DNA of 64,000 nucleotides from Marinilabiliales bacterium (GTDB lineage Bacteria > Bacteroidota > Bacteroidia > Bacteroidales > PUMT01), in the NCBI GenBank assembly GCA_007695015.1, contig REEN01000072.1:1-64000 (forward strand). Reading direction: 5' to 3'. Of this stretch, positions 1-64,000 are shown piece after piece. The notes beneath the pieces are model-generated. The model was given only the letters and a program-made list of their open reading frames with translations, was not told the DNA's origin and did not search any database. The number at the start of each line of letters is the position of its first letter. Position 1 is the first letter of the stretch. The position numbers were made by a program, and so were the translations under genes.

Positions 1-826
1 GAGCAAGCAGCAGTCCGAGAATCGCACCCCTGAATATCTGCCCGAAAAAGACGAGCAGCACAACGGGAATACTTTCAAGGTCCCGCCACATTTCAAATAT
101 CTCCATTTCCTGCAGAGCATCTGCATATCCTGCGATCTGGTAAAACAAGGGGCCAATGACCCAATAGGTAACCAGGTGGACAACCACAAACCTTGTGGTA
201 TACCCCCTGAGCTTTTCCGGCAGATTAACGGGTAGAGAGCTCTCCGGTGTTTTCAGGCTTCCCGGGCTCTTATAGTTTTTCATGTTCGCCTGAACTTCCA
301 GGTTTTCCTGATCTTTCAGGCTCCCGGAATCTTTCAGGATCTCCCGGCTGCCGGGGAGAACCGTACCCGTTCTCTTCCGCGAAAGCGTTTCCCATTTAGA
401 GAAAAGCCAGACAAACAAAAGCATTTGCAGTGCTATGGCTGTCAGCGCGTACAGGTGTTCTGTGAATGAGATGGTGGTGTAGATGATCCCCTCGATTGAA
501 CCGGGCTGTGGTTCGACCGAGCCGAAGAGTGCAACACCCCACAAGGCTCCGAACAGGATCAGCCGGCCCCGTGCGCTTTCAAACAGGATATTGTAAAACG
601 GATAAAAAACCAGTGCAAAGGCAAGGCCCCGCAGTATCTGTCCGACGACAGCCATGAACCCAACGGGGCGGAACGTTTCATAGAAATCGAGCGCGACCCT
701 GCCGGATTCAGGCAGCGCCGACTGGATTGCCAGGAACGGCAGACCAATAACATAGTATGTTAACAGGAACAGAAGCGTAAATCTTCCCAGGTAGGGCAGG
801 AGCTGAGGTCTTTCAATCTTGTTCAT
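1..826 (-). CDS. Internally duplicated polytopic membrane protein (partial)
   Basis: The reading frame opens with ATG at 826 and stays open to the left edge, so the C-terminus lies outside the window (275 residues visible). I do not recognise the family. It is strongly hydrophobic. Two halves resemble each other: each starts with a segment of the type L-x-T-Y-x-V-I-G-x-P and later carries G-Q-I-(L/F)-R-G followed by another hydrophobic stretch. The first such motif is near residue 72 and the second near residue 262. The halves are joined by a hydrophilic, Lys/Ser/Glu-rich linker of about 50 residues (roughly residues 150-205) that contains the short repeat G-S-L-K. Duplication and fusion of a small membrane unit is the simplest reading. 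No catalytic motif is visible, so function is unknown. Confidence 0.75.
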   Translation of the reverse strand, partial: MNKIERPQLLPYLGRFTLLFLLTYYVIGLPFLAIQSALPESGRVALDFYETFRPVGFMAVVGQILRGLAFALVFYPFYNILFESARGRLILFGALWGVALFGSVEPQPGSIEGIIYTTISFTEHLYALTAIALQMLLFVWLFSKWETLSRKRTGTVLPGSREILKDSGSLKDQENLEVQANMKNYKSPGSLKTPESSLPVNLPEKLRGYTTRFVVVHLVTYWVIGPLFYQIAGYADALQEMEIFEMWRDLESIPVVLLVFFGQIFRGAILGLLLA

Positions 827-1156
827 TTTATTGAAGTTTTATGGATTATTAAAATATATTGCCGTGAGTATTTTGTCACTACATTATTATAAAATTGTGC
901 CAAAAAAGGTATGTGGCTGGTATGCAGTTGCCTGGAAAGATATCGGCAGATTCGCAGCAATACTTTTATGTTCGTTTCTGAAACATTAGTGTACGGGAGC
1001 GGACAGAACAGGGTGTGATTTAGGCCAATAAAAGGGTAGCTATTATTTTATTGCAGAGCTAAAGCATTGAAATCCTGAGATCTGATTGGTTTGGCATTTT
1101 TTTGGATTGGTAGTTGATGTGATTTCTTCTAAACATTAATTTAAAATTTGAATAAA
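827..1156. other. Intergenic region, no gene seen
   Basis: This AT-rich stretch lies between two divergent genes. It must hold the promoters of both, but I see no clear TAnnTTTG box and no convincing hairpin. Confidence 0.5.
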
Positions 1157-1705
1157 ATGAAAATAGCATTGATCATCCTGGGGCTGGTTGTGGTAATTGT
1201 GGCAGCCCTTTTCATCTATTACGGTGGTTTGAGAAAGGTTGACTTCAATATAGCCAAACAGGGCGGAGAGACCCTTGTATATGTGGAGCAGACCGGCGAT
1301 TACAGCAAAAGTGCAGGTCCGATTGACAAGATGTATTACTCGTTGCTTAATGAGGAGGGAATTGAAACATTCAGGGGGTTCGGGATATACTACGACAATC
1401 CCCAAAAGGTTGAGAAGAGCATGCTCCGGTCTGAGGTTGGCAGTATTCTCGAAGATCCTGACCCGGAAACACTTAAAAAGCTGGAAGGCAAATACAACAT
1501 AAAGACCCTCCCCGGGAAGGATTATTTAGTTACGGAGTTCCCTTACCGGGGGAAACTGTCGGTCATTATGGGCATAATGAAAGTTTACCCCGCCATGAAC
1601 AGGTTCGTACGGGAGAAAGGATTTGATGAAGATGGCTGGGTGATGGAGATCTACGATATTCTGGGCAAAAAAATCGTCTACAGGAAAGAGATAGTAAACA
1701 GATAA
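1157..1705 (+). CDS. Membrane-anchored GyrI-like domain protein resembling TEX264
   Basis: The protein has 182 residues. An N-terminal transmembrane anchor (about residues 2-22) is followed by a GyrI-like (SOUL/RobA-type) small-molecule-binding fold. The body carries V-E-Q-T-G-D-Y, a Y-Y-D-N-P motif near residue 77, V-G-S-I-L shortly after, T-E-F-P-Y near 125 and V-Y-P-A near 140. From memory these blocks, their order and the N-terminal anchor match human TEX264, an ER-phagy receptor with a GyrI-like domain. A TTG nine bases upstream keeps the frame open, but the ATG at 1157 puts the hydrophobic anchor at the N-terminus and is preferred. The GNAT gene follows 25 bases downstream. GyrI-like domains bind ligands or protein partners rather than catalyse; the ligand here is unknown. 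Confidence 0.75.
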   Translation: MKIALIILGLVVVIVAALFIYYGGLRKVDFNIAKQGGETLVYVEQTGDYSKSAGPIDKMYYSLLNEEGIETFRGFGIYYDNPQKVEKSMLRSEVGSILEDPDPETLKKLEGKYNIKTLPGKDYLVTEFPYRGKLSVIMGIMKVYPAMNRFVREKGFDEDGWVMEIYDILGKKIVYRKEIVNR

Positions 1706-1730
1706 TCGGCATATGATTGAGGAGGTAATG

Positions 1731-2366
1731 ATGGAAAGAATTTATAAAACGACTATAAGAACTGTAGCTGAAGTTATGGCTTCCAGTTTTACTGACGATC
1801 CTATGCATGAAGTCATACTTGAAGGCTTAAGCAGAAAGGATGAGCTTCTCGCGGCTCATTCGGTTATTCATACCGCTCATGCACTCAGGAGCGGGCAGCT
1901 CAGGCTGCTGGACGGTAACCCTGGTGCATTTCTTATCGGGCAGGACAGCCTCGATGAAAACAGATGGAACAACCTAAGGCTGGTTAGCATGATTTACCTC
2001 CGGACATTCCTGGTACTCGGGATGCGGGATATCAGGAAGATCATATCCAACTACAAGAGGGCCGGCAATGTAGTAAGTTTCAGCTGGCAGGAGGAGTTTG
2101 TAAGCGGACGATTTTTCAGGATCAAGATTGTAGCTATTGATGAGAGCATGAGAGGGAAGGGAGCATTCAGAAGGCTGGTTACGCCGGTCCTTGATTATGC
2201 TGATAAAGAAAAGATACCGGTTGTGCTGGAAACTCACAACTATGATAATGTGGGACTTTATGAGCATTTTGGTTTTGATTTGGTCAAAACAATAAAGTCC
2301 GGTGAAACCCCTATAGAGCAATACTGTATGATAAGAAATCCGGTTGCAGAAACTGCTGCCTGTTGA
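1731..2366 (+). CDS. GNAT-family N-acetyltransferase
   Basis: The protein has about 211 residues and a GNAT fold at its C-terminal half. The core is I-K-I-V-A-I-D-E-S-M-R-G-K-G (about residues 130-143), which matches the beta4 strand and acetyl-CoA pyrophosphate loop (R/Q-x-x-G-x-G/A) of the family. A later L-E-T-H-N-Y-D-N-V-G-L-Y-E-H-F-G-F segment is the usual motif B, where N and Y face the cofactor. The start is chosen at 1731 because a GGAGG lies at 1721-1725, five bases ahead; ATGs at 1713 and 1728 are alternatives. It sits close behind the GyrI-like gene, suggesting co-transcription. The acceptor substrate cannot be told. Confidence 0.8.
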   Translation: MERIYKTTIRTVAEVMASSFTDDPMHEVILEGLSRKDELLAAHSVIHTAHALRSGQLRLLDGNPGAFLIGQDSLDENRWNNLRLVSMIYLRTFLVLGMRDIRKIISNYKRAGNVVSFSWQEEFVSGRFFRIKIVAIDESMRGKGAFRRLVTPVLDYADKEKIPVVLETHNYDNVGLYEHFGFDLVKTIKSGETPIEQYCMIRNPVAETAAC

Positions 2367-2445
2367 AGAGGATGTAGCCGAGGTTTATCAAATTTAGAAA
2401 ACCCAAATCTTTTCTGTTGACTGGCACAGACATTATTAAAACTGA

Positions 2446-2889
2446 CTACAATAGTTTCTGTTTCAAATAGAGATTATGTTTTTCAATAAGGTTTCTTATT
2501 TCATCAGTTATCATTTTGTCAGGATCACCTGCAAGTTCAGAAATTGAGAGTATCCCTTCCTTTAATGGGTTGTAAGTTAACCCACTCTAATATAAAAATC
2601 CAAACAGCCAGATGGGGAGCCTGTTAAACACGCCATTTTCTATATCATCCAATACCAGCCAGGCATTTTTCAAATCTTTTATTCGTTGGGCTGATTTGGT
2701 TCCACTGCATTTAACAATTTTGCCTTTTGAAGCATAAGCGTTGTCTTTCCTAGGCCCCTGCTTCCCAGTATCTCAATTAATCTTGAATCCCAATTTATTA
2801 CACTGAACAGGTGTCGATTGAAATCCAGTTCATGCACATACCGTGGCAAGGCCGGCTTTCCTGACAAATTCTCTTCTATTTGTTTTCAT
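2446..2889 (-). pseudogene. Gene graveyard: Tat leader remnant joined to AAA ATPase remnants
   Basis: Directly after the TAG stop of the upstream deacetylase gene an ATG (2889) opens a 19-residue frame with R-R-E-F-V-R-K-A-G-L-A, a typical Tat leader, which then hits a stop (2832-2830). In a shifted frame (about 2836-2679) comes the start of an AAA ATPase of the AAA_14/DUF4143 type, with a Walker A-like G-S-R-G-L-G-K-T-T-L, ending at TAA 2681-2679. In a third frame (2685-2587) lies what resembles the extreme C-terminus of such ATPases, ending L-P-I-W-L-F-G-F-L-Y. The same frame continues after the stop for 46 codons to 2446. Most of the ATPase is deleted and the frames are broken. The Tat leader suggests that a secreted oxidoreductase or isomerase once followed the deacetylase. 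Confidence 0.65.
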
Positions 2890-3906
2890 CTATCTTACAT
2901 TTGTTAAATATGAGAAATCAATTAGCCGTATATTAAGTTCATGAAGTTTTGCCCTGACTTCAGTGCTCGTCAGGACTTCCAGCTCCAGTTCCCTTTCATT
3001 GATATAGCTGCTGTCCATACCCGGAGGGCTTTCTTCTATACAGGCGAATCCGGGATGTGACATTAATTCTGAGATACCTGGTGGAATTTGTTCGAGTATT
3101 GAAATAAAAGTTTCAATATCAGCATTTCCGTAAAAAGAGTCTACAAACCAATCTGTTACCGGAATGCCCTCCTGTTTTGCAAGCATCTCCTCCTCCCTGA
3201 AAGCATTCGGGCCTACCAGCTTCATCATCCTGAAGGACTTGAAAGGGTGGCGTATGGCATAACCCATCATGGCAGCAAGAGCTTTTGAGGAACCTCCTCC
3301 TTTTCTAACCCTGATATTTCCATGAACACTTTCAGGAACAGGGTTGCGGACAGGAATGCCTTGTTCTATGGCCGTTTCCCTTACTACCTTATGAAACGGG
3401 GTGTAGAGTGCCAGCATATGGTTCTCCGAATTAATATGATCGAGCGGCACTCCTGTTGTGAGGAACTGCTCAACCTGGGCGTTGACTTCTGCCCTCAATT
3501 CTTCGATTGAGATATTGTTAAGATGCCTGATTATTTTGTGAGAATGATAGAAATAGCCATCCTTGTCGACAAGGCTTGGGATTTGTTCAGGAGGGAGGAC
3601 CGGTTTCCCGGTGGTAATATTAAGGTGTATCCCGATGGGGAGTTCGGGGTTTTCCTGATGTACCCTGATAATGGTCTCACGAGCTCCCGGATAATTCATC
3701 AATGCAGAGGTCGTGGTTACTATGCCATTCCTGTATGCCTCAACAATACCATTAGTGATTCCTTCGGTCATGCAAAGATCGTCGGCCGTTACTATCAGGT
3801 AACGAGGCTCTGATATGTCGGTAATAGTTGATTTTCGCAAAGAGTTGCAACCAGATGTCATCAAAACCATAATCAAACAGACCATGTATATGCGTGTCAT
3901 AAGCAA
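2890..3906 (-). CDS. ChbG/HpnK-family carbohydrate deacetylase lipoprotein
   Basis: The 338-residue protein begins with a lipoprotein signal whose lipobox is M-T-S-G-C (Cys 20). The catalytic domain follows directly: L-I-V-T-A-D-D-L-C-M (the Asp-Asp metal site near residues 41-42), G-I-H-L-N (metal His, near 93) and a later H-I-N-S-E-N-H-M. These are hallmarks of the YdjC/ChbG/HpnK family, which removes N-acetyl groups from chitooligosaccharides or related sugars on a TIM-barrel-like fold. A lipid-anchored form would act at the cell envelope. It is the last intact gene of a three-gene minus-strand run with two alpha/beta hydrolases (16- and 19-base gaps). A broken Tat-leader gene follows immediately. 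Confidence 0.82.
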   Translation of the reverse strand: MLMTRIYMVCLIMVLMTSGCNSLRKSTITDISEPRYLIVTADDLCMTEGITNGIVEAYRNGIVTTTSALMNYPGARETIIRVHQENPELPIGIHLNITTGKPVLPPEQIPSLVDKDGYFYHSHKIIRHLNNISIEELRAEVNAQVEQFLTTGVPLDHINSENHMLALYTPFHKVVRETAIEQGIPVRNPVPESVHGNIRVRKGGGSSKALAAMMGYAIRHPFKSFRMMKLVGPNAFREEEMLAKQEGIPVTDWFVDSFYGNADIETFISILEQIPPGISELMSHPGFACIEESPPGMDSSYINERELELEVLTSTEVRAKLHELNIRLIDFSYLTNVR

Positions 3907-3922
3907 AATTCCCTAAGATAAT

Positions 3923-5017
3923 TCAATACTTCTGTGTGATCTCCCTTACAATTGAATTGAACTTCTCAACCTCTTCAAAAACAGGACTGTGAGCGGAGTT
4001 CTCAAAGGTGAAGAATCCTTTTTCCGGCGCTTTCAGCTGATCATAGAAATCTTTTGCAACAGAATACGGGGTTGTAAAATCATACTTTCCGTGGAAAATA
4101 TAGACAGGTACCTGCATGCTGTCGATCTCGTTAAAAAGATTTGTTTGGATCACTTCATTCCACATATGCTCCAGTGAAAACATGCTGCCATTCATGAAAT
4201 TCAGTTTGTCGCCAATTGTGTAATCTCTTGTTTTGAACACAATTCTGATCAATGGCCACATTCCGGTTATATCCCGGGTGGTCCCGCCGCCGAATTTGTT
4301 CACGTATATCCTTTGTTCTGTCATATAATCAATCCACTCTTTGCCGCTGGCATTCAAATCTGGAAAACTTAATCCAGCAAGTGTTTCAGCAGCTTTCTTA
4401 TCATTATGGTTACGGGCCTCCTCTTTTGCCCATTCAAATGAGATTTGCTCTCCAATGAACTGATCCGCTACCTGTCCGATCCCAAAATAGGCCCGATAGA
4501 GCTCAGGATGTTCCCGGGCTGCCAGGATACCCAGTAAGGATCCCCATGAATGGCCCATAATATATATCCTGTCCTGTTTGAATCTTTCTGACAGGTATTC
4601 ACTGAGTTCCCTGGTATCTGAGATAAACTGCCGCATATTCATGCTTTCAACCGGAATATCCCTTGACCAGGACTTGCCCGCCCCGCGTTGTTCCCAGTAC
4701 ACCATAACGAAGTCTTTTTCTATACCAGGATTAAAATGTTTCATGAAGGCAGCTTCCGGACTTCCAGGTCCGCCATGCAGGAAAAGCATTACCGGTTTTG
4801 TTGAATCTGCACCCCTGATAATGAGATACTGATCAAGTCCACCCAGGGAGATCTTCTCAATAACAGAAATGCTGCCCTCCAGCGGGTTTCCGTCAGGGCC
4901 GGTCAGAGGTTCGGGTTTTCCGGGACTGATAATCCATAGTGCAACAAAAAGTCCCAGAACTGTTGCTGAAATTCCTCCAATAATGTAGAGGCTTACTCTG
5001 ATTATTCTTTTTCTCAT
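3923..5017 (-). CDS. Membrane-anchored alpha/beta hydrolase, prolyl aminopeptidase-like (S33)
   Basis: The protein has 364 residues with an N-terminal transmembrane segment (about 8-30). The hydrolase domain shows the S33 oxyanion motif H-G-G-P-G (near residue 80), the E-Q-R-G-A-G-K-S segment, the nucleophile elbow G-H-S-W-G-S (Ser near 156), an acid in F-H-G-K-Y-D and the histidine in N-S-A-H-S near the C-terminus. These are the features of proline iminopeptidase-type enzymes, although many HGGPG proteins act on other amides or esters. The anchor places it at the inner membrane facing the periplasm. It sits mid-operon between another alpha/beta hydrolase and a deacetylase. The exact substrate is unknown. 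Confidence 0.82.
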   Translation of the reverse strand: MRKRIIRVSLYIIGGISATVLGLFVALWIISPGKPEPLTGPDGNPLEGSISVIEKISLGGLDQYLIIRGADSTKPVMLFLHGGPGSPEAAFMKHFNPGIEKDFVMVYWEQRGAGKSWSRDIPVESMNMRQFISDTRELSEYLSERFKQDRIYIMGHSWGSLLGILAAREHPELYRAYFGIGQVADQFIGEQISFEWAKEEARNHNDKKAAETLAGLSFPDLNASGKEWIDYMTEQRIYVNKFGGGTTRDITGMWPLIRIVFKTRDYTIGDKLNFMNGSMFSLEHMWNEVIQTNLFNEIDSMQVPVYIFHGKYDFTTPYSVAKDFYDQLKAPEKGFFTFENSAHSPVFEEVEKFNSIVREITQKY

Positions 5018-5036
5018 TGTTGTTAATTTAATTTAG

Positions 5037-5981
5037 TTATTCCCTTCCCGGGGATGAGTTAAAGTTATCTTCAAGTGTTTTTTTTGAATTTTGCAAAGCC
5101 TCCAGAATGTGATCTCTTAATGCAACAGTATTCAATGCTCCGGTAACATGTCCGTTTTCAATTGTTCTGACAGGATGCCCTTCATAGCTGTTCTTCTGGA
5201 CATCATACTCTATATACCGGTCGTAGGTTGCCAGCAGGGGAATGACATTCCTTGTCCTAACTTTACTGAAATCTTCATGGAAATTCAATAACTGCCTTAT
5301 CTTATCAGGTTGCTGAAAAACGCTATCTGAGGCAAGCTTCCTGTATTTGCTTTTTAAAAACAGTTCGCCCAGAAATGTTCCGGCCAGCAGAGGTACATAT
5401 ACAGTAGATGAATTATAATAACTTCTGTGGAGATTGGTGACCCATCCCCCAAGGCTTATGCCGCATGTGATAACCGGAGCATTACTTATCTCCCTCAGCT
5501 TTTCTATTATGGATTCATTCAGTTTCACAGAAGCTGAGATCATCGCCATGAAATTTACCAGATGCAACATTTTTTGCTGGTACTGTTTAAGGCTGCCATT
5601 ATGAAAAGGAGCTCTTACCGCAATCAGGTTCGCATCGAACCTATCCCGGGCCTTTACAAAGATGTCCATAAAAGAATTTTTCGCTCTTTTACGGTAATCG
5701 AAGGGTCTTTCATTGTTTCCATGATGATAAATGATTGACGGATGATCAATCCCAAGCCATTTCTCAACCCTGAAAGCAGGATCAAGCTCCCCGGCAATCC
5801 TCCTTGTTGCCCGGATTTCATAAGTCCCTTCAGAATTAATCGCAGGAACAGTTAATTCAGTTGACCTGATAAGTTCTTCGAAAGACAAGCTGTCGGTGCT
5901 TTCAGTAAAAAACTTCTTGCTGCCCGAGACCAGTGCACCGATATTTGCGGTTAAATTGTCAATAAGAATGTGTTTGTTCAT
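5037..5981 (-). CDS. Alpha/beta hydrolase of unknown specificity
   Basis: The 314-residue protein has no signal peptide. It shows an oxyanion-type Y-H-H-G-N-N-E (near residue 90), a nucleophile elbow G-I-S-L-G-G-W (Ser near 175), an acid candidate in A-T-Y-D-R-Y and a late E-N-G-H-V-T-G-A that would provide the catalytic His. The order fits a serine alpha/beta hydrolase, but I do not recognise the subfamily. It is the first gene of the minus-strand run that continues into the S33-type hydrolase 19 bases downstream. A shared role in processing an acylated or acetylated envelope substrate is possible but is only inferred from context. Confidence 0.7.
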   Translation of the reverse strand: MNKHILIDNLTANIGALVSGSKKFFTESTDSLSFEELIRSTELTVPAINSEGTYEIRATRRIAGELDPAFRVEKWLGIDHPSIIYHHGNNERPFDYRKRAKNSFMDIFVKARDRFDANLIAVRAPFHNGSLKQYQQKMLHLVNFMAMISASVKLNESIIEKLREISNAPVITCGISLGGWVTNLHRSYYNSSTVYVPLLAGTFLGELFLKSKYRKLASDSVFQQPDKIRQLLNFHEDFSKVRTRNVIPLLATYDRYIEYDVQKNSYEGHPVRTIENGHVTGALNTVALRDHILEALQNSKKTLEDNFNSSPGRE

Positions 5982-6160
5982 GGCATCTACTGTACTTCCG
6001 AAATTACGGAGGGGAACTGTTTTTTGGTCTTGTAAATTATCAAATAACAGGCCATTGAGCTTAACAAACAGTTTAACAAGGGCTAAGGGGTATAATGGAA
6101 ATCACAATACTGTCCGCCAGCAAACATGCTTGTTCGAAACCGGACATCTCCAAAGATCTT

Positions 6161-7189
6161 TTACTTATGCTCTGCACGCCTTACATACCATATATCGGAA
6201 CCGAATACCCCTTCGTCGTCTACCAGTACATGAACGAAATACATTATGCTGCCGTCTGCCACAAGCGAAGGTTCTCCAACATAGCCGGTGATAACCATTT
6301 CAGGTTCGCTCCAGTTTTCTCCAATGAAGGTTGAGCGGTAAATGCTTGAAGGACCGTCACGCCTGGAGACAAAGTACATGGTGTTCGGATCACCGGCCGC
6401 GAATCCCGGTTGTCCGTCCCAGTCGGACGAATTCACAGGGGCTCCGGTGTTTTCCGGTACTGACCACCCATCCGTTTCTTTTGTTGACACCCAGATGTCA
6501 GTGCCTCCGAGTCCACCGGGCCGTGTGGAGGTAAGGAACAACTGCAAACCATCGGGGCTCAGGGCATGTTCACCATCAAGGTAAATGGAGTTTACCGGTT
6601 CACCAGGGTTCACGGCAGGGCCCGGTTCGCCGTCGATGATCGGAGCAACATATATGTCGAGATAGTCATCTGTCGGTGGCGAATGCTGATAACCCAGGTT
6701 ATCAGCCCGTGTCGAATGGAAGTAGACATAAGCCCCGTCAGGGGTAAAACTCAGCCTGCCATCAACAGAACCACCTTCAGCTCCCTTCTGCAGGTCAAAA
6801 AAACGCGGGTTGGTGAACAGACCGGGATCATCTCCAACCCTTTTGGCGTAATATGTGCCTGTATGAATATGGAGCAACTCTTCATTGGTGCCCTCTACTG
6901 TGGGTGACCAGAAGAAATAGATGGTTTTCCCGTCCCGGCTTATCTCAACAGCATCATTGGGGCACTGGTCGGTAAGAGGGCTGGCAAGCCTGACCGGCTC
7001 ACCCCAGTCCGTCGCAACAACGACCGGTTCACTGTAGTACGGGACACGGCCGGGGTCGGGACTATACCTGCATTGAGGACGGGGACTGTCATGTTTGAAC
7101 AGGAGGGTTTTGTCATTATCATTGTCACTGCAGCCGCAGGTCAGGACCATGATAAAAGAAATAATGGCCGGAATAATAAGCTTTTCCAT
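6161..7189 (-). CDS. PD40 beta-propeller lipoprotein
   Basis: The 342-residue protein starts with a lipoprotein signal ending in V-L-T-C-G-C. The body holds at least five TolB-like PD40 repeats, each with the pattern D-G-x-x-I/V-Y-F followed by S-x-R/T. Examples are D-G-K-T-I-Y-F-F near residue 90, P-D-G-A-Y-V-Y-F-H-S-T-R in the middle and S-P-D-G-L-Q-L-F-L-T-S-T-R further on. The G-G-L-G-G-T-D-I-W segment is typical of Bacteroidota PD40 proteins. Such propellers bind proteins or peptidoglycan-linked partners; no enzymatic motif is present. It stands alone on the minus strand, 59 bases from the methyltransferase gene upstream. Confidence 0.8.
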   Translation of the reverse strand: MEKLIIPAIISFIMVLTCGCSDNDNDKTLLFKHDSPRPQCRYSPDPGRVPYYSEPVVVATDWGEPVRLASPLTDQCPNDAVEISRDGKTIYFFWSPTVEGTNEELLHIHTGTYYAKRVGDDPGLFTNPRFFDLQKGAEGGSVDGRLSFTPDGAYVYFHSTRADNLGYQHSPPTDDYLDIYVAPIIDGEPGPAVNPGEPVNSIYLDGEHALSPDGLQLFLTSTRPGGLGGTDIWVSTKETDGWSVPENTGAPVNSSDWDGQPGFAAGDPNTMYFVSRRDGPSSIYRSTFIGENWSEPEMVITGYVGEPSLVADGSIMYFVHVLVDDEGVFGSDIWYVRRAEHK

Positions 7190-7248
7190 AAACAGATCCT
7201 GTAATTATGATAAATTTAACTCATTTCAGGATAATTTAAAAGAAATAA

Positions 7249-7968
7249 TCACGGCTTGATGAAAGTGATCTTGTACATGAGCCCTTTGCAAATGATCTCC
7301 GAAGATATCTCTGTCATCTCGGCAGGCACCAGGTCAACAGGAACCCGCGCTTTATCAGCATCTTTGAATTCTTTTTTTATCAGCGGGTTTTTTTGATAAC
7401 TTTGGCGAACAAGTTTGTCGGTTTCATCAACTATAAGGAGTTTGGTGCCGGGTTTTGCAACCCTGATCATTTCATGTATCGCCTTTTGCTTGTCATTGAA
7501 GTAGTTAATTCCTCCGCAGTGAAAGACTACATCAAAAAAATCATCCTTGAAAGGCAGCTCTTCACCTTCACAGTGGACCAGCCTGGCATCTATATTCCAT
7601 CTTTTGACATGCTTCTTCGCCTGCCTTAACATTCCCAGCGATATATCCACCCCGTAATACACTGCATTTTTGTTTAAAAACCTGAAATTGTCTCCTGTGC
7701 CGGTTGATACTTCAAGTACCTTATCGTTATCCTTTACAGTCAATTCGCTCAGAAACGGGTCCCTGAATTTTCGTTCGCCGCCAAACTTAAACCAGAAGTA
7801 TAATCTTTGTGACAGGTTGTATGACCAGGCTATCTTATTATAAAGACGGTTGTATTTAAGATTATCGCCTGTAAGCTCTGCTTCGTTTATGAAGGAATAT
7901 ATTCCTTCAATCATTCGCAAATTTTTGTTCTTATCTTCCATGAACATCTGTAGAGTTGTTTTTGCCAT
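7249..7968 (-). CDS. Class I SAM-dependent methyltransferase (UbiE-like fold)
   Basis: The 239-residue protein shows the SAM-binding motif I as V-L-E-V-S-T-G-T-G-D (about residues 87-96), then Y-G-V-D-I-S-L-G-M-L (motif II, acidic residue binding the ribose), L-P-F-K-D-D-F-F-D-V-V (motif IV) and R-V-A-K-P-G-T-K-L (motif VI). This is the UbiE/Methyltransf_11 layout. The N-terminal 80 residues have Y-N-R-L-Y-N-K-I-A, like the start of UbiE-type C-methyltransferases, but no quinone biosynthesis genes are nearby, so the substrate is open. It is upstream of the PD40 lipoprotein gene on the same strand. Confidence 0.85.
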   Translation of the reverse strand: MAKTTLQMFMEDKNKNLRMIEGIYSFINEAELTGDNLKYNRLYNKIAWSYNLSQRLYFWFKFGGERKFRDPFLSELTVKDNDKVLEVSTGTGDNFRFLNKNAVYYGVDISLGMLRQAKKHVKRWNIDARLVHCEGEELPFKDDFFDVVFHCGGINYFNDKQKAIHEMIRVAKPGTKLLIVDETDKLVRQSYQKNPLIKKEFKDADKARVPVDLVPAEMTEISSEIICKGLMYKITFIKP

Positions 7969-8081
7969 TTTTGAGCTGACCTGTAATACTTAATTTTATA
8001 TATGAGCCGACATAGTTTCCCTGCAAAGTAAAAAAGATTAGCTCAGTAATTACCGGGATAGTCATATATTTACCTTGATTT

Positions 8082-8089
8082 TAGTTTTG
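8082..8089 (+). promoter_or_regulatory. Candidate Bacteroidota -7 box for the lipase-like gene
   Basis: TAGTTTTG fits TAnnTTTG and lies 21 bases before the ATG at 8111. No TTG sits at the right distance upstream, so only half of the promoter is supported. Confidence 0.4.
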
Positions 8090-8110
8090 TAAAACGAATA
8101 GTATATCAGC

Positions 8111-8944
8111 ATGGACAACATACATGACAGTTTTATGACTGCTGACGGCAAAAATATGTTCTTTCAGAGCTGGTCGCCTTCCGGCGATCCGGAGATGGCA
8201 ATCGCGCTTGTGCACGGACTGGGAGAACATTCGGGCAGGTACCTCCACTGGGCTGAAAAATTTTGCAGGGCAAAGATTGCTTTTGCTGCTTTTGATCTTC
8301 GGGGGCACGGGCAATCAGAAGGCAGGAGGGGGAATATTCCTTCGATGGATATTGCCCTCAGTGATATCGGATTGTTCCTTGAAAAAGTTGCCACAATATT
8401 CCCCGGGATTCCCGTAGTGCTTTATGGCCACAGCCTGGGAGGCAATCTTGCAGTCAATTATGTTATTGAGAGGCAGAGTAACCTGGCCGGCCTGATCATT
8501 ACCAGCCCCTGGCTTAAGTTGTCAATGCCTGTGCCCGGATATAAAATGATACTGGCCAGCCTGGCTGGCTCGCTGGTTCCGTCAATTTTACAACCAAATG
8601 GACTTGATACCGGATATTTGTCGCGCGACAAAAACGTGGCTGAACAATACAAATCTGATCCCCTTGTACATGACCGGATCTCTGCCGGACTGTTTCTGTC
8701 TGCCTCCCGTGGAGGCGAAAAGGCTCTTTCGATGGCCGGGCGCATTACCATGCCGGTTCTTTTGATGCATGGAACCGCAGATGCCATAACCTCCCCTGAA
8801 GGCAGTAAAAGCTTCAGTGCTAATTCCGGCGATAATGTAACCCTCAGGCTTTGGGATGGCTTCTACCACGAATTACACAATGAGCCTGAAAAGGATGATG
8901 TCTTTTCCTTTATTGCCGGATGGCTGGGAAAAAGTATTGGTTAA
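8111..8944 (+). CDS. Monoacylglycerol-lipase-like alpha/beta hydrolase
   Basis: The 277-residue cytoplasmic-looking protein matches the Hydrolase_4 (lysophospholipase/monoacylglycerol lipase) family. It has V-H-G-L-G-E-H-S-G-R-Y (oxyanion region, residues 34-44), F-D-L-R-G-H-G-Q-S-E-G, the nucleophile elbow G-H-S-L-G-G (Ser near 107), M-H-G-T-A-D with the acid, and Y-H-E-L-H-N-E-P with the catalytic His near the C-terminus. Length and motif order are typical. Known members cleave monoacylglycerols or lysophospholipids. It is a single plus-strand gene, divergent from the methyltransferase gene. Confidence 0.88.
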   Translation: MDNIHDSFMTADGKNMFFQSWSPSGDPEMAIALVHGLGEHSGRYLHWAEKFCRAKIAFAAFDLRGHGQSEGRRGNIPSMDIALSDIGLFLEKVATIFPGIPVVLYGHSLGGNLAVNYVIERQSNLAGLIITSPWLKLSMPVPGYKMILASLAGSLVPSILQPNGLDTGYLSRDKNVAEQYKSDPLVHDRISAGLFLSASRGGEKALSMAGRITMPVLLMHGTADAITSPEGSKSFSANSGDNVTLRLWDGFYHELHNEPEKDDVFSFIAGWLGKSIG

Positions 8945-9338
8945 CAACAGAAGAGGGCAGCTCTTCGTCGGGCACTTTTATGTTAGTGTAATCCTTCCCG
9001 GGCAGTAATTACTGTAATCCAAACTGCAACAACTGCTGTGATGTTCAAATGGAAACCTTAACCGGGCTCCTGCCTGGGCACAGCTTCGGCCGACAGGCTA
9101 TCTTTTAATGAGGGGATGTTCCCTTTCGGGGAAGCGCCGGTTTTTAAGATAACCTGCAACCGGTATTCCGGGGTCTGTTACTCCCTGATCAACTCATATA
9201 TATTCAATGCCTTAAGAAGAATGCATAGAACAGGAATATTTTTTATGAAATTTTGCCTGTGCAGGAGTTGAATATAGTTGTATAAGAAATTATTTTTTTA
9301 TCTTGCCATAAAGTTTTTTCACTTTAATAATTAATACT
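8945..9338. other. Intergenic region ahead of the symporter operon
   Basis: No gene is seen in about 390 bases. A weak hairpin (TTCCC/GGGAA) lies around 9119-9133 and could end the upstream transcript. TTG (9278-9280), 18 bases, then TATCTTG (9299-9305) is a poor match to a Bacteroidota promoter for the operon that follows. Confidence 0.35.
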
Positions 9339-10091
9339 TTGGAAACAGAAGAATACAGGATAAGCTTTTTCAATCCTACCACTCCGCAAGCCCGCAGTAA
9401 CAGGAATCTTATCATTCAGTTATTCATTATTTGGGCAGTTGCAATTTTCGGGTTTCAGATTTTATTGAAGATACTTTCGAAACCGGTACCGGAAGAAGCA
9501 CTGGTTGAGTTTATTCCTGCCTGGGAAAAGATAGAATCGGGAAATGCCGTGAGCTATGATTACCAGGTTGCAGGCCAGTCGATGGTACAGGTTACCGGCA
9601 AGTTAACACTTGGACCCGATGAGTATGATGCTTTAAAAGATGGCATAAGCTGGACATTGTCCAGATTATTGCCTGATGATGAACTGGCTGATCTGCAGCA
9701 AGAAGTGCAGCTTCTGAACAGGTTAAGGGAGGAGATAACCTCATTAAGAGATGCAAGATACCTGGAAACAAAAGGATCGATCATATCCAGGGCTGCACCT
9801 GCATTAGGTATTGGTGAAGGCACATTGCTTGCACAACTTCTGCCATTGGCACTTGATGATGATATGGGAAATATGGCAGAAGAAAACAGATTGAAGATAC
9901 CTGGTATCATGAGCCTGTATCTGACACATAACCGTTCTGTCCTCACCGACACCATTTTTCTGGGGTTCCCTTTTCACTATTTCTATACAGCTGTTTTTCT
10001 GCTGGTCTTTTTTGTAGGATTGTGCTGGTTATATTGTTACAGGACCGATAAACTGCACGCTAAGCTTAACTTTCTTGAACAGATTGACTAA
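9339..10091 (+). CDS. DUF4212-like symporter small subunit with large internal insertion
   Basis: This is a 250-residue protein from a TTG start; no ATG is available and a stop precedes closely. Residues 24-44 form one transmembrane helix ending near F-G-F-Q-I-L-L. A second lies at about 205-232, starting F-L-G-F-P-F-H-Y-F-Y and ending before T-D-K-L-H-A-K-L-N. Helix one, the G-F-P motif and the D-K-L tail look like DUF4212, the roughly 90-residue small subunit paired with VC_2705-type sodium:solute symporters. Here about 150 extra residues, likely periplasmic and with a coiled-coil stretch (D-L-Q-Q-E-V-Q-L-L-N), separate the helices. The symporter gene follows 35 bases later. The DUF4212 link rests on motifs and position. 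Confidence 0.65.
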   Translation: METEEYRISFFNPTTPQARSNRNLIIQLFIIWAVAIFGFQILLKILSKPVPEEALVEFIPAWEKIESGNAVSYDYQVAGQSMVQVTGKLTLGPDEYDALKDGISWTLSRLLPDDELADLQQEVQLLNRLREEITSLRDARYLETKGSIISRAAPALGIGEGTLLAQLLPLALDDDMGNMAEENRLKIPGIMSLYLTHNRSVLTDTIFLGFPFHYFYTAVFLLVFFVGLCWLYCYRTDKLHAKLNFLEQID

Positions 10092-10126
10092 TCATTGAAT
10101 TTACTTAACCCCGGAAAAATCAGAAT

Positions 10127-11797
10127 ATGAAACGGATATACATTCTCCTTCTCTTCACATTGATACCCCTGGTAACCCATGCAGCAAGCGATGCAACAGA
10201 ACTTGAAGGCAGTTTTAAAGTCGGGCCGGCTATTATTCTCATCTTTATTTTAACTCTGTTTGTGCTTGTAGGCATTTTATTCCGTGCCAAAGATACTACC
10301 GACTATTACGCTGCCGGCCGTGGAATTTCCCGCGTGGGTTCAGGTATGGCAATTGCTTCCAACTGGATGAGTGCCGCCTCTTTCCTTGGCATGGCCGCGC
10401 TGATGTATGGTACCGGTTATCACGGTTTGTCCTATGTAGTTGGCTGGACCGGCGGGTATGTGCTTTTGCTTATACTCATGGCAGGCCAGATCAGAAGATA
10501 TGGAAAATACACGGCGGCTGACTTTATTGGGGACAGGTATTATTCACAAACATTGCGGACCATTGGCGCAGGTATTACCATCATTATTTCAATTGCCTAT
10601 GCAGTCGGACAATTTGGTGGGATCGGGCTGATGTTCAAGTGGGTGATGGGAATTGATTATCTGCCTGCGGTTATCATTGGCGGTTCTGTAGTGCTTGCTT
10701 ATACGCTTATATCGGGTATGCTTGGTGTTACGAAAAACATGCAGATTCAATACGTGATCATCATCACTTCATTTATGGTCCCATTGTTTATTCTTACCGC
10801 GAAATTTGATTATTTCTGGTTAATCCCTCAGATAGGTTATGGCTCTGTAGTTCAGGATATTGTTGAAGGAGTTAAAATAGTTGATAAAGCAGGAATGGCA
10901 AATACCCTGGGACACCATTTTGCCATAGTGCCAAGCCCGGAATATGCCATGCCATGGGATCCTTCTACCGGGCAAACTTTTTTTCAATGGATGGCTATAG
11001 CTTTTTCACTTATGATTGGAACTGCGGGTTTGCCACATGTAATACAGCGGTTCTACGTTGTTCCCAGGGCCCGTGACGCGAGGTGGTCAGTTGTATGGGG
11101 ATTGTTTTTTATTTGTTTGCTTTACTGGAGTGCTCCGGTATATTCGGCCTTCGGCACAATATTGTCTTCAAATCCAGAAGTAGGAAAACTGGCTGCAGAT
11201 GCCATTGTAGTTTATACAGCACAATTGGGTAATGTTAATCCATTGATTGTGGGACTTCTGGCGGCAGGGGGAGTCTCTGCAGCTTTTTCAACAACTTCCG
11301 GTTTACTGGTAGCCGGGTCTTCTGCATTTGCTCACGACCTCTATGTAAAGGTGATTAATCCCGAAGCCAAACCCAGAACCCAGATGACAGTTGCCCGTTT
11401 GGGTACTTTGCTGATGGCAATTATTATCACTGCTATTGCAGTTCTTGATCTGGCATTGATCGCTCAACTGGTTGCCATTGCTTTTTCAATGGCAGGCTGT
11501 ACAATATTCCCTTTGTTCCTGCTGGGGATATGGTGGAGTGGTTCCAACCGGGCAGGCGCCAAGGCCGGATTAATCGTTGGCAGCATTGTTACTCTTATAT
11601 CCCTGACCTACCTGATAGGTGCCAGGGCCGGATGGATATTACCATTTAATGATTTTATCACCTATTATCTTGGTGCCTGGTACTTCGCCTGGATAGGTGC
11701 TCCGTTAGCAATTACCGCCAATATTATTGTTTCCAGAATGACCAAAGAGACACCCATTGAGATCAGAAAATTCTTAATTGAAAAGGTGCACTCATAG
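10127..11797 (+). CDS. Sodium:solute symporter (ActP/VC_2705-like)
   Basis: The 556-residue protein has an N-terminal signal-like segment and about 13 transmembrane helices of the SSS family. Recognisable blocks are D-Y-Y-A-A-G-R-G-I-S (about 65-74), followed by G-M-A-I-A-S-N-W-M-S-A-A-S-F-L-G (helix 2, sodium and substrate region), Y-T-A-A-D-F-I-G-D-R-Y and S-A-A-F-S-T-T-S-G-L (near 386, helix with the conserved sodium-site Ser/Thr). This pattern is typical of acetate/pyruvate-type permeases (ActP, MctC) and the VC_2705 branch. It is flanked by a DUF4212-like subunit and, downstream, a DUF294 protein, the same companions seen around VC_2705-type symporters. The substrate is probably a short carboxylate, which is inference. 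Confidence 0.88.
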   Translation: MKRIYILLLFTLIPLVTHAASDATELEGSFKVGPAIILIFILTLFVLVGILFRAKDTTDYYAAGRGISRVGSGMAIASNWMSAASFLGMAALMYGTGYHGLSYVVGWTGGYVLLLILMAGQIRRYGKYTAADFIGDRYYSQTLRTIGAGITIIISIAYAVGQFGGIGLMFKWVMGIDYLPAVIIGGSVVLAYTLISGMLGVTKNMQIQYVIIITSFMVPLFILTAKFDYFWLIPQIGYGSVVQDIVEGVKIVDKAGMANTLGHHFAIVPSPEYAMPWDPSTGQTFFQWMAIAFSLMIGTAGLPHVIQRFYVVPRARDARWSVVWGLFFICLLYWSAPVYSAFGTILSSNPEVGKLAADAIVVYTAQLGNVNPLIVGLLAAGGVSAAFSTTSGLLVAGSSAFAHDLYVKVINPEAKPRTQMTVARLGTLLMAIIITAIAVLDLALIAQLVAIAFSMAGCTIFPLFLLGIWWSGSNRAGAKAGLIVGSIVTLISLTYLIGARAGWILPFNDFITYYLGAWYFAWIGAPLAITANIIVSRMTKETPIEIRKFLIEKVHS

Positions 11798-11802
11798 TTT
11801 GA

Positions 11803-12558
11803 ATGTATATATCGATAAATAAAGGGACAAGAATAATCATAGGGATTATGGTTATCCTTGCTGCTGTTGGTATCGTCATTGCATCGATATACTATGGCAA
11901 TATTAACAAGTCTGTTGACCCACGTGTCAGGCAGGCTCAGGTATTGTACGGCAGGTACAACATGTATGCTTCAGATAATGATCATGAAGGGATCCTTGCT
12001 TTACTGGACAGCATTGAAAATATCTATTCCTCAATACCGCATTACAGGAATTCATATGAGATGGGAGTCGTAGAGAATAACCGGGCATCTGTATTTCTTA
12101 CAAAAGCACTTTCAGATCCGGTCAGGGAAGAGATCAGGCAGCATTATTTTGCTCTTGCCGAACAGCACTTATTAATGAGTATAGAGTATTATACGAATTG
12201 GATGGATTTTCATGGCAACCAGACTGAAGAGGAGATAAAAGTTTTTGTTGAGAAAGAGTTTGCGTCAGATTTATTACTAAATAATAATGAAAATCTGGAT
12301 GCAATAATCCGGAACAGGGTAAAGGAGATTATGTCTGCCCGGATTGAGACTCCAAGAAGATTGTCGGTAAGTTATACAAATTTAGGCATCATCAGACGGC
12401 ACGAAAATAACGTGGAACAGGCATACGAATATTATAACAAAGCCCTGGAGTTGTGGAGTGAAAACCATGCAGCCCAAAACAATATCAATATTCTGTTTGG
12501 AAAACCACCTGAGAGACAAAGTATATTTAGAAAACTTTTTCCCCCGGAAAGAAAATAG
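11803..12558 (+). CDS. Membrane-anchored TPR-like protein
   Basis: The 251-residue protein has one N-terminal transmembrane helix (about 10-30), then a mostly helical domain. Near the C-terminus (about 190-225) there is a clear tetratricopeptide pair: S-Y-T-N-L-G-I-I-R-R followed by A-Y-E-Y-Y-N-K-A-L-E-L. Such repeats mediate protein contacts. The gene begins five bases after the symporter stop, so it is almost certainly co-transcribed and may be translationally coupled. A role as scaffold for the symporter or sensor is plausible but unproven. I do not recognise a named family. Confidence 0.75.
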   Translation: MYISINKGTRIIIGIMVILAAVGIVIASIYYGNINKSVDPRVRQAQVLYGRYNMYASDNDHEGILALLDSIENIYSSIPHYRNSYEMGVVENNRASVFLTKALSDPVREEIRQHYFALAEQHLLMSIEYYTNWMDFHGNQTEEEIKVFVEKEFASDLLLNNNENLDAIIRNRVKEIMSARIETPRRLSVSYTNLGIIRRHENNVEQAYEYYNKALELWSENHAAQNNINILFGKPPERQSIFRKLFPPERK

Positions 12559-12594
12559 GCTAACTTACTTATCTTCAAATATGATTTTAATACT

Positions 12595-13860
12595 ATGAGA
12601 ACAAAAATATTTTTAATCCTGATCATATTCATAGTGCCTTTGTCAATTAGTGCCCGGGAAACGGATAATAGTGATTTCGGTATTAAAATAGGAGGGTTTA
12701 TAAAAAACGATTTCTTTTATGACTCCCGCCAGACAGTTGCTGCAAGGGAGGGCCATTTCCTGTTGTGGCCGGCAAGGCCTTCGTTAGACGCCGAGAATAA
12801 GGATATTAATGAAGCATCAAGTTTTAACTTTCTGTCGATTCAGACCCGGTTAAATGCATCGATATCAGCGCCTGATTTTTTTGGGGTTAAGACTTCAGGT
12901 CATATTGAAGGTGCTTTTTTTGGGCATTCAAATGCTGATATTAACGGATTCAGATTGAGACATGCTTATGTCAAATTTGACCGGGAGAATTCTGAGTTAT
13001 TGTTCGGGCAGTTCTGGAATCCCCTGTTTGTAAGCTCATCTTTTCCCGATGTTGTTTCATTCAACACCGGCTGCCCCTTTCAGCCTTTTTCAAGGAATCC
13101 GCAGATTCGTCTCACACAGACACTGGGGAATGTGAAAATTGTTGCAGCCGCTCTTTCTCAGAGGGATTTTGCCAACATCGGCCCTGCGGGAACCTCTTCT
13201 GCATATTTACGCAATTCTTCCATGCCTGATTTGCATGCGCAGATACACTATACCCATACTGATCCTGGAGCAGGGACTCAGTTTACCATCGGAGGCGGTA
13301 CTGCATACAAGAAAATTGTGCCTGAACTGGTTACTGCGCAAGGTTACAAAACAGATGCTTATGTGGCGGGCATAACCTACATGGGTTTTGCAAGGGCAGG
13401 ATTAAGGCTGTTCACAGTTAAAGCACAATATCTTCTGGGACAAAATGTGAATGACCTGCTTATGATTGGCGGTTACGGGATCAGCCGTGTGACCGATCCT
13501 TTGAGAGGAGCAGTTGAATATGCTCCTGTACGGACCAGCTCATACTGGCTGGATATGCATTCCAACGGACAGACAGTCCAATTTGGTGTTTTCCTTGGCT
13601 TGTCTGAAAACCTTGGCGCTACAGATAATCTTGTTGAAGGCACCGGTATAACAGGATTTGGCACAGACATTAAGTCACTCTACCGGGTTGCACCAAGGAT
13701 CGTTTTTAATTCGGGAAAAGCACGTATTGCAGTTGAATGTGAATATACCGGTGCAAATTTCGGAACGGTAAATATTTCAGAAAACAGGAGAGGAATTCCG
13801 GTAAACATAGAGGAGGTTAGCAATTTCCGCCTGTTACTTGGGGTTTACCTGTTTTTATAA
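12595..13860 (+). CDS. Outer-membrane porin-like beta-barrel
   Basis: The 421-residue protein has a cleavable signal peptide (cut near residue 21, after I-S-A) and then alternating polar/hydrophobic strands rich in Gly, Phe and Tyr, ending in a hydrophobic strand with L-L-L-G-V-Y-L-F-L, as expected of a 16-18-stranded barrel. Features such as F-R-L-R-H-A-Y-V-K-F and L-L-F-G-Q-F-W-N-P resemble DcaP-like/phosphoselective porin families. It sits in the symporter operon, suggesting that it lets the same substrate through the outer membrane. No TonB plug is present. Confidence 0.8.
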   Translation: MRTKIFLILIIFIVPLSISARETDNSDFGIKIGGFIKNDFFYDSRQTVAAREGHFLLWPARPSLDAENKDINEASSFNFLSIQTRLNASISAPDFFGVKTSGHIEGAFFGHSNADINGFRLRHAYVKFDRENSELLFGQFWNPLFVSSSFPDVVSFNTGCPFQPFSRNPQIRLTQTLGNVKIVAAALSQRDFANIGPAGTSSAYLRNSSMPDLHAQIHYTHTDPGAGTQFTIGGGTAYKKIVPELVTAQGYKTDAYVAGITYMGFARAGLRLFTVKAQYLLGQNVNDLLMIGGYGISRVTDPLRGAVEYAPVRTSSYWLDMHSNGQTVQFGVFLGLSENLGATDNLVEGTGITGFGTDIKSLYRVAPRIVFNSGKARIAVECEYTGANFGTVNISENRRGIPVNIEEVSNFRLLLGVYLFL

Positions 13861-13875
13861 CTATAATTTCTTTTC

Positions 13876-14622
13876 ATGAAGCTGGGTTTTTTATCTGATA
13901 TTCATGAAGATGTTGTCTCACTGAAAAAAGGTTTGGATGTTTTATACAGGGAGCATTGTGACCAGATAATCTGTCTCGGTGATATTATCGGGTTCAGTAA
14001 CCCCTATTATCCTTTCGGGGAAACAAAAGATGCCAATGCCTGTATTGACCTGGTAAGGGAGAATTGCACAATAGTGGTACCCGGCAATCACGATCTTTTT
14101 TCTGCAGGCAGAATTCCCATGTTCCATGCCGGTATTGAATATCCTGAAAACTGGTACAGGATGGAAATCAGTGACCGGATGAATTTAATGAAAGGGAAAA
14201 TATGGTTTTATGAGCATGAGGTCAATCCCGGTTTGACGGAAGAGAACATTCAATATCTGAGATCTTTGCCCGAGTACGATATCCTGAAAATTGATGATTA
14301 CAGCATACTGGTTACACATTTTGTTTATCCTGATATTTCAGGCTCACTTAGAAAAAGGATTGATGAGATCTATGAGTACAGGGATCATTTTTGGTTTATG
14401 CGGCAAAATAATTGTATATTGTCATTTGCCGGACATATGCACAGGGAAGGATTTGAAGTTATAAATATGATGGGTTTCCGGGAATACGGGTTTAAGAAAA
14501 AGAGACTGATGAGAATAGAATCATTCATCGGCTTACCATCAATTGCTTTTGGGCAGAATAAAAATGGGGTGGCTGTTTTTGATACTGAAAGTTTTGAAAT
14601 AAAGGTTGTCAGGTTAAGATAG
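13876..14622 (+). CDS. Calcineurin-like metallophosphoesterase
   Basis: The 248-residue protein carries the full metallophosphoesterase signature: D-I-H (residues 8-10), G-D-I-I-G (near 36), G-N-H-D-L-F (near 75), V-T-H-F (near 155) and G-H-M-H (near 189). These ligate a two-metal centre. Members hydrolyse phosphodiesters or phosphomonoesters, often nucleotides or second messengers. There is no signal peptide, so it is cytosolic. It lies between the porin (15-base gap) and the Cache-DUF294 sensor (19-base gap). A role in turning over a nucleotide signal linked to that sensor is a testable guess. Confidence 0.88.
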   Translation: MKLGFLSDIHEDVVSLKKGLDVLYREHCDQIICLGDIIGFSNPYYPFGETKDANACIDLVRENCTIVVPGNHDLFSAGRIPMFHAGIEYPENWYRMEISDRMNLMKGKIWFYEHEVNPGLTEENIQYLRSLPEYDILKIDDYSILVTHFVYPDISGSLRKRIDEIYEYRDHFWFMRQNNCILSFAGHMHREGFEVINMMGFREYGFKKKRLMRIESFIGLPSIAFGQNKNGVAVFDTESFEIKVVRLR

Positions 14623-14641
14623 ATAACCATATTAAATACTG

Positions 14642-17104
14642 ATGAGAGGAGTCTTCTTTGTAAAAATAATAGTACCAGCCATATTGGTTATCGTGCTTTT
14701 TGCTATCTCATTATCGGTGGTTTTCATTCCAATGGTCGAGGAAGGGTTTATGGATCGCAAGAAAGAGATGATAAGAGAGTTGACCAATTCTGCATTGAGT
14801 ATTATTGATGAATATCATAAGGAGACATACAGAGGTAATCTGACTGAAGAACAGGCCAAAGAGATGGCCATTAACCGGATAAAATTCATTCGTTATGGTG
14901 ATGATGGATTGGATTATTTCTGGATCACCAACATGATCCCTGAAATGATCATGCATCCTTACCGTACTGACTTGAATGGCAGGAATATTTCCGACTATAC
15001 CGATCCGCACGGGACCATGTTATTTACTGAAGCAGTAAAGAAAGTTAAGGATAGCGGCGACGGATACATAGATTACTGGTGGCAATGGAAGGATGACAGT
15101 ACACGGATTGTTCCCAAGCTTTCATACGTGAAAGGATTTGAACCCTGGAACTGGATAGTGGGTACAGGTATCTACCTTGAGGATGTAAAGGAGGAGATAA
15201 AAGTGATCAGGGGGAGGATTGTTCGTATAACAATTCTGTTTGTACTTTTGATTGCAATAATAATATTCTATATAACACGGCAGAGTCTGATCATTGAGCG
15301 CAGGCGTATCGATGCCGAAGAAAAACTTAAACAATCACGGTTAAAGTATAAGATGCTGGTGGAGGCTTCTACCGAAAGTGCCATGATGTGGCTGGAGGGC
15401 AGGTTGATCTATTTTAACCAGCCAATTCTGAGCCAGACAGGATATACCGGAGATGAGCTCCTGAATAAGAGAATGGATGAATTGTTCACCCTTCAAAATG
15501 AGTCCATCGAAGATATTACGCAAACACTTGATGAAAGCAGAAATGTAGAAGCCACACTTATTGCCGCTGGTGGTAAAGAGATAGGGGTCGTACTCACAAT
15601 ATCCAATGTTGAAATTAATAATAAACGCGGCTTTATCTTTATCATAAAAGAGGTAACAAGGCAATTGATCAGGCATAAATCCGAACAGATGCTTGAGGAG
15701 GAGTTGAGGACATCGCTGTTACTTATGAATTCACCTGTAAAACTTTTTCTTCGCCAACCGGAGTATATTGATATGGACCTCACTATCCGTGAGGCTGCTG
15801 ATATGATGATCAGAAAGCAAACGGAATTGCTTTTTGTAACAAGAAACAGAACAGAGATTGTTGGTTTGTTGGATCATAACGCTTTTATAACGGAAGTAAT
15901 ATCCGGGAAAAAAGATCATGACACAATTATTTTCAGCGTGATGAAATCCCCGGTTATCTATGTGAACGAAAATATTTTGCTTTTTGAGGCATTGCTGTTA
16001 TTGGATAAGGAAAATGAAGATTACCTGGCAGTAAAAAATGATCAATCGAAAACAACCGGGTTCATATCTAAAAAAGATCTTCTGGCAGCTCAGCAAAATG
16101 CACCATTCTTACTGGTTAAAAAGATAGAAAGGGCAGAGTTGGTCAGCCAGCTTCAATCCCTGTACGATAAATTGCCCGGTATTCTGACACTGTTGATCAG
16201 TACCGATTCTCATTCCCGGAATATTGCCCAGATTTCAGCAGCCTTTTCTGATGCCATTTCAAAACGGGTAGTTGAACTCGCTATTGAAAAAACAGGTCCG
16301 CCCCCTGTTAAATTTGCATTTATATCATTAGGCAGCGAAGGAAGGGAAGAGCAGACCCTGAAAACTGATCAGGATAATGCTATTATTTACCATGGAAAAT
16401 ATTCTCAAGAGGTGAATGAGTATTTTCTGCAACTATCCGGGAAGATAACCAGCTGGTTGAATGATATCGGTTACGAGTATTGCATAGGTGAAGTGATGGC
16501 AAGTAATCCCAGATGGTGCCAACCTTTATCCAAATGGAAAGAATATTTCAAAGAATGGGTTGAGAATAGTGATCCTGAAAGCATTCTTGATATTTCAATA
16601 TTTTTTGACCTGCGTTTTGTTTATGGTGATAAATCGCTTGTAGATGAATTAAAAAATGAGATAATAAAAATTATTGATTCAGAGGCAGTTTTTTTTGCCC
16701 ACCTCGCTAAATCTGTGAGTCGTTTAAAGGGGGTAACATATTCCGAAAAACATAAGACCATAGATTTGAAAAAAGCAATGTTGCCTGTTGTTGGCTTTGC
16801 CCGTGTTTATGCATTGAAAAATAATGTTAATGAGACAAACACTGTTTCCAGGCTTAATAGCATTATTGACAGGGAGAATATAAACAAATCGTTCATTGAG
16901 GAGATTGTAAAGGCTTATGAATACTTGATGTTTCTCAGGTTTCGTCTACAGACAGCCATGATCCTCTCCAATGAAAACCCTGATAATTCTCTCCGGATTG
17001 ATGAATTAACAAATATCGAAAAAGCAACATTAAAAGCAGCTTTGGCTGAAATTGCAGAAATATATACCCAGCTGAGTTTTGATTTTGAAGGAAGAACGAT
17101 GTAG
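14642..17104 (+). CDS. Cache-PAS-CBS-DUF294 transmembrane sensor with nucleotidyltransferase-like domain
   Basis: The protein has 820 residues. Order of parts: transmembrane helix (8-30); periplasmic single Cache (sCache_2) domain to about 185, with D-Y-F-W-I-T-N and W-N-W-I-V-G-T-G-I-Y; second helix (193-215); PAS domain (about 233-345); paired CBS motifs (about 365-480); DUF294 nucleotidyltransferase-like domain with G-S-E-G-R-E-E-Q-T near residue 563 and T-D-Q-D-N-A-I after it; DUF294 C-terminal helical domain (about 675-815). DUF294 resembles the GlnD uridylyltransferase core, and both the G-S and D-x-D metal-binding elements are intact. In Proteobacteria, CBS-DUF294 proteins neighbour VC_2705-type symporters. 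Here the sensor is membrane-spanning with its own extracytoplasmic ligand domain. It probably reports the transported carboxylate. Confidence 0.85.
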   Translation: MRGVFFVKIIVPAILVIVLFAISLSVVFIPMVEEGFMDRKKEMIRELTNSALSIIDEYHKETYRGNLTEEQAKEMAINRIKFIRYGDDGLDYFWITNMIPEMIMHPYRTDLNGRNISDYTDPHGTMLFTEAVKKVKDSGDGYIDYWWQWKDDSTRIVPKLSYVKGFEPWNWIVGTGIYLEDVKEEIKVIRGRIVRITILFVLLIAIIIFYITRQSLIIERRRIDAEEKLKQSRLKYKMLVEASTESAMMWLEGRLIYFNQPILSQTGYTGDELLNKRMDELFTLQNESIEDITQTLDESRNVEATLIAAGGKEIGVVLTISNVEINNKRGFIFIIKEVTRQLIRHKSEQMLEEELRTSLLLMNSPVKLFLRQPEYIDMDLTIREAADMMIRKQTELLFVTRNRTEIVGLLDHNAFITEVISGKKDHDTIIFSVMKSPVIYVNENILLFEALLLLDKENEDYLAVKNDQSKTTGFISKKDLLAAQQNAPFLLVKKIERAELVSQLQSLYDKLPGILTLLISTDSHSRNIAQISAAFSDAISKRVVELAIEKTGPPPVKFAFISLGSEGREEQTLKTDQDNAIIYHGKYSQEVNEYFLQLSGKITSWLNDIGYEYCIGEVMASNPRWCQPLSKWKEYFKEWVENSDPESILDISIFFDLRFVYGDKSLVDELKNEIIKIIDSEAVFFAHLAKSVSRLKGVTYSEKHKTIDLKKAMLPVVGFARVYALKNNVNETNTVSRLNSIIDRENINKSFIEEIVKAYEYLMFLRFRLQTAMILSNENPDNSLRIDELTNIEKATLKAALAEIAEIYTQLSFDFEGRTM

Positions 17105-17273
17105 TATCTCAATATCCCTAACATGTTACCCGGTCAGTTGATTGGAAAATTCGCCAGGGGCTGACAGGTACACAGCTATTACCCAAAATTATCATACCTC
17201 CGGATATAATGCTGGTTGTGATGAGTAAAGCGTTTCCGATATCCCGCTATTAAGTTTTATAGGTATGTAATTT

Positions 17274-17296
17274 GTATATCAGAAATTCTGATATAC
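17274..17296. repeat. 23-bp near-perfect palindrome between convergent genes
   Basis: Arms of 11 bases (17274-17284 and 17286-17296, starting GTATATCAGAA) flank a single central base. The site lies between the ends of the convergent sensor and permease genes. It could be a shared transcription-end hairpin or a protein-binding palindrome; there is no strong T-run directly behind it. Confidence 0.6.
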
Positions 17297-17309
17297 TGTG
17301 GGTAAATTA

Positions 17310-19724
17310 TTATTCGTTTCTGAGTACGTCAACCGGATTGAGGTTTGCTGCGCGCCACGATTGGATTCCGACTGTGAGCAATGCGATAATGTATGTTATT
17401 GCCGTTGCTGACAGGAAGGCCGGTATTCCCGGTTCAATCCTGTATGCAAAATTTTCAAGCCACCGATCCATCAAAAGCCAGGCTGCAGGCCAGGATATTA
17501 TGGCAGCTGTAAGCACAAGAATGTTTATTTCCCTCGACAGCAGCAGCATGATTGATGAGGGAGATGCTCCCATAGCTTTCCGCACCCCTATCTCTTTGGT
17601 TCTCTTTTCGGTATTGAATGATGCCATGCCCAGCAAGCCCAGGGCAGCAATCAGGACAGCCAGCAGTGCAAAAATTTTGAATATTTTCCTTGCGCGGATC
17701 TCCTGCGTATAGAGCTGCATCAGATCGTCTTCAAGAAAAGAATATATAAACGGGGCATCTCCGGCAAAACCAGTCCAGTGCTGTTCAATATGCCTTATTG
17801 CAGAAGGTGTATTGTTGAGGTCAACCCTTATTGCCGTTAACCAGGCAGGTCTCCCTGGCAGTCTTACAACCATGGGCCTGATATTGCGGTGCAGTGATTC
17901 AAAATTGACATCATCAAGGATCCCGATTACCGGGCTAATAAGATCATCATGAGGAAAGACAATTTTGCCATCGGGAGATCCGTCAAATCCAAGTATCGTT
18001 GCGAGAGGTTTGTTTATAATTACAGCATCCCTGTCAGATCCGTAACCTGCCGAAAAAAACCGGCCTTCTGCCATCCTCATACCCATTGTCTCCAGGTAAT
18101 GCTCGTCGGCAGTTACAACCATTACCTGGGTTAACTCTTCGAGAGGTTTTCCATGCCGGTAGATGGCGGTACCCCCGGCAGGATAGCCCGGAAGGGTATT
18201 GCAGTAACTTACGTTGATGATTCCTTCATGTTTCAGCAGCTCATCCCTGAAGGCTTCCTGCTGATCACCCAGGATCTGGGTGCGTTCCAGGATCAGCAGT
18301 CCTTCCTTCTCGTACCCCTTATCGGTGGAGTGGATAAACCTGAGCTGTCCTGATACAATGAATGTTGCAATAAACAGTGCAATAGTTATTGCAAACTGTG
18401 CCACAACAAGGATTTTTCTGAGTGAGCTGCTCCGGTTGCCTGTGCCGGTATCACCCTTGAGGACCTTGACAGGCTTGAAAGATGAAAGGAAAAATGCCGG
18501 GTAGCTTCCTGCAAGTATGCCGGTGAGCAGGCTGAACACGACCAGGCCCGGTATAATGTACCAGTCGGCGAAATAGTTTAGTTCGAACGACTTGTATGTT
18601 ATATTGTTGAAAAAGGGAAGTGACAGCTCAAGCAGTGTAATAGCCATCACCATTGATATTATGCTCACAATTACAGATTCAACAAGGAACTGCCGTACCA
18701 GGGTGCCCCGGCTGCCGCCCAGTGTTTTTCTGACCCCTATCTCTTTTGCCCGGCCAGAAAAACGCGCCGTAGCAAGGTTCATAAAGTTGATGCATGCAAT
18801 GATCAGGATAAAGGCAGCTATTATTGAAAAGAAATAGACGGCGGTCATGCTGCCCCCTTCGTTTACCTGATGGTCAGCATCTGAATGAAGATGTATACTT
18901 TCAATATTCTCCGTCCTGAACCTGTAAAACCCTCCTTCCTTTTCAAATGCCTCAATGCCCCTGCCTACTGACAGTTCAGATTCGGGACTTACATACCTGT
19001 ATACAAGATCCTGCAGTTTTTCGTTGAATTCTTCTATGCCGGTACCTTTGGCAAGCACTATATAGTTGTATATATAATTGTACAGCCAGCGCTGGAAGTA
19101 TACCTCATGTTCTGGCATTACAGTTTCAATGGAGGCCAGGTAATTGTACCTGAAATGAGAATTATGGGGCATATTCTCAGAAACACCCGTGACCTCAAAA
19201 AGGTCTCTCTCATTCATCAGGATAGTCTTGCCCACAGGGTTTTCCGGGCCAAAAAGCCTGAGGGCAGTTTCCTCGGAAATGACGATGGTGTTTGGCCTCG
19301 AAAGAGCGGTGGCAGGGTCACCTTCGATCAATGGCACTGAGAATACATTATAAAAGTTGGGATCTGCATAGAAAAAATTCTCTTCGATGAAGTTCCTGTC
19401 GCCTGCCTTTATAATTGCCCTGGATACAGGGAATATCCTGCAGGACTCTTCGATCTCGGCAAACTCCCGGTCGAGTGCCTCCTTCATTGCCCCTGACGTG
19501 TAGGCTGAGAAGAAGTGGCTGCCGCCATGGGCAGATTCAATTCCTATCCTGTAGGTGCGGTCTGATTTTTCATGATACCGGTCATAACTCAGTTCACTTG
19601 TCACGAATAGCAGTATCAGAATGCAACTCGCTATGCCTATGGTCAACCCCGCAATGCTTATGAATGAGTAAGCTTTTTGCCGTCTGAGGGTGCGGATCGC
19701 CATTAGGATCTGGTTCTTCAGCAT
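17310..19724 (-). CDS. FtsX/MacB-type ABC transporter permease, downstream paralog
   Basis: The protein has 804 residues. One transmembrane helix near residues 20-42 (A-G-L-T-I-G-I-A-S-C-I-L) is followed by a MacB_PCD periplasmic domain, a block of three helices (about 285-420), a second periplasmic domain, and three C-terminal helices starting near F-A-L-L-A-V-L-I-A-A-L-G. F-N-T-E-K-R-T-K-E-I-G-V-R-K-A-M-G-A is the FtsX signature. There is no ATPase domain and no ATPase gene beside it. Members are usually mechanotransmission permeases for efflux or lipoprotein handling. It is the tandem paralog of the gene 69 bases upstream, with the same length and largely the same residues. Confidence 0.88.
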   Translation of the reverse strand: MLKNQILMAIRTLRRQKAYSFISIAGLTIGIASCILILLFVTSELSYDRYHEKSDRTYRIGIESAHGGSHFFSAYTSGAMKEALDREFAEIEESCRIFPVSRAIIKAGDRNFIEENFFYADPNFYNVFSVPLIEGDPATALSRPNTIVISEETALRLFGPENPVGKTILMNERDLFEVTGVSENMPHNSHFRYNYLASIETVMPEHEVYFQRWLYNYIYNYIVLAKGTGIEEFNEKLQDLVYRYVSPESELSVGRGIEAFEKEGGFYRFRTENIESIHLHSDADHQVNEGGSMTAVYFFSIIAAFILIIACINFMNLATARFSGRAKEIGVRKTLGGSRGTLVRQFLVESVIVSIISMVMAITLLELSLPFFNNITYKSFELNYFADWYIIPGLVVFSLLTGILAGSYPAFFLSSFKPVKVLKGDTGTGNRSSSLRKILVVAQFAITIALFIATFIVSGQLRFIHSTDKGYEKEGLLILERTQILGDQQEAFRDELLKHEGIINVSYCNTLPGYPAGGTAIYRHGKPLEELTQVMVVTADEHYLETMGMRMAEGRFFSAGYGSDRDAVIINKPLATILGFDGSPDGKIVFPHDDLISPVIGILDDVNFESLHRNIRPMVVRLPGRPAWLTAIRVDLNNTPSAIRHIEQHWTGFAGDAPFIYSFLEDDLMQLYTQEIRARKIFKIFALLAVLIAALGLLGMASFNTEKRTKEIGVRKAMGASPSSIMLLLSREINILVLTAAIISWPAAWLLMDRWLENFAYRIEPGIPAFLSATAITYIIALLTVGIQSWRAANLNPVDVLRNE

Positions 19725-19793
19725 CGATGATAATTATAAGTATTTTATATTCTTAATGACTGTAATATTCCGAAAATTCTCCTTGTATGCTTC

Positions 19794-22208
19794 TTACTCA
19801 TCCCGCAGTACGTCAACCGGATTGAGGTTTGCTGCGCGCCATGACTGGAGGCCTACCGTGAGCAATGCGATAATGTATGTTATTACCGTTGCTGCAAGAA
19901 AGGTCAGTATTCCCGGTTCAATCCTGTATGCAAAATTGTCAAGCCACCTGTTCATCAGAAACCAGGCTGCAGGCCATGCTATCAGTGTTGAAATCAGTAT
20001 AAGCCAGTTTATCTCCTTTGACATCAGCATTATTATCGAAGATGGTAATGCACCCATAGCTTTCCGTATACCAATCTCTTTTGTTCTTTTTTCAGTATTG
20101 AATGATGCCATGCCCAGCAAGCCCAGGGCTGCTATAAAGACAGCCAGTATTGCGAATATTTCGAAAATGCTTCTTGTGCGGATATCCTGGGTATATAGCT
20201 GCATGAGGTCATCTTCGAGGAAAGAATATACAAACGGGGCATCGCCGGCAAACTCTGACCATATGGATTCAATATGTGCCAGGGCAGAAGCTATTTGATT
20301 ACCATCAAGGCGGATTGCCATAAGCCAGGCGGGACTGTCAAGTTCCCATATAATCATAGGCCTTATGTTCCGGTGCAGGGATTCGAAGTTGGCATCTTCA
20401 AGAACTCCGATTATTGGACTTACCAGGTCCCTGTGCGGGAAAACCAGAGCTTCTGAGGTTGGCTGTTCCAGGTTCATGACCCTTGCCAGTTGCTTGTTTA
20501 TTATGACAGCATCCCTGTCTGTACTGTAATTTGGAGAGAAGAACCGTCCTTCCTCCAGTTTCATACCCACAGTCTCCAGATAATGCTCATCAGCCCATAT
20601 AACAAGGGTCTGGGCGATATTTTCAGGGGAGTCTCCATATTTGTGAGTTGAGGTGCCGGAAAAATCATACCCGGGCAAAGAGGAGCAATAGCTTGCGTTG
20701 AGAATGTTTTCGTGGCGTAGCAACTCATCCCTGAAGGCTGTCTGACGGTCGTTCAGTATATGGGTACGTTTAAGGATGAGCAGTCCCTCTTTTGCATAAC
20801 CCGGGTCCTTGAAATGGATGAACCTGAGCTGTCCGGATACTATGAACGTTGCAACAAAGAGTGAAATCGTGATTGCAAATTGTGCAACTACAAGGACCTT
20901 CCTGAGACCGCTGCTCCGGTCACCGGCTCCGGTCTCCCCTTTAAGGACACTGACAGGCTTGAAGGATGAGAGGAAAAATGCCGGGTAACTGCCGGCTACT
21001 ATTCCTGTTACCAGGCTGAACAGTAACAGTCCGGGTATAATGTACCAATCCGAAAGATAGTTTAATTCAAATGACTTGTAGGTCAATTTATTGAAAAAGG
21101 GAAGTGACAGCTCCAGAAGTGTAACCGCCAGTATCATGGCGATTAAGCTGACCAGTAACGATTCAACCAGAAATTGTCTGACCAGGTTTCCTTTACTGCT
21201 GCCCAGTGTTTTTCTTACTCCGATCTCTTTTGCCCTTGCCGAAAAACGTGCGGTTGAAAGGTTCATAAAATTTATGCAGGCGATTATCAGGATAAAAATG
21301 GCAATGATTGAGAAGAAATATATGGTTGTTATGCTTCCTCCTTCATTTAACTGGTTGTCAGATTTTGAATAAAGGTGAATATCTTCAATATTCTCAATAA
21401 AAAACCTGTACACCCCGCCCTCTGTCTCAAAGGCCTCAATATCAATACCCATTGCCATTTCAACCTCCGGCCCGACATATTTGTACACAAGTTCCTGAAG
21501 TCGCTCTGTGAAAGTGTTCCTGTTCGCAGTTTCTGCCAGTAACATGTATGTGTAAAGATTGTTGCTTGTCCATCGTATCCAGTATTGCTCCATCCAGGGC
21601 TTAACAGTTTCAATAGATGCAAGGAAATCATACCTGAAATGGGAATTGTGTGGCATATTTTCTGAAATTCCAGTTACTTCGAGCAGTGCATCCTCATTGA
21701 CCATTAATGTCTTTCCCATAGGATTGTCGTTACCGAACAGCCTTTGTGCTGTCTCCTGCGACAGGATTACGGTGTTTGGCCTTGAAAGGGCCGTGGCAGG
21801 ATCTCCTTCGATGAGGGGAACCGTAAAGAGGTTGAAGAAATTTGAGTCAGCGTAAAAGAAGTTGTCCTCCACAAAACTACTCTCATCAACCCTTATGACC
21901 GGCCTTGTGATGTGGTAAAGCCGGCAGGCCTCTTCGACCTCGCTGAATTCATAATCAAGCGCATCCTTCATTGCACCGGATGTAACTGCAGAAAATACAT
22001 GGCTGTCGCCGAAAAGAGCCTCTATACCTGCCCTGTAAATCCGGCCGGACTTTTCATGGTGCCTGTCATAGCTCAGTTCACTTGATACAAAAAGAATTAT
22101 AAGAAGGCAGCTTGCAATTCCTATGGTTAAACCCGCAAGGTTTATCAGTGAAAACCCTTTTTGTCTTATTAAGTTTCGGAATGCAATTACTATATGATTT
22201 TTGAACAT
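19794..22208 (-). CDS. FtsX/MacB-type ABC transporter permease, upstream paralog
   Basis: The protein has 804 residues with the same architecture as the neighbouring copy: helix near 20-42, MacB_PCD domain, three-helix FtsX block, second MacB_PCD domain and C-terminal FtsX block with T-K-E-I-G-I-R-K-A-M-G. The two copies agree closely throughout, including L-F-V-S-S-E-L-S-Y-D-R-H-H-E-K-S-type segments. Divergence is greatest in the periplasmic domains. This points to tandem gene duplication followed by divergence in the sensing or export part. No ATPase partner is encoded nearby, so both must use one made elsewhere, or the families act with a shared ATPase. Confidence 0.88.
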   Translation of the reverse strand: MFKNHIVIAFRNLIRQKGFSLINLAGLTIGIASCLLIILFVSSELSYDRHHEKSGRIYRAGIEALFGDSHVFSAVTSGAMKDALDYEFSEVEEACRLYHITRPVIRVDESSFVEDNFFYADSNFFNLFTVPLIEGDPATALSRPNTVILSQETAQRLFGNDNPMGKTLMVNEDALLEVTGISENMPHNSHFRYDFLASIETVKPWMEQYWIRWTSNNLYTYMLLAETANRNTFTERLQELVYKYVGPEVEMAMGIDIEAFETEGGVYRFFIENIEDIHLYSKSDNQLNEGGSITTIYFFSIIAIFILIIACINFMNLSTARFSARAKEIGVRKTLGSSKGNLVRQFLVESLLVSLIAMILAVTLLELSLPFFNKLTYKSFELNYLSDWYIIPGLLLFSLVTGIVAGSYPAFFLSSFKPVSVLKGETGAGDRSSGLRKVLVVAQFAITISLFVATFIVSGQLRFIHFKDPGYAKEGLLILKRTHILNDRQTAFRDELLRHENILNASYCSSLPGYDFSGTSTHKYGDSPENIAQTLVIWADEHYLETVGMKLEEGRFFSPNYSTDRDAVIINKQLARVMNLEQPTSEALVFPHRDLVSPIIGVLEDANFESLHRNIRPMIIWELDSPAWLMAIRLDGNQIASALAHIESIWSEFAGDAPFVYSFLEDDLMQLYTQDIRTRSIFEIFAILAVFIAALGLLGMASFNTEKRTKEIGIRKAMGALPSSIIMLMSKEINWLILISTLIAWPAAWFLMNRWLDNFAYRIEPGILTFLAATVITYIIALLTVGLQSWRAANLNPVDVLRDE

Positions 22209-22513
22209 GAATTGATTGGATTAAGTCAGGTTAATATCATATTTGTTTCAGGACAAACTTTCTATTATTTATCAAAAAACAGGCCGATGGCAATAAAGGG
22301 CAGGATGTTAGACAGTTGGCATTAAATTTGAATTGTCTTCATGTCCGGTTACTGCCCGTTTTCAGTACAGTTGATGTGCGGAAACGTACAATATTTGATC
22401 ATTTGGGATTAATCCGGACTTTGCATCCGGCAGAGGAGCAATAAAAAGTCATCCATCTACTCGGTGATTGATGACAGATGTGCAGTAAAATATAATATGA
22501 GAAAACCGCAGCA
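22209..22513. other. Intergenic region, no gene seen
   Basis: About 305 bases between two minus-strand genes. I see no ORF, hairpin or promoter box that stands out. It must hold the promoter of the permease pair and the 3' end of nothing recognisable. Confidence 0.4.
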
Positions 22514-23497
22514 CTAAATATTTTCCGATATTTTGTTGGCCATTATTTTTTCCCGGCTGATATTATTGTCATAAATAAACAATACTCCTGTAACAATTAT
22601 TATTGAAAGGGCCCCTGCCAGTCCGGTAACACCCGTTGTAAGGTCATTCCCCCCTTTCAGAAGCATTAATGATATTCCGGCTGTTCCGTTCAATGTGCCG
22701 TGCATGACTGATGCAGCTATAACCGACCCTGACTTGATCGTTATATAAAGAAACAGCGGGCTTAGCAATACGCAGAACAAAACCATCATAAATACCCCTG
22801 CCACCGGGTACTGAGGGTAATTATGCCCCATCAGGATGAGGGGTGCATGCCAGAAGCCCCAGGCAATGCCTGTCAGCAGCGATGCTTTCATGAAGCTCAT
22901 ATCCCTGAATTGGCGGACAAGGAAACCGCGCCACCCGAGTTCCTCTCCAAAACCTGCAACCGCATTGATCGTTAATCCGGCTATCAGCCCTGAAACAAGG
23001 GTCATCCATACAGGGTGAAAAGGCATGATCTCGATTGATATCCGCATCTGCTCAAGTTCTTCGGGGGTCAGCATCTCCTTGTACCTGTCAAACATCCCTT
23101 CCATTCCGGGAGAGTAGGACACACCAGGGTATAACAGGCTTATAGCTACAGAGCCAAATACTATTACCGGGGCAATGAGCCAGGCAACAAGGAACCATTT
23201 ATTTACATTGAATGAAATGAACAGCTTCTTCCGTATATCTTCCCGGTAAATGATTTTCTCGACAACGAGGACTGATATCATGGGAATAAACATGTAGGAT
23301 GTTGCAAGGATCAATCCTCCCGTACTGCTTAATTGTCCGCCCAGCAGGTAGAAAATTCCGGCAACGGTAAAGCTGATACCAAATGTAAGTAGCAGAAAGA
23401 GGGTCGTTTTATTAATTGGTTGCATTTTGCGCGATTTTTGCTGAAAACGTCTTATAATTTTCCCTAAAGCTGGTAAAGCTGCCGGTAGTATTCTCAT
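22514..23497 (-). CDS. CPBP-family intramembrane metalloprotease
   Basis: The 327-residue polytopic protein has the CPBP (Abi/CAAX-like) motifs: G-E-E-L-G-W-R-G-F (catalytic Glu pair near 184), G-F-W-H-A-P-L (His near 215) and H-G-T-L-N-G (near 268). This is the Rce1-like glutamic intramembrane protease layout with about eight helices. Bacterial members process prenylated or hydrophobic peptides or act in bacteriocin immunity and stress; the substrate here is unknown. The ATG at 23497 overlaps the stop of the upstream gene by four bases (ATGA), so translation is probably coupled. A Met at residue 25 (23425) is an alternative start that would remove a basic N-terminal tail. Confidence 0.85.
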   Translation of the reverse strand: MRILPAALPALGKIIRRFQQKSRKMQPINKTTLFLLLTFGISFTVAGIFYLLGGQLSSTGGLILATSYMFIPMISVLVVEKIIYREDIRKKLFISFNVNKWFLVAWLIAPVIVFGSVAISLLYPGVSYSPGMEGMFDRYKEMLTPEELEQMRISIEIMPFHPVWMTLVSGLIAGLTINAVAGFGEELGWRGFLVRQFRDMSFMKASLLTGIAWGFWHAPLILMGHNYPQYPVAGVFMMVLFCVLLSPLFLYITIKSGSVIAASVMHGTLNGTAGISLMLLKGGNDLTTGVTGLAGALSIIIVTGVLFIYDNNISREKIMANKISENI

Positions 23498-23955
23498 ACG
23501 AGCAACCAGCCTGCAGCCAGGCCAAACAACACACTGTAGATAACAGCCTCCATCTGGATAGTCCAGAACACTTTTCTTTTAACGAATTCGGGCTTCATGT
23601 ATATCAAACCTTCAAGTGTGTTGGAAAACGGAATTGCACTGCAGAAATCTGCATACACAAACATCAATCCCCCGAAAAACAGGAATTTCAAGCCGAAGGA
23701 GAGATCTCCCAGCACACCGAGGACAGGGTATAGCACTACCGACATAAATATGGCCCTCACCAGTTGTACTGGTATTATTTTTTTATTGACATTCAGGGCT
23801 TCTGAGGAATCGGACATGTTTCTGAGAAACGACTTGTAAAGCTGGTCCCTTCCACCGTATAACTTTTTTGAAAACTGATAATTAATTACTCCCGCGATAT
23901 AATATGCTATCGTATGGATCACGAAAAACAACAGTGTGAATTTTGCATACTCCAT
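23494..23955 (-). CDS. Small four-helix membrane protein, partner of the CPBP protease
   Basis: The 153-residue protein has about four transmembrane segments: near residues 6-25, 62-82, 88-105 and 132-152. A charged, Lys/Arg-containing segment (Q-F-S-K-K-L-Y-G-G-R-D) lies between the first two. I do not recognise the family. Its stop codon overlaps the start of the CPBP protease gene by four bases and it follows the TonB-receptor gene by 28 bases, so the three form one transcript. A partner or chaperone of the protease is a reasonable inference from coupling only. Confidence 0.7.
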   Translation of the reverse strand: MEYAKFTLLFFVIHTIAYYIAGVINYQFSKKLYGGRDQLYKSFLRNMSDSSEALNVNKKIIPVQLVRAIFMSVVLYPVLGVLGDLSFGLKFLFFGGLMFVYADFCSAIPFSNTLEGLIYMKPEFVKRKVFWTIQMEAVIYSVLFGLAAGWLLV

Positions 23956-23983
23956 TTCATCATTTTTAAAGGTTCATTATTGA

Positions 23984-26362
23984 TCAGAAATATATCCTGT
24001 ATGTCATCATCGGCATGAAGCCCATCTGGTAGTGAGTGACGGCTTCCTTTTTGTTGTTGTCCCAGTTCTGGACGAAAACATTCTGCCTGTTGGTTATGTT
24101 CTGCAGGTCAAGTCCCCACTCATGGTCGAAGCTCTGCCGGTTCAGACGGAATGTTATCCGGCCGTTGAGCCTGAAATAATCGGGAAACCTTTCATTATAT
24201 GATTCACTCCATATGTAGCGAAGGGCATTGTCGGCGAGGGACTGCTCTTCATCTATCGGGAGCTTGCGGTGGCCTCCGGCATAGACCGTTTTCAGGTCAA
24301 CCGACAGGAGGGAGTTCCTTCCAACCCTCCATTCATAGCCGGCAAGGGCATTGAAAACAAAATTGTTGTTGAATGCTGAATTGCGCCATACACCGTCATA
24401 TCCGCGGTATCCTGAATCAAAGACTGATGCTGTAACCAGGTAATAGAATCCCTTGTTGAGGAACTTTTCAAGCGTAAGTTCAATGCCTTTGTTTTCTCCT
24501 GTACCAGAGTTTTCCATATTGTCAAACAGTTGGAAACCGAAGCCTCCGCCCTGGTTCATAAGTGAAAACTCCGGCCTGCGCCATGCTACGGGTATGTTGT
24601 AGAGCCTCTGGTAATAGACCTCCAGCTTCATCCTGTGCTCATCGCCCAGCAGCCTGTCATATCCTGCCACCAGGTGTATGCTGCGTGAGAAATCCAGATC
24701 GCGGTTTGTCTTTTCGTACACCATGTTCAGGGTGTCGGTAAGTCGCTGGCTGAAATATACCGCTTTCATCTGTGTCTGGCTGTGCATTCCTGCACCAAGG
24801 TTCAGCGACTGTCCCTTGATGAATTCCCATTTCAGTCCGAGTCTCGGCTCTACAGCATAGCTGTTGTTCATGAAAAGTCTTGAAGTATGTAATCCGGTTG
24901 AGACCGACAGCTCATCTGAGAAGCGGTGCTGCCACTCGGTGAACAGCCTGGCAAAACCCATGGTCCCGGAATTATTCAGGTAGTGCACGTACTTTTCCCC
25001 GGAAGGGTCAAGCTGCATGCCTGTATAGCTTACATCGTAGAAATCGTATACAAACCCGGTATTCAGGTAATTGCGGGAGTTGAAACGATGCGAATATTTT
25101 GACGAAAAGGTGTACTTCATCTCGCCCAGGGATTCCTTGATTTTCTGGTTATCGGGGTCAAAGCTAAGATCAAAGATATCGGCAGTGCTCTCTATTCCCG
25201 ATACAGCAATTGTATTTGTAAAGCGGGCATCGTCGTTAAGGTAATGTACATGGCTGACCCCAAGCACACCCATACGGTTGCTGTTGTGCAGGTCAAGCCC
25301 GGAAAAGCCGAACTGTGAGTCATCGTCCTGGCTTGCCAGCATTGCAATGCTGTTGTCGCCGCCAAGTCCGAATACCGATATGCGTCCCCGTTCAAGCGGA
25401 ACGTTTACCTTGAAGGATAGATCCTTGTATTGTGGTATCGCCGTTCCGGTGCCGAAGTCCATCCCTGCGGCATGCAGCACCTCCATGGTGCTGTAGCGGA
25501 AGTTTGCCATGTAGGATGCCTGGCTGTTCTGTGAAAACGGCCCCTCGGCGCCAAGCTCGAACCCGTTGAAGCCCACCTGTCCCATGAATTCATGTTTCTG
25601 GTTGTTCCCGTTGCGCATCCTGATATCGAAGGCGCCGGCCAGGGCATTTCCATACTCGGCCGGGAATGCACCGGTGTAAAAATCGGAGTTCGTAAGGTGG
25701 TTTATATTCAGCATGCTTATGGGCCCGCCGGTAGTGCCTATCGAACCGAAATGGTTCGGGTTTGGTATTTCAATACCTTCAAGCCTCCATAGCAGTCCGA
25801 GTGGCGAATTTCCCCTTATGACAATATCATTGCGCTGGTCGGATACAGAGGTAACCCCGGCATAATTGGCTGCCATACGTGACGGGTCGCCCAGGCTGCC
25901 GGCAAAGCGCTCGGTCTCGTCGATGGTAAATGAACGGGCGCTTACCACGGCCATCTCGTTTATTGCCTGATCTTTCCTGATATCGGGACGGATCGTCACG
26001 TCGTCCATCGTGTAAACCTGTTCTTCGAGAGTAATATCCATCACCAGCTCCCTTCCCGACCGGAGCAGCAGGTTGTTAAGGCCGGCCGGCTGATAGCCTA
26101 CCATGCTTACCTGGATATTGATGCGCCCCAGCGGGAGTCCGTCAATCCTGAATTCGCCGTTCCCGTTGGTGGCCGTGCCTCTTAGCGGATCGCTGCCCAG
26201 TATCACGACTGTTGCTCCGGGCAGGGGCAATTCAGTATAAGCATCCAGCACCCTTCCCCGGAAGGTCTGGGTCATCTCCTGTGAATACGCTTTCGCGGAA
26301 AAAAACAGTGTGGTAATGATCAGGCCGGTTAGAAAGGCCTTGTTGATGATCGAATTCTTCAT
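23984..26362 (-). CDS. TonB-dependent receptor with carboxypeptidase-regulatory-like N-domain
   Basis: The protein has 792 residues. A signal peptide ends near A-Y-S-Q (residue 28). A CarboxypepD_reg-like domain follows (about 33-115: F-R-G-R-V-L-D-A, P-L-P-G-A-T-V, T-N-G-N-G-E-F-R). The plug (about 130-245) has V-I-R-G-N-S-P-L-G-L-L-W-R-L-E-G and F-P-A-E-Y-G-N-A-L-A-G. The rest is a beta-barrel ending in an aromatic strand (M-M-T-Y-R-I-Y-F). No SusD-like partner gene is present, so it is not a standard polysaccharide utilisation pair. The barrel is on the short side (about 545 residues). The substrate is unknown. It heads the transcript with the small membrane protein and the CPBP protease. 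Confidence 0.88.
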   Translation of the reverse strand: MKNSIINKAFLTGLIITTLFFSAKAYSQEMTQTFRGRVLDAYTELPLPGATVVILGSDPLRGTATNGNGEFRIDGLPLGRINIQVSMVGYQPAGLNNLLLRSGRELVMDITLEEQVYTMDDVTIRPDIRKDQAINEMAVVSARSFTIDETERFAGSLGDPSRMAANYAGVTSVSDQRNDIVIRGNSPLGLLWRLEGIEIPNPNHFGSIGTTGGPISMLNINHLTNSDFYTGAFPAEYGNALAGAFDIRMRNGNNQKHEFMGQVGFNGFELGAEGPFSQNSQASYMANFRYSTMEVLHAAGMDFGTGTAIPQYKDLSFKVNVPLERGRISVFGLGGDNSIAMLASQDDDSQFGFSGLDLHNSNRMGVLGVSHVHYLNDDARFTNTIAVSGIESTADIFDLSFDPDNQKIKESLGEMKYTFSSKYSHRFNSRNYLNTGFVYDFYDVSYTGMQLDPSGEKYVHYLNNSGTMGFARLFTEWQHRFSDELSVSTGLHTSRLFMNNSYAVEPRLGLKWEFIKGQSLNLGAGMHSQTQMKAVYFSQRLTDTLNMVYEKTNRDLDFSRSIHLVAGYDRLLGDEHRMKLEVYYQRLYNIPVAWRRPEFSLMNQGGGFGFQLFDNMENSGTGENKGIELTLEKFLNKGFYYLVTASVFDSGYRGYDGVWRNSAFNNNFVFNALAGYEWRVGRNSLLSVDLKTVYAGGHRKLPIDEEQSLADNALRYIWSESYNERFPDYFRLNGRITFRLNRQSFDHEWGLDLQNITNRQNVFVQNWDNNKKEAVTHYQMGFMPMMTYRIYF

Positions 26363-26438
26363 TTGGTTTTTGATATTCCCTGGTTGTTGTTATTGTTACT
26401 GAATTTTTGCCGGTTTTTGCCAATTTGGACCGGTGATG

Positions 26439-26621
26439 CTATGAAAGCCCTATTCCTGTTGTGTAGTTTTCCTCCCTCTCTTTCAGCGGCCCTGTTATCC
26501 ATTCCAGCGCAATGAAGATGTATAAAAGCATGTGCGTTTTAATGTCCTGAACTTTCACATACATGTCAGTATTTGCCTTAATTTGTTTTTCGCTGGCTTT
26601 GCTATTGTTTTTAGTTTCCAT
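26439..26621 (-). CDS. Possible small protein, 60 residues
   Basis: An ATG frame upstream of the TonB-receptor gene on the same strand. The N-terminus is Lys/Asn-rich and hydrophilic and a hydrophobic patch (M-L-L-Y-I-F-I-A-L) follows near residue 31. No family is recognised. It may be a real small gene or chance; only position and composition support it. Confidence 0.25.
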   Translation of the reverse strand: METKNNSKASEKQIKANTDMYVKVQDIKTHMLLYIFIALEWITGPLKEREENYTTGIGLS

Positions 26622-26979
26622 GGTTGATAGTTTTATATGTTTGTAACAAAATTGCTTCTTCTTACTTTATCAGCGAAATTTATCCTGATGAACAGCTTTT
26701 TTTTCCGGATGAATGGCTTTGGATCACTCCTGGATGCTGTTCAGCCGTATATTATCAAACCACGGGCCACAGTTTATAAAATGCTAAAAAAAAGCACATT
26801 GATGGTTGCAGGGGTATTCGTGAAGTGTACGTAAGCAGTAATTCATGTCCGGAAACGGACATAATCCGGACGCCTGATCTGATCTTCAGGTAAGTTTTAG
26901 CAGGGATTTGGCGGCCCGGTAATTATTTGCATTGACCGCCGGCCAATACATCTCAATCCGGAGCTATGTATCTGCCGGC
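26622..26979. other. Intergenic region with a GAAA-loop hairpin
   Basis: About 360 bases between the double glycosidase gene (ending at 26980) and the genes downstream. It holds one perfect hairpin (26845-26862) and no convincing gene; a plus-strand frame at 26637-26834 looks like chance. Confidence 0.4.
26845..26862. repeat. 7-bp stem with GAAA loop
   Basis: ATGTCCG and CGGACAT pair around GAAA. It lies about 120 bases beyond the stop of the double glycosidase gene. There is no T-run, so a terminator role is uncertain. Confidence 0.45.
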
Positions 26980-29877
26980 TTAAATATTAGCTGTCAGCAC
27001 TGCCATCCAGTGACCCTCGCCGGGAGCCGAAAGCCTGACTCGTTCCCCGCCCCCGAGTTCAGTTGTACCGGTCCACCGGCTGCTGTCAATATCCAGCCAT
27101 TGAAGGGTGAAATTGCCCGGAGCATCTGACATGTCCAGGTAAACAGCTCCACCGCCGGTAAAATAGACGGCATACTGTTCGCCCGGAATAAATGCAAGAT
27201 ATGCTTCATTTTCGCGGCGGTCTGATAGCAGGCTGCTGTAGACATCGGGTTCGGCCCTGAACACATCGAAGACCTCCTGGAACATGCGCGCGCTTCTTAT
27301 CTGTGTCTGCGCCAGTTCACTAAGTCCGATACCGAAGAAGGCTGGCTCGGGTCCGGGACGGTGAAATCTTGAGGATGCAATACCGCCAAGGATGTTACGC
27401 CAGAATTTATTGGTACCTTCTGCCGTGCCACCTCCAAGCCGATAACCGCTATAGATCTTGTTATTGTTGACAGGCCGGGGAGGGTCGGCAACAATTTGCC
27501 TGGCTGACTGCATATTATCCCAGTGAACCTGTCCGTTACGGATATTGTTTTGTGATACATCCACAAAGTAGTAAAGATCAGGGTGGTCGAAAGTACGCCT
27601 GTGCATTGGGTCGGTAAGGTCATGTGCATCCCACATCTCGGTAACCTCGATATTGACACCGTTTTGGGATGCTCTCTCATGCAGGAAATTTGCCCAGTAC
27701 CGGCTCCACTCCTCAGATGCCGTGCTTTCGTTGCTGATACAGTAAAGAATATGGTCATAGTCGAATGTTACCGAAAGTATTCTGTCAACCAGGGCCTCCT
27801 GGTAGGCAAGCACCACCGGTGAATTGTCCAGCTCCGGTATGGTGCGGAAGATGTTGTAATCCCTGGTAAAAAGGTGATGGTTGTACTCCTCCTCGTGCAG
27901 GTTGGTCTCTTCTGCCGTATAGTTGATATTGTTTTTCGGGTTGAAGGGATGGGCAGACCAGGCCTCGGCCGAGTAGGCCCCTCCCCATACCTGTCCGTAA
28001 TCCCACCGGTCCCATATCTCTATCTGGACAATTATGTCGCGTTCTGCTGTCATATCAAGGAGGTTGCTGAACTGTTGCCAGTAGGTCTCGTTCCACCGGT
28101 CAAGGTCATACATTCCGGTAGCCTCATCCCTGTAAAAGGGATATATATTGTTGTCATTATAAAGATCGCTGTCCGGGTCCACCCGGTCTCGGCTCGACAT
28201 GGTGTTGCGGATGTAATTGCCGCCCACGGAGACCAGCAGGTCGAGATGCGCCTCAAGTCCCCGTTCACCGATATTGGGATGGTTGAAAGGGTTGTCCTGG
28301 TCAGTGCCTCCCAGCAGAAGAACAGGCTCTCCCTTGTATTGCCAGTAACGCTGGTCCTCACTCCAGGGTTTTATCCTGAGGGCTTCGCGGGCCTCGTCAA
28401 CAGGTACCGGCAGCAGAACTGCAATCCAGTGCCCTTCACCAGGTGTGGCAAGCCTCATCTTTCTGCCTCCCCTGACATGCGTGCTCCCGCTCCATTCTGC
28501 CTGGTCGAGATTTATCCACCGGCATGTCCATTGTCCGCTTGCATGCGACATGTCAAGCTCTACAGAGCCGCCTTCAGGGAAATAAAGCGCATACTGCCGT
28601 CCCGGTTCGGCGAGCAGGTATGCTTCATTTTCCTCCCGGTCAGACAACAGCTCATTCATCGGGGCGGTGAGGGCTATATCCAGCTCATCTGTTGCCATGC
28701 GGAGGGATTTTATGATTTTTTGGGCACGGGGACTCATCCCCAGTCCGAAGTCACTCTTCTCATACATCATTGCCGGATCTTCAATGGGATGTGGCCTGTG
28801 AAACCTGGCGCCCGCCCCGCCGGCAAATATTATGCGGCCCATGCGTGCAACCGATTCCTCTTCACCATGCCTGGCGGCCCCATAATTTTTGTTGTTGTTG
28901 ATGGGTCTGGGGTGTGCTGCAAGGCGTTCACGTACGTACATGATATTGTCATAATGTCCCTGCCCAAGTCCCGACCAGGCGTTGTTCTGCGAGATGTCGA
29001 CAAAGGAATATGTCTGCGGATTGTCGTAGATGTGCGCGTGGTCTTCGCTGCGCACATTTTCACTTCGCCTCATATCTGTAACATGAACGGGTACGCCTGC
29101 CTTTTCAGCAGCACTCCTTAAGTAACCGGCCCAGTAATCGCCAAATTCAACCAGTTCGCCGGTTTCATTGTGTATGCAGTAAAGTATGTTCGGGTAACGG
29201 AGCGAGATGGAAAGCAGCTTGTCAAAATAGGTTTCCTGGTAGCCGAGCACCAGGGCATTATCATCAAGTTCAGGGATGGTCCTGAAAAAGGGATGCTCTG
29301 TAGGATGTCCCACCGGGGGGTAATTAACGGCTGTTGGCAGTCCCGATTCTTCAGGGGTGTAGTTTATGTTGTTCGCCGGGTTGAAAGGGTGATGCGACCA
29401 TCCCCCGAATGACTGGTGATCTTCGTACATGTCCCATGGATCCCATACCTCTACCTGTACTATCATATCACGTTCGCGGGCCATTTTCAGAAAGTTTTCA
29501 AAACGGTTCCAGTATTCCTCATTGAAACGGTCAAGGTCAAACAGTCCGCGTTCATCTCTTTCGTAAGCAAACACATTGCCCTCGTTCCTGTGGCTCATGG
29601 TGTTCCGCAGGTAATTGCCTCCCACCGATGCGATCAGATCGAGATGCTCCTCAAGCCCCCCGGGATGGTTGAAAAGGTTGTCCTGCCAACTGCCTCCCAA
29701 AAGAAGGGTCGTCTTTCCATTGTAGTGCCAGTACCAGGGGGCACGTTCGTCAATGTCAATATACTGATCGGATATTTCAGTTTTGCAGGATGTTCCTGTG
29801 AGAATAATTCCCGCAAAAAACAGGGCGGTAATAATTGCCCTGAAAACAAGCTTTGTTGATTGTTTGAGTAGGCTCAT
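26980..29877 (-). CDS. Lipoprotein with two fused apiosidase-like (DUF4038) glycosidase units
   Basis: The protein has 965 residues. A lipoprotein signal ends L-T-G-T-S-C (near 31). Two homologous units follow, about 45-495 and 500-965. Each starts with W-x-Y-x-G-x-x-x-L-L-L-G-G, D-N-x-F-N-H-P and S-V-G-G-N-Y-x-R-N-T-M-S. Each carries an R-T-I-P-E-L-D stretch and a strand ending in a Glu (H-N-E-T-G-E in unit one, S-N-E-S in unit two), then an N-N-N-K motif, R-F-H-R-P, and a small beta domain ending P-G-E-G-H-W. The TIM-barrel part fits the DUF4038/apiosidase-like family and the end fits its collagen-binding-like C-domain. Single-unit members are the norm as far as I recall. It should act on cell-surface or periplasmic glycans. 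Confidence 0.82.
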   Translation of the reverse strand: MSLLKQSTKLVFRAIITALFFAGIILTGTSCKTEISDQYIDIDERAPWYWHYNGKTTLLLGGSWQDNLFNHPGGLEEHLDLIASVGGNYLRNTMSHRNEGNVFAYERDERGLFDLDRFNEEYWNRFENFLKMARERDMIVQVEVWDPWDMYEDHQSFGGWSHHPFNPANNINYTPEESGLPTAVNYPPVGHPTEHPFFRTIPELDDNALVLGYQETYFDKLLSISLRYPNILYCIHNETGELVEFGDYWAGYLRSAAEKAGVPVHVTDMRRSENVRSEDHAHIYDNPQTYSFVDISQNNAWSGLGQGHYDNIMYVRERLAAHPRPINNNKNYGAARHGEEESVARMGRIIFAGGAGARFHRPHPIEDPAMMYEKSDFGLGMSPRAQKIIKSLRMATDELDIALTAPMNELLSDREENEAYLLAEPGRQYALYFPEGGSVELDMSHASGQWTCRWINLDQAEWSGSTHVRGGRKMRLATPGEGHWIAVLLPVPVDEAREALRIKPWSEDQRYWQYKGEPVLLLGGTDQDNPFNHPNIGERGLEAHLDLLVSVGGNYIRNTMSSRDRVDPDSDLYNDNNIYPFYRDEATGMYDLDRWNETYWQQFSNLLDMTAERDIIVQIEIWDRWDYGQVWGGAYSAEAWSAHPFNPKNNINYTAEETNLHEEEYNHHLFTRDYNIFRTIPELDNSPVVLAYQEALVDRILSVTFDYDHILYCISNESTASEEWSRYWANFLHERASQNGVNIEVTEMWDAHDLTDPMHRRTFDHPDLYYFVDVSQNNIRNGQVHWDNMQSARQIVADPPRPVNNNKIYSGYRLGGGTAEGTNKFWRNILGGIASSRFHRPGPEPAFFGIGLSELAQTQIRSARMFQEVFDVFRAEPDVYSSLLSDRRENEAYLAFIPGEQYAVYFTGGGAVYLDMSDAPGNFTLQWLDIDSSRWTGTTELGGGERVRLSAPGEGHWMAVLTANI

Positions 29878-29976
29878 TTACTTGTTGGGGTTTAAAAGGA
29901 AAATTTGCATGGTAAGATAAGAAAAATTTAATAATCAGACCAGCCGGTCATGGCCCAAACCCAATTTGAAGTACCT

Positions 29977-29995
29977 GACAGGCTTGTAGCCTGTC
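29977..29995. repeat. 7-bp inverted repeat, GACAGGC/GCCTGTC
   Basis: Perfect arms around TTGTA in the divergent region. It may belong to a small dispersed intergenic element; no second full copy is seen in this window. Confidence 0.45.
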
Positions 29996-30207
29996 TTTAC
30001 AGGATAAATGGGCCTTTTTGGTGCATAATAATGTTTGGCCGGGTATTCCGGCAGGTGCTTCAGCGGATTTTGTGCGATAATGAACATTCCTTGTCCGCCA
30101 CCGTTCATCCAGTCACACGTGGATAAATAATAATACGCTGATATGCAGCTATTAGTGAGGTTTGGCACTTTATTGGATGATATTAGCCACAAAGGTTTTA
30201 AAATACA

Positions 30208-30215
30208 TAATTTTG
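30208..30215 (+). promoter_or_regulatory. Candidate -7 box for the third FtsX permease
   Basis: TAATTTTG fits TAnnTTTG and lies 19 bases ahead of the ATG at 30235. No TTG is seen at the right spacing upstream. Confidence 0.4.
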
Positions 30216-30234
30216 ACAGAAAAATAGTTGCATT

Positions 30235-32667
30235 ATGATCAGGAGCTACCTGCTGATTGCACTCAGGGTGCTGAAGAAGAACACCCTGTTCTCGGCAATA
30301 AATATCATCGGCCTTTCAATTGGACTGGCTGCATCAATTATTATATACCTCTGGGTTTACGATGAACTTGGTTATGACGCATTCCATGAAAATTCCGACA
30401 GGATATACAGGGTTGAGAGGGATATGCAGATGGAGGATGAGCGTATCCATGTACCTATTACCGCACCGCCGGTCGGACCGAAAATGGGGGAGTATTATCC
30501 GCAGGTTAAGGCATTTGTGCGCATAGGCCGTGACAATGTAATGGTTGAGGATGAAAACCGGCAGTATTACAATGAAAGGATAGTATATGCCGACAGCTCG
30601 TTCTTTAATGTTTTTTCTTTCAGGCTTTTAGAGGGCAATAAGGATGACTGCCTGAAAGAACCCTATACTATAGCGATATCTGAGAGTTATGCCATGAAAT
30701 ATTTTGGCGGACGGCCCGGAGAGGGAAGTGTGCTAAATATAAGCTATGGAGGTAATATTCAGCCTTTCAGGGTTACGGCCGTTTTTGAGGATTTCCCGCA
30801 TAATTCTCATCTTCAGGCTGACCTGATTGCTTCGTTTGCTTCACTTTACAGCCTCAGGCATGAGCAGATGATGACAAGCTGGATGGCAAGCAGCATTTAT
30901 ACCTACCTGCTGCTTGCTCCCGGAACCGAAGTCGGTCTGTTTGAACAAACCATCCAGGAGCTGGTTGACGATTATTTCGCACCCGAATTCAGGGGGTTCA
31001 TAGATTTTGACGACCCGCGCGATTTCCTCAGGCTGGAGCTTATGCCCCTTACTGACATACACCTGAACGCCAGTAGGGTATGGGAGATGGAATCTCCCGG
31101 GAGCCGCACATCTGTGCGCGTATTCAGCCTGGTTTCGATGCTTCTGCTGGTAATTGCCGGCATCAACTTCATGAACCTTTCAACAGCCAGGGCATCGAGA
31201 CGCGCCAGGGAGGTTGGGGTAAGGAAGGTGTCAGGGGCCTCCCGCACTCAACTGGTGCGGCAGTTCCTGGGCGAATCGGTTCTGTTCAGCCTGATATCCC
31301 TGGTTATTGCAATGATTATTATTGAGCTGGCACTGCCATGGTTCAATGATTTTACGGGGAAATCCGTATCCATAGCCACGCTGTTCAGGGGATGGAACCC
31401 GGTAATTATTGTATCGGCCTGGCTGGCAACTGCCTTTTTTGCGGGTGCATACCCGGCGTTTTTCCTCTCATCCTATAAGCCGGTTGATGTTCTTAAAGGG
31501 AAAAAGGGCACAGAAGGGAGCCAGCTTTTCAGGAGGGCACTGGTTGTGGGGCAGTTTGCGGTTTCTATCGGATTGATAATCTGTTCCCTGACTGTTTACA
31601 GGCAGTTGCAGTACATTAACAGCAAAGACCTGGGGTACAACCGGTACGGGCTGATAAATATTCCGGTTGAGAACCGGGCAAACTTCAATTCATGGGATGT
31701 GTTAAAGGAAGATCTGCTGTCTGTTCCTGAGGTGGATAATGTTACCAGGTCGATGGTCATCCCCACCGACATGAGGTACATGGATAACCCCCATGCTTTG
31801 AGGGATGACCCCGAGACCTGGTTTCCGGTTGTAAACCGCGCCGATGACCGGTATATACCGGTGTTCGGAATGAGGCTGCTGGCCGGGTCAAATTTTACTC
31901 CTGAAATGGTATCTGATACCCTGGTGTATTACATTATCAATGATGCTGCACGCAGGATGTTCGGATTTGACACCCCGGTTGATGCTCTCGGACAGGAGGT
32001 TGGCCTGAGAACGGGCCGCGGGGGTGAGACCAGTTACTGGGGGCCGGTAGTTGGGGTGGTTGAGGATTTCCACTACCAGCCATTGACAGAGATGATCCAG
32101 CCGATGGTGATCAGCTCATCGACTGCCGGGCATAACAGCATTACCGTGAGGGTTGACCAGGCAGATATGGCGAGGGCAAATCAACTGATAGGGGAGGTTT
32201 GGAACCGCCATTTCCCCTCACAGGTTTACGTGAGTGATTTTGTTTCACAACGGTTTGACAGGCTGCACCTTACCGAAAGGCGCCTGCAGATGATCCTTCT
32301 GATGTTCACCATTTTGTCTATTTTTGTTGCCTGCCTTGGACTCCTGGGATTGTCGGCTTTCTCGGTTGAGCAGAGAGTGAAGGAGATCGGCATCAGGAAG
32401 GCAATGGGGGCTGGCGTAACGCAGGTTGTTGCATTGGTAACCAAAGAGTTCAGTAAGCTAGTCCTGGTTTCCTGCCTGACAGGCATTCCCCTGGCATGGT
32501 TTATACTCAGGGAATGGCTGAATAATTTCCCTTACAGGCGCGATATGGAATTCTGGGTATTTGCCGCGGCGGTGCTTATCGGATTTGCAACTGCAATGAT
32601 AACCGTGGTGCTGCAAACCTGGAAAGCCGGCCGGGTGAACCCGGTCGAAACACTGAAATATGAATAA
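30235..32667 (+). CDS. FtsX/MacB-type ABC transporter permease, third copy
   Basis: The protein has 810 residues with the same plan as the tandem pair at 17-22 kb but clearly more distant from either. A first helix (about 20-42) with I-I-G-L-S-I-G-L-A-A-S is followed by a MacB_PCD domain, an FtsX helix block near 285-425 with A-R-E-V-G-V-R-K-V-S-G-A, a second periplasmic domain and a C-terminal block with K-E-I-G-I-R-K-A-M-G-A. No ATPase domain or gene accompanies it. It is the first gene of a plus-strand stretch; the serine hydrolase begins 62 bases later and may share the transcript. Confidence 0.88.
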   Translation: MIRSYLLIALRVLKKNTLFSAINIIGLSIGLAASIIIYLWVYDELGYDAFHENSDRIYRVERDMQMEDERIHVPITAPPVGPKMGEYYPQVKAFVRIGRDNVMVEDENRQYYNERIVYADSSFFNVFSFRLLEGNKDDCLKEPYTIAISESYAMKYFGGRPGEGSVLNISYGGNIQPFRVTAVFEDFPHNSHLQADLIASFASLYSLRHEQMMTSWMASSIYTYLLLAPGTEVGLFEQTIQELVDDYFAPEFRGFIDFDDPRDFLRLELMPLTDIHLNASRVWEMESPGSRTSVRVFSLVSMLLLVIAGINFMNLSTARASRRAREVGVRKVSGASRTQLVRQFLGESVLFSLISLVIAMIIIELALPWFNDFTGKSVSIATLFRGWNPVIIVSAWLATAFFAGAYPAFFLSSYKPVDVLKGKKGTEGSQLFRRALVVGQFAVSIGLIICSLTVYRQLQYINSKDLGYNRYGLINIPVENRANFNSWDVLKEDLLSVPEVDNVTRSMVIPTDMRYMDNPHALRDDPETWFPVVNRADDRYIPVFGMRLLAGSNFTPEMVSDTLVYYIINDAARRMFGFDTPVDALGQEVGLRTGRGGETSYWGPVVGVVEDFHYQPLTEMIQPMVISSSTAGHNSITVRVDQADMARANQLIGEVWNRHFPSQVYVSDFVSQRFDRLHLTERRLQMILLMFTILSIFVACLGLLGLSAFSVEQRVKEIGIRKAMGAGVTQVVALVTKEFSKLVLVSCLTGIPLAWFILREWLNNFPYRRDMEFWVFAAAVLIGFATAMITVVLQTWKAGRVNPVETLKYE

Positions 32668-32729
32668 TGCAGTTAAAGTTTTGCATGATCAGGAAGCCCC
32701 GGTTGGGACGATCTAAAAATGATTAAATC

Positions 32730-34943
32730 ATGGATAATCTAAGCAGGGTGGTTGGCAGGCAAGTAATTATGCGAAAATCCGGTTTCGTTATTGTTAAATG
32801 TTTTCTTGCTGCATTTCTGTTACTGGGTCCCATCATAGCAGGCCAGGCTGCCGGACATGTTGAAACTGACCGGCGAAATGCCCTCTTTGGCAGGGATGGT
32901 CTGGAAAGCATCGAACTGGTCAGCGATGAAACTGACCGGTGGGTTGAGTTTCTTGACAGTGGGATGAGGTATATGGTTGAAACCAGTAACCTGCCCAATG
33001 CTGCTATTGCAGTGGTAAAGGATGGCAATATTGTTTTTCTTGAAGGTTATGGTTATGCCGATATTGAGCAGAGCATCCAGGCAGATCCACATGCCAGCCT
33101 TTTCCGCACCGGCTCGGTTGCAAAGATTTTCACGTGGACCGCGGTGATGCAGCTTGCTGAGCAGGGGCTGATCGATCTTGACCGCGATGTTAACGAATAT
33201 CTGGATTTTGAGCTGCCCGGCCTGATATATGGCATGGGCAGGCGTCAGCAGCCACTGCCGGTCACCATGAGGCATTTGTTATCACACACAGCAGGGTTTG
33301 AGGATGTGCTTGAGGGGCTTTTCCTGCTGCAGGAGGAGGATTTCATGCCGCTCAGGGAGTACCTGGTAACCCGAATTCCCGCACGGATATACCCACCTGG
33401 CACCGTGATGGCCTATTCGAACTGGGGCACGGCCCTGGCTGGATATATAGTTGAACGTGTAAGCGGTATCCCTTTCGGGGAATATATCGAGAAGCATATT
33501 TTTGCTCCGCTCGGCATGGAGAACAGCAGTTTCAGCCAGCCGTTGCCTGACCGGCTGGCTGACAGGCTTGTGAAGCCATATCGCCTGGTTGACGGCAGGT
33601 TCACTGGGGGTGGCTTCGAGTATATGCCCTCGCCTGCCGGAGGCCTCAGCACAACCGCTGAGGATATGGCCAGGTTCATGATTGCCCATCTCACAGGTGG
33701 AGGCGCCATCATGGGTGAGGAGAGTGTCAGGCAGATGCATTCCCTCCTGTTTACCCACCACACCCTGCTTGGCGGGATGGCCCACGGGTTCATGGAATAT
33801 ACGAGGAACGGCCACAGGGTGGTATATCACACCGGGAGCTCAATGTTGTATGATGCAGGGTTCTACATGTTACCGGGTACCGGTGCAGGCATTTTCATGG
33901 TTTACAGTGGTGGTGATTTTTCGGGCCACCCTGGGCTCTTCGGCAATTTCATGGGCAGGTTTTTCCCGCCTGAAAGCAGGGCGCACCTGATCGACGACAG
34001 GGATGCTGTACCCGGCACTTTCCCGTCTGCGCCCCTGGCCCTGCCAAACAGTGAACTGGGAGGCGAATACCAGCAGAGCCGCAGGATAGAGACGGGCGGC
34101 GACAAGCTGGTCAACCTCCTGTCGATGGTCATGAGGGTGAGGCCGGAAGGAGAGCGGGAGCTGACAGTAAATTTTCTTGGATCGGATTACAGGTTCATTG
34201 AGACGGAGAGAGGGATATACACAAACCTTGATGGTCCGACGGCCTATCCTCTCGGACCAATGCAGTATATTGTCCTGACCACCGATCCCTTCGGGCGACT
34301 AATGTTGGCAACTGACGGGCCGGTTACCTATATCCGTATGCCGTTCCATACAACAGCAGGTTTTACTATTGTGCTGATCGTTTTTGCAATACTGATGTCC
34401 CTGGGCACGCTTGTATATTTTACCGTGAGGGGCATTGACTCTCTTTTCCGCCGTAAGGCACTAACCGCATCATTAGTCCAGGATGCCGGGCCGGTCAGCC
34501 TGACCCATGACGATGGCCAGTCCGGATCCAAGTCCGGATCCAAGTCCGGATCCCAGTCCGGATCCCAGTCCGGATCCAAGTCCGGATCACAGTCCGGATC
34601 CCAGTCCGGATCCCGGCCGGGAGGAATTTGGGCGAGGCGGTTTATCCTGATCCATGCGTCGCTGTTTTTGCTGATGCTGGTTTCCCTGGCCAATTCCGGC
34701 CGCCCCGATCCTGTTTACCTGCTGCCACTGTCAGCCGCGGGCATCACTTCGCCGTTCACATATCTGGTGGCAATACTGCCCTGGATACTGGCGCCGCTTT
34801 CAATAGCGGTCATTGTCTGGTGTGTAATGGCCTGGAAAAACAGGTGGTTGAAAAAGGCGGGGTTGATCCATTACAGCCTCTATACTTTGTCTGCCGCCGG
34901 CATGACCTGGTTTTTCTGGTTTTACAATTCATTTGGTTTATGA
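32730..34943 (+). CDS. Class C beta-lactamase-like serine hydrolase with C-terminal membrane domain
   Basis: The protein has 737 residues (or 724 from the ATG at 32769, which gives a cleaner signal peptide). The penicillin-binding/beta-lactamase class C fold shows S-V-A-K (Ser near 128), Y-S-N (near 229) and H-T-G (near 367), the three active-site motifs. After the enzyme come a transmembrane helix (about 535-560), a cytoplasmic-looking loop built from eight copies of a four-residue Ser-Gly-Ser-(Lys/Gln/Arg) repeat (about 598-629), and three more helices to the C-terminus. Members are D-amino-acid peptidases or esterases acting in the periplasm. The repeat loop is unusual. The nadA gene follows 142 bases downstream. 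Confidence 0.85.
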   Translation: MDNLSRVVGRQVIMRKSGFVIVKCFLAAFLLLGPIIAGQAAGHVETDRRNALFGRDGLESIELVSDETDRWVEFLDSGMRYMVETSNLPNAAIAVVKDGNIVFLEGYGYADIEQSIQADPHASLFRTGSVAKIFTWTAVMQLAEQGLIDLDRDVNEYLDFELPGLIYGMGRRQQPLPVTMRHLLSHTAGFEDVLEGLFLLQEEDFMPLREYLVTRIPARIYPPGTVMAYSNWGTALAGYIVERVSGIPFGEYIEKHIFAPLGMENSSFSQPLPDRLADRLVKPYRLVDGRFTGGGFEYMPSPAGGLSTTAEDMARFMIAHLTGGGAIMGEESVRQMHSLLFTHHTLLGGMAHGFMEYTRNGHRVVYHTGSSMLYDAGFYMLPGTGAGIFMVYSGGDFSGHPGLFGNFMGRFFPPESRAHLIDDRDAVPGTFPSAPLALPNSELGGEYQQSRRIETGGDKLVNLLSMVMRVRPEGERELTVNFLGSDYRFIETERGIYTNLDGPTAYPLGPMQYIVLTTDPFGRLMLATDGPVTYIRMPFHTTAGFTIVLIVFAILMSLGTLVYFTVRGIDSLFRRKALTASLVQDAGPVSLTHDDGQSGSKSGSKSGSQSGSQSGSKSGSQSGSQSGSRPGGIWARRFILIHASLFLLMLVSLANSGRPDPVYLLPLSAAGITSPFTYLVAILPWILAPLSIAVIVWCVMAWKNRWLKKAGLIHYSLYTLSAAGMTWFFWFYNSFGL
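34521..34616 (+). repeat. 12-bp coding minisatellite, eight units
   Basis: Eight tandem 12-base units of the form TCCGGATCCMAG, differing only at the last few bases (the eighth ends CCGG), lie in frame within the serine hydrolase gene. Each unit encodes four residues, so copy number changes keep the frame. Confidence 0.9.
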
Positions 34944-35056
34944 AACCAGGTGGTTCTCTTGCTCTTCACTCCCTGCAGGTGCAAATTAATTTCCGGGTAT
35001 TGCTGCAGACATTCAGTGGCCATGCCAGGGTCACCTTATTCTTTTAAGGTTTTTGT

Positions 35057-35064
35057 TAATTTTG
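35057..35064 (+). promoter_or_regulatory. Candidate -7 box for nadA
   Basis: TAATTTTG fits TAnnTTTG. It lies downstream of a TTG at 35053 and 21 bases upstream of the ATG at 35086, and so supports the ATG as the start. Confidence 0.45.
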
Positions 35065-35085
35065 TGGCCAAAACCTCTTGTTGAG

Positions 35086-36009
35086 ATGGACCATGTAAGC
35101 GAGATAAACAGGCTGCGCCGGGAAAAGAATGCTGTGATCCTGGCGCATTATTACCAGGTAGGGGAAATTCAGGACATAGCCGACTTTGTGGGTGACAGCC
35201 TGGATCTGTCTCGTAAATCGGCCGATACAGATGCTGATATTATCGTGTTTGCAGGTGTTAATTTCATGGCTGAAACGGCCAAGATCCTCTCGCCCGGGAA
35301 AAAAGTACTTATACCTGACCCCGAGGCCGGTTGCTCGCTGGCTGATTCCTGTCCCCCGAACGAGTTCCGTAAATTCCGCGAAAAGCACCCTGACCATATA
35401 GTGGTTTCATATGTCAACACCACAGCCGAAATAAAGGCAATGACCGATATCTGCTGTACATCGACCAATGCCGTTAAGGTTATTGAAAGCCTGCCAAAGG
35501 ACCGGAAGATCATCTTTGCACCCGACCGCAACCTTGGAAATTATATCAACAGCATTACCGGCAGGAATATGGTGGTGTGGGACGGAGCGTGCCACGTTCA
35601 CGAGGAGTTTTCGCTTGAGCGTATCCTGGAGCTCAGGGAGCAGTATCCTGAGGCAAAGCTGATATCTCACCCTGAGTGCCGGAAACCCATACAGATAGTC
35701 TCCGATTTCATTGGGTCCACCTCTGCACTGCTCAAGTTTACGGGGAGCGATAATGCATCCACGTATATTGTGGCTACCGAATCGGGCATCCTTCACCAGA
35801 TGCAGAAGCAGAATCCACAGAAGCTGTTTATACCGGCACCTCCGATAGATTCAACATGCGGTTGCAGCGACTGTAAATACATGAAGCTGCATACCATTGA
35901 AAAGATATACGACAGCCTTAACGAGGAGAAGTTTGAGGTCGATGTCGACCCCGTGATTCGTGAAAAAGCTGTCATACCTATCAGGAGGATGCTCGAAATT
36001 TCAGGTTGA
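35086..36009 (+). CDS. nadA: Quinolinate synthase A
   Basis: The protein has 307 residues from the ATG at 35086. NadA condenses iminoaspartate with dihydroxyacetone phosphate to quinolinate in de novo NAD synthesis, using a [4Fe-4S] cluster. Diagnostic blocks are I-L-A-H-Y-Y-Q (near 20), G-D-S-L-D-L-S-R, F-M-A-E-T-A-K-I-L and P-D-P-E-A-G-C-S-L-A-D-S. The cluster cysteines are expected in D-I-C-C-T-S-T-N (near 122), H-P-E-C-R-K-P (near 198) and T-C-G-C-S-D-C (near 256-262). A TTG at 35053 would add 11 residues, but a promoter-like box lies between the two starts. No nadB or nadC is adjacent. The NAD synthetase gene lies about 18 kb away. Confidence 0.95.
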   Translation: MDHVSEINRLRREKNAVILAHYYQVGEIQDIADFVGDSLDLSRKSADTDADIIVFAGVNFMAETAKILSPGKKVLIPDPEAGCSLADSCPPNEFRKFREKHPDHIVVSYVNTTAEIKAMTDICCTSTNAVKVIESLPKDRKIIFAPDRNLGNYINSITGRNMVVWDGACHVHEEFSLERILELREQYPEAKLISHPECRKPIQIVSDFIGSTSALLKFTGSDNASTYIVATESGILHQMQKQNPQKLFIPAPPIDSTCGCSDCKYMKLHTIEKIYDSLNEEKFEVDVDPVIREKAVIPIRRMLEISG

Positions 36010-36038
36010 TCGCCTGTTAATCAAATAACCTTATTGAT

Positions 36039-37904
36039 ATGGTAAGATTTAAATACTGGCCCTGTGGACTATGGAGCAGGCCCGTTTCATCTTTTACGGG
36101 GCGCCTGGCTTCTGCCTTACGGGAATTCACCGGGGGCCGCATTGTTAGTCCCCGTCAGTTTTTTATCGCCCTTGCTGTTGCCGCAATGATCACAGGCGGG
36201 TGCGGCAGCGCTGAGGCCCCGGCTATCGAACTGAGGTATGAGGAGAACCAGGGCCTGGAATACCATGAGGTTATTGAGGCATATGAAGAGCTTGCCGGGT
36301 ATTACAGGCAGGCTGCCCTTTTTGAGATGGGGAGTACTGATGTTGGCCGCCCGCTGCACCTGTTCATGATATCGGCCGACGGCGATTTTGACCCCGTGTC
36401 GGTCAGGCGCAAGGGTCGCGCAATAGTGCTGGTGAACAACGGTATTCATGCCGGTGAGCCTGCAGGGATCGATGCAAGCCTTGAATATGCGGCCAATGTG
36501 CTTGCAGGCCGTGACGGGATGGACAGGGTGCTTGGCAATACTGTAATCGCTATTATTCCTGTATACAACATCGGCGGTTCTCTGAACAGGAGCCGCTACC
36601 ACAGGATGAACCAGGACGGGCCCGAATACAAGGGGGCAAGGCGCAATGCCAGGAACCTCGACCTGAACAGGGATTTTGCAAAGATGGATTCTGAAAACGC
36701 TAGGTCTTTCGCCCGGATTTTCCATTATCTCGATCCCGATGTGTTTGTCGACACCCACACAACCAACGGTGCTGACCACCAGAGTGTCATGACCCTTATT
36801 GCCACGATGCACCAGAAGCTGCCGGCCGGGATGGGGGAGTTCTTCAATGAAAAGATGGTGCCTGAGCTCTACCGGCGTATGAACAGTGAGACGCCCTACG
36901 GGATGGTGCCATACCTGCAGCTGGTTGACAGGAGCGATATACGCAAAGGAATTACAGGGTTCAATGACCATCCCTTCTACTCTACGGGGTATGCCTCGCT
37001 GTTCAACTGTTTCGCGTTCATGACCGAGACGCTCGTTTACAAACCCTTCCCCGAAAGGGTAAAAGCGACATATGAGTTTATCAGGTTCCTGGTTGAATTC
37101 ACCTCCGGCAACTCAGGTGAGATCATTGGCCTGAGAAGGGATGCTGCCTTATATACCCGGGGTAAAACCGAGTATGTGGTCGACTGGCGGGTGGACCGCC
37201 AAAGGTATGACCGGATACTGTTCTGGGGATACGAGACCGGTGAGGCTGCCGCGCCCCTTTCGGGAAGGAGGGTTACAATCTATGATCATGACAGGAAATG
37301 GACAGATACGATACCATTTTATAACTATTTTTCACCTGCCGTGACAATCACTGCACCTGAGGCATATATCGTGCCGCAGGCCTGGGGCGGGGTTATTGAA
37401 CGACTGTACATAAACGGGGTTGATATCCGGTTTTTTGACAGGGATACCGTAATTAACGTCGAGACACTGTACATTGATGAATTTGAGACAGGCAGCCGTC
37501 CGAACCAGGGCCGGCACCTGGTAACGGTTACCGGCAAGAGGAGGGAGCTGACTCCCAGGCAGTTCTACCGGGGAGATGCATATATAAGGGTCAACCAGGA
37601 TGCCAACAACTACATCGTACACATGCTTGAGCCGTCGGCTCCGGCCTCTTTCCTGCGGTGGGGATTCTTTACTTCAGCCCTGGAGCCGGGCGAGTTTTTC
37701 TGGATATGGAGTTTTGAGGATCATGCCCATGGACTGTTGCAAAGTGACCGGGCGTTGCGTGAAGCGCTGGAGGAGAGGGAAGCGGGCGATCCGGATTTTG
37801 CGGCTGATCACGCGGCCCGTTTGCAGTTTCTGTACGACATGGTTGCCGGCCAGGCGACAGAGAGGGGCGCGAATCTCTACCCCGTGGCAAGGGTGCTGAG
37901 ATAG
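36039..37904 (+). CDS. M14-family zinc carboxypeptidase lipoprotein
   Basis: The 621-residue protein has a hydrophobic signal with lipobox I-T-G-G-C (Cys near 54) after an unusually long basic N-terminal stretch of about 36 residues; the true start may be later, but no ATG is available before the signal. The peptidase_M14 domain shows G-I-H-A-G-E-P-A-G (zinc His and Glu near 136 and 139), N-L-D-L-N-R-D (substrate Arg region), D-T-H-T-T-N-G (third zinc ligand near 238) and T-E-T-L-V (catalytic Glu near 329). The C-terminal 230 residues are beta-rich and of unknown role. It is likely a periplasmic or surface peptidase. It starts 29 bases after nadA. Confidence 0.85.
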   Translation: MVRFKYWPCGLWSRPVSSFTGRLASALREFTGGRIVSPRQFFIALAVAAMITGGCGSAEAPAIELRYEENQGLEYHEVIEAYEELAGYYRQAALFEMGSTDVGRPLHLFMISADGDFDPVSVRRKGRAIVLVNNGIHAGEPAGIDASLEYAANVLAGRDGMDRVLGNTVIAIIPVYNIGGSLNRSRYHRMNQDGPEYKGARRNARNLDLNRDFAKMDSENARSFARIFHYLDPDVFVDTHTTNGADHQSVMTLIATMHQKLPAGMGEFFNEKMVPELYRRMNSETPYGMVPYLQLVDRSDIRKGITGFNDHPFYSTGYASLFNCFAFMTETLVYKPFPERVKATYEFIRFLVEFTSGNSGEIIGLRRDAALYTRGKTEYVVDWRVDRQRYDRILFWGYETGEAAAPLSGRRVTIYDHDRKWTDTIPFYNYFSPAVTITAPEAYIVPQAWGGVIERLYINGVDIRFFDRDTVINVETLYIDEFETGSRPNQGRHLVTVTGKRRELTPRQFYRGDAYIRVNQDANNYIVHMLEPSAPASFLRWGFFTSALEPGEFFWIWSFEDHAHGLLQSDRALREALEEREAGDPDFAADHAARLQFLYDMVAGQATERGANLYPVARVLR

Positions 37905-37917
37905 GCAATGCATTGCC
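37904..37917. repeat. 14-bp perfect palindrome GGCAATGCATTGCC
   Basis: It lies just after the stop of the M14 gene. A near copy (GGCAATACATTGC) follows at 37969-37981 and an imperfect one at 46737-46750, the other end of the metal-receptor cluster. Confidence 0.6.
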
Positions 37918-38193
37918 GTGTTGAACATAAGACACCGGTTCACCGGACAGGGGGTTCAGGACTTGCAAGGCAATACATTGCTTTGCCGGGCGTTAATAAA
38001 ATGGTTTACGTATATTGAACCAAAGTGTGTATGCATTGTTTATTGCTCAGTAAAAATGGATTAAATATTCCGGTCCCGGGCAGCGGCTTATAAACAGTGT
38101 TTAGTAATTTCGCCGCAGACACCGGGTTATAATAATGGAATAGGATTATATTATTAAGTGGCAGATAATCAAACGCCAACGAATTGAAATATT

Positions 38194-38547
38194 ATGAAGG
38201 GGCTGCTCTCATTTCTTCTTATAGCTACAACGATGGCACTGTTCTGGAACAACGCTGTTAACTGGCACTACCATCAGCTTCCCAACGGAATTGTAGTCGA
38301 GCATGCCCATCCCTACAATAAATCTGCTTCTTCGCCAGGCAACCCTTTTGAGAAGCATCACCATAGCGACTTTGAATACCTGATCCTTGACCTGGTTTAT
38401 CACGGGACCCTGATTATTCTGATGGTGGTGCTGACACTGATGGTCTACCGGCAGCTGCTGACACACACCACTCTCAATAAACTGCCGGAAAGGGTATACA
38501 GCGGGTATTATAACCTTCCCCTGCTTCGTGGTCCTCCCCGTCTTTAA
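38194..38547 (+). CDS. Small His-rich membrane protein, copy 1
   Basis: The 117-residue protein has an N-terminal hydrophobic segment (residues 3-20), then W-H-Y-H-Q-L-P-N-G-I-V-V-E-H-A-H-P (24-40), an H-H-H cluster near 55, a second helix (about 72-88) and a tail with L-P-L-L-R-G-P-P. Twelve histidines in 117 residues, many as H-x-H, suggest metal binding in the periplasm. I recognise no named family. It is the first gene of a module with a ZnuD-like TonB receptor 159 bases downstream, and a diverged copy of the pair follows. Metal capture or sensing linked to the receptor is inferred from context. Confidence 0.75.
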   Translation: MKGLLSFLLIATTMALFWNNAVNWHYHQLPNGIVVEHAHPYNKSASSPGNPFEKHHHSDFEYLILDLVYHGTLIILMVVLTLMVYRQLLTHTTLNKLPERVYSGYYNLPLLRGPPRL

Positions 38548-38706
38548 ACACACCTCTCCTGCCGGGGTTCTGATATGATCCTGCCCGGGCTTGCCGGGTT
38601 TGGCTGTCAGCCGCAATACGGAAAAACTGTGCATGAGGATCCCGGTCGCCGTCGGAAATTAACCGGCTCCGTTTAACAATGTCCAACCAACAATTGAAAA
38701 TTATAT

Positions 38707-40935
38707 ATGAGAACAATATTGATTGTATTCACAGCATTTGCTGTATCACTTGTCAGTCTTGGCGCCACAGAAGATGACCATACCGATGCCAACGTATTCG
38801 GACATGTTGTAAGCGCCGGGGATGGGGAGCACATACCCTTTATAAACGTTTTAATTGAGGGAACGAGGATCGGTACCATAACTGATGCCTCCGGTCACTA
38901 CATACTCACTAATCTGCCTGAAGGTAGACACACCCTGGTTGTCAGGGGCATGGGTTATGAGCCTGCCTCGGTTGAATTTGAGATCAGGGCCAACCAGACA
39001 CTTGAAGTGGATGTAGAGGTATACTACAGGGGAATTGATCTGGAGGAGATCATTGTAACCGCTTCGCCCACTGCCAGCGGCTTCAGATACCAGCCTGACA
39101 TGGCCTATACTGGTGAAATGCTGCAGAAGCGTACCGAAGTCTCTTTCGGTGAAATGCTTAATCACTCACCCGGCATTGCCATGAGATCGCTCGGGTCGTC
39201 GCCTGCCCGTCCTGTTATAAGGGGTATGGACGGCGACAGAATTCTGTTGCTTGAAAACGGCGAGAGAATGGGTGATATTTCTGAAACATCGGCCGATCAC
39301 TCCATTGCACTTGACCCGCTTGTGGCTAGCAGGGTAGAGGTGGTGCGCGGACCGGCAAGCCTGCTGTACGGATCGAGCGCGCTTGGCGGGGTCATCAACC
39401 TTATGACCACCGATATACCCGACAGGTGGGATCCCGGATCGTCGGGAGTGGTTTCACTGCAAGGGGCCACCATGAACAGGATGGGCGCCGGCTTTGGAAG
39501 GTATACCTGGGGTAACGACGACTTTGCCTTTACCGGAAGAATTGCCCACAGGCAGTCGTCAGACATTAGGACACCCGATGGCGTTTTACCGGGCACCTCG
39601 ATGAACAATTACGACGGGTCCCTTGGTTTAGGGTTTGACCGGGGGGGGCGTGCGGGAGGCTTGAGCCTTTCAATGGCAAACCAGACCTATGAGATACCTG
39701 AGAATATTGACGACCCTGATGAGGGGGTTGAAATAAGGATGCAGCGGCAGGCTCTCCAGGGCCGTATGGGCTTTGTGAATGACGGCTTTATGGACAGGGG
39801 CCAGATCAGGTTCAATGCCAGCCGCATGTTCCAGCAGGAGATTGAGTATGAGTGGGAGGACGGGGTTGTTGATGAGGATGTTGAACTGGAATATGAGAAA
39901 TATGCTTTCAGCTCCACCCTTACAATGCAGCATAAACCTTTCGAATTTTTCGACAGGGGCGCTGTCGGGGTTAATCTGCACGGCCACAGGATGGATGTGG
40001 GTGGTGATGAGGCCTATACCCCGGGAGAGATGCGCTTTAATCTTGGTGTTTTCACCTTCCAGGAGATACCCCTTTCGTCAAAAATGAGACTGCAGGCAGG
40101 GCTGAGAATTGATTACCAGCATACAGGAGCTCTTTCGAATGAATTTTTCCCCGATATCAGCGCAAGGAGAAATGCAGTCAATTACAGCGGTTCGATAGGA
40201 TTCAATCACAGGCCTCTTGATGAACTGGAGATTGGCGGACAGTTTGCACGTTCGCACAGGAACCCCTCAGTTGAGGAGCTGTATGCCGACGGTCCCCATC
40301 TTGGCGCCGGTGTTTACGAGATTGGAAACAGCAATATCAAGGATGAGGTGGGACAGGGAGCCGACCTGTTCATCAGGTGGGATGATGGCATTTTTGACAT
40401 TGAGCTGGCAGGATTTGTCAACCACTTCATGAACTACATTATTTTCGAGCCTACGGGTGATGTCGATCCTGCATCGGGGTTCCCGGTTTTTCGATATAAT
40501 GGCGATGAGGCAAGGCTCATGGGATTCGAACTTTCCGGTTCTGTTCGGCTTCATGATAATGTGCAACTGGGAGTCGGAGCCGATTATGTTGACGGGCGCC
40601 GCTTTGCAAACGGGACGGAATACCTGCCGTTTATCCCGCCATTCAGGTTTATGGCAGATTTGGAGTATGATTTCGGGCAGGGATGGATAGGCGGCAGACT
40701 GGTATCGGCTGCAAGCCAGGGCAGGGTTGCCCCTGAGGAAGAGGAGACTGATGGTTATACTCTGCTTGGTTTTACCGCGGGATACCGACTGACCGGTCCC
40801 GGACGGCATGTAATTATACTCAGGGTTGACAACATACTGGATCAGAGGTACCGTGATCACCTGTCGCGCGTTGCCGAAAGGAATTTTCCCATGCCGGGAA
40901 GAAACTTCACACTGGCGTACAGGCTCTTCTTCTGA
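38707..40935 (+). CDS. ZnuD-like TonB-dependent receptor, copy 1
   Basis: The protein has 742 residues. A signal peptide (about 1-19) is followed by a CarboxypepD_reg-like domain (about 28-110), a plug (about 118-240) and a barrel ending L-A-Y-R-L-F-F. The plug matches the zinc receptor ZnuD pattern: A-R-P-V-I-R-G-M-D-G-D-R-I near 160, then N-G-E-R-M-G-D, S-A-D-H-S-I-A-L-D-P-L, R-V-E-V-V-R-G-P-A-S-L-L-Y-G-S and G-G-V-I-N-L. An acidic barrel loop (near 375-400) is built of Glu/Asp with V, Y and L. ZnuD-type receptors import zinc or haem; together with the upstream His-rich protein, zinc or another divalent metal is the likely cargo. The copy at 41660 is its paralog. Confidence 0.85.
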   Translation: MRTILIVFTAFAVSLVSLGATEDDHTDANVFGHVVSAGDGEHIPFINVLIEGTRIGTITDASGHYILTNLPEGRHTLVVRGMGYEPASVEFEIRANQTLEVDVEVYYRGIDLEEIIVTASPTASGFRYQPDMAYTGEMLQKRTEVSFGEMLNHSPGIAMRSLGSSPARPVIRGMDGDRILLLENGERMGDISETSADHSIALDPLVASRVEVVRGPASLLYGSSALGGVINLMTTDIPDRWDPGSSGVVSLQGATMNRMGAGFGRYTWGNDDFAFTGRIAHRQSSDIRTPDGVLPGTSMNNYDGSLGLGFDRGGRAGGLSLSMANQTYEIPENIDDPDEGVEIRMQRQALQGRMGFVNDGFMDRGQIRFNASRMFQQEIEYEWEDGVVDEDVELEYEKYAFSSTLTMQHKPFEFFDRGAVGVNLHGHRMDVGGDEAYTPGEMRFNLGVFTFQEIPLSSKMRLQAGLRIDYQHTGALSNEFFPDISARRNAVNYSGSIGFNHRPLDELEIGGQFARSHRNPSVEELYADGPHLGAGVYEIGNSNIKDEVGQGADLFIRWDDGIFDIELAGFVNHFMNYIIFEPTGDVDPASGFPVFRYNGDEARLMGFELSGSVRLHDNVQLGVGADYVDGRRFANGTEYLPFIPPFRFMADLEYDFGQGWIGGRLVSAASQGRVAPEEEETDGYTLLGFTAGYRLTGPGRHVIILRVDNILDQRYRDHLSRVAERNFPMPGRNFTLAYRLFF

Positions 40936-41050
40936 GATTGCCACGGTTACAAAATCCGGGATAGCCTTTTATCCGGTTTTATTGATCTCCGGAGCCTGAT
41001 GTTTTGATTCAGCACGGTAGTTTAGAATTGCAATAAATAAGCTTTTTTTG

Positions 41051-41083
41051 AAGAGCAATTTCCACGAGGGATTGCTCTTTTTA
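41051..41083. terminator. Rho-independent terminator between the two receptor modules
   Basis: A 9-base stem, AAGAGCAAT (41051-41059) with ATTGCTCTT (41071-41079), surrounds an 11-base loop and is followed by T residues. It ends the first module, 115 bases after the receptor stop. Confidence 0.8.
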
Positions 41084-41117
41084 TTGTTAAATTAATATAA
41101 TTACCCTCTTTTAGGTA

Positions 41118-41148
41118 TTGGCAGGGTGAAATTCCTGAATTACTTTTG
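41118..41148 (+). promoter_or_regulatory. Bacteroidota-type promoter for the second module
   Basis: TTG (41118-41120), 20 bases, then TACTTTTG (41141-41148), fitting TAnnTTTG. The ATG at 41185 lies 36 bases further. Preceded by a terminator, it shows that the second module has its own transcript. Confidence 0.6.
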
Positions 41149-41184
41149 CCGGTACAAGAAAAAATGTAATTCTTTTTCAAGATA

Positions 41185-41532
41185 ATGATCAAAAAAGGGC
41201 TTACACTGCTGATGATCCTGCCGCTAGGTTTCGTGTTGTTCAACAACACGGTGAACCGCCATCAGCACCAGTTGCCCAATGGCATGATCATAGAACATTC
41301 CCATCCCTTCAGTTCGTGCTGCAGTGAAGGTAAGAATCATGAGCACAGTGACCTTGAACTTTTACTGTTCACCCTTTTATGTGATTCTACGGTTACTGAT
41401 GATGGATGTGCATATACCTCAGGTTTTATCGCAGGATATGCTTCTGACCTTAAATCCGGATATGTATTTGTACCACAGTCATTCGGACTACTCCGATGCT
41501 GCCCACTCAGGGCCCCTCCCCTGAATTCCTAA
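41185..41532 (+). CDS. Small His-rich membrane protein, copy 2
   Basis: The 115-residue protein is a diverged paralog of the protein at 38194. It shares the N-terminal hydrophobic segment, the core R-H-Q-H-Q-L-P-N-G-M-I-I-E-H-S-H-P (about 25-41), a following H-E-H-S-D-L-E and the C-terminal tail C-P-L-R-A-P-P. It differs by a C-C pair after the core, a further C-C near the end, and a middle segment that is less hydrophobic than the second helix of copy 1. The added cysteines could shift metal preference. Its own promoter and terminator frame it and the TonB receptor starts 127 bases downstream. A frame at 41324-41524 overlaps but lacks the conserved tail. Confidence 0.72.
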   Translation: MIKKGLTLLMILPLGFVLFNNTVNRHQHQLPNGMIIEHSHPFSSCCSEGKNHEHSDLELLLFTLLCDSTVTDDGCAYTSGFIAGYASDLKSGYVFVPQSFGLLRCCPLRAPPLNS

Positions 41533-41659
41533 CCGGAAACAGATTGCCGGATCTCTTTTCTTACCGGCAGTCAAATTGCACACCAACATATTTCTGCAGG
41601 AGGATCAGGTACGGATAAGTGATACCTGTTAACCAACCAACAATTTACATTAATTCAGG

Positions 41660-43894
41660 ATGAGAACAATTTCAATATCAGCAATATTGCTTTTTATTTT
41701 CAATGTTTTATTATGCTTTCCGCACTTTGATGGCTTTCCTTCGGGTGACGGTGTTGTACGCGGTAAAGTAACTACAAAGGGTGAGGGTGATATTGTACCT
41801 TTTATAAATATCGTGGTTGAAGGAACCAGGATAGGTGCTTTCAGTGATGCCACAGGTAATTTTAAGATATCAAACGTTCCCGGTGGGGATAATACCCTTG
41901 TGGTGAAGGGTATGGGTTTTGAAGTGGCAAGAATATATTTCAGTCTGGACGAGGGAGAGGAGATCGAACTCGATATTGAGGTCGAATACCGTGGTATTGA
42001 CCTTGAGGAGATAGTGGTCACATCTTCACCTACTGCACGTGGTTTCAGGTACCAGCCTGATAATGTATATCTTGGAGAGGAGCTGCAGAAGCGTGCCGAA
42101 ACATCATTCGGTGAGATGCTTGACGGCGAGCCGGGCATCGCCATGAGGTCTATGGGGCCGACGCCAAGCCGGCCGGTGATTCGTGGACTTGATGGTGACC
42201 GCATTCTGATACTTCAGAATGGTGAGCGTATGGGCGATGTTTCAGAAACCTCTGCAGGGCATGCCATATCCCTTGACCCACTGTCAGCTAACAGGGTTGA
42301 AGTTGTGCGCGGACCTGCAAGCCTTCTGTACGGGTCGAGTGCTATCGGGGGAGTGATAAACCTGATGACGGCCGATATTCCTGATGGATGGGATCAGGGA
42401 GGATCGGGAGTTGTTTCGGCGCAGGGAGCTTCCAACAACAATATGGGAGCCGGATTTGGACGGTATACATGGGGCGCAGAGAACTGGGCCGCCAGCGGCC
42501 GTTTCGGCTACCGTAAGTCGGGCGATGTAAGGTCGCCCGAAGGGGTTATCCCCAGCACCTACATGAATAACTATGACGGTTCCCTTGGTTTTGGCTTTAA
42601 CAACGGCAATACTAACGGGGGGGTCAACTTCGGCATGGGCAGGAATACATATGGTATTCCCGAAGAACTTGACGATCCTTTCGAGAGTGTGGAGGTGCGC
42701 ATCAGGCAGCAGCTTATGCAGGGGCGGCTGCATTTCAGGGTAAGTGATTTCTTTGACAGGGCCCAGCTCAGGATCCACGGCTCAAGGTTCGTACAACAGG
42801 AGATTGAGATTGAGATCGAGGATGGATATATTGAAGAAGACATTGAAATTGAGTTTGACAAGCTGAATGTAAGTTCTACACTGACGCTTCAGCACCGGCC
42901 TGTCGGGATATTCGACAGGGGAGCATTCGGTCTCAGTCTTTCCGGAAGGCAGATGGATGTGAGCGGCGATGATGCATTCACACCCAACGAAGAGAGATAT
43001 AATATCGGATTTTTTACTTTCCAGGAGGTGCCAGTTACGACCCGTATACGTCTGCAGTTTGGAGGGCGTCTGGACTTCCTCAGGGCGACCGCCCTTCCCA
43101 ATGATTTTTCCGATATGAGTGAAAGCAGGGATGCATTTGTCTATTCAGGGTCGGCGGGAATGAACTACCGGCCTGCCGAAACTGTTGAGATCGGCGGCCA
43201 GCTTGCAAGGTCGCACCGTTATCCCATGCTGGAGGAGCTGTTCGCCCATGGCCCTCATCTTTGTGCCGGACTGTACGAGATCGGTAGCATTAACCTTGAC
43301 GATGAGATCGGGTACGGAACTGACCTGTTCGCGCGGTGGGGCAATGGTGTGATAAGTGCTGAGGTGGCAGGCTTCTGGAATTATTTCTCCAACTTCATAA
43401 TCATGCAACCGACAGGTGAAACAGATGAAGGATCGGGACTGCCGGTTGTTGAGTACCAGGGAGACCGGGCACGGCTGTATGGAGGTGAGGCTTCGGTATC
43501 GTGGAATGTGACTGGCGGACTGAGAACTGTTATGAGTATTGACTACGTTAATGGTAGGCGTACAGGCAGCGAAAATCATTATCTGCCGTTCATGCCTCCT
43601 TTCAGGTTCTCGGGAACGGCTGAATATGACTTTGGCAGCGGATGGATCGGCTCACGGGTGCGTGCCGTATCGGCGCAAAACTCTGTGGCTCCCGATGAGG
43701 AGGCTACCGAAGGTTACGTGCTGTTGGGGATGAATGTTGGCTACAGGCTTAACGGAGGAGGACAGCATGTTATAATTCTCAGGGTTGAAAACCTTCTCAA
43801 TGTAAGCTACAGGGATCATCTTACCAGGATAGAGGAGAGAAACTTTCCCATGCCCGGGAGGAACTTCAACCTGGCTTACCGCTGGTTCTTCTGA
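41660..43894 (+). CDS. ZnuD-like TonB-dependent receptor, copy 2
   Basis: The 744-residue protein is a paralog of the receptor at 38707 along its whole length. It has a signal peptide, a CarboxypepD_reg-like domain (about 30-115), a plug with S-R-P-V-I-R-G-L-D-G-D-R-I and S-A-G-H-A-I-S-L-D-P-L (where copy 1 has S-A-D-H-S-I), then R-G-P-A-S-L-L-Y-G-S and a barrel ending L-A-Y-R-W-F-F. The acidic loop is present and even more regular (alternating Glu and Ile with Asp). The plug D-H to G-H change may alter affinity. It works with the His-rich protein encoded upstream, presumably under a separate promoter, as an outer-membrane metal importer. Confidence 0.85.
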   Translation: MRTISISAILLFIFNVLLCFPHFDGFPSGDGVVRGKVTTKGEGDIVPFINIVVEGTRIGAFSDATGNFKISNVPGGDNTLVVKGMGFEVARIYFSLDEGEEIELDIEVEYRGIDLEEIVVTSSPTARGFRYQPDNVYLGEELQKRAETSFGEMLDGEPGIAMRSMGPTPSRPVIRGLDGDRILILQNGERMGDVSETSAGHAISLDPLSANRVEVVRGPASLLYGSSAIGGVINLMTADIPDGWDQGGSGVVSAQGASNNNMGAGFGRYTWGAENWAASGRFGYRKSGDVRSPEGVIPSTYMNNYDGSLGFGFNNGNTNGGVNFGMGRNTYGIPEELDDPFESVEVRIRQQLMQGRLHFRVSDFFDRAQLRIHGSRFVQQEIEIEIEDGYIEEDIEIEFDKLNVSSTLTLQHRPVGIFDRGAFGLSLSGRQMDVSGDDAFTPNEERYNIGFFTFQEVPVTTRIRLQFGGRLDFLRATALPNDFSDMSESRDAFVYSGSAGMNYRPAETVEIGGQLARSHRYPMLEELFAHGPHLCAGLYEIGSINLDDEIGYGTDLFARWGNGVISAEVAGFWNYFSNFIIMQPTGETDEGSGLPVVEYQGDRARLYGGEASVSWNVTGGLRTVMSIDYVNGRRTGSENHYLPFMPPFRFSGTAEYDFGSGWIGSRVRAVSAQNSVAPDEEATEGYVLLGMNVGYRLNGGGQHVIILRVENLLNVSYRDHLTRIEERNFPMPGRNFNLAYRWFF

Positions 43895-43930
43895 TTTAAT
43901 CGTAATACCGGGTCTTATTGCGAAAGGCTT

Positions 43931-43966
43931 ACCGGTTTGTGGTATACACATGCACAACAAACCGGT
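43931..43966. repeat. 10-bp inverted repeat after the second receptor
   Basis: ACCGGTTTGT (43931-43940) and ACAAACCGGT (43957-43966) surround 16 bases. It lies 37 bases after the receptor stop and could end the transcript, though the T content behind it is modest. Confidence 0.5.
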
Positions 43967-44088
43967 TGTTGCCTATCTGTGTTATCCTTATTCTGGTCCC
44001 CGTTCAAAGGGTGTCAAATGTTCTGAACTAACACCCGCCTACTATATCCGGCTATATCTCCGGTCAGAATCACTAAAATAAGGTATTG

Positions 44089-44116
44089 TTGTACCTGGAT
44101 AAGGAATATATTTTTG
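44089..44116 (+). promoter_or_regulatory. Bacteroidota-type promoter for the FecA-like receptor
   Basis: TTG (44089-44091), 17 bases, then TATTTTTG (44109-44116), 25 bases ahead of the ATG at 44142. It gives the third receptor its own transcript. Confidence 0.6.
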
Positions 44117-44141
44117 TGCCTGTAATTAAATCATAATCGAA

Positions 44142-46691
44142 ATGAGGATATTAAAATTAAAAAGTTTTTTACTGGCTGTTATGCCGGTTGTAATGACGGG
44201 CACAGTTCTGCCGCCGGTTAATCCGGAACAAAGCCCCGGGTTTTATGCTGAAGGGATGACCAGCATATTGGATATCAGAAAAGGCGAAGAGGAATACAGC
44301 TCGCATCTTTATGGGAGGGTTATGGCCGGAGATGAGGGCGCCCCTTTTGTAACAGTTTATCTTAAAGGAACATCGTACGGCACTTCTACCGATGCAGACG
44401 GATATTTCATGCTTGTGAACCTGCCGCCGGGCAAACATACGGTCCGGGTTCAGGGGATCGGTTACAGAGGCGCAGAGAAGGTTGTTGAAGTCGGCGAAAA
44501 CGAAACATCCGAACTTGTATTTGAAATTGAGCAGGATGTTCTGCTTATGGAGCAGGTTGTTGTTTCGGGCAGCCGCATCGGGTTGCTTCAGCATCTTCCC
44601 GGATCAGCAGGCACGGTTGCCAACAATGATCTGAAAGCTATTGCACCCCTGACCGGGAATGAGGTGCTGAGAACGGTAACCGGCCTGCATGTTGTTGAGG
44701 AGGAGGGAGCCGGGTTGCGTGCAAATATAGGGGTACGGGGATTAGACCCTGACAAAAGCCGGAACGTACTGATGCTTGAGGACGGGATACCTGTTGCACT
44801 TGGACCTTACGGGGAACCAGAGATGTATTATACTCCGTCCATTGACAGGATGAGCGGCATAGAGGTTCTGAAGGGGAGCGGGTCTATTTTATACGGTCCG
44901 CAAACTATCGGTGGTGTGATAAACTATATCACAGCCGATCCTCCGGCTGAGAGCACAGGTTATGCACGAATAAGCGGCGGACAGGGTGGTTATTACAGCG
45001 GATTGGCCGGTTATGGTAATACATACGGTAATACCGGATTCCAGGTAAACTATCTCAGAAGGCAGGCCGAAAACCTGGGACCCACTCAATTTGTGCTGAA
45101 CGATATCAATGGCAAGCTTAGATTCAGCTCCTCGCCAAGGTCTGCCGCAACCCTTAAAATTGGTGTTTATGATGAGGTTTCCAATTCGACTTATGTTGGA
45201 CTTACACAGGCCATGTTTGAAACTGGCGGCAATGATCATGTGCGGCTTGCTCCGCACGACAACCTCGAAGTAAGGAGATATTCAATGAGCCTGAGCCACA
45301 GGTTCTCACTAAGTGACGATCTGCAGTTCAACACAACCGCCTACGGCTATACCACAACACGGAACTGGCGCAGGCAGGATTTCACATATGATGGTGGTTC
45401 TTCCGGTCTAACCGGAGAGGTGTGGGGTGACAATACCCTTCCCGGCGGCATGATATTTTTAAGGAACAGCACAGGTAACAGGAACAGGCAGTTTGAGGTT
45501 GCAGGGATTGAGAACAGGACAAGATTTAATTACTCCCTGAAGGGGTTGAGAAGCATCCTTGATGCAGGTGCGCGTCTGCATTACGAGAGGGCATATGAAC
45601 AAAGGGTCAACGGCACAAGTGCAACAGCGGTTTCGGGCAACCTCAGGGATGATGAGATACGTACGGGACATGCATTCAGCACCTGGGTACAGAACAAAGC
45701 CTTTCTCAGTGACAGGGTTTCGGTCACGGCCGGAATACGCACCGAGATGCTGAACTACGAGAGGGATATCCTCAGGGCCAGTTTTGAAGATGTGGCCATT
45801 GTGAACAATACCTTTGTTGCTGAGCTGATTCCAGGTGCCGGAATAAACTACAATTTCAATCGGCAGAACGGGGTTTTTGCCGGTATACACAGGGGATTTG
45901 CTCCGCCAAGGATCAAGGATGCCATAAGCAGTTCGGGCGAAGATATGCTGCTGGATGCTGAAAAGAGCTGGAACATTGAAGCTGGGGCACGGACAGGTTT
46001 TGAAAATGTGGTCAGGTTTGAGGCTACACTATTTCTAATGGATTTCTCAAACCAGGTTATACCGGTGTCAGAATCTTCGGGAGGCCGGGGAGCCGGGTAT
46101 ATCAATGCAGGCCGGACCAGCCACAGGGGGGCTGAGGGCGATGTCATCCTTAATGTTTCACAATTGACCGGTCTGCCGGGCGATCTTACGGCAGCTGTAA
46201 ATGCAACATTTACCCGTTCGGTATTCTCTGACGACAGATTTGTGGTGGAGCGGATTGCAAACGGACCGCTGAATAATACTGTCATGGTAAATGTGAAAGG
46301 TAACAGGACCCCTTATTCACCGGCGGTAAATGCTTCAGGATACCTGCAGTACACGAGCCAAACCGGTTTTGGCGTAAGGGTAGGGGGACAGTTCACGGGG
46401 AGCCAGTATACCGACGTGCTCAATACCGGTTGTGTTGGCGACTGGATTGAAAGGGCCGGTGCTGATCCTGATTACAATTACCTCCAGGCAACTGCCAACG
46501 GCCGTATCGGGCAGATACCGTCATTTTTCGTAATGAATTTATCGGCGTGGTATGACCTTCCTGGCGGACTGAATTTTAACCTTACCATAAAGAACCTGCT
46601 TAATGAAAGATATATAGCATCAAGAAGGCCGCAGGGTATAAGGGTAGGGCTGCCGAGGATGTTTAACGCAGGAATGTCATTGAGCTTCTGA
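44142..46691 (+). CDS. FecA-like TonB-dependent siderophore receptor
   Basis: The protein has 849 residues. A signal peptide is followed by a longer N-terminal stretch, a CarboxypepD_reg-like domain (about 53-125) and a plug (about 140-260) with I-G-V-R-G-L-D-P-D-K-S-R-N and E-V-L-K-G-S-G-S-I-L-Y-G-P-Q-T-I-G-G-V-I-N-Y. The barrel contains T-T-T-R-N-W-R-R-Q-D-F (near 405), a segment I associate with ferric dicitrate receptors (FecA), and ends M-F-N-A-G-M-S-L-S-F. It differs from the two receptors upstream and is not a recent duplicate of them. No FecR/sigma pair is nearby. Iron-carboxylate import is likely, with specificity uncertain. Confidence 0.85.
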   Translation: MRILKLKSFLLAVMPVVMTGTVLPPVNPEQSPGFYAEGMTSILDIRKGEEEYSSHLYGRVMAGDEGAPFVTVYLKGTSYGTSTDADGYFMLVNLPPGKHTVRVQGIGYRGAEKVVEVGENETSELVFEIEQDVLLMEQVVVSGSRIGLLQHLPGSAGTVANNDLKAIAPLTGNEVLRTVTGLHVVEEEGAGLRANIGVRGLDPDKSRNVLMLEDGIPVALGPYGEPEMYYTPSIDRMSGIEVLKGSGSILYGPQTIGGVINYITADPPAESTGYARISGGQGGYYSGLAGYGNTYGNTGFQVNYLRRQAENLGPTQFVLNDINGKLRFSSSPRSAATLKIGVYDEVSNSTYVGLTQAMFETGGNDHVRLAPHDNLEVRRYSMSLSHRFSLSDDLQFNTTAYGYTTTRNWRRQDFTYDGGSSGLTGEVWGDNTLPGGMIFLRNSTGNRNRQFEVAGIENRTRFNYSLKGLRSILDAGARLHYERAYEQRVNGTSATAVSGNLRDDEIRTGHAFSTWVQNKAFLSDRVSVTAGIRTEMLNYERDILRASFEDVAIVNNTFVAELIPGAGINYNFNRQNGVFAGIHRGFAPPRIKDAISSSGEDMLLDAEKSWNIEAGARTGFENVVRFEATLFLMDFSNQVIPVSESSGGRGAGYINAGRTSHRGAEGDVILNVSQLTGLPGDLTAAVNATFTRSVFSDDRFVVERIANGPLNNTVMVNVKGNRTPYSPAVNASGYLQYTSQTGFGVRVGGQFTGSQYTDVLNTGCVGDWIERAGADPDYNYLQATANGRIGQIPSFFVMNLSAWYDLPGGLNFNLTIKNLLNERYIASRRPQGIRVGLPRMFNAGMSLSF

Positions 46692-46849
46692 AAGGTTGCT
46701 GGCCCGGCAGGCTATCTTTAATTCCGCGTCCTTCGCGGCAATGTGTTGCCGGTATTCTGTTAGTAATGAGTGTGTGCTGAAAAAAGCCGTCTGTTAACTC
46801 CTGACAGACTTTTGCCTGGAAGGGTTATACCTGACAGGTAGCGCTGATA

Positions 46850-46881
46850 AAAAACCGGGCGGGTATTAACGCCCGGTTTTT
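46850..46881. terminator. Bidirectional terminator overlapping the ddl stop codon
   Basis: An 11-base stem (AAAACCGGGCG with CGCCCGGTTTT) has A-tracts on one side and T-tracts on the other, so it can end transcription from both the FecA-like gene and ddl. The last ddl codons and its TAA lie inside the hairpin. Confidence 0.85.
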
Positions 46882-47858
46882 GCATACTCAATAGCGTCTT
46901 CAATTGCCAGTGTAAAAAGCTCCTTTGTTTCCAGTCCGATCGCCTCTGCCTGCTGGGGAATAATGCTGGTATCGGTCATTCCCGGTACAGTGTTGACTTC
47001 AAGAAAATATAATTTGTCTTCACTGAGTATGTAGTCAATCCTTACAATTCCACGGCAGTCAAGGATATCATAGATCATGGAGGATATCTGCTGGCACTCC
47101 CTTGTGTATTTTTCATCTATCCTTGCCGGGGTTATCTCATCAGCCTCCCTGTTATATTTGGCATCAAAATCAAAAAATTCATTCTTGCTTACAATTTCAG
47201 TCAGGGGAAACAGTATCTCCCTGTCACTGCTCTTGAACACCCCGCCAGTCAGTTCTGTGCCTTCAATGAACTCCTCTATGATGACCTCGTTGTCTTCATT
47301 GAAAGCTTTAAGGATGGCATCTTTTAACCGGGATGCTTTGGTGACCCTGGTGACCCCGAAGCTGGACCCCCCGTTGTTGGGTTTGACAAAACAGGGCAGT
47401 CCGATCTCCGCAGCTATTTTTCCCGGGTCAAACCTGTATCCTTTCCTCACAAGCATCGCCTTTGGTGATACGATGCCGAAATTGTTAAGGAAACCCTTGC
47501 ATATGTATTTGTTGAATGTGAGGGCAGAGGCGAGTACGCCACAGGTGGTGCAGGGCATCCCGATAAGGTCGAAATAGGCCTGCAGCTTGCCGTCTTCGCC
47601 CGGAGTCCCGTGTATCGCCATGAAAACACAGTCAAACTTTGTCTTTTTACCGTCCAGCATTACCGAGAAGTCGTTTTTATCAACCACGGGTCCCGGCTCC
47701 TCAATGGTGCCGGCTATCCACCTGTCACCCTTCATGGTTATGAGAAAAGGGTTGTAACGGGTTTTATCGAGCGATTTTATGATGTTGGATGCGCTTTCTA
47801 CCGATACGACATATTCGGATGAGTCGCCTCCGGCAACTATGGCTATGTTTTTCTTCAT
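46866..47858 (-). CDS. ddl: D-alanine--D-alanine ligase
   Basis: The 330-residue ATP-grasp enzyme joins two D-alanines for peptidoglycan precursors. Seen are A-G-G-D-S-S-E at the N-terminus, H-G-T-P-G-E-D-G (near 84), P-C-F-V-K-P-N-N-G-G-S-S-F-G-V (ATP loop, about 155-169), E-E-F-I-E-G-T-E-L and the metal-site end F-L-E-V-N-T-V-P-G-M-T (near 288). Motifs and length are normal. It is the last of a minus-strand group with an RluD-type synthase, a T9SS protein and a PASTA protein, a grouping I recall as common in Bacteroidota. Its stop codon lies in a terminator hairpin. Confidence 0.95.
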   Translation of the reverse strand: MKKNIAIVAGGDSSEYVVSVESASNIIKSLDKTRYNPFLITMKGDRWIAGTIEEPGPVVDKNDFSVMLDGKKTKFDCVFMAIHGTPGEDGKLQAYFDLIGMPCTTCGVLASALTFNKYICKGFLNNFGIVSPKAMLVRKGYRFDPGKIAAEIGLPCFVKPNNGGSSFGVTRVTKASRLKDAILKAFNEDNEVIIEEFIEGTELTGGVFKSSDREILFPLTEIVSKNEFFDFDAKYNREADEITPARIDEKYTRECQQISSMIYDILDCRGIVRIDYILSEDKLYFLEVNTVPGMTDTSIIPQQAEAIGLETKELFTLAIEDAIEYAKTGR

Positions 47859-47886
47859 TGCGAAACTCAGTTGGTGGATTCAATGG

Positions 47887-47894
47887 CAAATATA
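47887..47894 (-). promoter_or_regulatory. Candidate -7 box for ddl
   Basis: On the minus strand TATATTTG fits TAnnTTTG, 28 bases before the ddl ATG. No matching TTG is seen upstream, so ddl may be read both from here and from the genes before it. Confidence 0.4.
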
Positions 47895-47988
47895 AAAAAA
47901 ACAGGATCACTAAGGCACCCGGTCCATGTTTCCCGGATGCTGCCCGGTTCAACCGGGCCGGTGATATAAAGCACCAGCAACACCCGGC

Positions 47989-49029
47989 TCATATCTCATC
48001 CCTGCTTCCGGTGTACCTCTTCCATTTGTCAATTAGCTGCTGTATGTCATCAGGCAACTCTGTTTCAAACCAAAGTTCCCTGTCCGTTGCAGGGTGCTTA
48101 AATCCAAGCGTTCTGGCATGCAGTGCATGCCGGGGTAAAACCTTGAAACAGTTTTGAACGAACTGTTTGTATTTTGTAAAGGTGGTGCCACGCAGTATCT
48201 GGTCGCCGCCATATCTTTCGTCATTGAAAAGGGGGTGACCTATGTGCTCCAGGTGCACCCTTATCTGGTGTGTCCTGCCGGTTTCCAGCCTGCATTCAAC
48301 ATGACTGATGTAGCCAAGGTCCTCGACCAGCCGGTAATGGGTGAGGGCATACTTCCCCTGGCTGCCATCGGGAAAGACATCCATTCTCATCCTGTCTTTG
48401 GAATGCCTGCCTATATGGCCTTCTATACTGCCTTCTGCCGGCTCGGGCCTTCCCCACACTATGGCGTCGTACTCCCTCCTGGTCTTTCTTTCGAAAAACT
48501 GCCTTGCAAGCCGGTTCATGGCTAATTCAGTTTTTGCCACCACCAAAAGTCCGCTGGTGTTCTTGTCTATCCGGTGTACCAGTCCGGGCCGTAACTCTCC
48601 CGATTCGAAAAGAGGCATTTCCCTGAACCTCCAGGCAAGCGCATTAATAAGCGTGCCTGTATAGTTTCCGTGCCCGGGGTGTACGACCATACCGGGGGCC
48701 TTGTTCACCACAACAAGGTGGTCATCTTCATAGATCACATTCACCGGGATATCTTCAGGTAAAAGCTCAACTTCCCTGGGGGGGTGAGCCATGACTATTG
48801 TTATGATATCACCGGGCCGTACCCGGTAATTTGATTTTACGGGGGAATCGTTTACCAGTATGTTACCTGCTGTGGCGGCATTCTGTATGAGGCTCCTGGA
48901 AACATTCTCAATCCGGTTAACAAGGAACTTGTCAATTCTGAGAAGCTTCTGACCCGGATCAGCCTCAAACCTGAAATGTTCATACAGATCGGCTGCATCA
49001 TTGATATCTTCTCCGGGCTGATTGGTCAT
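47989..49029 (-). CDS. RluD-type 23S rRNA pseudouridine synthase
   Basis: The 346-residue protein has an N-terminal S4 RNA-binding domain (about 25-85: I-D-K-F-L-V-N-R, N-A-A-T-A-G-N-I-L-V-N) and a pseudouridine synthase domain. The latter shows L-V-V-N-K-A-P-G-M-V-V-H-P, the catalytic motif H-R-I-D-K-N-T-S-G (Asp near 154) and H-Q-I-R-V-H-L. This is the RluA/RluD family; RluD makes pseudouridines in helix 69 of 23S rRNA. Exact site specificity is not read from sequence. It starts five bases after the end of the T9SS protein gene. Confidence 0.92.
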   Translation of the reverse strand: MTNQPGEDINDAADLYEHFRFEADPGQKLLRIDKFLVNRIENVSRSLIQNAATAGNILVNDSPVKSNYRVRPGDIITIVMAHPPREVELLPEDIPVNVIYEDDHLVVVNKAPGMVVHPGHGNYTGTLINALAWRFREMPLFESGELRPGLVHRIDKNTSGLLVVAKTELAMNRLARQFFERKTRREYDAIVWGRPEPAEGSIEGHIGRHSKDRMRMDVFPDGSQGKYALTHYRLVEDLGYISHVECRLETGRTHQIRVHLEHIGHPLFNDERYGGDQILRGTTFTKYKQFVQNCFKVLPRHALHARTLGFKHPATDRELWFETELPDDIQQLIDKWKRYTGSRDEI

Positions 49030-49034
49030 AGGGA

Positions 49035-50885
49035 CTATTTAATGAGTATCTTCCTTGTTTCAATGTGGTCATTTCCGGTTTCGGCACGGATGAAATAGAT
49101 ACCTGCCGGGAACATTGATACATCCATGCTATTTTCCGTACCGGGCACCCGGTATACGGTCTGCCCCAGAGTATTTATAAGGCTGATGGTTGCAGCACGC
49201 CGGTCAATGCCTGGTTCCAGGTCAAAAAAGATCACATCACTGGCGGGATTGGGATATATCCTCATGATCTCATTAATAACAGGATCTGCTACATTTGCAG
49301 GCCTTTGTGGCATGCCCAGCACGGGGCGTATCATCAGCGACCCTTCGAATGAGGAGTTCTTCCACTCTCCATGAATATTGTAGTAATTCCTGCTTCGGTT
49401 ATTGCGGTTCACGTCAAATCCTATATTGAGAAAGTTGCTGCTGGTTTGTATTATGCCGACATAGAAGACCTGGGATACAGGTATTGCCTCATCCAGCCGG
49501 TATGTATGAAAGCTGTTCACTCCATCCCCATACTCAGGCCTGAAACCTTCCTGGGAATATACCAGGTTGCCCGGACGCCCGCTGTCATCGTCCCATACGG
49601 CAAGTTTGAAATTATGCCTTGATGCATCGTTGAGCGACTGGTTAAAATATATTTTAACAGCCCGTAATGTATCGGCCCTGTAGGCCCTGAACCTGCATGC
49701 AATCCGGGCATTCTCCGCGCCTCCTCCCGAGAGCCCGTATCCATTCTCTGCAGATCCATCATCCAGGGCAAAGTAGTTGCCGAAATCCTGGTAATAGATA
49801 ACCGTATCATTGTTATCCGGTTCAAGTCCGTCCACTGTAAGCCAGGCCCTGATCCTGAAGCGCGCAGAGTCCGCACTTGCCGACGTGAACGACCATGTAA
49901 GGTCAGCTTCGAAATTGTGCAGCTCCCCGGGGCCTATAACAGTTGATCCGCCTGAGAAGTTGTGGGCCAATCGGTTTTCATAAACGTCATAGATCGAAAA
50001 ATGTCGTTGCACACTTCTTGTTATTATATCGTTGTTACGGTAGGATACCGGGAGCACCGAACCCATTTCAACTATCCTTCCTGCACGGAACTGTTCCCAT
50101 GGCATGGCTTCGTAATTGTTCAGGGCAGACCTTATGGGTTCTGTAAATGCAACATCTCTGAAAACAGTGTCGGTGAAGGATCTGTTCCTGTCCAGAACAA
50201 CATAATCTATGTGCCAGTGGTCGGCATTACCCATAGATCCCGGATTGGTCCTGTTATCGGCTATACTGGCAATATTGCTGAACCGGAACCGGAATCCCTC
50301 CATGAGGTAGATGGTATCTGTAACAGGGATCATTGCTAGCCTGAATTCATGCAGGCTGTCACCGGGAACGGACCATACTATGCTCCAGCTCTCAGTTGAG
50401 GGTGACCAGAATTCCACCCTGAGCGAATCATTGGGCTGCGGTACATCACCTCTTCCCTGGGGCTGGTAGAAAAAACTCAGGTAGATACTGTCAGCCGGCA
50501 TATAGCTGAGGTTTATCGGATTTGAGGTCAGCCTGTCGGCCAGGAATGGCCATATCGTTGCATGCTCATAAAGCGCACCGGTTTCATCTATTGCATCAAG
50601 AGTTGCAACATTCAGAGATACAGGGTTTACCGGGTAATTTGCATTAATATATACGTATCTGTCAGCCCATTTGGTATGGTCGGGATATACTTCAGAGCCT
50701 GAAAAGTCATCAAAGAAGGGCAGTTCAATCAGGCCTGCAGACGATTTAAGCACGGGATGCTTAAGGTGCTGCTCCCTGACAGCATTATTGACCTGTAGTC
50801 CGCCAAGAACTTCCTGGGACCGGCCTGTGGCACCTGTCAGGAACAAGAGCAGGATTATACTACCATATAATACTATCTTCATCAT
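49035..50885 (-). CDS. Secreted protein with T9SS type A C-terminal sorting domain
   Basis: The protein has about 616 residues from the first of two adjacent ATGs (50885, 50882). A signal peptide ends near G-R-S-Q. The middle is beta-rich with repeated W-S-x-x-F-T-S/D-x-A-x-type strands and several Asn/Asp-rich turns. The last 80 residues are a clear type A sorting domain: Y-P-N-P-A-S-D-V-I, then S-L-I-N-T-L-G-Q-T-V-Y, M-F-P-A-G-I-Y-F-I-R and a terminal R-K-I-L-I-K. It should be exported by T9SS and anchored to or released from the surface. Its start overlaps the end of the PASTA gene by 26 bases. I do not recognise its activity. Confidence 0.82.
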   Translation of the reverse strand: MMKIVLYGSIILLLFLTGATGRSQEVLGGLQVNNAVREQHLKHPVLKSSAGLIELPFFDDFSGSEVYPDHTKWADRYVYINANYPVNPVSLNVATLDAIDETGALYEHATIWPFLADRLTSNPINLSYMPADSIYLSFFYQPQGRGDVPQPNDSLRVEFWSPSTESWSIVWSVPGDSLHEFRLAMIPVTDTIYLMEGFRFRFSNIASIADNRTNPGSMGNADHWHIDYVVLDRNRSFTDTVFRDVAFTEPIRSALNNYEAMPWEQFRAGRIVEMGSVLPVSYRNNDIITRSVQRHFSIYDVYENRLAHNFSGGSTVIGPGELHNFEADLTWSFTSASADSARFRIRAWLTVDGLEPDNNDTVIYYQDFGNYFALDDGSAENGYGLSGGGAENARIACRFRAYRADTLRAVKIYFNQSLNDASRHNFKLAVWDDDSGRPGNLVYSQEGFRPEYGDGVNSFHTYRLDEAIPVSQVFYVGIIQTSSNFLNIGFDVNRNNRSRNYYNIHGEWKNSSFEGSLMIRPVLGMPQRPANVADPVINEIMRIYPNPASDVIFFDLEPGIDRRAATISLINTLGQTVYRVPGTENSMDVSMFPAGIYFIRAETGNDHIETRKILIK

Positions 50886-51711
50886 AAGGTAAGTCGTCCA
50901 TGAGAATTTCGAGTGTGTCAGGAACAGGCAGAAGAGTTGAGTCGACCGACATCCAGAGGTCAATTATTGATCCCAGCCTGATCTGCAAACCTTCAGAATA
51001 TTCAGGTCGCTGACGCCAGACAAATGCGTTGATAGAATCCTCTTCATTTTTTACGGTGGTGTCATACAATGCTGCACCCAGGTTCAGCGAGGCTGCAAGT
51101 ATCCTGTTCCTTGCCTCTTCCTTGTCCAGATAGAGTACATCGGGCACATAAGTGGTCCTTGTGCTGAGGCCTTCACCCAGTACCAGGTCAATTGCCTCTC
51201 CACGCACGATCAACTCTCCGGGTTCAATATCGTTGCCTTCATATTGCTGGCGCAGTACATTGTTCATCGCTATGTCCGGCACATAGATAAGTCTGCCTAC
51301 CTCAAGTCCCTGGGTCTCTATTATTGCCCTGGCCTGTCTTAATGAAACACCTGTTACATCAGGCATAGCAACCCTTTCAGGATTCATTGCATTTATGGTA
51401 AGAAATATTGTGCGGTTCTCCTTTACCCGGAAATTGGGCGGGGGGTTCTGATCTATGACCGTGCCCCTTGCTTCGTGACTGATAAATACCGAATCTGCCA
51501 CCTGGTACCTGAGCCTGCGTGCTCCGGTAACCATTTCTGCCTCAGTGACTGTCAGGCCCCTCAGGTCAGGCACGGCATAAGCCCTCCCATGCCTGGTGTA
51601 GATTTTCAATCCCACGAAAATGGTAAGTATTACAAAGGTTGTTATACCGGCTATTATTGCAAGATGTTTCCAGAACATCCTGCTTATAAGGAACCTGACG
51701 AAATTATTCAT
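50860..51711 (-). CDS. PASTA-domain membrane protein
   Basis: The 283-residue protein has a short cytosolic N-terminus, one transmembrane helix (about 13-35) and three PASTA domains. Their starts are marked by V-P-D-L-R-G-L-T (near 47), M-P-D-V-T-G-V-S (near 118) and V-P-D-V-L-Y-L-D (near 194). PASTA domains bind peptidoglycan or beta-lactams. Unlike the kinase PknB there is no kinase domain. The gene lies in a group with ddl and an RluD-type synthase, consistent with a cell-wall role. Its end overlaps the T9SS gene, so translation is probably coupled. Confidence 0.9.
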   Translation of the reverse strand: MNNFVRFLISRMFWKHLAIIAGITTFVILTIFVGLKIYTRHGRAYAVPDLRGLTVTEAEMVTGARRLRYQVADSVFISHEARGTVIDQNPPPNFRVKENRTIFLTINAMNPERVAMPDVTGVSLRQARAIIETQGLEVGRLIYVPDIAMNNVLRQQYEGNDIEPGELIVRGEAIDLVLGEGLSTRTTYVPDVLYLDKEEARNRILAASLNLGAALYDTTVKNEEDSINAFVWRQRPEYSEGLQIRLGSIIDLWMSVDSTLLPVPDTLEILMDDLPYDEDSIIW

Positions 51712-51855
51712 TCAATGCGATGTAACCTGTTCGATTTTAAATACTACCTGAATTGAAACGGAAAGCTTCAATTACTATTATATTTATATGCCGATTATTG
51801 CAGGCACGGACATATCTGATACCTCATAAATGCTTGAAACATGAATCAATGCAGC

Positions 51856-53772
51856 TCACTGAACGTTCATCATGAGTTTGTTGATTGCTTCAATATTCAC
51901 CGGGTTGCATACGTCTTTTGATTCTACGGTGTAAAGATAGTCAATTCTCTCACTGTATTTTTCGGTTATCTTACCTCTTACTATCTTCAGGGTACTGTTC
52001 AGTAACTGGTTGCTCTCGGTGAACGCCTCATCCAGAACCCCTATTGAGGCGGGAAGCCATCTCTGCGGAAACATTTTTTCATATTTTCTCCCAATCCTGT
52101 ATTCGTTCAGCTCCAGTTCCAGCAATTTCAGCATGGCGATCTGCCCTTCCTTTGATTCAGGCTTGAGGTTCTTCTGACCGAGCCACCTCTTCAGAGCTTC
52201 CCTGTTTGGTACAATAAGAGCCACAGTGTAGGGGTTCTGGTTGTTGTATAGCATGCACTGGTCAATGAACTGTGATTGTCCTGCAAATGCTTCTTCAATA
52301 CCTTCCGGACTGTATTTTTCGCCGTCATCGGATATTAGGAGGCTCTTGAAGCGGCCAAGCACATACAGAAAGCCGTCTTCATCCATGTACCCCATATCAC
52401 CGGTGTAGAGCCATCCGTCAACTATTGTTGAAGCGGTTGCTTCCTCATTTTGCCAGTAGCCCTTCATCACGTTTTCACCTTTAATGACTATTTCACCCTT
52501 TTCGCCGGTCGGCAGCTCGTTCTTTTCATCGTCACAAATCTTTAATTCCATATCGGTTACAAGGTAACCTGATGATCCGAGCTTGTGCTTTTTTTCTGAG
52601 TTGGATGATATTATGGGCGAAGCTTCTGTCAGTCCGTAACCCTGAAACATAGGCATCCCCAGTGCATAGAAAAACCTTTGAAGCTCAATGTCAAGCAAAG
52701 CTCCGCCTCCAATGAAGAACTTGAGTCTGCCCCCGAAATTCTCGCGGACCTTCGAAAAAAGTATTTTGTCGAACAGTGATACAAGAGGTCTGAGCAGGAA
52801 CCTGATCCCTTTGCCCTTGTCCCAGCCTGTACCGTTGTATTTATAGGCAATGCTGAGCCCCCAGTCAAAAAGCCTTTTAGCCACTTTCCCTTTTTGCCTG
52901 ACCCCGCTTTCGATGTTTTTCCTGAAATTCTTGGCCAGTGCGGGGACACTAAGCAAGAACACGGGCCTTATCTCCCTGATATTCTGCGGTATGTTCTTGA
53001 GTGTCTCCATAGGTGTTTTGCCCACCTGGATTGATGCCATACTGGCACCGGCTGATATCAAAGTATATATCCCTGCAGTATGGGCAAATGCATGATCCCA
53101 GGGCAGTATGAGCAGCGTGGTGTACCATTCCGGAACTTCCATCAGGCTTCTTGCCTGTTCTACATTCGCTGTATAGTTGCGGTGTGAAAGGATGATCCCT
53201 TTGGGGTCGGCAGTGGTGCCGGAGGTATAGCATATATTTGCATAATCATAACTTTTTATTGACTTCCAGCGCTCCTCGAATTTCCCGGGCTCATTTTCAA
53301 GAACATTTTTCCCGGCCTCCCTGATATCAGAATACAGAATGTCTTTATCGTCCATCTTATCAGGCTTATCCAGCAGCACTATTTTTTCAAGTACGGCAAG
53401 CTCTCTTTTGAGATCCTGCAACTTGTGGGCCTGGCCGCCAGAAACTATAATCATTCGTGCGCCTGAATGTTCGAGCCGGAACTTTATTTCAGAAGCATCA
53501 CCAAGTTTCACTGATAGTGGAATGTTGACTGCACCAGCGTAGAGCACTGCAAGCTCTGAAATAACCCAGTCATTGCGGCCTTCTGAAAGCAGGGCAATGC
53601 GATCGCCCTTATTGATCCCCATACTTATAAGCCCTGCAGAGAACTCGGCAACAGCCTGCCGTATATCCCGGTAGGAAGTGCTTTCATATTTATCACCATA
53701 TTTTTCAAGCATAAGCGGATTATCTCCGTACTTGTTGACACTGTTTTCAAACAGTTCAATTATTGTCTGCAT
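51856..53772 (-). CDS. Long-chain acyl-CoA synthetase (AMP-forming)
   Basis: The 638-residue protein is an ANL-superfamily adenylating enzyme that activates fatty acids to acyl-CoA. Key motifs are Y-T-S-G-T-T-A-D-P-K-G-I (P-loop, near 180), G-Y-G-L-T-E-A-S-P (near 385), D-G-W-L-Y-T-G-D-M-G-Y (near 445) and G-R-F-K-S-L-L-I (hinge region). The length fits FadD15-like members. The usual conserved C-terminal catalytic lysine should lie in the last 40 residues, but I cannot place it with certainty. It is a single gene between the PASTA group and nadE; no obvious operon partner. Confidence 0.92.
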   Translation of the reverse strand: MQTIIELFENSVNKYGDNPLMLEKYGDKYESTSYRDIRQAVAEFSAGLISMGINKGDRIALLSEGRNDWVISELAVLYAGAVNIPLSVKLGDASEIKFRLEHSGARMIIVSGGQAHKLQDLKRELAVLEKIVLLDKPDKMDDKDILYSDIREAGKNVLENEPGKFEERWKSIKSYDYANICYTSGTTADPKGIILSHRNYTANVEQARSLMEVPEWYTTLLILPWDHAFAHTAGIYTLISAGASMASIQVGKTPMETLKNIPQNIREIRPVFLLSVPALAKNFRKNIESGVRQKGKVAKRLFDWGLSIAYKYNGTGWDKGKGIRFLLRPLVSLFDKILFSKVRENFGGRLKFFIGGGALLDIELQRFFYALGMPMFQGYGLTEASPIISSNSEKKHKLGSSGYLVTDMELKICDDEKNELPTGEKGEIVIKGENVMKGYWQNEEATASTIVDGWLYTGDMGYMDEDGFLYVLGRFKSLLISDDGEKYSPEGIEEAFAGQSQFIDQCMLYNNQNPYTVALIVPNREALKRWLGQKNLKPESKEGQIAMLKLLELELNEYRIGRKYEKMFPQRWLPASIGVLDEAFTESNQLLNSTLKIVRGKITEKYSERIDYLYTVESKDVCNPVNIEAINKLMMNVQ

Positions 53773-53808
53773 AATTTTGGAGTCTATTTCTGTTTGGTTT
53801 GTTGAGAA

Positions 53809-55464
53809 TTATATTTTTGCCACTATTGGCATCCTGCGGCCGTTGCCGAATGCCTTGCTGCTCACCCTCAAAACGGGTGGTGACTGGTATCGTTTGTACT
53901 CTGACATATTAACCATTCGCACAACCTTTTCAACCAGCTCTTTGTCAAACCCTTCACTTGCTATCCGGCCGGCATTCTTTTGTTGTTCGATATACCTGAA
54001 CAGTATTTCGTCAAGAACTTCATAGGAGGGAAGGGTGTCGGTATCTTTCTGATCCGGCCTGAGCTCGGCTGAAGGGGCTTTTTTAATAACCCTTTCGGGG
54101 ATGATTTCCTCATTTCTGTTGATATATGCAGCCAGTTCCCGGACCCGGGTTTTGTAAACGTCACCCAGTACGGAAAGCGCCCCGTTCATGTCGCCGTAAA
54201 GGGTGGTATAGCCTACGGATGCCTCACTTTTGTTTGATGTGTTCAGCATCAGGAAGCCGAGCTTGTTGGATATTGCCATAAGCAGGGTCCCTCTTATCCT
54301 GGCCTGGATATTTTCTTCGGTAACATCTTCGGAAAGATCGCCGAACAATGGCTCAAGGGACTTGCTGTACATTTTGGCAAGCGGTTCAATGTCAATTTCA
54401 CTGTATGAAATACTGATATTATCAGCCAGTTTTCTGGCATCTTCCCATGATTCGGACGCAGTGTATTGTGAAGGCATAAAAACGGCATGAACATTTTCAT
54501 AACCTAGTGCTTCGGCTGTAAGCACCGCTGTAACAGCCGAGTCTAGTCCCCCCGACAGACCTATCAGGGCTTGTGAATTTCCTGTTTTATTGAAATAATC
54601 CCTTATTCCCAGTACCAGTGCACGGAACAGCATCTCCATGATCCCGGTCTGTTTATGATCTGTCACATGCGGGGGAGTGTTCCTGACTTCATCCAGGTCA
54701 TAGATCTGAAAGTCCTCCTCAAACCAGGATACCCTGTCAAACAGTTCACCATTCTGGTTCACTACAAGAGAGCCACCCTCAAATATCAGGTCAGTGTTGG
54801 CACCTACCTGGTTTACCATGAACAGGGGCAGGCTATATTTTTTTGATGTTTTGGTAAATATCTCCTTTTTATCCCTGATCTTCGTCCACGCAAATGGAGA
54901 TGCTGAGATATTGACTATAAAATCCGGTTTCTGGCCTATCAGTTTCTCCATTGGCTGCACCTTGTACAACCTTGTATTCTTCTGGCCGTTATCAAAGCTC
55001 TGGTCATACCACAGATCCTCACATATGGTAATGGCTATCCTGCTTCCCTTGTATTCGACAATATTGAATTTGTCGTTGGGCTCGAAATACCGGTATTCAT
55101 CAAATACATCATAATCGGGGAGGAGGGTCTTATGGTGAATGCTTTTGATTTTTCCCTCATAAAGAAAAAAGGCTGAATTGTAAAGTCTTTTTCCTTCCCG
55201 GCCGGGATTATGTGAAGGCGAGCCGACAATTACCGCAATGTCGGTGCATATTCTGGCGATCCTTCCAACAGCATCCTGGCACCTGTCCACAAAGTCAAGG
55301 TAATCAAGCATGTCGTGAGGGGGATACCCGCAAACGGTCATTTCCGGGAATATTACAAGATCAGCATGGAATTGCTGTGCCTTTTTTATGCAGAAGACGA
55401 TCCTTGTCAGGTTTTCATTTATGTTCCCTACGTGAGGGTTTATCTGTGCCAGGGCGATCTTCAT
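53809..55464 (-). CDS. nadE: Glutamine-dependent NAD+ synthetase
   Basis: The 551-residue two-domain enzyme amidates NaAD to NAD. The N-terminal nitrilase-like glutaminase has the triad: Glu in V-I-F-P-E-M-T (near 43), Lys in H-H-K-T-L-L-P (near 112) and Cys in I-T-I-C-E-D-L (near 147). The C-terminal synthetase domain has the P-loop L-S-G-G-L-D-S-A-V (near 298) and E-A-S-V-G-Y-T-T-L-Y-G-D-M (near 411). The start ATG at 55464 is followed by K-I-A-L-A-Q-I-N-P, typical. In Flavobacterium nadE is next to gldB, and here gldB is also close, on the other strand. Together with nadA this window holds two steps of NAD synthesis. Confidence 0.95.
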   Translation of the reverse strand: MKIALAQINPHVGNINENLTRIVFCIKKAQQFHADLVIFPEMTVCGYPPHDMLDYLDFVDRCQDAVGRIARICTDIAVIVGSPSHNPGREGKRLYNSAFFLYEGKIKSIHHKTLLPDYDVFDEYRYFEPNDKFNIVEYKGSRIAITICEDLWYDQSFDNGQKNTRLYKVQPMEKLIGQKPDFIVNISASPFAWTKIRDKKEIFTKTSKKYSLPLFMVNQVGANTDLIFEGGSLVVNQNGELFDRVSWFEEDFQIYDLDEVRNTPPHVTDHKQTGIMEMLFRALVLGIRDYFNKTGNSQALIGLSGGLDSAVTAVLTAEALGYENVHAVFMPSQYTASESWEDARKLADNISISYSEIDIEPLAKMYSKSLEPLFGDLSEDVTEENIQARIRGTLLMAISNKLGFLMLNTSNKSEASVGYTTLYGDMNGALSVLGDVYKTRVRELAAYINRNEEIIPERVIKKAPSAELRPDQKDTDTLPSYEVLDEILFRYIEQQKNAGRIASEGFDKELVEKVVRMVNMSEYKRYQSPPVLRVSSKAFGNGRRMPIVAKI

Positions 55465-55506
55465 TTCTTTGTATATTTTATTGTCCTGATATTTTTAACG
55501 TCAAAT

Positions 55507-56160
55507 TCAGAAAAGCAATCCGATCCTCAGTGAAACCGAGTTCAGGAGGGCCTTATACTGGTCGTCCGAGGCGATATCAATAAACCTGTGCCGGTATTCA
55601 AACCCGGCGACTACAGCCGACTCACCACCCAGTGAATAGTGTATTCCGGCAGCGAAATGATATGAGAAGTTGAACATGTTGATCCCATCGGCAAAACTTT
55701 CATTATTGATGCCTGATGCGGCAATATCTGCCCTGGACCTGACATTGAAGTGCCCGCCCATACCGATCCTGGCAAATATCGTGGTATAGCCTATCTCCCT
55801 TGTTGTAAACTTCAGGCCCAGGGGCAGATTGATGTACTGCAGCTTGTAGATTACCTCACTGCCGGGGGGGATGGTGTCGGTTGAACCCTCAAAGTGGAAG
55901 GCCAGAGGTTCGTCAAATTTCAATTTTCCTCCTGTGCTGTTGATTGAGAGGCCTGTTGAGAAAGCATAATTACTGCTGAAGAAGTTATCCATCTCAAACC
56001 CGGTATCAAAGCCTCCCCTTATACCTGCAAATTCGGCATTACGCGTTTCGGGGGCAAGCCATGCAATCTGGGGATCGGCAAAGATTGAAAAACGAACTCC
56101 CTGTGCCGTTGAGGTTAATACAATGCAGAGAAGGATTAATGTAATGACGAAGCCTCTCAT
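55507..56160 (-). CDS. Small outer-membrane beta-barrel protein (PorT-like)
   Basis: The 217-residue protein has a signal peptide (about 1-19, cut near S-T-A-Q) and then about eight amphipathic strands, Gly- and aromatic-rich, ending S-V-S-L-R-I-G-L-L-F. This is the OMP_b-brl_2/PorT-like eight-strand barrel. PorT itself works in type IX secretion, and its homologs often sit near gliding/T9SS genes; the closeness to gldB and nadE supports a link but does not prove it. It precedes nadE by 42 bases on the same strand, so it is probably co-transcribed. Confidence 0.78.
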   Translation of the reverse strand: MRGFVITLILLCIVLTSTAQGVRFSIFADPQIAWLAPETRNAEFAGIRGGFDTGFEMDNFFSSNYAFSTGLSINSTGGKLKFDEPLAFHFEGSTDTIPPGSEVIYKLQYINLPLGLKFTTREIGYTTIFARIGMGGHFNVRSRADIAASGINNESFADGINMFNFSYHFAAGIHYSLGGESAVVAGFEYRHRFIDIASDDQYKALLNSVSLRIGLLF

Positions 56161-56355
56161 ATGGTTTAATTTTAATGTTTATCGGACTTATACCCTGAAC
56201 AGTTGATGCCAAATAGAAACCAAAATTTTATCTTTACAGTCTGATCAGTATTTATTATTTTATAGCAGGTACCAGACAAAATTAACCAAAAAAATCGTTT
56301 GGTAAGCCATAATATTTTATAAACGGCGGGATCGCCAAAATCTGTAAGCAGAATA

Positions 56356-57411
56356 ATGCATACGACAGGAGGCATACATAAATCCAACAGGGGGGCACGC
56401 AGCCTGTGCTTTTTTATTGTTTTCCAGGTGCTTGTAACATCAGGTTTTCTGATGGCATGTTCAGACAGGGTGCCGGCACCCGATATAAGCGGTATTGAGG
56501 CAGGGATTGGAATAATGCGCTTCGATAATGACCTGTTTGAATTGGACATTGACAGCATTCCACAGCAGATTGCTGTTTTAGAAGACAGGTACGGAGATTT
56601 TTTCGATATTTACTTCAATCTTATTATCCGTATAGGCAATCCAGCATCACCTGCTTTCCCCGGACATCTCAGGAGGTTCCTCACAGATTTTGACATTTAC
56701 CGGGTCAAAACAGGGGTTGATGAGGTATTTCCGGATCTCGCGTGGCTTGAAGATGAGCTTGAACTGGCTTTCAGTTACTTCATGTACTATTTCCCCGGCT
56801 ACCGGGTTCCCGATATATACACCTACATTTCGGGATTCAACCAGTCCGTTATTACCTCTGAAGGAATCATAGGCATAGGCCTGGACAAATATCTCGGATC
56901 CGGTCATGTTTTTTACTCACAGTTGCAGCTGCCGTTGTATCAGAGGCAGGTCATGCACCCCGGAAAGATCGCATCGGATTGTATGATGGCATGGGCGATG
57001 ATGGAATTTGAGTTTGATGAAAGTGAGGATAACCTGCTCAGCCATATTATTCATCACGGGAAGATGCTTTACTTTCTTGATGCTGTTCTTCCCGGTCAGC
57101 ATGATACACTGAAAACAGGTTTTACCGAACAGCAGCTTCAGTGGTGCAGGAGGAATGAAGATCTCATGTGGACCTACCTGGTTGAAAACAAATTACTCTT
57201 CTCTACCGATGTGAGGACAATCAGCCGGTTTGTCAATCCTGCTCCCTTTACAAGGGAGTTTACAAGTGAATCTCCCGGCCGGGCAGCTCTCTGGCTTGGC
57301 TGGCAGATCGTTTCCTCCTACATGAGCCGCAACCGGGATGTAACACTTTCAGAGCTGATGGAAGATACCGATTACCAGAGAATACTAAACCAGGCAAGGT
57401 ACCGGCCTTAA
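56356..57411 (+). CDS. gldB: GldB-family gliding motility/T9SS lipoprotein
   Basis: The 351-residue lipoprotein has a long N-region and a lipobox F-L-M-A-C (Cys near 35). The body fits GldB: I-M-R-F-D-N-D-L-F near 50, Y-F-N-L-I-I-R-I-G, P-D-I-Y-T-Y-I-S-G-F-N-Q near 155, G-I-G-L-D-K-Y-L-G near 172, and L-L-S-H-I-I-H-H-G-K-M-L-Y-F near 225. The R-A-A-L-W-L-G-W-Q segment near the C-terminus is also typical. In Flavobacterium johnsoniae GldB is needed for gliding and is followed by gldC. Here no gldC follows, and the gene runs into fhs. It is divergent from the beta-barrel and nadE genes. Confidence 0.85.
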   Translation: MHTTGGIHKSNRGARSLCFFIVFQVLVTSGFLMACSDRVPAPDISGIEAGIGIMRFDNDLFELDIDSIPQQIAVLEDRYGDFFDIYFNLIIRIGNPASPAFPGHLRRFLTDFDIYRVKTGVDEVFPDLAWLEDELELAFSYFMYYFPGYRVPDIYTYISGFNQSVITSEGIIGIGLDKYLGSGHVFYSQLQLPLYQRQVMHPGKIASDCMMAWAMMEFEFDESEDNLLSHIIHHGKMLYFLDAVLPGQHDTLKTGFTEQQLQWCRRNEDLMWTYLVENKLLFSTDVRTISRFVNPAPFTREFTSESPGRAALWLGWQIVSSYMSRNRDVTLSELMEDTDYQRILNQARYRP

Positions 57412-57466
57412 AGGCTTACCGTGATGATCGCCCGGTGTTACCGGTATTAACAAAAAAACAGTCATT

Positions 57467-59137
57467 ATGAGGTCAGATATTGAAATAGCCCGAAGCATCA
57501 GTATGAAGCACATTTCTGAGATTGCTGCCGGAATGGGCATTGATGAAAATGATCTTGAGCTTTATGGAAAGTACAAGGCCAAGATACCACTTAAATATAT
57601 CGACAGGGAAAAGGTTGATAAAAGTACCCTGATCCTGGTAAGCGCAATATCGCCCACTCCTGCCGGTGAAGGCAAGACAACAGTTTCGATCGGCCTTTCT
57701 CTGGGCCTCAACAGGATAGGTAAAAAGAGTGCGGTCGTTCTGCGTGAGCCTTCACTTGGACCTGTATTCGGGATCAAGGGCGGCGCAGCCGGCGGAGGAT
57801 ATTCACAGGTTCTGCCGATGGAGGACATAAACCTGCATTTTACCGGCGATTTCAGCGCCATTGAAAAGGCAAACAATCTTCTTGCTGCGCTGATCGATAA
57901 CAATATACAGAGCAAAACACGCAGCATAGGCATTGACCCACGCACTGTCCTCTGGAAAAGGGTAATGGATATGAATGACCGGTCGCTGCGTAATGTTATT
58001 GTAGGCCTTGGGGGCACTATGAGCGGTGTACCCCGTGAGGGAGGATTTAATATAACCGCTGCCTCAGAGATCATGGCGGCCCTCTGCCTGGCCGATGACC
58101 TGCAGGATCTGAAGAGAAAGATGGGAAACATCTTCATCGGGTTAACCCACGACAAAAAGCCCGTCTATGCCCGTGACCTGAAGGCTCACGGCGCCATGAC
58201 AGCCCTGCTTAAGGATGCCATTATGCCGAATCTTGTCCAGACCACCGGGCACACACCTGCCATAATCCATGGTGGACCGTTTGCAAACATAGCACAGGGC
58301 ACCAATTCAGTCATTGCTACAAGAATGGGCTTGTCGTTATCTGATTACGTGGTTACAGAGGCCGGTTTCGGGTTCGATCTGGGTGCGGAGAAGTTTTTTG
58401 ACATCAAATGCGGTTATTCGGGGCTCTCACCAAGAGCCGTTGTCCTTGTAGCCACAGTCAGGGCCCTCAGGTATCACGGCGGAGCTGATATCAAGAATAT
58501 CAGTGAGCCTGATCCGGGTGCAGTGGAAAAGGGATTGTCAAATCTGACAAAGCATGTTGAGAATATAGCCCAGTTTGGCATATGCGCCGTTGTTGCAATA
58601 AACCGGTTTGCAACAGATACAGATGAGGAGATAGGTATGATAAATGGGCATTGTCAGAAGATTGGTATAGAAGCAGTTGAGGCTGATGTCTGGGCTAAAG
58701 GCGGCAAAGGTGCTGAAGAACTTGCCAAAGTGGTTAGCAGCGTTGCCGATAACTGCAGGAACAGGTTCAAGCCGATGTATGACTGGAACTGGGACATTCC
58801 CCGTAAGGTTGAAACGGTGGCCAGGAAGATTTACGGTGCCAATGCAGTTGATTTTACCAGGAAGGCAAGGGCTGATCTTGACAAGATAGAGAAGCTGGGG
58901 CTTGACAAGCTTCCGGTTTGTATAGCAAAGACACAGAAATCATTGTCCGACAACCCCGAGCTTCTCGGCAGGCCCAAAGATTTTGTGGTAACTGTTCGCG
59001 AGATCGAGATTGCTGCCGGAGCCGGTTTCGTGATTCCTATAACGGGCGATATTATGAGGATGCCCGGCCTTCCTGCAGTGCCTGCTGCAGAGGGGATGGA
59101 TATTGATGAACAGGGCAATATTACCGGACTTGTCTGA
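57467..59137 (+). CDS. fhs: Formate--tetrahydrofolate ligase
   Basis: The 556-residue enzyme makes 10-formyl-THF from formate, THF and ATP, feeding purine and one-carbon metabolism. Seen are the P-loop P-T-P-A-G-E-G-K-T-T (about 63-72), V-L-R-E-P-S-L-G-P-V-F-G-I-K-G-G-A-A-G-G-G (a hallmark, near 97-117), N-L-H-F-T-G-D-F, H-G-G-P-F-A-N-I-A-Q-G (near 265) and V-T-E-A-G-F-G-F-D-L-G. All family motifs are intact. It follows gldB by 55 bases. A terminator-like hairpin lies downstream. Confidence 0.97.
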   Translation: MRSDIEIARSISMKHISEIAAGMGIDENDLELYGKYKAKIPLKYIDREKVDKSTLILVSAISPTPAGEGKTTVSIGLSLGLNRIGKKSAVVLREPSLGPVFGIKGGAAGGGYSQVLPMEDINLHFTGDFSAIEKANNLLAALIDNNIQSKTRSIGIDPRTVLWKRVMDMNDRSLRNVIVGLGGTMSGVPREGGFNITAASEIMAALCLADDLQDLKRKMGNIFIGLTHDKKPVYARDLKAHGAMTALLKDAIMPNLVQTTGHTPAIIHGGPFANIAQGTNSVIATRMGLSLSDYVVTEAGFGFDLGAEKFFDIKCGYSGLSPRAVVLVATVRALRYHGGADIKNISEPDPGAVEKGLSNLTKHVENIAQFGICAVVAINRFATDTDEEIGMINGHCQKIGIEAVEADVWAKGGKGAEELAKVVSSVADNCRNRFKPMYDWNWDIPRKVETVARKIYGANAVDFTRKARADLDKIEKLGLDKLPVCIAKTQKSLSDNPELLGRPKDFVVTVREIEIAAGAGFVIPITGDIMRMPGLPAVPAAEGMDIDEQGNITGLV

Positions 59138-59252
59138 TCAGGTGGGATAAGCTCTCCGGCAATTAATATATGTAGTCCTGGCGGTGGTCAATGTGAACCC
59201 GAGGCTGATCAGACATGGTCCGGCAGACTTTCAGGTATAATCCTTTCCCAAT

Positions 59253-59285
59253 AACAAAGGCTACCCGGTCAGGGCAGCCTTTGTT
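59253..59285. terminator. Hairpin between fhs and the ferredoxin gene
   Basis: A 10-base stem, AACAAAGGCT (59253-59262) with AGCCTTTGTT (59276-59285), separates two convergent genes. T-runs are short, but the position suits a shared terminator. Confidence 0.6.
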
Positions 59286-59303
59286 TATGCTGCAATATCA
59301 CTT

Positions 59304-59471
59304 TTATTCCGGATGGATTGCCTCAACAGGGCACACATCGACACATGCACCGCAATCGGTACATGCTTCAGGATCTATAACATAGATATCTCCTTCTGAT
59401 ATTGCTTCCACGGGACATTCGTCAATGCAGCTCCCGCATGCGGTACAATCATCATTTATTACGTAAGCCAT
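59304..59471 (-). CDS. 2[4Fe-4S] ferredoxin, 55 residues
   Basis: The small soluble protein is a classic bacterial dicluster ferredoxin. Two C-x-x-C-x-x-x-x-x-x-C-P-like motifs are present: C-T-A-C-G-S-C-I-D-E-C-P (residues 9-20) and C-T-D-C-G-A-C-V-D-V-C-P (37-48), so eight cysteines can hold two clusters. It transfers electrons at low potential, as in anaerobic metabolism (for example with pyruvate:ferredoxin oxidoreductase or hydrogenases). It starts with M-A-Y-V-I, as in clostridial-type ferredoxins. It is a single gene, convergent with fhs; a tandem repeat lies upstream. Confidence 0.95.
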   Translation of the reverse strand: MAYVINDDCTACGSCIDECPVEAISEGDIYVIDPEACTDCGACVDVCPVEAIHPE

Positions 59472-59551
59472 CTCTTGGTTGATTTTAGGTTAACGATTAT
59501 GATCAGACAGATTTGAAATTTCAAGTAAAATTAATACAATGATTTTACTAA

Positions 59552-59727
59552 AAAACTGCATAATGTCATTTTTTGACAAAAACTGCCGGTGAAAGCTGGT
59601 TGCCCGAAAGGAAAACGTGCTGAAAACTGTATAATGTAATTTTTTGGCAGGAATTGCCGGTGGAAGCAGGTTGCCCCAAAGGGCAACGGGATAGAAAACT
59701 GTAAGATGTCATTTTTTTGCAGTAGTT
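59552..59727. repeat. Tandem repeat, unit about 71 bp, about 2.4 copies
   Basis: Units start at 59552, 59623 and 59695 (spacing 71 and 72), each beginning AAAACTG and then close to TAATGTAATTTTTT. Each full unit includes GGTTGCCC, and the second holds a GTTGCCC/GGGCAAC hairpin. It lies between the ferredoxin start and the end of the M20 gene. It is noncoding as far as I can see. Confidence 0.7.
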
Positions 59728-59740
59728 GTCCCCTGCCTGC

Positions 59741-60919
59741 TTATTGAAGCAGGAAAGATAGTGCCAGCCAGGCAGGCAGGCCGGTCCCCTCCAGCATTAT
59801 CTGTTCGTCAATGTCGAACTCAGGCGAATGGAGAAGCCTGTCAGGCATTCCGGTTCCCAGCCTGTAGAATACTGCAGGGTATTCTCTCGCAAACCATGCA
59901 AAATCCTCGGTTGTCATTCTGATCTGAAGATCCTTTACCTTCCTGCTGCCAAGGTACTCTTTCATGTAACTGCCCATAAGGGATGTCATCCCGGGATCAT
60001 TGTAAAGAACCGGGTATCCCTTTCTTATTTCCACACTGCATGACGCACCCAGGCTGGTGGCGATATTAACGGCTATCCTGTTGATGATCTCGTGTGCCTC
60101 TGCCCTCCATTCCTCATCCATTGTGCGAAAGGTTCCTTCAATTATAACTTCTCCTGGTATTACGTTTGTGGCGCCGTTGGCAATGAACTTGCCAAAACTC
60201 AGTACAGTTGGGATATGCGGCGGTGCAAACCTGCTTGACACCTGTTGCAGTGCAACAACCACATGTGACATAGCCGCAACCGTATCGACGGTCTTATCAG
60301 GAGTTGCACCGTGCCCGCCCTTACCTGAAACTGTAATATATATCTCATCGCCCGATGCCATATAAACTCCCGGGCGGATTCCTGTTTCTCCTGCGCCCAG
60401 TTCGGGCAGCACGTGTTGTGCAATCACGACTGATGGTTGATTGTTGCCGAATACCTTTTCTTCCAGCAGCTTCTTTGCACCACCAGGCAGTGTTTCTTCC
60501 CCGGGCTGGAATAACAGGTGAACCGTCCCGGTAAATTCATCTTCAAGTTCCTTTATTATCCTGGCTGCACCGATCAGGCAGGAGGCATGCACATCGTGCC
60601 CGCAAGCATGCATAACACCAGGCACCAGGGATCTCCAGGGCAGGTCATTCTTCTCGGTTACAGGCAGCGCATCCAGTTCTGCCCTCAATGCAATACATTT
60701 GCTGCTCCTGCCTGCTTTGCCTGTTATGGTAGCCAGGAGGCCGGTGCCTGCCACTGTTTTGCAGTCCAACCCGTACTCCTCCAGTCTTTTTTTTACAAAG
60801 GCCGATGTTTCATGCTCCCTGAATGAGAGCTCGGGATGCATATGAATATGCCGGCGGATGGCGATTACTTCATCCAGGTATTGTGCCGACTTTTTTCTGA
60901 TGATTTCTGCCAGTTGCAT
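59741..60919 (-). CDS. M20-family amidohydrolase
   Basis: The 392-residue zinc enzyme resembles N-acyl-L-amino acid amidohydrolases/HipO (M20D). Motifs are R-R-H-I-H-M-H-P-E-L-S-F-R-E-H-E-T (near 21-37), A-C-G-H-D-V-H-A (metal ligands, near 107), L-F-Q-P-G-E-E (catalytic/ligand Glu, near 142), A-Q-H-V-L-P, S-G-K-G-G-H-G-A (dimerisation-domain signature, near 200) and a C-terminal L-H-S-P-E-F. No signal peptide, so it should be cytosolic. Members deacylate N-acylated amino acids such as hippurate. Divergent from the DUF1573 gene. Confidence 0.9.
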   Translation of the reverse strand: MQLAEIIRKKSAQYLDEVIAIRRHIHMHPELSFREHETSAFVKKRLEEYGLDCKTVAGTGLLATITGKAGRSSKCIALRAELDALPVTEKNDLPWRSLVPGVMHACGHDVHASCLIGAARIIKELEDEFTGTVHLLFQPGEETLPGGAKKLLEEKVFGNNQPSVVIAQHVLPELGAGETGIRPGVYMASGDEIYITVSGKGGHGATPDKTVDTVAAMSHVVVALQQVSSRFAPPHIPTVLSFGKFIANGATNVIPGEVIIEGTFRTMDEEWRAEAHEIINRIAVNIATSLGASCSVEIRKGYPVLYNDPGMTSLMGSYMKEYLGSRKVKDLQIRMTTEDFAWFAREYPAVFYRLGTGMPDRLLHSPEFDIDEQIMLEGTGLPAWLALSFLLQ

Positions 60920-60931
60920 GCTCTGATTTTG

Positions 60932-60939
60932 TATTTTTG
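60932..60939 (+). promoter_or_regulatory. Candidate -7 box for the DUF1573-MeaB-SmpB operon
   Basis: TATTTTTG fits TAnnTTTG; a TTG lies 15 bases further upstream (60914-60916), a little short of the usual spacing. It precedes the ATG at 60972 by 32 bases. Confidence 0.45.
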
Positions 60940-60971
60940 CCTGGTAATGCTGTTATAAACATGTAAATATA

Positions 60972-62060
60972 ATGAATTGGCCGAAGATAACATTTGCAAG
61001 TTTGCTCGTAGCACTGGTATTCTCTTCAGTATACGGACAAACCGGTCCGGTGATCCATTTTGAGAATAGGCAGCACAATTTCGGGCAGATAAGCGAGGAC
61101 GGAGGGCCTGTCCGCCAAAGGTTCCTGTTTGAAAACAGGGGTACTGAGCCGCTGGTTATGACAAATGTTGTGGCAGGTGGAGGGATATCTGTCCTTGCAT
61201 GGACCAGGAATCCCGTAATGCCCGGCGATAGCGGGATTGTAACCATTGAGTTCAATCCCGTCAATATGCCGGGCAGGTTCAACAGGCTTATAACGGTCAG
61301 CGCCACGGGTTCTCCTTCAACTGTCAGTCTCAGGTTGCTTGGTGAGGTAATACCTGCCGTGAAGACTCCCGAAGAGATGTTTCCGCATCAGATCGGGCCT
61401 CTCAGGCTCAGATCAAACCATATTCCTCTGGGGAGGGTTTCTCCAGGGGAGGTCGTTGTTGATTCCGTAAGGGTAATAAACATGGCTGATGATAATCTGG
61501 AAATTTCGTTTACGGGTGTTCCGGCTTATGCATCTTTTCGTGCCGTGCCGGTTGAAATCAGCCCCGGTGAGGAGGGAAATATTGAAGTTACGTTCGATGC
61601 CGGCAGCAGGGATGAATGGGGTTCCGTAACCAGCCATGCCCGGGTGCTTGTAAACGGCCGGACAGAAGGCAGGAATGTTATATATATAAGCGCCAATGTT
61701 CTGGAGGATTTCTCAGGGATGACAGAGGAGGAGATGGATCTGGCCGCATCAATCACTTTTGATGAAAGGGTTTTCAATTTTGGCACCCTGAAACAGGGTG
61801 AGACTGCAGAGCACAGTTTTCTGTTCACAAATACAGGGGAATCAGAGCTCATAATTCGTGCAGTCAGGAGCGGATGCGGTTGTACGGCAATCGATCCGGA
61901 AAAGACATTGTTGCAGCCCGGTGATACGAGTAGTATAGGTGCAGTTTTTAACTCACGCGGTCTTCGTGGCAGGCAGAGTAAAACCATTACTGTAATTACC
62001 AATGACCCACGAAACCCGGTTGTTGTTCTGCGGGTTACAGGAGAGGTGGTGAACGAATGA
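60972..62060 (+). CDS. DUF1573-domain exported protein
   Basis: The 362-residue protein has a signal peptide (about 1-22, cut near V-Y-G-Q). It carries two DUF1573 immunoglobulin-like (ASPM/Hydin-type) domains, about 27-120 and 255-362; each has the H/V-F-N-F-G-x-I/L start. The second has the family's typical S-G-C-G-C-T (near 299) and G-x-x-x-x-x-I-T-V-I-T-N-D-P end. A less regular domain lies between. These proteins are probably periplasmic and structural. The stop overlaps the meaB start, so translation is linked. Confidence 0.85.
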   Translation: MNWPKITFASLLVALVFSSVYGQTGPVIHFENRQHNFGQISEDGGPVRQRFLFENRGTEPLVMTNVVAGGGISVLAWTRNPVMPGDSGIVTIEFNPVNMPGRFNRLITVSATGSPSTVSLRLLGEVIPAVKTPEEMFPHQIGPLRLRSNHIPLGRVSPGEVVVDSVRVINMADDNLEISFTGVPAYASFRAVPVEISPGEEGNIEVTFDAGSRDEWGSVTSHARVLVNGRTEGRNVIYISANVLEDFSGMTEEEMDLAASITFDERVFNFGTLKQGETAEHSFLFTNTGESELIIRAVRSGCGCTAIDPEKTLLQPGDTSSIGAVFNSRGLRGRQSKTITVITNDPRNPVVVLRVTGEVVNE

Positions 62061-63151
62061 ACAAAGAAGGAAAGCATAAAAGTGCATTATCAGTAAGCCG
62101 CGGTGTTGAACAGCCTCCTTCGGTTAACCCTGCCAGAGGCAGCTCTTCCCGTAACCGCGCCAGGAGAAGGATGCCGGTAAACTATTACCTTGAAGGAATA
62201 CTTAACCGGGACATCAGTAGTCTTGGCCGCGCTATAACTCTTATAGAGAGCTCCTTGCCGGCTGACAAGGAGATTGCGGGCGAACTGGTGGAGCTTTGTC
62301 ATCCTCATGCCGGCAATTCTGTAAGGATAGGTATTACCGGTGTGCCCGGTGTAGGTAAGAGCTCATTTATTGAGAGCTTCGGCAAGATGCTGACAGCGAG
62401 CGGCTCACGTATTGCCGTGCTGGCTGTTGATCCCAGCAGCGGACTGTCGAAGGGAAGTATCCTGGGAGACAAGACCAGAATGGAAGAACTATCGGCCGAT
62501 CCGGATGCATTCATCAGGCCCTCACCCTCGGGCGGGTCACTGGGAGGAGTTGCCCGTAAAACCAGGGAGAGTATAATATTGTGTGAGGCCGCCGGGTTTG
62601 ATACTGTAATTGTTGAGACAGTGGGAGTGGGGCAGTCGGAAACCGCAGTCCATTCAATGGTCGATTTTTTCCTTCTTCTTATGCTTGCAGGTGCCGGTGA
62701 TGAGCTGCAGGGTATCAAGCGCGGCATTATGGAGATGGCCGATATGCTGGTAATAACAAAAGCTGACGGGAATAATACGGAAAAGGCTGAGTTGGCAAAA
62801 GCGCAATATCAGAATGCACTTCAGCTTTTTCCCCAGCCTGCATCAGGATGGAAACCCCGTGTAGGCCTATGTTCGGCACATAATAGAACCGGACTTGAAA
62901 GCATAAATGGCATCATCAGCGAGTATATCAGGTTTACCAGGGCATCGGGCTATTTTCGCGAGAACAGGCTTACCCAGTCCCTTTACTGGATGCATGAGAG
63001 CATCGAGCAGCAGCTCCGCGACATTTTCTATAATGATCAGCGGGTAGCTTCAGAGCTTGAGAGTTTAAGGCAGGAGGTGGCAAGCGGCAGGATAACGAGC
63101 TTCACAGCAGCAGGAAGACTGATCGATAAATTCAAAGGTACAGGACAGTGA
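62057..63151 (+). CDS. meaB: MeaB/ArgK-family GTPase for methylmalonyl-CoA mutase
   Basis: The 364-residue G3E-family P-loop GTPase protects and gates methylmalonyl-CoA mutase. The motifs are G-V-P-G-V-G-K-S-S (Walker A, near 95), [28 protein letters not shown] (Walker B/switch) and V-I-T-K-A-D-G (N/TKxD, near 236). The first 38 residues, rich in Ser, Arg and Pro, look like an extension; an ATG at 62171 is an alternative. The ATG at 62057 overlaps the DUF1573 stop (ATGA), which supports the longer form. The mutase genes are not in the window. Confidence 0.92.
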
Positions 63152-63603
63152 GTAAACAAAAAAGCAATATCAGCATCAAGAACAGGAAGGCTTCATTCAA
63201 CTTTGAACTTGTAGAGAAGTTTGTTGCAGGAATCGTGCTTGGCGGTACAGAGATCAAGTCCATCAGGGAGGGGAAGGCGAACCTTGCTGATGCATATTGT
63301 TTTTTCATTAGCGATGAACTCTGGGTAAGTGGCATGAATATAGCTGAATACTCCCATGGCAGCTACAATAATCATGATCCCGGACAGGACAGGAAACTAC
63401 TCCTGAATAAACGTGAGCTGAGGAAGCTTAAAAAGAAATCCCAGGATAAGGGATTCACCATTGTTGCAACCAGGCTCTTCATCAACGAGCGGGGTCTCGC
63501 AAAACTGGAAATAGCGCTTGCCAGGGGCAAGAGAGAATACGACAAGAGGCAGGAGATCAAAAAGCGTGATATTAACAGGGAGATGGACAGGCTTGTCAGG
63601 TAG
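63148..63603 (+). CDS. smpB: SsrA-binding protein SmpB
   Basis: The 151-residue protein is the partner of tmRNA in ribosome rescue. Seen are [14 protein letters not shown] near the start, [16 protein letters not shown] (near 33-48), [11 protein letters not shown] and a basic C-terminal tail ([14 protein letters not shown]). The start is GTG, overlapping the meaB stop (GTGA), so three genes in a row are linked. All family motifs are intact. The ssrA gene is not in the window. Confidence 0.96.
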
Positions 63604-63686
63604 CTGAAAACAATAGCGTTACCCGGTATTATTGCATCTCAGGCCGGAATTACCCTAACCTGAAGTTTTGTGAAACAGAAGCTTCC

Positions 63687-64000
63687 TTACTGCGAGAAAA
63701 AGAAATCGTTAAGCTCATAAATATCTTCAGCCGTCAGGTCCAGTCTGCCGTCAAAGAACAGGTTGATCGCCCTGATAAGTTCATCGAACGATATGAAGCC
63801 ATCTCTGTCAGTGTCAAGGGGGCGAAACTTCTCAGGTATCCCGTCATAACTCCTGAATTGCCTTGCCGTATAGTGGTAAGCAGGCATTATTGCAGCGAGG
63901 TCAAGCTCATCCCTGGCTACTGCATTTTCTCTTTGTCCCAATTGTTCGGCAAGCTGACCGGGAGGGATCTCGCGTCCAAATTCATCGACTAAGGCGCCAG
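63687..64000 (-). CDS. Protein with C-terminal EF-hand (partial)
   Basis: The frame ends at 63687 and stays open to the right edge, so only the last 104 residues are seen. A canonical EF-hand calcium loop, D-T-D-R-D-G-F-I-S-F-D-E, lies about 40 residues from the end, then L-I-R-A-I-N-L-F-F-D and a tail ending D-F-F-F-S-Q. I recall similar EF-hand tails on larger Bacteroidota exported proteins. A TTG at 63941 is an in-frame start candidate, but upstream codons are also open. Function unknown. Confidence 0.65.
   Translation of the reverse strand, partial: GALVDEFGREIPPGQLAEQLGQRENAVARDELDLAAIMPAYHYTARQFRSYDGIPEKFRPLDTDRDGFISFDELIRAINLFFDGRLDLTAEDIYELNDFFFSQ

Follow-up and report, generated by a model that had tools for sequence, protein, structure and literature searches.

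Small His-rich proteins encoded ahead of two ZnuD-like TonB receptors are probably metal-sensing arrest peptides in a Marinilabiliales bacterium

In a Marinilabiliales bacterium, a 64,000-nucleotide stretch of contig REEN01000072.1 (the window) carries two tandem modules, each consisting of a small His-rich ORF (P1 or P2) and the gene of a ZnuD-like TonB receptor (R1 or R2). Judging by analogy with known leader peptides, P1 and P2 most likely act as built-in sensors of metal rather than as its carriers, each switching its receptor gene by a stall in the synthesis of the small protein itself. The tandem arrangement had been predicted from the DNA, and all five predicted ORFs, including that of a third receptor (R3), were found in place. 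The features of the locus are as follows.

38194–38547, + strand: P1, the module-1 leader ORF, 117 aa (ORF; AlphaFold2 model; homologues in relatives).
38266–38313, + strand: His core of P1, HYHQLPNGIVVEHAHP (H25, H27, G32, H37, H39, and H55 invariant in alignment A1).
38356–38364, + strand: second HxH of P1 (HHH).
38527–38538, + strand: RGPP arrest-motif codons of P1 (P114 and P115 invariant and R112 at least 90% in A1).
38548–38706, + strand: P1-R1 intergenic leader, 159 nt (not conserved among congeners; fold z about 0.1–0.25).
38707–40935, + strand: R1, ZnuD-like TonB receptor, 742 aa, ligand state D-H ... H-x-G (profile, structure, and alignment comparisons).
41050–41080, + strand: intrinsic terminator between the modules (13-bp stem, 5-nt loop, T-tail).
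41100–41119, + strand: dyad ATTACC-N8-GGTATT upstream of module 2, a candidate operator (conserved; single genome copy).
41118–41148, + strand: Bacteroidota-type promoter of module 2, TTG-20-TACTTTTG (9/9 match).
41185–41532, + strand: P2, the module-2 leader ORF, 115 aa, with Cys-Cys in the His loop (ORF; orthologues at module 2 in 12 congeners).
41260–41307, + strand: His core of P2, HQHQLPNGMIIEHSHP (ORF translation, alignment).
41509–41520, + strand: RAPP arrest-motif codons of P2 (ORF translation, alignment).
41533–41659, + strand: P2-R2 intergenic leader, 127 nt (stable fold, z −3.1; not conserved in the genus).
41660–43894, + strand: R2, ZnuD-like TonB receptor, 744 aa, ligand state G-H ... 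H-x-C (profile, structure, alignment, tree).
44142–46691, + strand: R3, siderophore/FecA-like TonB receptor, 849 aa (family-level match only; adjacency kept in several congeners).

To characterize the small proteins, their sequences and a structural model were analyzed. Both have a hydrophobic N terminus and a Pro-Pro pair 2 (P1) or 3 (P2) residues before the end, and the core HxHQLPNGxxxEHxHP, which had been described as shared, is present in both. In the AlphaFold2 model of P1 (mean pLDDT 80), helices span residues 2–22 and 59–94, strands span residues 24–28 and 34–38, and the tail is loose; the strands form a β-hairpin in which H25 and H27 lie opposite H37 and H39. Structure comparison of the model with the PDB gave no significant match. 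P1 contains no Cys, whereas P2 has an adjacent CC in the loop. The description of both as small His-rich membrane proteins holds, with the refinement that the second hydrophobic segment of P2 is weak (mean KD 1.0 versus 2.3 in P1). Neither protein was assigned to a family by Pfam and NCBIfam profiles, in agreement with the original prediction. Matches of P1 and P2 to the HypB prefix (E 0.0007 and 0.013) were rejected as due to His-rich composition. DUF6769 (PF20558), matched by 2/38 relatives (best E 7e-6), and DUF2946 (the CruR family), matched by 1/38 relatives at E 0.096, were also rejected, neither being matched by P1 or P2. In one relative (L085, 6694–7425), a repetitive acidic insertion of approximately 100 residues separates the His core from the second HxH, and the tail is kept.

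Besides the His core, the C terminus is conserved. An "LRxPP-type" tail had been noted; it is present (LRGPP in P1, LRAPP in P2) but is better read as R[A/G]PP, since both RAPP and RGPP have been proven to arrest ribosomes (PMC12992588, PMC10951233). The family was searched for in 85,000 genomes with a DNA pattern that covered the His core and left out the C-terminal tail. At least 118 stretches were obtained; among the matches listed, 107 family ORFs were read, and 106 were scorable. A RAPP-like tail was found no more than 18 residues from the stop codon in all 106 scorable relatives among the matches listed: RGPP in 49, RAPP in 45, RPPP and RSPP in 4 each, HAPP in 3, and KSPP in 1, so that R[AGSP]PP accounted for 102/106. 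None of 217 neighbouring proteins carried such a tail, the single null match being itself a family member (Fisher p about 1e-80 for family versus neighbours, the relatives not being independent). The motif and the His residues are the most conserved parts of the protein, and the stretch preceding the motif is the least conserved: the approximately 25 residues before the tail reach 0.5–1.1 bits per column, compared with 4.3 for R, 3.0 for A/G, and 4.3 for each P. Alignment A2 consists of tail-bearing members; A1, assembled without regard to the tail, gave the same conservation pattern. Furthermore, the second HxH and the R were 53–61 residues apart (quartiles 54–57) in the scorable family members listed across the phylum, and the distance from the end of the second helix to the R had a median of 24 residues.

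Next, the distribution of the leader and its neighbouring genes was analyzed. Homologues of the small proteins were present in 47/149 relatives, and a profile search of the phylum, in which 15 candidates per genome were scored, found a member in at least 14/297 genomes. The order P1-R1-P2-R2 occurs in nine congeners (L047–L055), often with R3 next, and fragments of it occur in three more; because both modules recur throughout the genus, the tandem arrangement is not due to chance. Outside the genus, the two receptor types lie at separate sites, each with its own leader (L056 and L057 in G047; L059 and L085 in G015), indicating that the duplication either predates the genus or occurred repeatedly.

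Repeated pairing with receptors had been named beforehand as the test of the association, and it was observed. Among the matches listed, 107 members were examined, 7 of which lay at contig ends; in the 100 readable loci listed, the leader was directly followed by a TonB receptor gene in 88, by a zinc-type ABC importer operon in 4 (ZnuA in three of them, E 1e-41 to 1e-45; an AztB-like permease in the fourth), by an OEP-HlyD-RND efflux operon (CzcA/CusA) in 3, by a di-haem peroxidase gene in 2 (the second, L181, judged from its likeness to L178 in size and leader), by a hemerythrin-like gene in 1, and by an unknown gene or none in 2. Three further leaders in the 149-relative set precede CusA/CzcA pumps (L064, L086, and L088). 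From the receptor side, the small gene was present ahead of 11/12 close R1/R2-type receptors with readable upstream sequence; the exception is an additional, third R1-type receptor of G012 (L251), for which the available sequence contains no leader ORF. A leader is likewise missing ahead of a more distant receptor (L255, 42% identity). In the host genome, which encodes one FUR-family regulator, the ZnuA operon has no leader. The proposed tie to ZnuD receptors is thus retained for this locus, where ZnuD is the nearest named relative of R1 and R2, but not in general, since the partners elsewhere are mostly other TonB branches. The varied downstream partners show that the leader is a cassette placed ahead of metal-transport genes and not a ZnuD subunit, and its occurrence ahead of unrelated transporters fits a regulatory cassette. 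Its anatomy, universal tail, fixed spacing, and position directly ahead of metal-transport genes are observed features of the family.

Two observations were made at these loci. In three zinc ABC operons, a protein of 440–458 aa is encoded between the leader ORF and ZnuA (L203, 5416–6738; L104, 6205–7557; L121, 4443–5819). It has no Pfam family, nor an NCBIfam family in the case of L203, whose protein has an N-terminal hydrophobic stretch and, judged by eye, a possible outer-membrane barrel. On a Fibrella plasmid (L241, about 4930–5220), the leader ORF is unannotated and a 'hypothetical protein' has been called antisense to it, with a di-haem peroxidase gene downstream.

R1 and R2 were compared with known receptors. 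Both contain CarboxypepD-reg-like, plug, and barrel domains (Pfam), and the predicted plug pattern R-P-V-I-R-G-x-D-G was confirmed as RPVIRGMDGD in R1 and RPVIRGLDGD in R2. The best NCBIfam match of both is ZnuD (NF038289; 199.6 and 206.9 bits, the curated cut-off of 950 not being reached), and the best PDB match is ZnuD 4RDR (E 3e-32 and 2e-34; 115 and 122 bits), the next-best match of R1 being ShuA at 77 bits. In the alignment to 4RDR, Asp-99, His-100, and His-499, the ligands of the high-affinity ZnuD site, are all kept in R1. In R2, His-100 and His-499 are kept, Gly occupies the position of Asp-99, and a Cys lies two residues after His-499, where R1-type receptors, with Asp at position 99, have Gly. 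Modules 1 and 2 are not copies of each other: the loss of the Asp ligand, the gain of a Cys beside the His, and the gain of Cys in the leader suggest that they have diverged in metal tuning.

This difference recurs in the family. A Cys was found in the leader His loop for 14/17 Gly-type receptors compared with 1/26 Asp-type receptors (Fisher p 1e-7, not corrected for descent), with L053, L054, L061, and L129 among the exceptions. In the receptor tree, T_L085 (Asp-type, with a Cys-free leader) lies beside T_L059 (Cys-type, with a CC leader) within the Cys clade, a placement that needs at least two ligand switches. From the paired changes and the repeated switches, sensor and receptor seem to change together; this co-change rests on few independent events and is the least secure part of the analysis. 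Zinc had been suggested as the cargo, and it is the likeliest metal for module 1 given the ZnuA-operon partners and the ZnuD-type ligand residues of R1. Zinc as the sole cargo was not accepted as proven, the partners including a di-haem peroxidase, a hemerythrin, and also efflux systems. With its altered ligands, module 2 may differ from module 1 in the metal it serves and may be tuned to another, or softer, one.

The regulatory regions were then analyzed. A terminator and a separate promoter had been placed between the modules, and both were confirmed. The module-2 promoter is conserved in most module-2 orthologues, with 8–9 of 9 matches in 12/12 orthologues scanned and a varying distance to the ORF; the promoter scan found no TTG/TAnnTTTG-type promoter for module 1. 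The dyad, like the promoter, is strongly conserved ahead of module 2 in congeners and is possibly a local operator for a regulator; its single copy in the host genome led us to reject a regulon-wide operator. No conserved attenuator or stem-loop was found in the P1-R1 or P2-R2 spacer, even within the genus. Since the spacer RNA is not conserved in the genus and the P1-R1 spacer has no unusual fold, no CutF-type stem-loop can be claimed. The host genome encodes Rho, and C-over-G bubbles are present; the bubbles were rejected as proof of Rho loading, being explained by His/Pro codons. The assignment of the third receptor as FecA-like holds at family level, but its place in the series is less certain: R3 has a promoter-like site of its own (44086–44116, a perfect 9/9 match to the Bacteroidota type) and may be a separate transcription unit, probably outside the leader-receptor pair. 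Elsewhere in the window, short GSKSGSQ repeats at about 34500–34610 form a low-complexity linker in a β-lactamase-like serine hydrolase (ORF 32730–34943), followed by its last membrane segments.

Taken together, we consider it likely, with good though not full confidence, that P1 and P2 are His-hairpin metal-sensing arrest peptides, that is, regulatory upstream ORFs that would control their receptor in cis with the same sign as CruR. We infer the stalling, the metal binding, and the direction of control by analogy, and the metal identity from context. The nascent chain would be inserted in the inner membrane, with the His β-hairpin (HxH facing HxH, plus the second HxH, and the Cys residues in P2) exposed outside the cytoplasm. 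The second helix would leave the ribosome while the unconserved tail of approximately 24 residues occupies the exit tunnel, and the ribosome would stall on reaching R-A/G-P-P. Metal on the hairpin may alter the force on the chain or its folding and hence the dwell time at the end of the leader ORF, which would in turn determine transcription or translation of the downstream receptor. When metal is scarce, the arrest would be stable and the receptor made; when metal is bound, the arrest would be released and the receptor switched off. Several findings count against metal-sensing arrest: the same sensor stands ahead of uptake and efflux genes, which require opposite signs; the spacer RNA is unconserved; the di-haem peroxidase and hemerythrin partners speak against zinc as a universal signal; and the second hydrophobic segment of P2 is weak.

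The original prediction was that the small protein hands metal to the receptor or senses it for the receptor. Of the two, sensing is favoured and hand-off is not. A finished protein acting as a membrane-anchored chaperone or buffer that takes metal from the receptor would agree with a His-rich hairpin between two helices and with the strict neighbourhood with receptors, yet we regard it as unlikely: such a protein does not need the arrest motif, which is the best conserved C-terminal feature; its partners would have to vary among ZnuD-like and other TonB receptors, efflux pumps, and ABC importers; and the segment from helix to tail is unconserved. CutF, too, was first taken for a chaperone and later proved to be a leader (discussion of PMC9426467; PMC9973294).

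Arrest itself could serve another purpose, because RAPP arrest peptides of the secretion-monitoring kind exist (PMC10951233, PMC10987492), and the distance of approximately 24 residues from the second helix to the R suits insertion sensing. An arrest peptide devoted to monitoring secretion or membrane insertion, in the manner of SecM, MifM, and ApdP, is nevertheless quite improbable in light of the invariant His core and the metal-transport partners; no sec or yidC gene was seen downstream of the leaders. The mature protein might also sense metal in trans, for example as the partner of a membrane regulator at the receptor promoter. A membrane protein with two helices and a metal site on the outside would suit such a role, and a transcription factor may act at the dyad ahead of module 2 as well, but no regulator gene was found beside the modules, and trans sensing, which does not account for the R[A/G]PP tail found throughout the family, is very improbable.

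Within metal-sensing arrest, a more specific scenario is doubtful but conceivable: Bacteroidota would possess zinc-sensing arrest peptides with an external His β-hairpin, and in the tandem locus sensor and receptor would have jointly switched metal preference, a His-only leader going with an Asp/His receptor and a Cys-bearing leader with a Cys-bearing receptor. A single bacterium would then own two uptake lines, each tuned in translation to its own metal. So far, the control of metal genes through a stalling nascent chain is established for copper alone, in two proteobacteria. If true, a His-only and probably zinc-responsive version ahead of TonB receptors, zinc ABC importers, and heavy-metal pumps would bring a second metal and the Bacteroidota within the reach of this mechanism and would assign a role to a group of small 'hypothetical' genes; the paired ligand changes open metal specificity to direct testing. 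Leaders of this kind are already known from CruR and CutF, and RAPP/RGPP upstream ORFs ahead of TonB receptors have been noted across Gram-negatives (PMC12992588). A literature search, which covered the main texts of the CruR, CutF, and RAPP papers, found no report of a His-only leader with ZnuD-like receptors, of a zinc signal, or of the paired ligand switch. According to the CruR authors, neither copper nor zinc has a known riboswitch (PMC9426467).

The receptors and leaders were compared with known systems. ZnuD of Neisseria meningitidis (4RDR; PMC4557270) is the nearest solved relative of R1 and R2, which have an extra N-terminal domain and score far under the curated ZnuD level. ApdA, ApdP, and ApcA (PMC7897499, PMC10951233) resemble P1 and P2 in carrying R-A/G-P-P near the C terminus of a small membrane-targeted leader; unlike P1 and P2, they precede sec/yidC genes, monitor secretion, and have no His core.

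CutF of Rhodobacter binds copper outside the membrane, which delays export and opens a stem-loop, and CutF-like proteins are common in Bacteroidota (PMC9973294). P1 and P2 share the rules of that group: fewer than 150 aa, an N-terminal hydrophobic segment, Pro-Pro within the last 15 residues, a metal-ligand motif, and a same-strand transporter gene within 1 kb (gaps of 159 and 127 nt). The stem-loop of CutF hides the start of the next gene until a stalled ribosome opens it, whereas no conserved stem-loop was found here; the His-only CutF-like clusters 14 and 17 neighbour HupE/UreJ (Ni/Co), whereas the present His-only leaders precede ZnuD-like or other TonB receptors.

CruR of Bordetella pertussis (bp2923, DUF2946; before BfrG/CrtA; PMC9426467, PMC12914433) is, like P1 and P2, a small exported leader with a metal-ligand motif and a C-terminal RAPP, followed by a long spacer (162 nt, compared with 159 and 127 nt) and a TonB-dependent transporter gene. 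Without copper, arrest at RAPP allows expression of the transporter gene behind it; copper on the CXXC relieves the arrest, and Rho then ends transcription (PMC9426467). The RAPP arrest has been demonstrated in vitro (PMC12992588). CruR senses copper through the Cys residues of its CXXC, whereas P1 and P2 have a His-hairpin, no CXXC, no DUF2946 match, and a second helix. Copper and the Rho mechanism have been demonstrated for CruR, whereas for P1 and P2 zinc is likelier. P1 and P2 hold every anatomical element of a CruR/CutF-type leader, with a different sensor.
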